Assembly (NCBI GenBank): GCA_023251835.1 | Contig: JAHEXZ010000055.1 | Location: 1-35,108 of the forward strand | Direction of reading: 5' to 3' | DNA from: Bacteroidota bacterium | GTDB lineage: Bacteria; Bacteroidota; Bacteroidia; 2-12-FULL-35-15 | DNA length: 35,108 nt | Shown here: positions 1-35,108 of the stretch, piece after piece | Position numbering within the stretch: position 1 is the first letter of the stretch | Layout: every line of letters begins with the position of its first letter | The notes under the pieces: generated by a model | Database searches by the model: none | What the model was told of the DNA's origin: nothing | Seen by the model: the letters and a program-made list of their open reading frames with translations, nothing else | Program-made: the position numbers and the translations under genes

Positions 1-172
1 AATTTTTACTAACATATTGAAATTTGTTCAGCAAAATCCGCGTGCTTGTAAAATGAAAGAAAGTAATGGTAAATTATCGCTTTCATTTGAAAATATAAAA
101 TCTGTTGATGATGCGATTACCACGTTGAAACCAGTAATTACTGCAGAGTCAATTACTTCAATAACAACATAG
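1..172 (+). CDS. C-terminal end of a truncated protein (possibly Mfd tail)
   Basis: This is an open frame entering from the left edge (frame starting at base 2) and ending at TAG 170-172, giving 56 residues. The visible tail reads ILKFVQQNPRACKMKES followed by GKLSLSFENI, then a short hydrophilic end. The combination 'FVQQNPRxCKMKE...GKLSLSFENIKS' resembles what I recall of the C-terminal tail of transcription-repair coupling factor Mfd in Bacteroidota, but this is from memory on a short fragment and is not secure. No start, domain or neighbour is available upstream. It converges on the TatD-family gene with about 109 bases between them. Confidence 0.5.
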   Translation, partial: IFTNILKFVQQNPRACKMKESNGKLSLSFENIKSVDDAITTLKPVITAESITSITT

Positions 173-210
173 ATAACTATGTAAAAAACTCATTTCTTTC
201 AAAAATTGTA

Positions 211-272
211 TTTTTTTCGGATGAAATCGAAAATTATTATAATTTTTTTCGGTTGTAACCGAAAATTATCAT
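211..272. repeat. Imperfect tandem 30-nt repeat with hairpin potential
   Basis: Two copies (211-240 and 243-272) match at 26 of 30 positions by direct comparison. Each has the form T7-CGG-N7-CGAAAATTAT-N-AT. The second copy contains a perfect 9-bp inverted repeat (246-254 with 257-265, TTTTCGGTT/AACCGAAAA). In the first copy the same arms are degenerate. The repeat lies between convergent genes, so a role in transcription end formation is possible. However, neither strand shows a T-run directly after the stem, so it is not a textbook intrinsic terminator. Confidence 0.6.
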
Positions 273-281
273 AAAATGTGG

Positions 282-1052
282 CTAACAACCAAACACCTCA
301 ATAGAATTAAGGGTTGTAACCTCAGCAACTTCCTCAAGACTACTATTTTTAATTTCTGCAATTTTTCTGGCTACTAACAACAAATAGTCGGGGTTATTGC
401 GCTTGCCCCGATAGGGAGCAGGAGCTAAGTAGGGAGCATCTGTTTCTAATACTATGTGTTTTAAGTCAATCGCTTCTACTACTTTATCCAAACCTGAATT
501 TTTAAATGTTACAACACCACCAATGCCCAATTTAAAGTTGCCTGCTGCTATTACCTGTTCTGCCTGCAGAACATTACCGCTGAAACAATGAAAAATTGCT
601 TTTATATTATCGTGCTTAAACTCATTTACTATTTCCATTACTTCATCGAATGAATTACGTGAATGTATCACATAAGGAAGTTTGTATTGTTTGGCTAACT
701 CAATTTGGGCTCTGAAAGCGTCCTGCTGTTGCTGAAAAAACGTTTTATCCCAATACAAATCAATCCCTATTTCGCCAATGGCAACAAATTTGCGTTTGCT
801 TAACCAGTATCTTACTACTTGCAGTTCATGCTGGTAGGTAGCATTTACTGAGCAAGGGTGTAAACCCATCATTGCAAAACAGTTATCCGGAAATTGCTTT
901 TCAACCTGATATAAGCCAGGAATTGAATCACTGTCAATATTCGGCATAAAAAAACGTTTTACACCGCTGTTGATGGCTTTTTCAATCAGTTCCGCTCTGT
1001 CTATGTCAAATTCCTTTGAATATAAATGAGTATGAGTATCAGTTAAAATCAT
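282..1052 (-). CDS. TatD family metal-dependent hydrolase (deoxyribonuclease)
   Basis: This 256-aa cytoplasmic TIM-barrel amidohydrolase-superfamily enzyme is of the normal length for TatD/YcfH/YabD proteins. Family members are divalent-metal-dependent 3'-5' exonucleases or deoxyribonucleases used in DNA repair and turnover. Visible metal-site motifs in order are DTHTH (D5, H7, H9), GEIGID (E94), IHSR (H130), FHCFSG (H155) and ETDAPYL (D205), followed by the family PxPYRGKRNxP segment. All expected ligands are present, so it should be active. The ATG at 1052 leaves a very short leader if the TAATTTTG box at 1057-1064 (minus strand) is the -7 element. It is divergent from homogentisate dioxygenase. 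The exact substrate cannot be told from sequence. Confidence 0.93.
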   Translation of the reverse strand: MILTDTHTHLYSKEFDIDRAELIEKAINSGVKRFFMPNIDSDSIPGLYQVEKQFPDNCFAMMGLHPCSVNATYQHELQVVRYWLSKRKFVAIGEIGIDLYWDKTFFQQQQDAFRAQIELAKQYKLPYVIHSRNSFDEVMEIVNEFKHDNIKAIFHCFSGNVLQAEQVIAAGNFKLGIGGVVTFKNSGLDKVVEAIDLKHIVLETDAPYLAPAPYRGKRNNPDYLLLVARKIAEIKNSSLEEVAEVTTLNSIEVFGC

Positions 1053-1056
1053 AATA

Positions 1057-1064
1057 CAAAATTA
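1057..1064 (-). promoter_or_regulatory. Candidate -7 box (TAATTTTG) for the TatD-family gene
   Basis: It matches the Bacteroidota -7 consensus TAnnTTTG on the minus strand and ends only 4 nt before the ATG, implying a leaderless transcript. No clear TTTG -33 box was seen. Confidence 0.35.
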
Positions 1065-1134
1065 CAAATTTGATTTATTATTATTTATACATGACATTAG
1101 TAATGGAAATCATTTTAATTTCTTTAAAATATAC

Positions 1135-1142
1135 TAAATTTG
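1135..1142 (+). promoter_or_regulatory. Candidate -7 box (TAAATTTG) for hmgA
   Basis: It matches TAnnTTTG and lies 27 nt before the hmgA ATG. The -33 region is T-rich without an exact TTTG at the usual spacing. Confidence 0.45.
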
Positions 1143-1169
1143 TTAAGATTCAAACACTAAGATTCCAAT

Positions 1170-2327
1170 ATGCCTATTTATCACAAGCTGGGAAATATTC
1201 CTAATAAGCGACATGTCATTTTTAAAAAGCCCAACGGTGGTTATTATTATGAACAGTTGTTTGGTACCGAAGGTTTCAATGGTCATTCTTCCTTGTTGTA
1301 CCATATACATCGCCCTACACAGGTAAAAGAAATTATTACCTCATACAGTGTAGCTCCTAAAATCGCTATCAATAAAAACATAAAATCCTTATTATTGCAG
1401 GGTTTCCAGGTTAAACCGGAAGATGATTTTATTGATAGTCGTAAACCAATGCTTGTAAACAACGACTGTATCATTGGTTTGGCGGCTCCACGTCATTCCA
1501 TGAAAAATTATTTTTATAAGAATGCTGATGCTGATGAGTTGCTGTTTGTACATAAAGGCAAAGGAATATTACGGACCTTCATGGGCAACATACCATTTGA
1601 ATATGGCGATTATCTGGTTATTCCAAGGGGTATGATTTACCAGATAGAATTTGAAAATACTGATAACCGTTTATTTTACGTAGAATCCCACTCTCCATTT
1701 TATACACCCGGACGTTACAAAAGCTCTTCAGGGCAACTATTGGAACATTCCCCTTTTTGTGAACGCGACTACAAACTGCCACAGAATATAGAAGTACACG
1801 ATGAAAAAGGAGATTTTATCATTAAAATAAAAAAGGAGAACATGATTCATGAGCTGGAATACGCTACACATCCATTTGATGTAGTGGGTTGGGACGGCTA
1901 TAATTTCCCTTACGGGTTCAGTATACATAATTTTGAACCTATTACCGGTCGTGTTCATCAACCACCACCAGTACATCAAACTTTTGAAACAGCTACCTTC
2001 GTAGTATGCTCTTTTGTTCCACGTTTATATGATTACCACCCAAAAGCTATTCCTGCGCCTTACAATCACAGCAACATTGATAGCGATGAAGTATTGTATT
2101 ATGTAGATGGTGATTTTATGAGTCGGAATAATATCAAACAAGGACATATTACACTACATCCTAAAGGCATTCCTCATGGCCCTGCACCAGGGGCTATGGA
2201 ACGCAGCATTGGCCAGAAAGAAACACAGGAGCTGGCAGTAATGGTGGATACATTTAAACCTTTGATGGTTACAGAAGATGCACTTGCCATTGATGATGGG
2301 CAGTATTATAAGAGTTGGGCGGAGTAA
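1170..2327 (+). CDS. hmgA: Homogentisate 1,2-dioxygenase
   Basis: HmgA is a non-haem Fe(II) dioxygenase that opens the ring of homogentisate to maleylacetoacetate in tyrosine/phenylalanine catabolism. The 385-aa cupin-fold protein is in the short bacterial size class of the family. Diagnostic segments are YEQLFGTEGFNG near the N-terminus, HKGKG and YLVIPRG in the first cupin, and the C-terminal metal site: H300 in YNHSN, the acidic D306/E307 pair, and H336 in IPHGP. These correspond to the His-Glu-His iron ligands of the human enzyme. The other pathway genes (hppD, fahA, maiA) are not in the window, so the gene stands alone here. It is divergent from the TatD gene, converges on the HerA-like gene with a 13-nt gap, and probably has its own promoter at 1135-1142. 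Confidence 0.93.
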   Translation: MPIYHKLGNIPNKRHVIFKKPNGGYYYEQLFGTEGFNGHSSLLYHIHRPTQVKEIITSYSVAPKIAINKNIKSLLLQGFQVKPEDDFIDSRKPMLVNNDCIIGLAAPRHSMKNYFYKNADADELLFVHKGKGILRTFMGNIPFEYGDYLVIPRGMIYQIEFENTDNRLFYVESHSPFYTPGRYKSSSGQLLEHSPFCERDYKLPQNIEVHDEKGDFIIKIKKENMIHELEYATHPFDVVGWDGYNFPYGFSIHNFEPITGRVHQPPPVHQTFETATFVVCSFVPRLYDYHPKAIPAPYNHSNIDSDEVLYYVDGDFMSRNNIKQGHITLHPKGIPHGPAPGAMERSIGQKETQELAVMVDTFKPLMVTEDALAIDDGQYYKSWAE

Positions 2328-2340
2328 ATTTTCCCTTAAA

Positions 2341-3897
2341 TCAAAAAAAGCTACTCCTTTTCCCTGACCTTGAACGCGAAGGCTTTCCAATCAGTACTCC
2401 TAACAATCCTCTGGTAACTTCACGGAAAATAGTTTTTGCGACACCGCTGTTGGCAATACTTTTAATGGTATCACCAATAGCTGATGTTTTTTGTTCCATA
2501 GAATTTTCTGTTGCTGACGTTTCTTCCTCAACTTTCTCTTCGGCAGTAGCAATTTTTTTATTCAGCATCTCATAAGCGCTTTCACGGTCAACCTCTTCAT
2601 TATATATTCTTGCAATAGCTGAATATGCTATCTGTTTATCCTGTTCAGCCGGAGTAAGCACATCCATGCGTGATTGTGGTGCACACATCATCGTATGTAC
2701 GAGTGGTGTAGGGATACCTTTTTCGCTTAACACAGTAACCAGAGCTTCACCAATACCTAACTCTGTAATCAACTGGTCGGTTTGATAAAATTCTGTTGAA
2801 GGGAAATTCTCAGCTACCAATTTAATATCTTTTCTATCTTTAGCAGTAAATGCACGTAAAGCGTGCTGAATCTTGGTTCCAAGCTGACTTAATATCACAT
2901 CAGGAATATCAGTAGGAGCCTGTGTACAAAAATAAATCCCTACTCCTTTACTTCTGATAAGCTTGATAATTGTTTCCAACTGCTGCATCAATACTTTAGA
3001 GGCTTCCTTAAAAATAAGATGAGCCTCATCAATGAATATCACCAGCTTAGGCTCTCCTTTATCCCCTGCTTCAGGAAACTTACTGTAGATTTCCGCTAAC
3101 AGGCATAACATAAATGTTGAAAATAATTTTGGACGGTCTTGTATATCCACCAACCGTAATACATTGATAAATGCTTTGCCCTGATTATTTTTCTGCAAAA
3201 GGTCTTCTACCTCAAATGATTTTTCTCCAAAAAATTTATCTCCTCCCTGCTGTTCCAGCTCCAGCAATTTACGCATAATCACACCTGAAGAAGCAGGAGA
3301 AATACTTCCATAATTTTTTTCAATTTCTTTTTTTCCTTCCTCACCCGACAAGTGCTGAAGCACTGCACGCATATCTTTAATATCCAGCAAAGGCATTTTT
3401 TTATCATCACAATATTTGAAAACAATAGCTATTGCTCCTTCCTGGTTCTCGTTCAGCTCTAATATTTTGGAGAAAAGCACAGGTCCAAACTCAGATACGG
3501 TGGCTCTCAGCCGCACTCCTTTTTCGTTAGAAATGGTCATCAGTTCAACAGGATATTCGCCTGGATTCCATGGAACGTCTATTAAATCCATACGTTCTTT
3601 AATTTTTGGATTTTCGGCACCGGCTTTTGCAATACCACTGATATCTCCTTTAATGTCCATCAACAATACGTTTATTCCCTGTTCAGACAAGGCTTCAGCA
3701 AAACGTTGTATGGTTTTTGTTTTGCCGGTACCTGTAGCTCCTGCAATTAATCCGTGGCGGTTAACAGTACTCAGCGGAAGTTTTACCTGTATACCTATAG
3801 TGTTTTTTTTGTCATAAAGAGGCCCGCCTAATACAATACTTTTACCTGTGAATGAAAAAGCTGCCTGAATTTGTTCTTTGAATTTTTCTACTGACAT
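2341..3897 (-). CDS. HerA/YjgR-type ATPase (DUF853 helicase-like protein)
   Basis: This 518-aa P-loop ATPase is of the HerA-FtsK superfamily and resembles E. coli YjgR (DUF853 family, about 500 aa). Walker A is GATGTGKT at residues 53-60. Walker B is LVIFIDEAH around residues 285-293, with catalytic E291. The SKGVGIYFCTQAPTDIP segment is the sensor region of the family. The C-terminus is a charged Glu-rich stretch followed by an Arg/Ser/Lys-rich tail. The cellular role of YjgR is not established. HerA relatives are hexameric DNA translocases, so DNA processing is a family-based inference. It lies 63 nt downstream of polA on the same strand and may be cotranscribed. The start has a GGAA-type ribosome-binding sequence just upstream. 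Confidence 0.88.
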   Translation of the reverse strand: MSVEKFKEQIQAAFSFTGKSIVLGGPLYDKKNTIGIQVKLPLSTVNRHGLIAGATGTGKTKTIQRFAEALSEQGINVLLMDIKGDISGIAKAGAENPKIKERMDLIDVPWNPGEYPVELMTISNEKGVRLRATVSEFGPVLFSKILELNENQEGAIAIVFKYCDDKKMPLLDIKDMRAVLQHLSGEEGKKEIEKNYGSISPASSGVIMRKLLELEQQGGDKFFGEKSFEVEDLLQKNNQGKAFINVLRLVDIQDRPKLFSTFMLCLLAEIYSKFPEAGDKGEPKLVIFIDEAHLIFKEASKVLMQQLETIIKLIRSKGVGIYFCTQAPTDIPDVILSQLGTKIQHALRAFTAKDRKDIKLVAENFPSTEFYQTDQLITELGIGEALVTVLSEKGIPTPLVHTMMCAPQSRMDVLTPAEQDKQIAYSAIARIYNEEVDRESAYEMLNKKIATAEEKVEEETSATENSMEQKTSAIGDTIKSIANSGVAKTIFREVTRGLLGVLIGKPSRSRSGKRSSFF

Positions 3898-3960
3898 AGT
3901 ATTCCTTTTCTATTAGATTTTTTGCCCTACTGAATAATTGTCTTAATTGTACAATTGAAT

Positions 3961-6876
3961 TTAATGTGCTTCTAACCAGTTTCTTCCTGTGCCCATTCCT
4001 ATTTCTATAGGAACATTCAGTGCTGGTATTGCATTTTTCATACGGTTTTCGATGATTGCTTTTACTGCTTCCATTTCTTCGTTCCACACATCGAATATTA
4101 ACTCGTCATGAACCTGTAGCAGCATCTTTGATTTTAAATTCTGAGTTTTAAAATCTTTATGAATATTTATCATTGCTATTTTAATCATATCGGCAGCACT
4201 GCCCTGTATGGGAGCATTAATTGCGTTACGTTCTGCAAAACCACGTACAGTGAAATTACCGGAATTAATATCGCGCAAATACCTTCTGCGTCCCATAACA
4301 GTTTCCACATACCCTTGTTCTCTTGCAATCTGTATACTCTCATCCATATATGCTTTGATGCGGGGATATTTTGCAAAATAATTTTCAATGATTTCAGCTG
4401 CTTCTTTACGCGGTATGTTCAAACGTTCCGAAAGGCCAAAAGCCGAGATGCCATAAATAATTCCAAAGTTGACCATCTTTGCATTTCTGCGCATATCAGA
4501 GGTTACTTCGTCTAAAGGCACATTGTATACCTTAGCTGCCGTAGCTTTGTGAATATCCTGCCCTGATTGAAATGCTTCAATCATTCCTTCATCTCTACTT
4601 AACCCTGCAATGATACGCAATTCTATTTGCGAGTAATCAGCAGAAAGCAAGGTGTAATTTTCATTACGCGCAGTAAAAGCTTTACGGATTTCTCTGCCTC
4701 TTTCGGTACGTATAGGAATATTTTGCAGATTAGGATTATCAGAACTCAAACGACCGGTAACGGCTACCACCTGGCTGTAAGATGTATGTACACGTCCAGT
4801 CAATGGATTAATAAGTTCCGGCAAAGTATCTATGTAGGTATTTTTTAATTTCACCAACTCCCGGTAATCTAATATTTTTCCAACTATATCATGTTTACTT
4901 ACCAGTTTCACCAGCACATCTTCACCCGTTGCATACTGTCCGGTTTTAGTTTTTTTTGGTTTTTCAACAATACGTAATACTTTAAATAAAATATCTCCTA
5001 CCTGCTTCGGTGAAGATACATTAAACGGTGAGCCAGCTAATTGCTGTATTTCAGCTTCTACTACTTCAATATCTTTTTGTAATGCTACTGATAATTCAGC
5101 CAACGCATTCTTATCTAATGTAATACCTTCAGCTTCCATATCTGCTAAAACAGCTATCAGAGGAACTTCTACCTCGTCAAACAATTTACCTGCATGAGCT
5201 TTGTCTAACATGGGCGCAAAGATGTTTTTCAACTGAAAAGTAACGTCTGCATCTTCGGCTGCATACTCTTTTATCTGCTCTAATGGAACACTGCGCATAC
5301 CTAATTGTCCTTTCCCTTTTTTGCCAATTAATGTTTCAATAGGAACCGGAGAATAATTCAAATAGGTTTCAGAAAGAACATTCATATTATGTCGCATATC
5401 AGGCTGAATAAGAAAATGAGCTATCATAGTATCAAACAGTTTACCTTTCAGTTCAACAGAATAGCGTTTTAAAATTGCCATGTCGTACTTAATGTTCTGC
5501 CCGATTTTGATAATAGCATCGTTTTCAAATACAGGTTTAAACTCATTTATTAATTGAAGAGCTTCTGTAAAATTTTCAGGAAAAGGAATATAATACGCTT
5601 CTGCAGCCTTGTATGCAAACGACATTCCCACAAGCTCTGCCCGGTTAGCATCAATACCGGTTGTTTCAGTATCAAAACAAATTTCCTTCTGCCGGTAAAG
5701 TAAAGCGATCAGTTGTTCCCGCTTTTCTTTGGTATCTACTAAATGGTATAAATGTGGTACAGTATCTATTCTTGAAAGCGAGGTTCCCTGAGAAGGAACC
5801 GTTTCCGTTCCACTGGCGACAAGGCCTTCCACAAGAAGCTCCTGATCCATTGTCAACAGTTCATCACTTTCTGTGGTAAATAAATCTGTCTGGCCAGCAT
5901 TTGCTTTTGCAATAATCTTTTTAGGTGTTGAAGGCTTGGGTATTTGTGCATTTTTCCCTTGGAGGATGGCTGGTGCAGAGTTTGTTAGCCCAAACTGTTC
6001 TGCTAATCTCCTGAATTCCAGCTCAGCAAACAATTCTCTTAATGCTTCTTTATTAGGTTCCTCATTTTCCAAAGACTTTTCATTGAATTCAATTGGTACA
6101 TCACAAATGATGGTCGCCAGCTTTTTGGATAGAATTGCTTTGTCTGTATTTTGCTCTACTTTTTCTTTCAGCTTGCCTTTTAATTTATCAGTATTTTGTA
6201 TCAGATTTTCTATACTGCCAAAATCTTTAACAAGTTGAATAGCTGTTTTCTCGCCTACCCCTGGAATTCCAGGAATATTATCCACCTTATCACCCATTAA
6301 TCCTAATACATCAATCAGTTGACTAACATTTTGGATTTCCCATTTTGCACATACTTCTTTTACACCCAATATCTCTATTCCGTTACCTAAGCGTGCCGGC
6401 TTATAAATGAAAATATTATCAGAAACCAACTGTCCATAATCTTTATCAGGTGTCATCATATAGGTTGTATAACCATGCTGTTCCGCTTTTTTTGCAAGTG
6501 TTCCGATAACATCATCTGCTTCATAACCGTCAGAATATAATACCGGAATATTAAATCCTTCTACTAACTTAATAATATAGGGGATAGCAGCAGAAAGATC
6601 TTCGGGCATTGCCTCGCGTTGTGCCTTGTATTCAGCAAACTCTATATGTCGAACGGTAGGTTTGGCTGTATCAAATACCACTGCAATATGTGTAGGTTTT
6701 TCTTTTTTGAGTACTTCTACCAACGTATTTGTAAAGCCAAGTATTGCAGAAGTATTTAATCCTTTTGAATTGATGCGGTGGTTATTACTAAACGCAAAAT
6801 AAGCCCGATAAATAAGTGCAAAAGCATCCAGTAAAAAAAGTTTTTTTGGATTTTCAGAAGTTATCTCAGCAGCCAT
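3961..6876 (-). CDS. polA: DNA polymerase I
   Basis: This 971-aa three-domain repair and Okazaki-fragment polymerase has a 5' nuclease domain (about 12-300: GYEADDVIG, GLMGDKVDNIPGIPGVGEKTA), a 3'-5' exonuclease (about 375-570) and a polymerase domain (about 580-971). The proofreading residues are intact: D402/E404 in FDTETTG, NIKYD and YAAEDAD. Polymerase motifs are A (LSADYSQIELR), B (RRNAKMVNFGIIYG) and C (LLQVHDELIF). This is the proofreading-competent E. coli-like form, unlike Taq. The linker of about 75 residues (300-375) is longer than usual and contains QTDLF (329-333), which fits the sliding-clamp-binding pentapeptide. The downstream HerA-like gene is on the same strand. Confidence 0.97.
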   Translation of the reverse strand: MAAEITSENPKKLFLLDAFALIYRAYFAFSNNHRINSKGLNTSAILGFTNTLVEVLKKEKPTHIAVVFDTAKPTVRHIEFAEYKAQREAMPEDLSAAIPYIIKLVEGFNIPVLYSDGYEADDVIGTLAKKAEQHGYTTYMMTPDKDYGQLVSDNIFIYKPARLGNGIEILGVKEVCAKWEIQNVSQLIDVLGLMGDKVDNIPGIPGVGEKTAIQLVKDFGSIENLIQNTDKLKGKLKEKVEQNTDKAILSKKLATIICDVPIEFNEKSLENEEPNKEALRELFAELEFRRLAEQFGLTNSAPAILQGKNAQIPKPSTPKKIIAKANAGQTDLFTTESDELLTMDQELLVEGLVASGTETVPSQGTSLSRIDTVPHLYHLVDTKEKREQLIALLYRQKEICFDTETTGIDANRAELVGMSFAYKAAEAYYIPFPENFTEALQLINEFKPVFENDAIIKIGQNIKYDMAILKRYSVELKGKLFDTMIAHFLIQPDMRHNMNVLSETYLNYSPVPIETLIGKKGKGQLGMRSVPLEQIKEYAAEDADVTFQLKNIFAPMLDKAHAGKLFDEVEVPLIAVLADMEAEGITLDKNALAELSVALQKDIEVVEAEIQQLAGSPFNVSSPKQVGDILFKVLRIVEKPKKTKTGQYATGEDVLVKLVSKHDIVGKILDYRELVKLKNTYIDTLPELINPLTGRVHTSYSQVVAVTGRLSSDNPNLQNIPIRTERGREIRKAFTARNENYTLLSADYSQIELRIIAGLSRDEGMIEAFQSGQDIHKATAAKVYNVPLDEVTSDMRRNAKMVNFGIIYGISAFGLSERLNIPRKEAAEIIENYFAKYPRIKAYMDESIQIAREQGYVETVMGRRRYLRDINSGNFTVRGFAERNAINAPIQGSAADMIKIAMINIHKDFKTQNLKSKMLLQVHDELIFDVWNEEMEAVKAIIENRMKNAIPALNVPIEIGMGTGRNWLEAH

Positions 6877-7045
6877 CTTTTAATTTTAATATTTCTATAA
6901 AAATAACCTAAAAATTTAAATGTTTTACGATAAGAAAAGGATTATTATACTTTTTTAACTGGTATAAATTTTGCGAATAAAAATAATTGCATTTATTCCT
7001 TTCCGGGCTTATAATCACGAAATGCTATAGAAATAGTTTGTGTTG

Positions 7046-7096
7046 TACTTCGGCTGAATGAGTTTACAAAACATACAAACCCATTCAGCCGAAGTA
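7046..7096. repeat. Dispersed inverted-repeat element, copy A
   Basis: This is the best-preserved copy of an intergenic element seen at least six times in the window. A perfect 15-bp stem (7046-7060 with 7082-7096; TACTTCGGCTGAATG) continues after one mismatch into GTTT/AAAC. It lies between polA and the L,D-transpeptidase gene, in a 304-nt gap that otherwise shows only a GC-rich CCCCGGAGGGG patch at 7122-7132. Confidence 0.8.
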
Positions 7097-7180
7097 TAAT
7101 TTGACCTTTTGCAAGTAAAATCCCCGGAGGGGCTTGAGTTTTACGATATTTTCTTAAAGAACCTCTGCCGTACTATTTTA

Positions 7181-8914
7181 ATGCGTAACATCAGTTATTA
7201 TAATGAGAATGTTTTCACTAAATTTGATATAATCAATCTATTTCCTTTGAAACCCGATTCACATCTCCTCTTTCTGCTTGTTGTTTCTCTGTGCATTACC
7301 AGTTGCAACAAATGCTCTCAGGAAAAAGTGAAACCAGTTGTTTTGGTTGCCAAACCTGAACGCATCAATGAGGAAGTATCGGAGCTGATTAAACAGCAAT
7401 TGGAAGATATTGATACCACCAAAACACTTGTAATTGAAAATGACAGCCTACTGGCAATAAAATTTATTCTTGAATTTTATGAAAAAAATGATTTTACTGT
7501 TATCTGGTCTGATAAGGGCAAGTACAACCAGCCGGGCGATTCATTGTTTTCAATAATCAAAAATGCAGAAGACTATGGGCTTATACCAGATGATTACCAC
7601 TATCATCGTATTAACAATCTTTTCAGGACTGAACGAGATAGTACTACAAAAAAATATGATGCTGTAAAAATTGCCAAAGCCGATATTCTTTTAACAGATG
7701 CTTTTTTCACTTTTGCTGTACATGTAAGCAAAGGCCGGTTGAATCCGGACAGCCTGACAAGGGAATGGAAAAGCTCACTGATAAAGATAAACTTAGTTGA
7801 CTTATTGAATGATGCGAAAAAATGCAACACTATACATACAGTAATTGATACACTACAACCAAAAAATCAACAATACCACGCATTAAAAGAGGCTTTAAAA
7901 AATTTCCGACTTGAATTTAAAGATACGGACTGGGATAGCCTTGCTACACGAGAGTCAGATTCTGCTACTTTTAATGAACGTTTGAAAAAACGTCTGATAG
8001 CCAGCCACAATTATACTGAAACACCGGAAGATTTTGATTCTATCCGACTTGTAAATGCCATTAAAAATTTTCAATACCATCACCATTTGACAGAAGATGG
8101 AAAAGTGGGAAAACTAACCTTTAAGGCACTACAAAGCACTAAGAAGGATTACATTCATCAACTGGAAATGAATCTGGAACGCTGGAGGATGTGTGATTAT
8201 CCATCTGACAAACGGTTTGTATGGGTGAATATCCCTAAGTATGAAATTCGTGTAATTGAAGATGATACTGTTGTGGTAGAATCACGCGTTATTGTGGGAG
8301 AACCGGAACATGAGACCCCCTTATTAAAAAGCACCATACGTTACTTTATTATATATCCGTACTGGAATGTGCCTTTTAGTATAGCCACAAAGGAAATTTT
8401 ACCAATATTAAAACGTGATACTTCTTATCTGAGAAGAAAAAATTTTGATGTACTTAATGGAAGTGGCAATATTATAACCGATAAACCTATAAATTGGAAA
8501 AAGTACTCCAAAAACTATTTTCCATTTCGCTTACGCCAGCGCATGGGAGATGACAATTCGCTCGGTATTTTAAAGTTTAATTTTGAAAACAAGTACGGTG
8601 TATACCTGCATGATACAGATAGCCGCAGACTATTCAAACGTGAAATGAGGGCATTAAGTCACGGCTGTATACGCCTGGAGAAATACATGAATTTTGCCCG
8701 TTTTTTGATTCGTGATGACAGCGTCAACTATCCATTTGATTCACTTAAAATGGATTTATTGAAAGAAGAACAAAAGTATGTGTATGTAAGGCATCCTGTT
8801 CCAATCTATGTAAATTACTTTACTACAGAAGTAAATGAAGATGATGAGTTATTCTTTTTTATGGATATTTACAGAAGAGATGAAAAAATGTTGGAAGAAT
8901 TAGGTCGCAAATAA
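7181..8914 (+). CDS. L,D-transpeptidase (YcbB/YkuD-type) lipoprotein
   Basis: This enzyme family makes or remodels 3-3 peptidoglycan cross-links or anchors proteins to them. From ATG 7181 the product is 577 aa; an in-frame TTG 72 nt upstream is less likely. A hydrophobic segment ending in the lipobox ITSC indicates export and lipidation, although the region before it is unusually long (about 30 residues). An N-terminal scaffold region is followed by a peptidoglycan-binding_1 helix bundle (around FQYHHHLTEDGKVGKLTF) and a C-terminal YkuD catalytic domain. The catalytic motif is intact: H477 in YLHDT and S493-H494-G495-C496 in LSHGCIRLE. The layout resembles E. coli LdtD (YcbB). It converges on the TPR protein gene with a 22-nt gap. 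Confidence 0.9.
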   Translation: MRNISYYNENVFTKFDIINLFPLKPDSHLLFLLVVSLCITSCNKCSQEKVKPVVLVAKPERINEEVSELIKQQLEDIDTTKTLVIENDSLLAIKFILEFYEKNDFTVIWSDKGKYNQPGDSLFSIIKNAEDYGLIPDDYHYHRINNLFRTERDSTTKKYDAVKIAKADILLTDAFFTFAVHVSKGRLNPDSLTREWKSSLIKINLVDLLNDAKKCNTIHTVIDTLQPKNQQYHALKEALKNFRLEFKDTDWDSLATRESDSATFNERLKKRLIASHNYTETPEDFDSIRLVNAIKNFQYHHHLTEDGKVGKLTFKALQSTKKDYIHQLEMNLERWRMCDYPSDKRFVWVNIPKYEIRVIEDDTVVVESRVIVGEPEHETPLLKSTIRYFIIYPYWNVPFSIATKEILPILKRDTSYLRRKNFDVLNGSGNIITDKPINWKKYSKNYFPFRLRQRMGDDNSLGILKFNFENKYGVYLHDTDSRRLFKREMRALSHGCIRLEKYMNFARFLIRDDSVNYPFDSLKMDLLKEEQKYVYVRHPVPIYVNYFTTEVNEDDELFFFMDIYRRDEKMLEELGRK

Positions 8915-8936
8915 TCGAATTGATTCACACCTGAGC

Positions 8937-9593
8937 CTATCCTGGTATTCTGGCAATTTGCTTATCCATTGCTTTTATTTGTTTTACCAATTCTTCTGTT
9001 TTGGGTTTTAAAGCTTTTGCTTTGCGGAAATACTCTTTTGCTATCCTGTTTTGGTTACGCTGTATTTCTAATGAACACAATTGGAGGTAGGCTGTTGCTA
9101 AAGCTTCTTTATCATTAATACCTGCTTTTATAGCTTCCACTAAAGTCAAACGGGCTTCTTTTAGATTGCCTTTTTTAAGCTGTATAAATCCCAATTGAAG
9201 CAGGTTTTCGCCCTTCATATCACCAATGATAGACGATTTGGTATTTAAGCTCTTACGGATATTTTTCTCGGCAGTAGTTAAATCATCTGATGCCATAGCC
9301 AAATTACTTTGCAGCATGTAGTAACCTGAACGAACCGGTTTAAATAATAAACGTGGAAATTTTATTTTTTTTATGTAATAGGCGGCCTTTTCCACATCTC
9401 CTTCCGCCACAGCCTCCTGTACCAGGCGCATGGTACCAAGCATAAAATAAAGGAGTAAAGAAAAGGCTGCCAGTATATAACATATCCAGGCAGTTATTGC
9501 ATCATCATATATATGGGCTAAAATACCCAGGCCTATTAACACAATACTAATGGGTAAACGATATAGAATGTAAAAACGTAATACTTGCTTCAT
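8937..9593 (-). CDS. Membrane-anchored tetratricopeptide-repeat protein
   Basis: The protein is 218 aa. Two hydrophobic helices at about residues 11-29 and 33-53 form an N-terminal membrane hairpin. They are followed by a soluble helical region with TPR-like periodicity (AAYYIKKIKFP, LAMASDDLTTAEKNIRKSL, LQLGFIQLKKGNLKEARLTLVEAI, LQLCSLEIQRNQNRIAKEYFRKAKALKP). A Lys-rich helix ends the protein. No enzymatic motif is visible. TPR proteins of this shape usually act as membrane-bound scaffolds or assembly factors, but no specific function can be assigned. It converges on the L,D-transpeptidase gene without forming an operon with it. Confidence 0.8.
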   Translation of the reverse strand: MKQVLRFYILYRLPISIVLIGLGILAHIYDDAITAWICYILAAFSLLLYFMLGTMRLVQEAVAEGDVEKAAYYIKKIKFPRLLFKPVRSGYYMLQSNLAMASDDLTTAEKNIRKSLNTKSSIIGDMKGENLLQLGFIQLKKGNLKEARLTLVEAIKAGINDKEALATAYLQLCSLEIQRNQNRIAKEYFRKAKALKPKTEELVKQIKAMDKQIARIPG

Positions 9594-9729
9594 AATGATT
9601 TTAAGAACAGAAAATTAATTACTCTCTTTTTAGAGCCTACTTAGAGACTCTTAAATTTGGAACACTAAATTAGTGCAAAATTGTCAGAGTTGGCAATTAA
9701 CTTACGTTTTCTTGTAAATTTTTTTTATT

Positions 9730-9990
9730 TCAAGCATCTATTCCGTTTAGTATTTTATTCATCAGTATTTCCTGAGCAGATTTTATGTTATCTGATTCCT
9801 TTAACGACAGGCTGTTATTTTTATATAACGTTAAAGAAATATCCAATTCCTGGATATAACACATAATTAAATCATTAATAAGTCCCTCTTCTTTCAATAT
9901 ACCAATAGTGCCAGTAATTATATATTCTACAGATTGCGGGGCATCACAATTAATAATTCTTTCAATTTCTCCTTTTTTTAACTGAATCAT
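9730..9990 (-). CDS. Small hypothetical protein
   Basis: This 86-aa protein is not recognised. It is predicted soluble and mostly alpha-helical, with one Cys in IINCDAP and one in MCYIQ, and a Leu/Lys/Asn-rich C-terminal half. No signal peptide or membrane segment is seen. The call rests on an intact ATG frame and a TAAATTTG box 48 nt upstream on the same strand (10039-10046). An antisense frame overlaps it but lacks support. The downstream side (9594-9729) holds no recognisable gene. Confidence 0.55.
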   Translation of the reverse strand: MIQLKKGEIERIINCDAPQSVEYIITGTIGILKEEGLINDLIMCYIQELDISLTLYKNNSLSLKESDNIKSAQEILMNKILNGIDA

Positions 9991-10038
9991 AATTCCAATA
10001 ACTTAAGTATATAAAATCAGCATACTAAATTCCTGATT

Positions 10039-10046
10039 CAAATTTA
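10039..10046 (-). promoter_or_regulatory. Candidate -7 box (TAAATTTG) for the 86-aa gene
   Basis: The minus-strand match to TAnnTTTG leaves a leader of about 45 nt. It is a single-motif call without a convincing -33 box. Confidence 0.3.
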
Positions 10047-10173
10047 TTCTATATTTATGTGAGTCTTTAGAGGATTCGATAATAGTTCATGTTAAATAGT
10101 TGGAACAAAAAAATTATAGGTTAACATTTGGCAAACCCAACAATTCCATAGAATAGTTTTCCTCACAATTGCT

Positions 10174-10181
10174 TAAATTTG
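10174..10181 (+). promoter_or_regulatory. Candidate -7 box (TAAATTTG) for the 117-aa membrane gene
   Basis: It matches TAnnTTTG and ends 6 nt before ATG 10188, suggesting a nearly leaderless mRNA. It also argues against the in-frame TTG at 10179, which would lie inside the promoter. Confidence 0.4.
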
Positions 10182-10187
10182 TGTACT

Positions 10188-10532
10188 ATGTATAAAATTC
10201 ATCATTACGAAAATCTGCATATCCCTTTATGGTTATTGAAAGATACCTGCTGGATGCTTCAGTGGCGAGTATTTGGCATTACAATGATAGTTCCAACGGT
10301 AACGGTAGCGGCCATTATTGCTATAAAAAGCTGGCGTGAAAAAAATGATACATTCTGGATTAACCTTGCTGTATTATTTTGGATAATGGGAAATTCTTAT
10401 TGGATGATATGCGAATTTTTTCATCATGAAGAAATAAAAGATTATGCTGGTTTTCCTTTTTTGGCAGGAGTAATAGCTGTTATTTACTTCTATAAAAAAC
10501 GTTTATATGATGTAAAAAAAAATATTTATTAA
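10188..10532 (+). CDS. Small Trp-rich integral membrane protein, hypothetical
   Basis: From ATG 10188 the product is 114 aa. It begins MYKIHHYENLHIPLWLLKDTCW. Three hydrophobic segments follow: about 28-46 (FGITMIVPTVTVAAIIAI), about 58-76 (WINLAVLFWIMGNSYWMIC) and about 90-104 (GFPFLAGVIAVIYFY). The end is a basic KKRLYDVKK tail. The sequence is rich in Trp and has a conserved-looking LKDTCWMLQW entrance. I recall similar unnamed proteins in Bacteroidota, but no function is known to me. It stands alone between minus-strand genes. Confidence 0.65.
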   Translation: MYKIHHYENLHIPLWLLKDTCWMLQWRVFGITMIVPTVTVAAIIAIKSWREKNDTFWINLAVLFWIMGNSYWMICEFFHHEEIKDYAGFPFLAGVIAVIYFYKKRLYDVKKNIY

Positions 10533-10643
10533 GCACCATATACTAATGTTATGTCAATCCTCTTTTGTCGCAAAGCGTTTGACACTAATTATAATCTTGC
10601 ATAATAAATAGGGCTTTTCTCCGAGAAAAATTTTTCACAATAA

Positions 10644-10925
10644 TTAATATCTCCGTTCTTTAGAAACAAAAACCGGCTTTAAGAGAAGCCTTTCTTTTTT
10701 CCTTACAACATCTTTATATTTCGATTGCTGGTCTAATTGAGTTATCTCCTGGCTGGCAACTCTTTCCTCCCTTTTTTTGCGCCCTTTCTCCCTTTTCTGT
10801 TCGGCCTTTATTGCTGTTTCAGCCTGCTTTCTTGTTTCGGAAGGCCCGACCATTTGAGCTTTTGCTGATATTGATAAAACAAATACAAAAAGCAGCATAA
10901 AAAAATATTGAATGATTGTTTTCAC
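10644..10925 (-). CDS. Small secreted charged protein, hypothetical
   Basis: The 93-aa product has a clear signal peptide (MKTIIQYFFMLLFVFVLSISAKAQ) with a likely cleavage around AKAQ. The mature part is very basic, Lys/Arg/Glu-rich and probably a single helix (ETRKQAETAIKAEQKREKGR). No domain is recognised. It is probably periplasmic. Upstream, bases 10926-11217 contain copy B of the dispersed repeat and the promoter of the TetR gene. Confidence 0.6.
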   Translation of the reverse strand: MKTIIQYFFMLLFVFVLSISAKAQMVGPSETRKQAETAIKAEQKREKGRKKREERVASQEITQLDQQSKYKDVVRKKERLLLKPVFVSKERRY

Positions 10926-11024
10926 AGTATTAAAATTGGATTTTTTTTATTTTTCATGAATCAATGTTACTCACAAAAATACAATGCCAACATAAAGACT
11001 ATGGCATGCGAATTTAACACAGTT

Positions 11025-11076
11025 ATACTTCGACTGAATGAGTTTGCAAAAACCAGTAAACTCATTTGCCCAGTAT
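11025..11076. repeat. Dispersed inverted-repeat element, copy B (degenerate)
   Basis: The left arm ATACTTCGACTGAATGAGTTT and the right arm AAACTCATTTGCCCAGTAT are recognisable but mismatched in their outer halves. The inner ATGAGTTT/AAACTCAT pairing is kept. It lies in the gap before the TetR gene. Confidence 0.65.
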
Positions 11077-11177
11077 TAATGAATCTAACAGCCTTTGCTA
11101 TCGCAAACGCAGCAGGATTCAGTATAAATTATTTTTTTAATGTTTTTGCTTTTTTACCCAAATGACTAATTTTTTTA

Positions 11178-11185
11178 TATCTTTG
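11178..11185 (+). promoter_or_regulatory. Candidate -7 box (TATCTTTG) for the TetR gene
   Basis: It matches TAnnTTTG exactly and lies 32 nt before ATG 11218. The upstream region is T-rich without an exact -33 TTTG at 19-21 nt. Confidence 0.5.
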
Positions 11186-11217
11186 CCGCAAATTCATAAG
11201 AGATACATGCAGATTCG

Positions 11218-11826
11218 ATGACAAAAGACAATTCAACAGAACAAAAAATACTGGAAGCTGCAGAAGAAGTATTCCATGAAAAAGGGTACGATGGTGCCCG
11301 TATGCAGGAGATAGCCCAGCACGCAGGTATAAACAAAGGCCTGCTACATTATTACTTCCAAACCAAAGATAAATTGTTTGAAGCCATATTCAGTGTTGCC
11401 CTAAACAGAATGGTTTCAAGGGTGCATATTATTTTAGAAACGGAAGGAACATTGGAAGAAAAAATAGATTTGATTATTGATCAATACATGAACATTGTTT
11501 TAAAAAACCCTTCTTTGCCGCGTTTTGTAATTACTGAACTTAATAAAAATCCGGATCGTTTTATTGCACGACACATTAACAAAGATGCTAAAAATGCATT
11601 CTCTGCTTTTTTAATATCTGTACAAAAAGAAATTGACAAGGGTACTATCCGGCAGATTGATGCAAGGCAACTGCTAATGAATATGATATCACTTATTATA
11701 TTTCCATTCATAGGCCGTCCTATCATGCAGGTATTTTTTGGTGCCAACAATGAAGAATTTAAAAAACTGTTAGGTGAACGAAGGGAGCATATAAAAATAT
11801 TCATTAAAAACGCTATAAAAAAATAA
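11218..11826 (+). CDS. TetR/AcrR family transcriptional regulator
   Basis: The 202-aa product is of typical TetR length. The N-terminal helix-turn-helix is clear: ILEAAEEVFHEKGYDGARMQEIAQ, then HAGINKGLLHYYFQTKDKLFEAIF (about residues 10-58). The C-terminal part is an all-helical ligand/dimerisation domain whose effector cannot be predicted. It is the first gene of a run that continues with TolC, HlyD, two ABC ATPases and two ABC-2 permeases, so it is most likely the local repressor of that exporter. This parallels CecR (YbiH) next to YbhGFSR in enterobacteria. A 16-bp palindrome just downstream (11843-11858) is a candidate binding site. Confidence 0.93.
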   Translation: MTKDNSTEQKILEAAEEVFHEKGYDGARMQEIAQHAGINKGLLHYYFQTKDKLFEAIFSVALNRMVSRVHIILETEGTLEEKIDLIIDQYMNIVLKNPSLPRFVITELNKNPDRFIARHINKDAKNAFSAFLISVQKEIDKGTIRQIDARQLLMNMISLIIFPFIGRPIMQVFFGANNEEFKKLLGERREHIKIFIKNAIKK

Positions 11827-11830
11827 TTTT

Positions 11831-11863
11831 TTTGAACGTAATTTACCCGTACAGGTAATATTT
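11831..11863 (+). promoter_or_regulatory. Candidate promoter of the exporter operon
   Basis: TTTG at 11831-11834 (-33) and TAATATTT at 11856-11863 (a partial match to TAnnTTTG) are separated by 21 nt, within the 19-21 nt spacing known for Bacteroidota promoters. ATG of tolC follows at 11887. The candidate TetR operator fills the spacer. Confidence 0.4.
11843..11858. promoter_or_regulatory. Candidate TetR operator (16-bp palindrome)
   Basis: TTACCCGTACAGGTAA is symmetric at 7 of 8 base pairs, with only the C/A pair at 11848/11853 breaking symmetry. Its length and placement between the TetR gene and the operon it precedes, overlapping the presumed -33/-7 spacer, fit a TetR-family operator. Binding is inferred. 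Confidence 0.5.
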
Positions 11864-11886
11864 ATTTAATACAAAATATAAATAAA

Positions 11887-13149
11887 ATGAGAGCCTTGTT
11901 TAATTTTTGTTTTCTGTTGTTCTTAGGTTTTGAAATCCCTGGCCAAAACCTAAAATCATTAACAATCGAGGATTGTTATATACTATCTAAACAATATTAT
12001 CCACTAACAAAACAAAGAGAACTGATTGAAAAGAGCAGGGATTATTCCATAGAAAATGCTTCTAAAGGCTATTTGCCCCAAATAAATATTGGAGGGCAGG
12101 CTACCTATCAATCTGACGTAACAAAGATCCCCATAACACTTCCCAATACCACAATTAAAACATTAAGCCAGGATCAGTACAAGTTATATGGTGAGATAAA
12201 TCAGCCATTGACAGATGCTTTTATTATCAGAGAGCAAAAAGAACTTATAACTTCCAATGCCACAATCGAAGAACAAAAAACAGAAGTAGAATTATATAAG
12301 TTAAAAGATCGTATCAATCAATTATTTTTTGGCGCAATATTGATGGAAGAGCAGTTAAGACAAGTTGAATTACTGAGAAAAGATATTCAGAGTGGAATGG
12401 ATAAAATAAATGCAGCACTTGCCAACGGTACTGCATTAAAAAGTAACATTGATGTGTTAAAATCGGAATTATTAAAAACCGATCAACGTAGTATAGAACT
12501 GAAATCAAGCCGAAAAGCATATATAGAAATGCTCGGACTGCTTATTAATCAAACACTCAGCGAAACGATAACCCTTGAAAGGCCACAAAGTAAGGTTCCA
12601 TTACAAGGCATTTCCAGGCCTGAAGTAGCCTTATTTGACCAGCAGGCAAAAATTTTTGAAAGTCAGGATAAATTATTGATAGCAAAAAATTTTCCACGCG
12701 TATCCTTGTTTTTTCAGGAAGGTTATGGAAAACCAGGTCTAAATATGCTTAGTAATAATTTCGATTTTTATTACATCGGTGGTATACGCTTCAACTGGGC
12801 CTTGTCCTCCTTTTATACTTTTAAAAAAGAACGAATGTTATTAAATGTAAACCAAAATATATTGAATATACAAAAAGAAACATTTTTATTCAACACAACT
12901 ATTACTTTACAACAACAAAGCAATGAGATTATAAGATTGCAGGAGCTGATAAAGCTGGATACAGACATAATTTTACTGCGTTCAAATATTAAAAATGTAG
13001 CTAACACACAGTTAGAAAACGGTATTATAACAGCTAACGACTATCTGCGCGAAGTGAATGCAGAAGATCAATCAAAACAAAACCTGCTGCTGCACCAGAT
13101 ACAGCTATTATCAGCCCAATACAATTATCAGACAACGGCAGGAAATTAA
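11887..13149 (+). CDS. TolC family outer-membrane efflux protein
   Basis: The 420-aa product has an N-terminal signal peptide (MRALFNFCFLLFLGFEIPGQ) and the periodic helical OEP layout of TolC channels: LTIEDCYILSKQYYPL near the N-terminus, a long coiled-coil arm (about 100-220), and a second half with GGIRFNWALSSFYTFKKE, typical of the OEP beta/alpha repeat. It should form the trimeric outer-membrane exit duct for the adaptor and ABC pump encoded next. It is 60 nt after the TetR gene and 29 nt before the HlyD gene, indicating one transcript. Confidence 0.9.
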   Translation: MRALFNFCFLLFLGFEIPGQNLKSLTIEDCYILSKQYYPLTKQRELIEKSRDYSIENASKGYLPQINIGGQATYQSDVTKIPITLPNTTIKTLSQDQYKLYGEINQPLTDAFIIREQKELITSNATIEEQKTEVELYKLKDRINQLFFGAILMEEQLRQVELLRKDIQSGMDKINAALANGTALKSNIDVLKSELLKTDQRSIELKSSRKAYIEMLGLLINQTLSETITLERPQSKVPLQGISRPEVALFDQQAKIFESQDKLLIAKNFPRVSLFFQEGYGKPGLNMLSNNFDFYYIGGIRFNWALSSFYTFKKERMLLNVNQNILNIQKETFLFNTTITLQQQSNEIIRLQELIKLDTDIILLRSNIKNVANTQLENGIITANDYLREVNAEDQSKQNLLLHQIQLLSAQYNYQTTAGN

Positions 13150-13178
13150 AAAACAGTACACAAAAAAATTAATTTATT

Positions 13179-14069
13179 ATGAGAGCACTAACAATTACAA
13201 CACTCACAATAGCTGTAGTATTGACCTCCTGCACAAACAAAAATAGTTTCGATGCATCCGGAACATTTGAGGCAGAAGAAATCATTATAGCTTCTGAAGC
13301 TTCAGGAATGATTAAACAGTTTAACATTACTGACGGTGATGAATTAAAAGCCAATCAGCCTATAGGATTTGTAGACAGCACTCAGTTGTATTTGAAGAAA
13401 AAACAGTTGGAGGCACAAATACATGCAGCACTCAGCAAAAGGCCTGATATTTCAGCACAAACCGCTTCTATACAGGAACAGTTAAAAGCGACCGAAAAAG
13501 AACAACAACGGATAAATAAGTTGGTAAAAGCGGAAGCTGCCACACAAAAACAATTAGATGATATAAATGCACAAATAGAAGTATTAAAAAAGCAATTAGA
13601 AGCACTGCAATCCATATTATCCACTTCATCCGAAGGAATTGTTCAGGAAACAATGCCTTTAAAAATACAAATAGAGCAGGTAAATGATCAACTCGTAAAA
13701 TGCCGTATTATTAATCCAATTAACGGAACCGTACTGGCAAAATATGCAGAAGCAAACGAAATAACAGCTCCGGGAAAACCTTTATATAAAATAGCAGATT
13801 TATCAAACCTTATATTACGCGCCTATGTCTCAGGAAACCAGCTTTCACAAATCAAGCTGGGACAAAAGATAAAAATTTATACAGACAATAGTAATGATGG
13901 CTACAAAGAACAGGAAGGTACAATAACATGGATCAGCGATAAAGCCGAATTTACTCCTAAAACAATTCAGACAAAGGATGAAAGGGTAAACTTAGTATAT
14001 GCTATGAAAGTGCTTGTTAAAAATGATGGTTTCTTAAAAATAGGCATGTATGCCGAAATCAAATTCTGA
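13179..14069 (+). CDS. HlyD/YbhG-type periplasmic adaptor lipoprotein
   Basis: The 296-aa membrane-fusion protein has a lipoprotein signal MRALTITTLTIAVVLTSC with lipobox LTSC. The first lipoyl half (IIIASEASGMIKQFNITDGDELKANQPIGFVD) is followed by a coiled-coil hairpin (about 65-165, rich in Gln/Lys/Glu heptads), the second lipoyl half (CRIINPINGTVLAKYAEANEITAPGKPLYKIAD) and a beta-barrel domain. It resembles E. coli YbhG in domain order and size. It should link the ABC inner-membrane complex to the TolC-like channel. Gaps to both neighbours are 29 nt. Confidence 0.92.
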   Translation: MRALTITTLTIAVVLTSCTNKNSFDASGTFEAEEIIIASEASGMIKQFNITDGDELKANQPIGFVDSTQLYLKKKQLEAQIHAALSKRPDISAQTASIQEQLKATEKEQQRINKLVKAEAATQKQLDDINAQIEVLKKQLEALQSILSTSSEGIVQETMPLKIQIEQVNDQLVKCRIINPINGTVLAKYAEANEITAPGKPLYKIADLSNLILRAYVSGNQLSQIKLGQKIKIYTDNSNDGYKEQEGTITWISDKAEFTPKTIQTKDERVNLVYAMKVLVKNDGFLKIGMYAEIKF

Positions 14070-14098
14070 CTGCCGTTATAAACTTATTATCAGGATAA

Positions 14099-15010
14099 AT
14101 GGTTCAGCTTAACAATATCAGTAAAACTTACAACAAAGGGAGTACATTGGCTGTAGATAATGTTTCTTTTTCTGTAGATAAAGGAGAGTTATTTGGCCTG
14201 ATTGGCCCTGATGGTGCAGGCAAAACAAGCATCTTCAGAATACTTACCACACTTTTGCTGCCGGACACCGGAACAGCAAGTGTTACAGGATTAGATATTA
14301 TAAAAGATTATAAAGCCATCCGAAACGGTGTAGGATATATGCCAGGCAGGTTTTCATTATATCAGGATTTAACAGTAGAAGAAAATCTTAATTTCTTTGC
14401 GACTCTTTTTAATACTACTATTCGTGAAAATTATGAGTTGATAAAGGATATTTATATACAGATAGAGCCTTTTAAAACACGGAGAGCAGGAAAGCTTTCC
14501 GGTGGCATGAAACAGAAACTGGCTCTTTGTTGTGCACTCATCCATAAGCCAACCGTTTTATTCTTAGATGAACCTACCACCGGGGTAGATGCCGTTTCCC
14601 GAAAAGAATTTTGGGAAATGCTAAAACGCCTTAAAGAACAAGGAATAACTATACTTGTATCTACTCCATATATGGATGAAGCAACGCTTTGCGACAGGAT
14701 TGCATTGATTCAAACCGGGAAAATATTATCCATTGATACACCTGAAAAAATTATAAAACAGTTTCAGGAGCAGCTTTATGCAGTTAAATCAGGGAATATG
14801 TACAAGCTATTAAATGATTTGAAGAGGTATGAATATATTTCCAGTTGTTACCCTTTTGGAGAGTTTTTTCATGTATTATTTAAAAACAATGTTCATAATA
14901 TTAAAACAGAAGTAATGAACTATCTTAAAAGCAAAGGACATGAGCAGTTGGAAATGCACTCCATACCACCAACAATAGAAGATTGTTTTATTAAATTAAT
15001 GACTCACTAA
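14099..15010 (+). CDS. ABC exporter ATPase 1 (H-loop degenerate)
   Basis: The 303-aa ATP-binding subunit resembles the N-terminal half of E. coli YbhF. Walker A is GPDGAGKT (36-43), the signature LSGGM (133-137) and Walker B VLFLDEP (153-159, E158). At the H-loop, where STHYMDEA is expected, the sequence reads STPYMDEA with P190, so the switch histidine is missing. An extra C-terminal segment of about 90 residues follows the ATPase fold. With the next gene it would form a heterodimer in which only one ATP site is fully canonical. It is cotranscribed with the adaptor (29 nt) and the second ATPase (23 nt). Confidence 0.92.
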   Translation: MVQLNNISKTYNKGSTLAVDNVSFSVDKGELFGLIGPDGAGKTSIFRILTTLLLPDTGTASVTGLDIIKDYKAIRNGVGYMPGRFSLYQDLTVEENLNFFATLFNTTIRENYELIKDIYIQIEPFKTRRAGKLSGGMKQKLALCCALIHKPTVLFLDEPTTGVDAVSRKEFWEMLKRLKEQGITILVSTPYMDEATLCDRIALIQTGKILSIDTPEKIIKQFQEQLYAVKSGNMYKLLNDLKRYEYISSCYPFGEFFHVLFKNNVHNIKTEVMNYLKSKGHEQLEMHSIPPTIEDCFIKLMTH

Positions 15011-15033
15011 ATAATCCGGTTGAAACAAAGAAA

Positions 15034-15777
15034 ATGACAACAACTGTTATAAAAACAGAGAATCTGACTAAACGTTTTGGTGATTTCATTGCCGTTGACA
15101 AGATATCATTTGAAGTTCATCCGGGCGAAATATTTGGTTTTCTGGGTGCAAACGGAGCTGGTAAAACAACAGCTATGCGTATGTTGTGCGGGCTTTCCAT
15201 ACCTTCTAATGGTTTTGCAACCGTTGCAGGCTATGATGTATATAAAGAAACCGAACAAATAAAAAAAAGCATTGGCTATATGAGTCAGAAATTTTCTCTT
15301 TATGAAGACCTCACTGTTACAGAAAACATACATTTTTTTGGTGGTATATATGGATTATCTGATAAACAAATAAAAGAGAAAAGCACTGAACTGATACAAA
15401 AACTGGAGTTGGAAGATCAGACTAAAAAACTTGTAAAAACATTGCCATTGGGCTGGAAGCAGAAACTTGCATTCTCAGTTGCAATTATCCATCAACCACA
15501 AATTGTTTTCCTGGATGAACCTACAGGAGGTGTTGACCCTGTTACAAGAAGACAATTCTGGGATTTGATTTATGATGCGGCTGATAAAGGAATTACTGTA
15601 TTTGTTACTACACATTATATGGATGAAGCAGAATACTGTCACCGTGTTTCAATAATGGTAGATGGGAGTATAAAAGCGCTTGATTCACCATCTGCTCTGA
15701 AAAAACAATTTTCAGCTGACTCTATGGATAAAGTATTTTATGAGCTTGCCAGAGGAGCAAAAAGAAGTGATAATTGA
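15034..15777 (+). CDS. ABC exporter ATPase 2 (signature degenerate)
   Basis: The 247-aa ATP-binding subunit matches the C-terminal half of YbhF. Walker A is GANGAGKT (38-45), Walker B IVFLDEP (catalytic E162), and the H-loop is intact (TTHYMDEA, H194). The ABC signature reads LPLGW (137-141) in place of LSGGQ. This complements ATPase 1, which has a normal signature but no H-loop histidine. The gene is followed 7 nt later by the first permease. Confidence 0.93.
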   Translation: MTTTVIKTENLTKRFGDFIAVDKISFEVHPGEIFGFLGANGAGKTTAMRMLCGLSIPSNGFATVAGYDVYKETEQIKKSIGYMSQKFSLYEDLTVTENIHFFGGIYGLSDKQIKEKSTELIQKLELEDQTKKLVKTLPLGWKQKLAFSVAIIHQPQIVFLDEPTGGVDPVTRRQFWDLIYDAADKGITVFVTTHYMDEAEYCHRVSIMVDGSIKALDSPSALKKQFSADSMDKVFYELARGAKRSDN

Positions 15778-15784
15778 GCAAAAA

Positions 15785-16891
15785 ATGAAACAGTTTATCA
15801 CATTTGTTAAAAAAGAATTTTATCATGTTTTTCGCGACAGAAAAACACTATTGATGCTTTTTGGGTTGCCCGTTGTTCAAATAGTTCTTTTCGGTTTTGC
15901 TTTAACCAACGAAATAAAAAATACTAAAGTTGTTATTCTGGATTACGCAAAAGATGAGGCATCCGGTAGTATCATCAATAAAATTGAGGCAAGCAGCTAT
16001 TTTGAAATTGAGCACTCCTTGTTAAGCCATGAAGAGATAGAAAGGGCATTTAAACAAGGAACAATAAAGCTGGCTATAGTATTTCCGGTAAATTTCAATA
16101 ATGATTTATTGCATTTAAACAAATCACAAATTCAGATTATTGCAGACGCTTCCGATCCTAATACCGCTAACACCTTAATTAGTTTTACTACATCTATTAT
16201 CAGTGACTACCAAAAGGAATTAATGCAAATCAATGCTCTTCCTTATCTTATTATACCGAAAATACGTATGCTGTACAATCCTGAATTAAAAGGCGCACCA
16301 AATTTTGTTCCCGGTGTAATGGCACTCGTACTTACGCTGATATGCGTAATGATGACTTCAGTTGCCATCGTAAAAGAAAAAGAAAAAGGAACAATGGAAA
16401 TTCTGCTCGTATCTCCTTTTAAACCAATTCTTGTTATTCTCTCAAAAGCAATCCCCTACCTTTTAATTTCTTTTGTAAATGTCAGCGTAATTTTATTGTT
16501 GAGCGTTTTTATTCTGGATATGCCTATTAATGGAAGTATCGTATTACTTTTTGCTGAAAGCACATTACTGATTATCACGGCACTCTCATTGGGACTTTTT
16601 ATTTCAACTGTAACCGATTCGCAGCAAACGGCCATGATGTTGTCAATGATGGGAATGATGCTGCCTACCACCTTGTTTTCAGGTTTTATGTTCCCAATAG
16701 AAAACATGCCTGTAGCTTTGCAGTTAATTTCTAACATAGTTCCGGCAAAGTGGTACTATATTATTGTAAAATCAATAATGATAAAAGGCTTAGGGTTTTC
16801 CGGTGTATGGAAGGAAACGCTTATTCTAACAGCAATGACAGTGTTTTTAATGATTATAAGCCTGAAAAAATTTAAAACCCGATTAGAATGA
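15785..16891 (+). CDS. ABC-2 type permease 1 (YbhS-like)
   Basis: From ATG 15785 the product is 368 aa. An in-frame ATG at 15740 would overlap the upstream gene by 38 nt and add 15 hydrophilic residues; the later start matches the family's usual MKxFxxFVKKEFxHxxRDRKT opening. One N-terminal membrane segment (LLMLFGLPVVQIVLFGFAL) is followed by a periplasmic domain of about 130 residues and then five membrane segments from residue 175 on. The EKEKGTMEILLVSPF motif is typical of ABC-2 permeases. It should pair with the next gene product as a heterodimeric membrane domain. The substrate is unknown; drugs or small lipophilic molecules are usual for YbhFSR relatives. Confidence 0.92.
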   Translation: MKQFITFVKKEFYHVFRDRKTLLMLFGLPVVQIVLFGFALTNEIKNTKVVILDYAKDEASGSIINKIEASSYFEIEHSLLSHEEIERAFKQGTIKLAIVFPVNFNNDLLHLNKSQIQIIADASDPNTANTLISFTTSIISDYQKELMQINALPYLIIPKIRMLYNPELKGAPNFVPGVMALVLTLICVMMTSVAIVKEKEKGTMEILLVSPFKPILVILSKAIPYLLISFVNVSVILLLSVFILDMPINGSIVLLFAESTLLIITALSLGLFISTVTDSQQTAMMLSMMGMMLPTTLFSGFMFPIENMPVALQLISNIVPAKWYYIIVKSIMIKGLGFSGVWKETLILTAMTVFLMIISLKKFKTRLE

Positions 16892-18009
16892 GAACAATAA
16901 AACTATTGCTACAAAAAGAATTCAGGCAAATATTCAGAAATAAAACTCTGCTGCCTTTAATCTTTATTGTACCCTTGGTACAGTTGTTAATATTACCACT
17001 GGCCGCGGATTATGAAATAAAAAATATATCTATTTCAGTAGTTGATCATGATCATTCAACGTATTCAAGAAATCTGATTACAACCATTATCTCATCCGGT
17101 TATTTCAGGTTGGCAGGGTATGACCCTTCTTATAATGCCGCTATTCATAAAGTAGAACATGATAAAGCTGACCTAATCCTGGAAATACCTGCCGGTTTTG
17201 AAAAAACATTGGTGCGTGAAAGCCTGGAGCAGCTTTTTATTGCGGTGAATGCAATTAATGGTGTAAAAGCAAATATAGGTGGTGCATATCTGAGTAGTAT
17301 TATAAATAATTATAATGCCGACCTCCGTGCTCAATGGATTCAGCCTGTTCGCTTTAACTCCGCTCCCATCATTGAAATTACAACATCTAACTGGTTCAAT
17401 CCTTTTATGAATTATAATCTTTTTATGGTTCCCGGAATTTTAGCTATACTTATCACAATGGTAGGCGGTTATATGTGTGCTCTCAATATTGTAAAAGAAA
17501 AAGAAATAGGAACCATTGAACAAATCAATGTAACACCAATAAAAAAATACCACTTTATTCTTGGTAAGCTAATTCCTTTTTGGGTCATCGGCATAGTTGT
17601 ATTTACTTTCGGGTTATTCATTATAGGCAGGCTTATCTATGGTATTATTCCGGCTGGGAGTATCCTATTGCTATATGCTTTCCTTTCTATATATCTTGTA
17701 GCACTTTTAGGCTTTGGTCTGCTTATTTCTACTTATTCGGAGACCCAACAGCAAGCTATGTCAATCGCTTTTTTCTTTGTTATGATTTTTATTATGATGA
17801 GCGGCTTGTTCACCTCTATTGACAGTATGCCCTTATGGGCAAAAACAATTGCAAACCTAAACCCGGTTACCTATTTTATAGAAGTAATGCGGATGATTGT
17901 ATTAAAAGGAAGCGGGTTTGATGACATCAAGCTCCATTTTCTGATTATAGGAATATTCGCCATTTTTCTGAATGGCTGGGCTGTTATGAATTATAAAAAA
18001 ACAAGCTGA
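16888..18009 (+). CDS. ABC-2 type permease 2 (YbhR-like)
   Basis: The 373-aa product has the same topology as permease 1: one N-terminal membrane helix (LLPLIFIVPLVQLLILPLA), a large periplasmic domain, then a five-helix bundle with EKEIGTIEQINVTPI, LSIYLVALLGFGLLIST and SGLFTSIDSMPLWA. The start overlaps the stop of permease 1 by 4 nt (ATGA), indicating translational coupling. It is the last gene of the exporter operon. No strong terminator is seen in the 137 nt that follow. Confidence 0.92.
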   Translation: MRTIKLLLQKEFRQIFRNKTLLPLIFIVPLVQLLILPLAADYEIKNISISVVDHDHSTYSRNLITTIISSGYFRLAGYDPSYNAAIHKVEHDKADLILEIPAGFEKTLVRESLEQLFIAVNAINGVKANIGGAYLSSIINNYNADLRAQWIQPVRFNSAPIIEITTSNWFNPFMNYNLFMVPGILAILITMVGGYMCALNIVKEKEIGTIEQINVTPIKKYHFILGKLIPFWVIGIVVFTFGLFIIGRLIYGIIPAGSILLLYAFLSIYLVALLGFGLLISTYSETQQQAMSIAFFFVMIFIMMSGLFTSIDSMPLWAKTIANLNPVTYFIEVMRMIVLKGSGFDDIKLHFLIIGIFAIFLNGWAVMNYKKTS

Positions 18010-18066
18010 CAAAAAATAGCTCATCTATATCTCCTTACCCGGAGTGGTATTTTTCTTACCTGCCAT

Positions 18067-18081
18067 GTGAATTGAATTCAC
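18067..18081. promoter_or_regulatory. Perfect 15-nt palindrome upstream of the MFS gene
   Basis: GTGAATTGAATTCAC has two perfect 7-nt arms around a central G. It lies 50 nt upstream of the MFS -7 box, so it could be an activator or operator site. No regulator is assigned. Confidence 0.3.
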
Positions 18082-18130
18082 GAAACACCATAATTTATTG
18101 TTTTTACTAAAGCGGATGAACAGATTCGTT

Positions 18131-18138
18131 TATATTTG
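18131..18138 (+). promoter_or_regulatory. Candidate -7 box (TATATTTG) for the MFS gene
   Basis: It matches TAnnTTTG and lies only 8 nt before ATG 18147, which would give a very short leader. It suggests the MFS gene is transcribed separately from the ABC exporter. Confidence 0.4.
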
Positions 18139-18146
18139 TGCTCTGA

Positions 18147-19403
18147 ATGAGAACAACACCTGACGAAAAAAGGACAGCAACTATTTCCCCCACATCTACA
18201 TCAAAATTTTCATCTTACCAGGTATTAGTAATAGTTATTCTTGCGCTTACTCAATTTACGGTAGTTCTTGATTTTATGGTTATGTCGCCTTTGGGAGATA
18301 TACTGATGAAATCAATGTCATTAAGCACCACTCAATTTGGTTTGGCGGTATCTGCCTACGCTATAAGTGCAGGTATCTCCGGTTTACTTACAGCAGGTTT
18401 TGCCGATCGTTTTGACCGGAAAAAACTGTTATTGTTTTTTTATGTTGGATTTATCATAGGAACTCTGTTTTGTAGTTTATCCGGCTCTTATCCCATGCTT
18501 ATAGCAGCCCGCATTGTTACAGGAATATTCGGAGGAGTGATGGGCTCAATAAGCATGGCCATTGTAGCAGACCTGTTTCCGCTCGAACAACGAGGCCGTG
18601 TAATGGGATTTATGCAGATGGGGTTCGGAGCCAGCCAGGTACTTGGAATACCAATAAGCTTATACCTTGCAAATATGTGGAATTGGCAAATGCCGTTTTT
18701 GATGATTGTTGGTATGGCAATAATTATATGGGTAATCATCGCATTAAAAATACAACCAGTTACTAAACATCTTGAGGTAAAAACAGAGCGTAATGCTTTT
18801 AAACATTTATGGCATACCATAGCCAAACATAATTACCGCATAGGTTTTTTGTCTACCGCATTATTGTCATTAGGCGGATTTATGATGATGCCCTGGGGAA
18901 GCGCATTTGCCATCAACAACCTGCATGTTACAACCGAACAACTACCTGTTTTATTTATGTTTTCAGGAGTTTGCTCTTTATTAATAATGCCCGTTATAGG
19001 TAAAGTAAGCGACAAAATTGATAAACTGAAATTGTTTGCAATGGCATCGGTATGGATGATAGTGGTAGTAGTAATATATACAAACCTCACACCTGTTCCT
19101 TTATGGGTTGTTATACTCACAAATGTTGCATTAATGATCGGTATTATGAGCCGTATGGTTCCTGCTATGGCATTGGTTTCTGCACTCCCTGAAATGCAGG
19201 ACCGCGGGGCATTCATGAGTGTTAACGCATCATTACAGCAAATTGCAGGGGGAATAGCTGCTGCTATTGGTGGTATGATTGTTGTTCAAAAAGACAAATT
19301 CAGCCCTCTCGAACATTACAATACGCTTGGCTACTTAATTATAATTATTTCCCTGGCAGGCATTTTTATGCTGTTTCGTGTAAGTAAACTGATAAAAAAA
19401 TAG
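18147..19403 (+). CDS. MFS transporter (DHA1/AraJ-type)
   Basis: The 418-aa product has about 12 membrane segments. After a hydrophilic Thr/Ser-rich head, TM1 is VLVIVILALTQFTVVLDFMVMSP. The loop 2-3 motif is GFADRFDRKKLL, the classic MFS motif A (GxxaDrxGrkxx). Motif C-like glycines occur in TM5 (GFGASQVLGIPISLYLA). The FDRK variant and the overall pattern resemble sugar-efflux and drug:H+ antiporters of the DHA1 group. The substrate cannot be read from sequence. Its position after the ABC exporter may be coincidental. It converges on the PAP2-like gene with a 35-nt gap. Confidence 0.9.
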   Translation: MRTTPDEKRTATISPTSTSKFSSYQVLVIVILALTQFTVVLDFMVMSPLGDILMKSMSLSTTQFGLAVSAYAISAGISGLLTAGFADRFDRKKLLLFFYVGFIIGTLFCSLSGSYPMLIAARIVTGIFGGVMGSISMAIVADLFPLEQRGRVMGFMQMGFGASQVLGIPISLYLANMWNWQMPFLMIVGMAIIIWVIIALKIQPVTKHLEVKTERNAFKHLWHTIAKHNYRIGFLSTALLSLGGFMMMPWGSAFAINNLHVTTEQLPVLFMFSGVCSLLIMPVIGKVSDKIDKLKLFAMASVWMIVVVVIYTNLTPVPLWVVILTNVALMIGIMSRMVPAMALVSALPEMQDRGAFMSVNASLQQIAGGIAAAIGGMIVVQKDKFSPLEHYNTLGYLIIIISLAGIFMLFRVSKLIKK

Positions 19404-19438
19404 TCCTGAAATAAATAGTGTATGTTACCATCACTATT

Positions 19439-20050
19439 TCAATAATAGAGCATTAACAGCAACTCTGTAATAAAGCCCAGTATGAATCCAGTATATATCT
19501 GAGATGGTGTGTGCATACCAAGCTTCAGTCGTGAATAGCCTACTATACCTGACAATAAAAGAAGAAACATTAGCAGCAGAACCATATCAAGCTGTAACCT
19601 GTAAATTATTCCCAAAGTAGCACCGGCAGTACCCCCAATACCAATAGTATGTGCGCTTATTTTCCACTTAAAACTGATAAATAATGCAAGCAATACAGAA
19701 ATACCTGCTCCCAGAATAACTATTTTAAAAATAGCTGGAAAACCGGCATTATAGAACAAATAAAACAAAGCAAAATAATAGAGCGCTGTGCTTGTGTATG
19801 GCAGTAAACGTTCATTTCCTGTAGTCATCTCGAGGCTTTTGATACGTCCTGTTTTTAATAAAATAAAAACATTAATACCGGGTAGCAAAAATGTAAAAAT
19901 GAATGTTATACCCAGAATGACCAATTTTACATCAGGCGCAGTAAAAGTGGAAATATAATTATTCGTAAAAAAAATAAGTGCAAAACCATAAGTAGGCATC
20001 AACAGCGGATGAAGTGCATAAGATATAAATTTGGCAATACGGGTTTCCAA
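19439..20050 (-). CDS. PAP2-like integral membrane protein
   Basis: The 203-aa product has about six membrane helices. Remnants of the phosphatidic acid phosphatase type 2 motifs are seen in order: GNERLLPY (motif 1, Arg kept), KISAHTIGIGG (motif 2, PSGH replaced by ISAH) and SRLKLGMHTPSQ (motif 3, SRx5HxxxD with the last Asp replaced by Gln). The two catalytic-type histidines and the SR pair are kept. I recall similar proteins with HTPxQ as a conserved Bacteroidota variant, so it may be a lipid phosphatase of altered chemistry or a non-catalytic relative. It is downstream of rpoN on the same strand, 88 nt away. Confidence 0.72.
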   Translation of the reverse strand: METRIAKFISYALHPLLMPTYGFALIFFTNNYISTFTAPDVKLVILGITFIFTFLLPGINVFILLKTGRIKSLEMTTGNERLLPYTSTALYYFALFYLFYNAGFPAIFKIVILGAGISVLLALFISFKWKISAHTIGIGGTAGATLGIIYRLQLDMVLLLMFLLLLSGIVGYSRLKLGMHTPSQIYTGFILGFITELLLMLYY

Positions 20051-20138
20051 AAATACTTTAGTTTATGGTTATGCTTTTAAAGTTTAAGGTTGATGCTTAA
20101 GATTTGGACCAGGATAGCTATCGGGTTTTTAATTTCGA

Positions 20139-21593
20139 TTATAATTCTTTCCTCAGACGTGCAACGGGTATATCCAATTGCTCACGATATTTAGCAATTG
20201 TCCTTCGTGCAATATTGTATCCTTTTTCTTTCAAAATTTTTGCCAGCTTATCATCAGTTAAGGGCTTTTTCTTGCTTTCCGCTTCAATACAATCCTTAAG
20301 AATTTTCTTGACTTCACGTGTTGATACCTCTTCCCCACTGTCTGTAGAAAGAGATTCACTGAAAAAGGATTTTAACAAAAACGTGCCAAAAGAAGTTTGT
20401 ACATATTTGCTGTTTGCCACACGCGATATGGTTGAAATATCGAGCCCTACTTTTTCTGCGATATCCTTCAGAATCATTGGTTTTAGAAGCGTTTCATCAC
20501 CTTCTAAAAAATATCCATGCTGGTATTCTATAATTGCATTCATTGTATACAGCAGTGTGTGGCCTCGCTGCTGAATAGCATCAATGAACCATTTGGCTCC
20601 GTCTAATTTTTGCTTTACAAACATAGAGGCTTCCTTGCTGCCTTTGTCTTTTTCTTTGGAATACTCTTCCAGCATCTTGCTATAGGCTTTATTAATACGC
20701 AAATCGGGAGAATTTCTTGAGTTAAGCGTAAGCTGCAACTCTCCATCTTCATTTGTAATTATAAAATCAGCCACTACCTGCTGAAAACTTTTTTGCCCAT
20801 CCGCCATTGAATTGCCGGGACGTGGGTTCAATTTCAGAATTTCGTGAACTACCTCTTTCAATGTATCATCGTCAATCTCCAGCTTTTTTAAAATTTTATC
20901 GTAGTGTTTTTTGGAAAACTCTTCCATTTGCTCATCCACCACTTTGATGGCAAGTTCAACAATTGGTGTATGTTCCCTGCGGTGTAACTGGATAAGCAAA
21001 CATTCCCGCAAATCACGTGCACCAACCCCTGCAGGATCAAACTCCTGGATTACTTTCAGCAATTCTGCCAATTCCGATTCTGAAGTATCTATGTTTTGTG
21101 AAAAAGCAATATCGTCCACTATTGATGCAAGATCTCTGCGTAAATAACCATCGTCATCTAAATTACCAATAATATAATCTGCAATCTGGTATTGGCGGTC
21201 ATCAAGGTCTTTCAGCCCCAACTGACTTTCTAAAATATCCTGGAATGTAAAGCCAACTGAAAAAGGAATTTCCTTCCGTTCTTCGTCAGGGCTGGTATTG
21301 TTTGCTTTTAATTTATAGGACGAACCTTCATCTTCATCCATGTAATCGCTTATGCTGAAGTCGTCACGCTTATTCTCTTCTTCTTTAGAAACATCCTCAT
21401 AATTTTCATCTTCAAAATCATTAGTAGTTTCCTCATCCGTTTCCTGGCCTTCCTCTAAAGCCGGGTTTAGCTCTATCTCCTCCTTTATCCTTTGTTCCAA
21501 AGCAATAGTTGGCAACTGCAACAATTTCATCAGTTGAATTTGCTGTGGCGACAGTTTTTGAAGCAACTTTTGCGTTTGTATCTGCTTTAACAT
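20139..21593 (-). CDS. rpoN: RNA polymerase sigma-54 factor
   Basis: The 484-aa product has the three regions of sigma-54. Region I is Gln/Leu-rich (MLKQIQTQKLLQKLSPQQIQ, activator-responsive). Region II is very acidic (about residues 45-110). Region III contains core binding, the HTH (LKDIAEKVGLDISTISRVANSKY) and the RpoN box ARRTIAKYR (462-470) that reads the -24 element. The SFFSES segment precedes it, as in other sigma-54 proteins. It directs transcription from -24/-12 promoters with AAA+ activators, none of which is in this window. I found no convincing TGGCAC-N5-TTGC site nearby. Confidence 0.97.
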   Translation of the reverse strand: MLKQIQTQKLLQKLSPQQIQLMKLLQLPTIALEQRIKEEIELNPALEEGQETDEETTNDFEDENYEDVSKEEENKRDDFSISDYMDEDEGSSYKLKANNTSPDEERKEIPFSVGFTFQDILESQLGLKDLDDRQYQIADYIIGNLDDDGYLRRDLASIVDDIAFSQNIDTSESELAELLKVIQEFDPAGVGARDLRECLLIQLHRREHTPIVELAIKVVDEQMEEFSKKHYDKILKKLEIDDDTLKEVVHEILKLNPRPGNSMADGQKSFQQVVADFIITNEDGELQLTLNSRNSPDLRINKAYSKMLEEYSKEKDKGSKEASMFVKQKLDGAKWFIDAIQQRGHTLLYTMNAIIEYQHGYFLEGDETLLKPMILKDIAEKVGLDISTISRVANSKYVQTSFGTFLLKSFFSESLSTDSGEEVSTREVKKILKDCIEAESKKKPLTDDKLAKILKEKGYNIARRTIAKYREQLDIPVARLRKEL

Positions 21594-22067
21594 AATCTTC
21601 TCTATTGATTATATACAAAAATAAAAAATATTTGGCAGATTTCCTGAAGAAACCAAATAAGATATGTATCAAAAAATAGCTCTTCATACATACTATTCCG
21701 GACAAGCATAACAGAAAATGCACGCAATAAAAATTATTATGGTTGTGCAATTGCTGTTATCCTTGCTCCAATGAAGAACCAATGTTCATTGGCACAATGC
21801 AATTATCTACTAAAAACGTTAATAACGAACAGGATTTTATATAAGAAATAGAGTTCAAAAACTTTCCGGAAGTCATTCAAGGATATTCAACAAATTCTTA
21901 AAACCTTAATTTATACAACGTTCAACAACCCATTCTATATATTTAAAATACAACACTTTATGATTAAATTATAACAAAATTATATGCTCATTTTCCGCTT
22001 CTGACCTCAAAAATTCGTACCTTTGTCGGCAAAAAAGATAAAAAAATTAACTAAAAACTTAAAATTA
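21594..22067. other. Intergenic region between rpoN and sod
   Basis: This 474-nt AT-rich gap between divergent genes contains no credible ORF. It holds an 8-bp inverted repeat (CCAATGAA 21768-21775 with TTCATTGG 21785-21792) and, near the right end, the sod -7 box. Nothing else was recognised. Confidence 0.6.
22018..22025 (+). promoter_or_regulatory. Candidate -7 box (TACCTTTG) for sod
   Basis: It is an exact TAnnTTTG match 42 nt before ATG 22068. An in-frame TTG at 22023 lies within this box, which supports the ATG as the true start. Confidence 0.5.
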
Positions 22068-22697
22068 ATGGCATTTGAATTACCCAAATTAACGTATGCA
22101 TACAATGCACTAGAGCCTCATATCGATGCTCGTACAATGGAAATACACCATACCAAACATCATCAGGCATATATAACCAACTTAAACAATGCAATTGCCG
22201 GTACTGATGCCGAAAAGCTTAGCATTGAAGATATTTGTAAAAATATCTCCAAATACCCTATAGCTATACGTAATAATGGTGGTGGGCATTACAACCACAC
22301 TTTGTTTTGGACACTCATGGCTCCGAATGCCGGTGGCCAACCAACAGGAGAGCTTGCTACTGCTATAAATACAGCTTTTGGCTCTTTTGATGAACTTAAA
22401 AAACAATTTGCTGCTGCTGCTACAGGCCGCTTTGGTTCAGGCTGGGCATGGCTGATTGTAAAAGATGGAAAACTGGCAATCACCTCTACCCCTAATCAGG
22501 ATAACCCATTAATGGATATTGCTGAAACCAAAGGAACACCAGTGCTTGGACTTGATGTATGGGAACATGCATATTATTTGCATTACCAAAACAGACGTCC
22601 TGATTATATTACAGCCTTTTGGAATGTAGTTAACTGGAAAGAAGCTTCCATACTATATACTACAGCAATGTCAAAATTGTTGAAAGAAGCAAAATAG
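22068..22697 (+). CDS. sodA: Superoxide dismutase, Mn/Fe family (Mn-type signature)
   Basis: The 209-aa cytoplasmic enzyme converts superoxide to hydrogen peroxide and oxygen. The metal ligands are visible: H27 in [12 protein letters not shown], the His in [10 protein letters not shown], and D/H in the [15 protein letters not shown] signature. Mn-type markers are Gly-Gly-His (NNGGGHYNH) and the active-site Gln in TPNQDNP, at the position equivalent to E. coli MnSOD Gln146. Fe-type enzymes instead carry the Gln at the earlier position. Cambialistic use of Fe is possible, as known for Bacteroides. The gene ends at a strong hairpin terminator (22716-22751). Confidence 0.95.
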
Positions 22698-22715
22698 TTA
22701 TGCAGAAATGATAAT

Positions 22716-22751
22716 AAAGAGGGTGAGTTCAGCTCATCCTCTTTTGTTTTT
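22716..22751 (+). terminator. Intrinsic terminator of sod
   Basis: A 12-bp stem (22716-22727 with 22733-22744, one G-U pair) with a 5-nt loop is followed by TGTTTTT. It lies directly after sod and before ATG 22753, so an in-frame ATG at 22708 for the next gene would be upstream of the hairpin and is unlikely to be used. Confidence 0.8.
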
Positions 22752-22752
22752 G

Positions 22753-23193
22753 ATGATGAAAAATATTTTTATAATAACATTACTATTGACAAAGGTTGTT
22801 TGTCACGCTTCAAACAAAGTAATAATTCCGGCTATTACAAAACCAAATGTTATAACAATAACTTTAAAGGAATTCTCAATTGCTGACACAAGCCTCAAAC
22901 TGCTTATAACAGATACAACTCATCAACTGACAGTAAACAAAATAATAATTATACCAGACAAGCCACTCAAAAAAAGACTTGTAACCGGATTTCTTGCTTT
23001 TCCTTTCCCCTTAGGCTTTTTGGGCACACATCGCATTATGCTGGGTACCAAACCCTGGGTTCCGGTAGTTTATATTGCTACATTTGGCGGCTGTTTTGGA
23101 CTTCTCCCTCTTGTTGATTTCTGTGTACTGCTCTTTAGCGATGATATAGAACAATATGAAAACAATCCCAATATCTTTATGTGGATTAAGTAA
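22753..23193 (+). CDS. Secreted/membrane TM2-domain protein
   Basis: From the ATG pair at 22753/22756 the product is about 146 aa. An N-terminal signal or anchor (MMKNIFIITLLLTKVVCHA) is followed by a stretch of about 55 residues and a C-terminal TM2-like domain: KKRLVTGFLAFPFPLGFLGTHR, MLGTKPW, then a second hydrophobic helix with FGGCFGLLPLVDFCVLLF. The G-x-H-R and LxDF pattern is the TM2 hallmark. Function is unknown; TM2 proteins are small membrane hairpins of many lineages. The start was chosen because the alternative at 22708 sits upstream of the sod terminator. Confidence 0.72.
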   Translation: MMKNIFIITLLLTKVVCHASNKVIIPAITKPNVITITLKEFSIADTSLKLLITDTTHQLTVNKIIIIPDKPLKKRLVTGFLAFPFPLGFLGTHRIMLGTKPWVPVVYIATFGGCFGLLPLVDFCVLLFSDDIEQYENNPNIFMWIK

Positions 23194-23343
23194 TTGGGAG
23201 CTGGAGTTGGGAGTCCGGAGTCGGAGGGCATGGTAATTTTAACAATTAATCTATCCACAAACGGTCTGTTGGTAAGTAATACAACAACTTGGCAATTGAA
23301 ATAATTTTAGCATTTGTAATTCGTTAGAATTCGTAATTCGTAT

Positions 23344-23919
23344 ATGAAAGTAGGTTTATTTTTTGGTTCCTTCAATCCTGTTCATATAGGACACATGGTG
23401 CTGGCAAACTATATGCTGGAATATACCGATCTTAAACGTGTCTGGTTTATTGTTTCACCCCATAACCCTCTGAAGAAAAAAAACAGCTTATTAGATGAGA
23501 AACACCGTTTACAGCTTGTTAAGCTGGCTATCGGAGATAATAATCGTCTAAAAGGCAGTGATATTGAATTTAAGCTCCCCCAACCCTCCTACACTATTGT
23601 TACTTTAGCTTACCTGAAAGAAAAATACCCGGAACATGAATTTGTTCTTATCATGGGGGCCGACAACCTTGGAAATTTTCACAAATGGAAAAATTATGAG
23701 GAGATATTAAAACACTATCAGTTATATGTTTATCCCCGTCCAGATACTGAAAACAGCATATTTCACAATCACCCTCAGGTAAAATTGGTGAATGCTCCCC
23801 TGATGCAAATTTCATCCACAGAGATACGCCAGGCTATTCACGATAAAAAAGATGTACGTTATTACATGCCTGAAGCCGTATGGAATTATATAAAAGAAAT
23901 GCACTTTTATGAGAAATAA
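23344..23919 (+). CDS. nadD: Nicotinate-nucleotide adenylyltransferase
   Basis: NadD adenylates nicotinate mononucleotide to deamido-NAD in NAD biosynthesis. The 191-aa length is typical. The nucleotidyltransferase signature GSFNPVHIGH is near the N-terminus, HNPLKKK follows at about residue 40, MGADNLGNFHKW in the middle, and the C-terminal ISSTEIRQ motif is present. All are diagnostic of NadD. It is cytoplasmic. The gap upstream (23194-23343) contains a purine-rich GGAGTTGGGAGTC-like patch at about 23196-23226 resembling simple intergenic repeats. Confidence 0.95.
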   Translation: MKVGLFFGSFNPVHIGHMVLANYMLEYTDLKRVWFIVSPHNPLKKKNSLLDEKHRLQLVKLAIGDNNRLKGSDIEFKLPQPSYTIVTLAYLKEKYPEHEFVLIMGADNLGNFHKWKNYEEILKHYQLYVYPRPDTENSIFHNHPQVKLVNAPLMQISSTEIRQAIHDKKDVRYYMPEAVWNYIKEMHFYEK

Positions 23920-24078
23920 GTTAATGCAATCCACCCTGTTCATCCTCTTGACTATAAACTATTTTTGAACCTGGAACAGAGTATGTGAAAGTTCCTCTTT
24001 GCACCCGTATGTGGTGCAATGCCGATGGAATTACAAAAAATTGTTTACTTTTATTTTGTTATTTTTAATAATCATAAC

Positions 24079-24125
24079 TATACTGAGCGAATGAGTTTGT
24101 AAGTTTGCATTCGGCCGAAGTATAT
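24079..24125. repeat. Dispersed inverted-repeat element, copy C
   Basis: The left arm TATACTGAGCGAATGAGTTT and the right arm GCATTCGGCCGAAGTATA belong to the same family as copy A, with a shorter loop. It is located in the 268-nt gap between nadD and the collagen-like gene. Confidence 0.65.
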
Positions 24126-24187
24126 ACTGTGTGTGCCCGGTATAGTTGTTCTGCGTTAAAAATTCTAATACCATTTGGAACACAATC

Positions 24188-25303
24188 ATGAAAAAACTAA
24201 TTCTGATTTCCGCAATTCTACTACTCCCTTCACTTTTAGCAATAGTGGCTGGTAACAGTTCCTTTTCAGAGAGAGCCGGAGGGGCTTGCTTTGCTCAAGT
24301 TCCTCCCGAAGGAATAAATTATCAGGCGGTGGCAAGAGATAATTCAGGAACGGCTATTTCCAATGCATATTTGAAGGTTCGATTTACCATTAGAGAGTTG
24401 ACAGCCTTCGGTACTGTTGTATTTAGAGAGATACATGAGGATACTACCAATTTATATGGCTTATTTACTTTAGTAATAGGTAAGGGTACGCTTGTTTCAA
24501 CAGATTCTTTTTCGGCTATTAACTGGGAGAATGGAAGTAAATATTTGGAAGTAGAAATAGATACCCTTGGTGGAACAAGTTTTATTTCTATGGGAACAAC
24601 TCAAATGATGAGCGTTCCGTATGCCTTGTATGCAAAAAAAAGCGGAACACAAGCTACCACTGGTAGCACAGGATTAACAGGAAGCACTGGTTCAACCGGA
24701 GCTACAGGCAGTATAGGTGCTACTGGATGGAGCGGTTCAACTGGTACAGCCGGGACTACTGGTTCAACCGGAGCTACCGGTGCAGACGGAGCTTTAAACG
24801 CATGGTCACTCACTGGTAATGTGGGTACCAACGGGGGGATTAATTTTATTGGTAGTAGCGATAATGTATCACTTAGATTCAGAACCAATAATACAGAAAA
24901 AATGATTATTGATTCATTGGGAAAAGTAGGAATAGGAACTGCCTCCCCAAACACAAGAGTTGATATATCAGGCGATGTTGCAACCAGGGAATCTAATATT
25001 ACCGTATCTGGAAATTCAAATAATATAGCCATCGGCAATTCTACTTTTATCAGGATAACCGGCCCAACTGCAAATTTTGATGTTACCGGTTTTGCAGGTG
25101 GAGTTGATGGAAAAATATTAATTGTGGCCAACTATACGAATTATTCAATGATTCTGAGATATCTCGATTCAGCTTCATTACCTATTAATCAATTAATTTT
25201 AAATGGTAGCGTGGATATAACTATAAATAAAAACGGAGGTGCCATTTTCATTTACAGCGCAGCAATAGGTAAATGGTTTCTGGTTGGGAATTCCAAGCCT
25301 TAA
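24188..25303 (+). CDS. Secreted collagen-like repeat protein
   Basis: From ATG 24188 the product is 371 aa. It has a signal peptide (MKKLILISAILLLPSLLAIVAG). An N-terminal domain of about 110 residues begins at VPPEGINYQAVARD and ends VPYALYAKKS, a module frequent in Bacteroidota surface proteins. A Gly-X-Y collagen-like tract of about 50 residues follows (TGSTGLTGSTGSTGATG and on), and then a C-terminal beta-rich region including KVGIGTASPNTRVDISGD, a phrase typical of tail-fibre or surface-adhesin proteins. It is probably an exposed surface protein. The residues between the signal core and QVPPEG look like an insertion encoded by a repeat-like GC-rich patch (24260-24290). Confidence 0.8.
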   Translation: MKKLILISAILLLPSLLAIVAGNSSFSERAGGACFAQVPPEGINYQAVARDNSGTAISNAYLKVRFTIRELTAFGTVVFREIHEDTTNLYGLFTLVIGKGTLVSTDSFSAINWENGSKYLEVEIDTLGGTSFISMGTTQMMSVPYALYAKKSGTQATTGSTGLTGSTGSTGATGSIGATGWSGSTGTAGTTGSTGATGADGALNAWSLTGNVGTNGGINFIGSSDNVSLRFRTNNTEKMIIDSLGKVGIGTASPNTRVDISGDVATRESNITVSGNSNNIAIGNSTFIRITGPTANFDVTGFAGGVDGKILIVANYTNYSMILRYLDSASLPINQLILNGSVDITINKNGGAIFIYSAAIGKWFLVGNSKP

Positions 25304-25379
25304 TTTTTAGCTTTTTATCAGCGAGATTCCATTTTTGCGGGCTTTTGGCGAAGCTAAAATTGGCACATAGTGATAAAAA
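25302..25379. repeat. Two interlocked inverted repeats (pseudoknot topology)
   Basis: TTTTAGCTT (25305-25313) pairs with AAGCTAAAA (25351-25359), and TTTTTATCA (25312-25320) pairs with TGATAAAAA (25371-25379). Both are perfect 9-bp matches in the order A-B-A'-B'. The region starts within the end of the collagen-like gene and lies just before the metal locus. It could be a terminator/antiterminator choice or a structured RNA. No function has been shown. Confidence 0.55.
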
Positions 25380-25431
25380 AACAGGCTGTCAAAGGAAATC
25401 CAATTTTCTTTTTATATCTTCGCATAACAAA

Positions 25432-25833
25432 ATGAAAACTATTCAAAAAATAGCAGCCCTCTTTTTATCGGTAATTTTTCTGTTGTTCAGCTTTGGTTTT
25501 ACCATAAACAAAATGGTGTGTTTGAAAAGCGGTAAAATGAAAGTGTCGTTGAGCAACATAAAAGATTGTTGCTCAATGGAAAGTAAAACTGCTATACCTG
25601 TTGTAAAAGCACACTGTTGTGATATAAATTCTACTGCTTTTCATCTGAACGATTATAATCCTTCACAACAGTACTCAATGCCGGTTGTTGTTCACTATAC
25701 GTTGCCTTTAAATCAGAAAGAAATCAGTTTCGGTTATTATTGGGATAAAACGCTGAAATTAATTGCTGCCAACCTTCCTCCTCCCATTTATGGGAAACAA
25801 TTGCTCTCTTTCATCTCTGTATTTGTCATTTGA
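25432..25833 (+). CDS. Secreted Cys-rich HYC/CC/PP-type protein
   Basis: From ATG 25432 the product is 133 aa. It has a signal peptide or N-terminal anchor (IAALFLSVIFLLFSFGF). Cysteines occur at C30, the pair C46-C47 and the pair C62-C63 (AHCCD). A C-terminal NLPPPIYG precedes a hydrophobic end. The order (single Cys motif, CC pairs, PP motif) matches what I know as the HYC_CC_PP family of small Bacteroidota proteins, with MVC in place of HYC. The next genes are a TonB receptor and an HMA-domain protein, so binding of copper or another soft metal in the periplasm is the likely theme. Metal binding is inferred. Confidence 0.7.
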   Translation: MKTIQKIAALFLSVIFLLFSFGFTINKMVCLKSGKMKVSLSNIKDCCSMESKTAIPVVKAHCCDINSTAFHLNDYNPSQQYSMPVVVHYTLPLNQKEISFGYYWDKTLKLIAANLPPPIYGKQLLSFISVFVI

Positions 25834-25844
25834 TTTATTGATAA

Positions 25845-25879
25845 AGTAAAGTGTGTATCCGAATACACTTTACTAATTT
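25845..25879 (+). terminator. Hairpin between the Cys-rich gene and the TonB receptor
   Basis: AGTAAAGTGT (25845-25854) pairs with ACACTTTACT (25865-25874). An alternative register gives two 6-bp helices (AGTAAA/TTTACT and GTGTAT/ATACAC) with a GT bulge. AATTTTCTT follows. It could be an intrinsic terminator or partial attenuator within the locus. Confidence 0.55.
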
Positions 25880-25925
25880 TCTTCGGCCAACTTTTCGAAA
25901 AAACTTATTTATCAATTAAACACAA

Positions 25926-28145
25926 ATGATTCGACTATTCTATCTGATGCTATTTGTTATATCTACCAACAGTATCTATTCACAGCATATCACCGGAAAA
26001 GTTTTTGGAACAACAGATAAAGGAACCAGAGAGCCGCTTCCCGGTGCTAATATATACTGGCAGGGAACAACAACAGGTACTTCTACTGATTCTGTAGGAA
26101 TATTTCATTTAACCACTCCCGCAATATTACCGGCAAAACTTATAATAAGTATGCTGGGTTATACAAGTGATACAATCATAGTAAAGGAATCGCCACATAA
26201 AGCATTTGAAATAGTCCTTAAAAACACTATTTCGCTAAAAGAAGTAACTGTAGAAACACGACAAAATACTACGCTTTATTCTACTTTTAATCCAATTAAT
26301 ACCGAAGTAATTAGTGGTAAAGAATTGCTAAAGGCTGCTTGCTGCAATTTATCGGAGAGTTTTACTACCAATGCTTCTGTTGACATTGCTTTTACAGATG
26401 CTGTTTCAGGTGCAAAAAAAATTCAGATGCTGGGACTGGATGGTATTTATACACAGATATTATCAGAAAATATGCCCATGCTGCGTGGACTTTCTGCGGC
26501 ATACGGACTAAATTACATCCCAGGTACATGGATTGAAAATATAATGGTTACAAAAGGTACAGGCTCTGTTGTTAATGGTTATGAAAGCATTTCAGGCCAG
26601 ATCAATCTTGAATTTCTAAAACCAAAAGAACAGAAAGCTCCCTTATTTATTAACATATATGGCAATCATAAAAGCAGAGCCGAAGTCAATGTACATATTA
26701 CACCCAAAATAAACGAAAAGTGGGGAACACTTTTATTCCTGCATGCCAGCGATTTAAGTATGAAAAATGATATGAATAAGGATTCTTTTTTAGATATGCC
26801 CTTAACCCGCCAATATAATGTTTTTAACAGGTGGAACTACCACAACCAGAAAAATTTTCAGGCACAGTTTGGTGTAAAAGCATTACTGGAAACCAGGCAA
26901 GCGGGCCAAACAAGTTTCAATTATAAAAATGATTTTGGCACCACCAATGCGTATGGTGTTGGTATTAATACCAAAGCCCTGGAATACTTTTCAAAAACGG
27001 GGTTTATGTTTCCATCTATGCCCTATAAAAGTATTGGCATACAAACATCAGGCAAATGGCAACAACGTGATATGTACTTTGGTTTGAGAAAGTATAAAGG
27101 AGAACAAAAAAATTTCTATGCAAATATCATCTATGCAAACATTATTAATACAACCAATCACAAATACAAATTAGGAGCAAGTTACCTTTTTGATGATTAT
27201 GCAGAAAAATACAATGATTCTTCCTTTGCCCGTACTGAAAGTGTTCCGGGTATCTTTGCAGAATATACATATACACATTCCGATAACTTTTCCTTAGTTA
27301 CAGGTATCCGTGCTGATTATCATAACCTGTTTGGAATGCAATACACACCACGTGTTCACATGCGTTATAATATTACTAAATCCGGCACTTTGCGTTTATC
27401 TGCCGGAAGAGGTTTCAGAGTGGCCAACATCTTTGTAGAAAACCAATCGGTATTTGCCAGTTCCAGACAAGTAATTGTAGTGGAAAAATTTAAGCCTGAA
27501 ATTGCCTGGAATTATGGGATAAGTGCAAATCAAAAATTTCAATTATTCAGCAACGAGGCATTTATAAATGTAGATTTTTTCAGAACAGATTTTCAAAATC
27601 AGGTAGTTGTTGACCTCGACCAACATGTAAATAAAATAGTATTTTATAATCTTGATGGAAAGTCTTATTCCAACAGTTTACAGGTAGATTTCGGTTTTAC
27701 ACCTCTTAAAGCGCTCGATATAAAATTAGCTTATAAGTGGTATGATGTTAAAACAACTTATCATAATGAATTACTTGATAAACCTTATGTTCCAAAACAC
27801 CGTGTTATGTTTAATGCTGCATATAGCACCTATATGGATATATGGAAATTTGATTTCACAACCAACTGGCTTGGTAAGAGTCGAATACCAAATACATCAA
27901 TGAGCCCTGTTCAATGTCAATTACCAGAACATTCAAAAGAATATTTTTTGTTGAATGCACAAATCACAAAAAAATTCAGGAAATTTGATGTATATCTGGG
28001 ATGTGAAAATATTTTAAATTACACTCAAAAAAATCCGGTCATAGCTCCTGACAAACCTTTTGGCAGCAACTTTGATGCATCCATGATTTATGCTCCTATT
28101 GAAGGGCGTATCATTTACGCAGGATTCAGGATGGCAATAAAATAA
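25926..28145 (+). CDS. TonB-dependent receptor (metal-associated subfamily)
   Basis: The 739-aa outer-membrane active transporter is energised by TonB. A signal peptide (to about residue 19, SIYSQ) precedes a carboxypeptidase-regulatory-like domain (ITGKVFGTTDKGTREPLPGAN, about 20-110), the plug (about 125-230) with the CC pair C139-C140 in KAACCNLSESF, and a 22-strand-type barrel ending in a typical aromatic C-terminus. The CCNLSESF and DMPLTRQYN phrases are ones I recall in a Bacteroidota receptor group found beside heavy-metal proteins. The flanking HYC/CC/PP-like and HMA proteins support copper or a copper chelate as cargo. This is not proven, and other metals or metallophores remain possible. 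Confidence 0.88.
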   Translation: MIRLFYLMLFVISTNSIYSQHITGKVFGTTDKGTREPLPGANIYWQGTTTGTSTDSVGIFHLTTPAILPAKLIISMLGYTSDTIIVKESPHKAFEIVLKNTISLKEVTVETRQNTTLYSTFNPINTEVISGKELLKAACCNLSESFTTNASVDIAFTDAVSGAKKIQMLGLDGIYTQILSENMPMLRGLSAAYGLNYIPGTWIENIMVTKGTGSVVNGYESISGQINLEFLKPKEQKAPLFINIYGNHKSRAEVNVHITPKINEKWGTLLFLHASDLSMKNDMNKDSFLDMPLTRQYNVFNRWNYHNQKNFQAQFGVKALLETRQAGQTSFNYKNDFGTTNAYGVGINTKALEYFSKTGFMFPSMPYKSIGIQTSGKWQQRDMYFGLRKYKGEQKNFYANIIYANIINTTNHKYKLGASYLFDDYAEKYNDSSFARTESVPGIFAEYTYTHSDNFSLVTGIRADYHNLFGMQYTPRVHMRYNITKSGTLRLSAGRGFRVANIFVENQSVFASSRQVIVVEKFKPEIAWNYGISANQKFQLFSNEAFINVDFFRTDFQNQVVVDLDQHVNKIVFYNLDGKSYSNSLQVDFGFTPLKALDIKLAYKWYDVKTTYHNELLDKPYVPKHRVMFNAAYSTYMDIWKFDFTTNWLGKSRIPNTSMSPVQCQLPEHSKEYFLLNAQITKKFRKFDVYLGCENILNYTQKNPVIAPDKPFGSNFDASMIYAPIEGRIIYAGFRMAIK

Positions 28146-28180
28146 CTATTTTCTAATACTTTAAAACAATTAAAAATCAA

Positions 28181-28540
28181 ATGAAAAAAATGGGAACAAA
28201 AAAAATTACAAGCGCTTTATTTATAACGCTTTTTGCATTTGCCTTTTCAGCTAAGGCACAGAACGCAAAAAAAGCTGAATTAAAAGTGAAAACATCTGCA
28301 GTATGTGAAATGTGCAAAACAACCATTGAAAAAGAGCTGGCCTTTGCTAAAGGTGTGAAGAGGTCTGCCGTAGATGTTCCATCAAAAATAGTAACTATAA
28401 CTTATAACCCTAAAAAAACTACACCAGAAAAAATTCGCCAGGCAATTGCCAATGCAGGATATGATGCTGATGATGTGCCAGCCAATCCTAAAGCATACGA
28501 AAAGCTCAATGCCTGCTGCAAAAAAGACGGTACTCATTAA
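28181..28540 (+). CDS. Secreted heavy-metal-associated (HMA) domain protein
   Basis: The 119-aa product has a signal peptide (to about AKAQ, residue 27) and one HMA/CopZ-like ferredoxin fold. The metal-binding motif is VCEMC (C42, C45), followed by the family pattern of KTTIEKELAFAKGVKRSAVDVPSKIVTITYNP and EKIRQAIANAGYDADDV. A C-terminal ACC (C112-C113) adds two thiols. The canonical motif is MxCxxC; here the residue two before the first Cys is Ala, giving SAVCEMC. It is probably a periplasmic Cu(I) chaperone or scavenger working with the receptor encoded 35 nt upstream. Confidence 0.87.
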   Translation: MKKMGTKKITSALFITLFAFAFSAKAQNAKKAELKVKTSAVCEMCKTTIEKELAFAKGVKRSAVDVPSKIVTITYNPKKTTPEKIRQAIANAGYDADDVPANPKAYEKLNACCKKDGTH

Positions 28541-28606
28541 GTTAATAGTTAATAGTTACCCAAAACTCGCAAACTAATTAAACAACGAATAACAAATTTA
28601 AAATAT

Positions 28607-28614
28607 TAATTTTG
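28607..28614 (+). promoter_or_regulatory. Candidate -7 box (TAATTTTG) for trxB
   Basis: It is an exact TAnnTTTG match 30 nt before the trxB ATG, suggesting separate transcription from the metal locus. Confidence 0.4.
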
Positions 28615-28644
28615 CAGGGGATAAATTAAAATACTATACAAATT

Positions 28645-29586
28645 ATGATAGAAGAAATAGAGCACGTAAAATGCCTTATTATTGGGAGCGGACCTGCAGG
28701 ATATACAGCAGCCATCTATGCTGCCAGGGCAGATATGAAGCCTGTGATGTACCAGGGATTACAACCTGGCGGGCAATTGACAATTACAACAGAAGTAGAA
28801 AATTATCCCGGCTACCCTAAAGGTACACATGGCCCGCAAATGATGGAAGATTTTAAAGCCCAGGCAGAACGCTTTGGTGCCGATATACGTTGGGGATTAG
28901 TTACATCTGTTGACTTTAATGGGCCTGTGCATAAGGTAGTAATTGATGAAAAAATTACCATTCATGCTGATGCCATAATAATAGCAACAGGTGCCTCGGC
29001 CAAATGGCTTGGATTGGAATCAGAACATCGGCTAAATGGTTTTGGAGTATCAGCCTGTGCTGTATGTGACGGTTTCTTTTTTAAAGGTCAGGATGTTGCT
29101 ATTGTTGGAGCTGGCGACACTGCTGCAGAAGAAGCTACCTACCTGGCAAAACTTTGCAGAAAAGTATATATGATTATACGTAAAGGTGAAATGCGGGCAT
29201 CAAAAACAATGCAATACCGTGTATTGAATACCCCTAATATTGAGGTAATCTATAACTCTGAAACCAAAGAAATTATTGGTGAAAAAAGTGTTGAAGGTGC
29301 TATAATAATTAATAAAAAAGGAGAAGAGCGCAGGTTGGATGTTACAGGATTTTTTGTTGCTATAGGCCATAAACCCAATACAGAAATTTTTAAAGGCTGG
29401 TTAACAATGGATGAAACCGGTTATATTCAACCTGTTCCAGGAACAAGCAAAACAAATATTCCAGGTGTATTTGCCGTAGGCGATGCCCAGGATAAAGTAT
29501 ACAGACAAGCTATTACTGCCGCAGGAAGCGGTTGTATGGGAGCATTGGATGCAGAACGTTATTTAGCAGAAAAAGGAATTCACTAA
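28645..29586 (+). CDS. trxB: Thioredoxin-disulfide reductase
   Basis: The 313-aa NADPH- and FAD-dependent enzyme reduces oxidised thioredoxin in the cytoplasm. FAD-binding motif GSGPAGYTAAIYAARA is near the N-terminus. The redox-active disulfide is CAVC (C138, C141) in SACAVCDGFFFKG, a minor variant of the common CATC. The NADPH motif is GAGDTAAEEATYL. The C-terminal FAD motif is PGVFAVGDAQDKVYRQAITAAGSGCMGALDAERYL. Length and layout are those of bacterial low-molecular-weight TrxR. Confidence 0.96.
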   Translation: MIEEIEHVKCLIIGSGPAGYTAAIYAARADMKPVMYQGLQPGGQLTITTEVENYPGYPKGTHGPQMMEDFKAQAERFGADIRWGLVTSVDFNGPVHKVVIDEKITIHADAIIIATGASAKWLGLESEHRLNGFGVSACAVCDGFFFKGQDVAIVGAGDTAAEEATYLAKLCRKVYMIIRKGEMRASKTMQYRVLNTPNIEVIYNSETKEIIGEKSVEGAIIINKKGEERRLDVTGFFVAIGHKPNTEIFKGWLTMDETGYIQPVPGTSKTNIPGVFAVGDAQDKVYRQAITAAGSGCMGALDAERYLAEKGIH

Positions 29587-29696
29587 AAAATCTTTTTTCA
29601 ATAAAGAGCATCGGTACATTTTTATTGAATCGCTCGTAAATAGGCTGAGATAAGTATGTATTTTTAACCTTACATAATTGAACAAACCAATCTAAA

Positions 29697-30425
29697 ATGA
29701 AAAAAATCATATTTCTTATTGTCTTCATCAGTTTTATAAAATTATCTTTTGCCCAGGGATTTGGTAAAGAAGCGCCTCTTACTAAATATAGTGCTGCAAA
29801 AGTTGTTGACCCCGTATATGGAATCACCATGTACGAAAAACTAAATGCTAAAATTGGTGGTGATTCTGTACGCCACGATAGGAAAGGATATGCCTGCCAG
29901 GAATGGGTACAGGATATCTATGAAAGCGGCAAAATCTTACACAGAGGCTATTATGAAGATGGCCAGCTTAAAATTTACAAAAACTACTACGAAAATGGCA
30001 CTGTAGAACGCTCATTCAAACAATTGGATTTTAAACGCTGCAATATGCAGCTATTTTATCCGGATGGTAAACTAAAATCTGAAATCACATATTATGATGG
30101 AAGTCCGCAAATATGGACAGACTATTATCCTAATGGACAAATTGAATATTATGAAGAAAATACCAAAGATATGGAATGTTTAGTTGCGCGTAAATCCTAT
30201 GCTGAAAATGGTAAACCGCAGGAAATATTTGAATTGCTTGATCCGAAAAAGAAAAAATATAATAAAAAAGAATACGATGAAAATGGTAAACTAAAAGCCG
30301 AAGGAACAATGAAATACAATGCTTCGCTTATTGATTATCAAAGGGATGGCATTTGGACAATATATGATGAAAAAGGAAATACTACAAAGGAAAAATGGGT
30401 AAAAGGAGAACAGGTAAAAAACTAA
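29697..30425 (+). CDS. Secreted MORN-repeat (YwqK-like) protein
   Basis: The 242-aa product has a signal peptide (MKKIIFLIVFISFIKLSFAQ). At least five MORN_2-type repeats with the pattern YYxxGxLKxxxxYYxNG are visible, for example GYYEDGQLKIYKNYYENGTV, YYPNGQIEYYEEN, KSYAENGKPQEIF and EYDENGKLKAEGTMKYN. Such secreted repeat proteins are common in Bacteroidota, and databases often label them 'toxin-antitoxin system YwqK family antitoxin'. That label comes from B. subtilis YwqK and should not be taken literally here, since no toxin is adjacent and the protein is exported. Function is unknown. Confidence 0.82.
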   Translation: MKKIIFLIVFISFIKLSFAQGFGKEAPLTKYSAAKVVDPVYGITMYEKLNAKIGGDSVRHDRKGYACQEWVQDIYESGKILHRGYYEDGQLKIYKNYYENGTVERSFKQLDFKRCNMQLFYPDGKLKSEITYYDGSPQIWTDYYPNGQIEYYEENTKDMECLVARKSYAENGKPQEIFELLDPKKKKYNKKEYDENGKLKAEGTMKYNASLIDYQRDGIWTIYDEKGNTTKEKWVKGEQVKN

Positions 30426-30436
30426 ACAAGGATAAT

Positions 30437-30498
30437 ATACCGAATCTTACCGAGTTTGCTGCCCCGATAGCTATCGGGGTTATTCAGCCGAAGTATAA
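30437..30498. repeat. Dispersed inverted-repeat element, copy D, with inner palindrome
   Basis: The right arm ATTCAGCCGAAGTATA is a near-exact family match; the left arm (ACCGAATCTTACCGAGTTTG) is degenerate. The loop carries a perfect 18-nt palindrome CCCCGATAGCTATCGGGG (30462-30479). Confidence 0.65.
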
Positions 30499-30504
30499 CC
30501 CAAT

Positions 30505-30545
30505 AAAAAAGGCTTCATTTCAAGTTTGAAATGAAGCCTTTTTTT
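30505..30545. terminator. Bidirectional intrinsic terminator
   Basis: A perfect 19-bp stem (30505-30523 with 30526-30544) has A-run and T-run ends, so it works as a hairpin plus U-tract on both strands. It sits between the convergent MORN-repeat and cold-shock genes. Confidence 0.9.
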
Positions 30546-30560
30546 AAGGAATCTTGAAAT

Positions 30561-30752
30561 TTATGCTTTTTTTACATTTACGGCATTTAAACCTTTTTTG
30601 CCTTCCTGAACGTCAAAAGTTACTTTATCGCCATCGCGAACCTGATCAACTAAGCCTGTTACGTGTACAAATAGTTCCTGAGAAGCACCATCTACTGTAA
30701 TAAATCCAAAACCTTTTGCAGAATTAAAAAATTTTACTGTTCCTGTTTTCAT
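30561..30752 (-). CDS. Cold-shock domain protein (CspA family)
   Basis: The 63-aa single cold-shock domain is slightly shorter than E. coli CspA (70 aa). RNA-binding motifs are RNP1 (KGFGFI) and RNP2 (LFVHV), with the usual opening MKTGTVKFFNSAKGFGFI. It is a cytoplasmic single-stranded nucleic-acid binder acting as RNA chaperone. The gene is monocistronic: a -7 box at 30787-30794 upstream and the strong terminator at 30505-30545 downstream. Confidence 0.95.
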   Translation of the reverse strand: MKTGTVKFFNSAKGFGFITVDGASQELFVHVTGLVDQVRDGDKVTFDVQEGKKGLNAVNVKKA

Positions 30753-30786
30753 TATAAATTAAATATTTAAAAAATTAATACTTGTA

Positions 30787-30794
30787 CAAAGGTA
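30787..30794 (-). promoter_or_regulatory. Candidate -7 box (TACCTTTG) for the cold-shock gene
   Basis: It is an exact TAnnTTTG match on the minus strand with 34 nt between it and the ATG. No clear -33 TTTG was found. Confidence 0.45.
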
Positions 30795-30938
30795 AGAATT
30801 TTATCTATTATAACACCATAAATTATCACATTTTTATTTTACAAATAACCAAATAGCTCCTATGAGTATAGAAATAATTTCTATGAATGAGTTAGAATAA
30901 AGAGAACAAGAGGGTTATAAAGAGCATGATTGTTAGGC

Positions 30939-31044
30939 TTGAAGTCCGAAGCCAGCAGACCGAAGCATTGTTTAAGTATTAAATATAGCTTCGTAGGGGT
31001 ACGGGATTGGATTTTTACTTCGGTCTTCGGTCTTCCGACTTCCA
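30939..31044. repeat. Imperfect long inverted repeat, GAAGTC/CCGAAG type
   Basis: The left arm is at about 30939-30966 (TGAAGTCCGAAGCCAGCAG then ACCGAAG). The right arm at about 31017-31044 reads ACTTCGGTCTTCGGTCTTCC then GACTTCC. The arms are similar when one is reverse complemented, with small indels. It occupies much of the 316-nt gap between the cold-shock and recJ genes (30753-31068), which has no other recognisable content apart from the promoter. Confidence 0.5.
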
Positions 31045-31068
31045 ACTAAAATACAACAACAGTAATTT

Positions 31069-32793
31069 CTATTCAATTTTCAGGTCTTTTATATTCAATT
31101 GAAGGCTTGTCCTGCCATTAAACTCATTTTCTTCAATAGCATAACAGGCACTCAATAACTTTTTACGGAGCACATCATCAAAATGGTAAGCCTGGCCATA
31201 GGCAATAGATGAAAAGCTTTCAGAAGAATTCTGAGGATGATAAAGATCCATTTTAAGATGATTGTTACCAACAATTCTAACATACCCTTTATCAGCCAAT
31301 CCTTTAGTTATAAATACAGGAGCCATATTTTCTGGGCCAAAAGGCTCAAACTGTTTTAAAATACGATAAAATTTAGGGGTAATTGCCTTTAGCTCCAACT
31401 CTGCATCAATCTCAATTTCAGGGATAAGCAAATGATCTTCAATAGTTGAACTTACCACTTCTTCAAAACGCTGTTGAAAAGCTTCAATGTTCTCCAATTT
31501 TAAGGTCAGTCCGGCTGCATATTTATGTCCGCCAAACTGTTCCAGCAAATCCGAACAGGCTGCAATAGCATTGTATACATCAAAATCTTTAACAGAACGA
31601 GCTGATCCTGTGGCTTTTCCATCTGATTCAGTGAGTACAATGGTGGGCCGGTAATATTTTTCTATCAGTCGTGAAGCAACAATACCTATTACACCTTTAT
31701 GCCAGTCGGTATGAAATAATACTGTAGATTTCCGGTTTTGCAGTTCCTGATCATTGTCTATCATATTCAGCGCCTGTTGAGTAATAGTAAGGTCAAGAGC
31801 CCTGCGTTCGGTATTGGTAATATTAATATTGATTCCCGATGTTTTTGCCTGTTCATGGTCAATGGAAATAAGCAGTTTTACGGCATTTCTTCCGGTTTGT
31901 ATTCTGCCTGCCGCGTTAATACGCGGTCCGATAGTAAATATAAGTTCATTAATACCTACTGTTTTTTTTACATTAGCCAGTTCCAGAATGGATTTAATTC
32001 CTTTACGTGGATTTTTATTGATTTCCTGTAAACCAAAATAACACAATATACGGTTTTCATCAATGATTGGAACCAAATCTGAAGCAATAGAGATAGCAGT
32101 AAGATCAAGGTATTCGGTCAGATTTTCAAAAGCAATATTATTCTTTTGCGTATATGCCTGTATCAACTTGAATCCCACCCCACATCCGCACAGTTCATCA
32201 AAAGGATAAGAACAGTCGCTGCGTTTTGGGTCTAAAACAGCAATTGCATTGGGTAATGCATCACCCGGACGATGGTGGTCACAAATAATAAAATCAATAC
32301 CTCGTTCATTGGCATAATCTACTTTGTCATTGGCTTTAATACCACAGTCCAAAGCAATTATCAGTGTAAAGTTATTTTCTTTTGCAAAATCAATTCCCTG
32401 GAAAGAAATGCCATACCCTTCTGAATAGCGATCCGGAATATAATAATCAACCAGGTTTTCCTTGCCTTTAGCAGCAGTTAGCTTCCCTAAAAACGAATAT
32501 ACTAATGAAACAGCTGTTGTTCCATCTACATCATAATCGCCATACACTAAAATTTTTTCATGTGTGTTAACTGCCTTATCCAATCGTGCAATGGCCTTAT
32601 CCATATCCTTCATCAGAAAGGGGTTGTGAAGGTCACTAAGTGAAGGGCGGAAAAATTTCCGGGCATCATCAAAACTGCCAATACCACGTTGTACAAGCAG
32701 GTTAGCCAACATCCGATCAATGCCCAGCTCCAAAACTAATTGATTTATTTTTGCTTCGTCACCCGCTGCTTTTATACTCCACCTTTTTTCCAT
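31069..32793 (-). CDS. recJ: Single-stranded-DNA-specific exonuclease RecJ
   Basis: RecJ is the 5'-3' ssDNA exonuclease of the RecF pathway and mismatch repair. From ATG 32793 the product is 574 aa; a TTG start 27 nt upstream is less likely. The DHH phosphoesterase motifs are present: YGDYDVDGTTA (motif II), ALDCGIKA (motif III), CDHHRPGD (motif IV, DHH), the SIASDLVP segment, GPRINAAGR, and the DHHA1 motif GGHKYAAGLTL. A C-terminal OB-fold region follows. Length matches the RecJ family (about 570). No neighbour on its strand appears cotranscribed. Confidence 0.95.
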   Translation of the reverse strand: MEKRWSIKAAGDEAKINQLVLELGIDRMLANLLVQRGIGSFDDARKFFRPSLSDLHNPFLMKDMDKAIARLDKAVNTHEKILVYGDYDVDGTTAVSLVYSFLGKLTAAKGKENLVDYYIPDRYSEGYGISFQGIDFAKENNFTLIIALDCGIKANDKVDYANERGIDFIICDHHRPGDALPNAIAVLDPKRSDCSYPFDELCGCGVGFKLIQAYTQKNNIAFENLTEYLDLTAISIASDLVPIIDENRILCYFGLQEINKNPRKGIKSILELANVKKTVGINELIFTIGPRINAAGRIQTGRNAVKLLISIDHEQAKTSGININITNTERRALDLTITQQALNMIDNDQELQNRKSTVLFHTDWHKGVIGIVASRLIEKYYRPTIVLTESDGKATGSARSVKDFDVYNAIAACSDLLEQFGGHKYAAGLTLKLENIEAFQQRFEEVVSSTIEDHLLIPEIEIDAELELKAITPKFYRILKQFEPFGPENMAPVFITKGLADKGYVRIVGNNHLKMDLYHPQNSSESFSSIAYGQAYHFDDVLRKKLLSACYAIEENEFNGRTSLQLNIKDLKIE

Positions 32794-33129
32794 AGCCGTA
32801 AAATTAAAGCAATTCGGCAATTATTCATAAGAATAGCGGTTTTTATTTGTGGAGTTTTGGATAGGGATCAGGTTGTGGCTTTATTTATGGAAGTCACCGA
32901 AGCGATTGCTTTATTATTTTTTGCTTTAGCCGTTTCTTTTTTATTTTTGTATGAGTGTAAATCTTCGGGCTTTAAATGTCAACCAATGATTTAAAACATT
33001 TCCCAATCTTCCAGATATTGGATTTCATTATAGAAAATATACCTTCGCGTAAAAACTTTTGTTTATTATCTAAAAGAAAAAATCACTAATTTGCCAACTA
33101 TTAATCAATAACATCAATACCATCCCCTC
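32794..33129. other. Intergenic region between recJ and the LecA-like gene
   Basis: This 336-nt AT-rich gap lies between divergent genes. An open frame across the recJ start on the plus strand lacks credible composition and is not called. No repeat copy and no strong promoter motif was found, except a TAATTTG-like box near 33088-33096 before the next gene. Confidence 0.5.
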
Positions 33130-33915
33130 ATGTTAACATTAAAAAAAAATTTCACAGCATTATTACTCCTGCTATCGGTAACTATATTTGCACAGGTTCA
33201 AGTTCGTATTACCTTAAAAGACGATAATATTATTTCAGGAACAGTACAACTCTCTAAGGTGAGTCTGGTAACAGATTATGGAAAACTGGAAATCCCGACC
33301 AAAAATGTAACAGGTATCAGGATGGGAGTAAAGTCTGAAGAGGAGGAAAACGCTAAAACGGTAGATATTGTAGAAATAGATAATACCTATTCCATGGCGG
33401 GTCAAACGAATATTAAAACAATGGATGTAAAAACCGAATATGGAACTCTAAACATTCCTAGCGATAAGATAGAACGTATGGAAGTTTATATGGTAACGGA
33501 TGGGCAATCTGTTTTTAAATTGCTTGCATCAAAACACATTAGTTGCAATGCTTCCGGTGGATGGCTTAATACAGGAATTATGCTAAAAAAGGGAGAGAAT
33601 TTTACCATTACAGCCAATGGCCAGGTGGTGTTTGCCAGTTTATCAGGTGCCAAATATACGCCTGATGGTAAAACTGTTGGTTCATCAAATTCTTCTTACG
33701 ATTATAATACGAATACAGAAGAACTTTATAGTAACGCGTATCCTAATTATGGAAATGTAGTTTATAAAATTGGTGAGCAGGGTGCTATGATGAAGGCCAG
33801 TGACAAATTTTCAGGTACTGCTGGTGACTTTGGTGTGTTATACCTTTCTATATATGAAGCGGTCTATAATCCTCAAAATACAGGAAGTTATATTGTAAAA
33901 GTGGAACGGAAGTAA
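33130..33915 (+). CDS. Secreted protein with LecA-like C-terminal domain
   Basis: The 261-aa product has a signal peptide (MLTLKKNFTALLLLLSVTIFAQ). The N-terminal half contains two copies of a short beta repeat: SLVTDYGKLEIPTKNVTGIRM (about 46-66) and DVKTEYGTLNIPSDKIERM (about 99-117). The C-terminal half (about 125-261) resembles the PA-IL/LecA-like lectin fold: WLNTGIMLKKGENFTITANG, KYTPDGKTVG, VYKIGEQG, then a FSGTAGDFGVLYLSIYE region and NTGSYIVKVERK. Carbohydrate binding is an inference from this resemblance, and the Ca/galactose residues are not verifiable by eye. It is followed by two repeat-element copies. Confidence 0.75.
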   Translation: MLTLKKNFTALLLLLSVTIFAQVQVRITLKDDNIISGTVQLSKVSLVTDYGKLEIPTKNVTGIRMGVKSEEEENAKTVDIVEIDNTYSMAGQTNIKTMDVKTEYGTLNIPSDKIERMEVYMVTDGQSVFKLLASKHISCNASGGWLNTGIMLKKGENFTITANGQVVFASLSGAKYTPDGKTVGSSNSSYDYNTNTEELYSNAYPNYGNVVYKIGEQGAMMKASDKFSGTAGDFGVLYLSIYEAVYNPQNTGSYIVKVERK

Positions 33916-33929
33916 AAAGGGATGGAGAG

Positions 33930-33987
33930 ATACTTGAGCGAATGAGTTTGTAAAGTTTTTGACAAAATCTTATTCAGTCGAAGTATA
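33930..33987. repeat. Dispersed inverted-repeat element, copy E
   Basis: The left arm ATACTTGAGCGAATGAGTTT and the right arm TTATTCAGTCGAAGTAT match the family, with mismatches in the outer stem. It starts 15 nt after the LecA-like gene's stop codon. Confidence 0.65.
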
Positions 33988-34120
33988 TAACCAGAATTTA
34001 CAGTTAGACAAGTTCTTTCTGTCTCAAATAATGCCCTCATTTTCAGTTGTTTAAAAGATATTTTTAAACTGTCCACCATTTGTCCACCCCTTATTTTTTT
34101 TATGTAAATCTTATTTGCAA

Positions 34121-34128
34121 TATCTTTG
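34121..34128 (+). promoter_or_regulatory. Candidate -7 box (TATCTTTG) upstream of the Ig-like repeat gene
   Basis: It is an exact TAnnTTTG match, but 190 nt before the ATG. If used, the leader RNA would contain repeat copy F as a hairpin. Confidence 0.3.
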
Positions 34129-34156
34129 CATCACAAAATTAAATAATCAGTTTTTT

Positions 34157-34206
34157 ATACTTCGGGCTGAAAGTTTACAAACAAAAGCAAACTCATTCAC
34201 CCGGCA
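34157..34206. repeat. Dispersed inverted-repeat element, copy F
   Basis: The left arm ATACTTCGGGCTGAAAGTTT and the right arm AAACTCATTCACCCGGCAT belong to the family. The inner AGTTT/AAACT pairing is kept. Second copy within the same 403-nt gap. Confidence 0.65.
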
Positions 34207-34318
34207 TAACTGAATAGAAAATTAGGGTAATGTTTTTAAAATCAATAATATACATTTAAACTGGATGCTGAATTTATTTCAGCATAAAATTTTAATTCAC
34301 AATTTAATATCTAATCTC

Positions 34319-35108
34319 ATGAAATTTAGCAAATTACTCCTCTTAGCATTTTTTACCATTTTCACTTTACAACTAACAAAGGCTCAAACAATTACAATAA
34401 CTCAACCCAATGGCGGTGAAATTTTGTACGCTTGTCAATCCTATTTGGTTAAATGGAATGTTACCGGTACCCCATCCGGTTATTATGATATTGACTATTC
34501 ATTAGATGGCGGAACTATCTGGACATCAGTCGCATCCAATTATTTGGCACCGTCAAATCAGTTTAGTTGGACTGTTCCAAATGTGCAATCCAATATCGTA
34601 TTAATGAGGGTTCGTGACCATTCAAATACATTAATATCTGACATCAGCAACGCGGTATTCACCATTAATATTCCAATAACAGTTACGGCTCCTAATGGTG
34701 GAGAAGTATTTACGCCTCTCACCACTACAAACATTACCTGGAACGCTGCCGGAACATCTAACGTATATAACATATATTATTCTATAAACAATGGTAGTTC
34801 CTGGACAACCATTGTAAGTAATTATTCTACCACTGGTGGAACATATACCTGGACTATCCCTAACAATCCATCTACCACATGTTTGGTAAAAATTCAGGAT
34901 TATACTCAGTCTTGTATGAATGATATTAGCAATACCACTTTTACTATTTCTCCTCTCACACCTACTGTTATCACTCCTAACGGTGGGGAACTGTTATCAG
35001 TAGGCCAAAACTATTACATCACCTGGAACAGTGCTACGTATTATTCTAATGTACGAATTGAATACAGCTTAAATAATGGTATTTCGTGGACTACTATCAC
35101 CAGTTCTG
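34319..35108 (+). CDS. Surface protein with Ig-like (Kre9/KNH-type) repeats, 3' truncated
   Basis: The frame starts at ATG 34319 and stays open to the window edge (263 residues visible). A signal peptide (MKFSKLLLLAFFTIFTLQLTKAQ) is followed by three tandem beta-sandwich repeats of about 95 residues, each opening with a PNGGE motif (TQPNGGEILY, TAPNGGEVFT, TPNGGELLSV). Each continues with a W-N core (VKWNV, ITWNA, ITWNS), a YSxxxGxxWT strand and, in complete repeats, a TWTIPN/SWTVPN segment ending in SDISNAVFTI-like closure. This pattern is that of Kre9/KNH-like or similar Ig-fold repeats of secreted Bacteroidota proteins, often followed by a C-terminal sorting domain that lies outside the window. 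Confidence 0.85.
   Translation, partial: MKFSKLLLLAFFTIFTLQLTKAQTITITQPNGGEILYACQSYLVKWNVTGTPSGYYDIDYSLDGGTIWTSVASNYLAPSNQFSWTVPNVQSNIVLMRVRDHSNTLISDISNAVFTINIPITVTAPNGGEVFTPLTTTNITWNAAGTSNVYNIYYSINNGSSWTTIVSNYSTTGGTYTWTIPNNPSTTCLVKIQDYTQSCMNDISNTTFTISPLTPTVITPNGGELLSVGQNYYITWNSATYYSNVRIEYSLNNGISWTTITSS

Follow-up and report, generated by a model that had tools for sequence, protein, structure and literature searches.

A Predicted Stop-Anchored RNA Helix Behind a Candidate HYC_CC_PP Leader Gene in a Putative Copper Receptor Operon of Bacteroidota

Known Leader Peptides and Copper Receptors

To our knowledge, copper sensing and outer-membrane copper transport in Bacteroidota are little described. 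Experimental precedents for leader ORFs in copper operons are CutF and CruR (PMC9973294, PMC9426467). CutF of Rhodobacter capsulatus, encoded by the first gene of the copper operon cutFOG, is a small exported cysteine protein with a C-terminal proline motif; an intergenic stem-loop lies over the start of the gene that follows (PMC9973294). CruR is the leader ORF preceding a copper-linked TonB receptor in Bordetella pertussis (cruR-crtA/bfrG-bp2921, PMC9426467). It belongs to the DUF2946 family and acts through Rho-dependent termination; some 45 residues separate its cysteine motif (CxxC) from a PP motif, RAPP, near the C-terminal end. Its operon includes a PepSY_TM partner. According to a survey of RAPP-type leader ORFs, the copper-linked ones are missing from Bacteroidota (PMC12992588). 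The survey by Ozturk et al. reports many Bacteroidota "CutF-like" proteins with PP in the last 15 residues and mentions TonB neighbours (PMC9973294).

Among TonB receptors, OprC of Pseudomonas aeruginosa uses a plug cysteine for copper, its site being CxxxM-HxM. The CrtA copper receptors also stand behind a leader ORF and have no conserved Cys or Met (PMC12914433). Control of a downstream gene by exported leader peptides with conserved C-termini is further represented by SecM, VemP, MifM and the Bacteroidota secDF leader peptides (PMC10987492); unlike the family described below, these monitor secretion rather than metal and have neither a Cys cluster nor metal operons.

The locus analyzed here has, by analogy, the layout of the CutF and CruR copper leaders: a small gene stands first in an operon with putative copper genes, a C-terminal PP lies at a fixed distance from the cysteines, and an RNA structure is predicted over the next start. 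The general idea is not new, because the CutF authors already counted Bacteroidota CutF-like proteins, and the family probably overlaps their list. As far as the literature consulted shows, the new elements are the identification of the leader as HYC_CC_PP, a replicated helix anchored at its stop codon, the promoter position, and a receptor with a CC pair and an HMA partner or fusion. A literature search for HYC_CC_PP or a comparable Bacteroidota leader returned nothing beyond the CutF survey.

Layout of the Locus and Its Distribution

The window is a 35,108-nucleotide stretch of Bacteroidota DNA, and the locus occupies three consecutive ORFs on its forward strand. These encode a small HYC_CC_PP-type protein of 133 aa (25432–25833; translation, profile search and alignment), a TonB-dependent receptor of 739 aa with a CarbopepD_reg_2 domain, a plug and a beta-barrel (25926–28145), and an exported HMA-domain metallochaperone of 119 aa (28181–28540). 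According to the translations, N-terminal export signals or hydrophobic helices are present in all three. No Rfam element was found in the window at the gathering score.

An earlier note on this DNA had pointed out adjacent thiols in the three exported proteins and read the locus as a copper or soft-metal uptake or handling system. Every Cys position it gave agrees with the translations, and the pairs go beyond chance, as their conservation in the families compared below shows. The leader–receptor–HMA trio, whose conservation the note had proposed to check, turned out to be an operon kept across Bacteroidota. The reading as a soft-metal, probably copper, handling locus stands on this conservation, on the invariant CC pairs and on an HMA–receptor fusion. 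That the small protein is itself a third member of the handling system is not supported in this form: where its gene stands, its spacing, its predicted disorder and the helix anchored at its stop speak for a cis-regulatory leader. Three features come in addition to those of the note: C30, the C-terminal PPP of the small protein, and an RNA helix from the stop of its gene to the receptor start.

Of 297 Bacteroidota genomes sampled, 92 contain HYC_CC_PP; within three families it is present in 57/61, 54/61 and 59/60 genomes. At about 130 Bacteroidota loci it stands first and codirectional with metal genes, heading genes for CC receptors, CusA-type efflux proteins, HMA chaperones or OEP. By Pfam matches and the sequences themselves, the first downstream proteins (n = 108) include 30 with a TonB plug, 28 of the ACR_tran/CusA type, 20 HMA, 6 OEP, 4 HMBD and 3 DUF3347. 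Nearly all genomes of the window genus with a full locus keep the leader–receptor–HMA order, which is also found in Parabacteroides distasonis and Bernardetia. In two loci of this genus (L014, L031) the receptor–HMA pair has no adjacent leader, and at L032/L015 the leader heads a longer operon, visible in the longer records L055/L044. Haliscomenobacter has a candidate small ORF and a receptor with a CusA gene downstream.

TAnnTTTG is the known −7 element of Bacteroidota. A similar box, TATCTTCG, with one mismatch to it, is located at 25415–25422 (+), 17 nt before the leader ATG. Of 135 leaders, 66 carry the exact element no more than 20 nt from the start, compared with 7 of 107 control gene starts; where present, it mostly lies 12–17 nt upstream of the leader ATG, and it was found within 2 of 115 leader-to-gene gaps. 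Because of this position, the leader gene is likely to be the first of the unit, with transcription probably starting near its ATG.

The Small Cysteine-Rich Protein

The small protein consists of an N-terminal signal or transmembrane helix, C30, the pairs C46-C47 (codons 25567–25572) and C62-C63 (25615–25620), a variable linker, and the end LPPP...FISVFVI-stop. The PPP motif (residues 116–118, 25777–25785) lies 54 residues after C62 and 18 from the C-terminus. Alignment of 71 small proteins showed C30, C62 and C63 to be invariant and C47 and PP to be at least 90% conserved. The only family matched by the window protein, and weakly, is NCBIfam NF047658, HYC_CC_PP (20.6 bits, E = 5e-4, below the curated cut-off of 28); all 71 aligned relatives match it (E ≤ 0.01). 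The protein is assigned to HYC_CC_PP by this homology and by its CC and PP motifs. The family name itself spells out the conserved motifs; the family has no assigned function.

PP lies within 40 residues of the C-terminus in 125 of 135 members, mostly 17–18 from the end, and is missing in about 7% of members. It is thus further from the end than in CruR, and differs from the CutF-like proteins, whose search needed PP within the 15 C-terminal residues. Other differences from CutF are the cysteine pattern (HYC/C..C/CC in place of CxxxC) and the lack of a match to Pfam DUF2946 at E ≤ 0.1 in the 71 members. The distance from the last CC to PP is mostly 53–59 residues among the 135 members and mostly 54–61 in a held-out set.

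The C-terminal part is also marked in other respects. Ile is the last residue in 96/135 members, and TGA is the stop codon of 81/135 leaders against 73/445 neighbouring genes, an excess that may partly arise because TGA pairs in the helix described below. Within the window genus conservation is highest in the last 21 residues (0.70) and lowest in the linker (0.26). AF2 gave the N-terminal helix as the only confident helix, with little else predicted. The C-terminus varies in type with the downstream gene (L060–L180); examples are NAPPLFKLYHQYIFYS ahead of receptors and YxPPL...ETYLI ahead of CusA. These types could stand for different signs of regulation. Because of its position, spacing, predicted disorder and the stop-anchored RNA helix, the small protein looks more like a cis-acting leader ORF than a third working protein.

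The Helix between the Leader Stop and the Next Start

Bacteroidota make little use of Shine-Dalgarno pairing. Folding of the gap between leader and receptor in the window gave −20.2 kcal/mol (z −4.2). The 5′ arm of the predicted outer helix (25831–25844, +) begins at the TGA stop codon of the leader, and the 3′ arm (25909–25922) ends 3 nt before the receptor ATG; between them lies an inner hairpin of 12 bp (25845–25874; 25845–25856 with 25863–25874). The outer helix of the window itself is moderate (−8.8 kcal/mol as a duplex). Across loci, the 5′ arm is recurrently found at the stop codon and its partner just before the next ATG, while the sequences are locus-specific. The start at the stop codon itself is a further difference from CutF.

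For each gap, the 24 nt at its beginning were paired with the 36 nt at its end, and the result was compared with pairing to the gaps of other loci. Own-gap pairing had a median of −9.55 versus −4.7 kcal/mol for mismatched gaps (n = 112 loci, p = 8e-25; this and the following p-values are too small, as shared ancestry is ignored). The signal is present in receptor-headed (p = 9e-16), CusA-headed (p = 3e-6) and HMA-headed (p = 1e-3) operons, as well as inside the window genus alone (p = 6e-6). Sliding of the 5′ arm gave a single sharp optimum at offset 0, the first base of the stop codon. Held-out loci from genomes unused before (n = 73) repeated the result (−9.4 versus −5.4, p = 2e-13, optimum 0 to +3); this repeat and the position of the optimum are independent of the p-values. 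In control gene pairs the pairing excess was weak and broad, lay further downstream and did not peak at the stop. These comparisons show a predicted helix that covaries across Bacteroidota leaders and is anchored at the stop codon.

A strong outer helix is missing in about a quarter of the leader gaps. In strong helices the GC content of the arms is about 25%, and a median distance of 5 nt separates the end of the helix from the ATG. Upstream of the ATG, T runs show no clear enrichment (20/115 gaps versus 17/145). The AT-rich arms, the 3′ arm near the ATG and the unenriched T runs speak for a helix that masks the start region and against an intrinsic terminator, which was rejected on the T runs and the AT-rich arms.

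The Receptor and the HMA Chaperone

The receptor matches the Pfam plug and barrel models and, with its fold matches to Cir, BtuB and OprC, belongs to the TonB-dependent transporters, which are defined by a plug and a 22-strand barrel. The plug pair C139-C140 (KAACCNLSESF, codons 26340–26345, +) occurs without exception in the leader-linked receptors (44/44), and three other TonB receptors encoded in this genome lack it. Histidines are kept as well (of 44, H273 in 43, H466 in 41, H478 in 39 and H412 in 38). No second invariant Cys was found among the 44 receptors. A structural disulfide, which the earlier note had named as a finding that would speak against its reading, is therefore rejected as unlikely, there being no conserved partner. 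The AF2 model of the receptor has a mean pLDDT of 82.7, and around C139-C140, with values of about 31–52, it is not reliable.

The receptor is not an OprC, since the OprC-type model TIGR01778 gave no match up to E = 1 and the plug reads CCNLSES without CxxxM. With its invariant CC and an HMA partner, the receptor also falls outside the CrtA family, which is defined by a PepSY_TM partner and the lack of conserved Cys/Met.

The last protein contains an HMA domain (44.6 bits versus the Pfam cut-off of 24.8) with a CxxC at C42/C45 and a C-terminal CC at residues 112–113. Among the HMA partners of the family, all 43 have this C-terminal CC, and a pattern count finds CxxC in 42. At one locus (L102) an HMA domain is fused ahead of the receptor plug (residues 34–86, 23.9 bits, just under the same Pfam cut-off); a similar N-terminal HMA-like stretch, outside the reach of Pfam, occurs at L119. 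The sequence evidence that receptor and chaperone form a putative copper or soft-metal pair is good. Metal uptake driven by the receptor may follow from this pairing; a role in copper excess competes with this reading, because the leader family also heads CusA-type efflux operons.

Proposed Mechanism and Alternatives

Region 25415–28540 is probably one copper or soft-metal transcription unit, in which a leader controls the receptor and the HMA protein. Transcription would begin very near the ATG of the small gene, whose product would be a short-lived exported leader peptide with its main job done during synthesis. The spacing of 53–59 residues, together with the figures of the CutF authors (the ribosome holding about 30 residues and the membrane spanned by 17, PMC9973294), would place the Cys pair just outside the membrane when PP is reached. 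The Cys cluster would be outside once the ribosome is at the PPP...FVI-stop end, about 55–72 residues later. Metal, presumably copper, bound to the emerged cluster could then alter the dwell time of the ribosome at the leader end. The helix starting from the leader stop codon would cover the start region of the receptor gene, and a ribosome parked, or pausing, at the stop would open it and switch on the receptor and the HMA protein. From the receptor, with its CC metal site at the plug, the metal or a complex of it could go on to the HMA protein in the periplasm.

One sign of regulation cannot serve a simple uptake account and a simple efflux account alike, because the leader family precedes import-type as well as efflux-type genes. 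Efflux genes are expected to be copper-induced. For the window operon, we lean slightly towards uptake. On the broader scale, HYC_CC_PP would be a Bacteroidota-wide nascent-chain copper sensor of uptake and efflux genes, without sequence kinship to the DUF2946 leaders, that acts by parking the ribosome at the stop codon from which the helix starts, with a new CC-plug copper receptor handing metal to an HMA chaperone; we regard the chances of this whole picture as evenly balanced.

The small protein could instead be an ordinary periplasmic copper binder for storage or hand-over, as the earlier note saw it, with the RNA helix only tuning translational coupling. Export, invariant cysteines and adjoining metal genes agree with such a role. 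However, nothing but the N-terminal helix is confidently predicted, conservation is almost nil in the linker and highest in the final 20 residues before the stop, the gene heads operons of opposite roles, and the RNA helix has its anchor at the stop codon of this gene; a binder is therefore unlikely. Also rather unlikely is an action on transcription, with translation of the leader controlling Rho-dependent or intrinsic termination in the gap, for which CruR offers a precedent (PMC9426467) and the T runs at some gap ends a hint. The frequency of these runs and the AT-rich 5′ arm are unlike an intrinsic terminator, and the 3′ arm lies where the next gene starts.

The sign of control by such a leader could be the opposite of that expected for uptake: receptor and HMA protein could belong to a copper-excess response, switched on by leader and metal together with CusA-type efflux genes. 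Leaders ahead of CusA, HMBD and OEP genes and the CusA gene downstream of the Haliscomenobacter receptor locus make this a tenable, if lesser, possibility. The usual role of TonB receptors, however, is import, copper represses the copper TonB receptor CrtA/BfrG (PMC9426467, PMC12914433), and the sign may differ between receptor-type and CusA-type subfamilies, as their leader C-termini do. Import of an iron siderophore, cobalamin or another non-copper ligand, with an incidental HMA neighbour, is highly improbable. In sequence the receptor comes closest to siderophore receptors, CfrA and Cir among them, with scores far below the cut-off, and its best fold matches are the generic TonB receptors Cir, PirA and BtuB, with OprC further down the list; but these are generic barrel matches at 11–14% identity, whereas the CC pair is invariant in leader- and HMA-linked receptors and absent from the paralogues tested, and an HMA–receptor fusion is known.

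The leader family is named and widespread, its residues and RNA pairings are testable, and culturable hosts such as Parabacteroides distasonis are available. The invariant plug CC is a new receptor signature, and the HMA fusion ties the receptor to the chaperone.

Related Operons and Neighbouring Genes

In three longer operons (L055 3475–8585, L044 3392–8603 and L174) the HYC leader is followed by cytochrome c proteins and a beta-barrel-like protein (FSGNGYCGVD), then by the CC receptor and HMA protein; a link of these operons to respiration is possible. A second HYC_CC_PP gene of the window genome, on contig C92 (L101), precedes a beta-propeller (YNCE-like) and an HMA protein, and the gap after it is about 116 nt, like other leader gaps.

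Another TonB receptor of this genome (contig C74, L009 3987–8883) has the plug motif CNVCNTG. Divergent from its gene lie those of an NRAMP (MntH) transporter, whose C-terminal part is UspA-like, and of a DtxR/MntR-like regulator; the receptor is a candidate manganese receptor. A manganese link was rejected for the window receptor, the NRAMP/DtxR pair adjoining the C74 receptor, which is without CC.

In the window, the region just upstream of the locus (24146–25303) encodes a secreted protein with collagen-like G-x-T repeats. Further upstream, at 11218–18009, genes for TetR, TolC-like and HlyD-like proteins, two ABC ATPases and two ABC-2 permeases are followed by an MFS transporter gene; this is an ordinary operon of the drug-efflux type.
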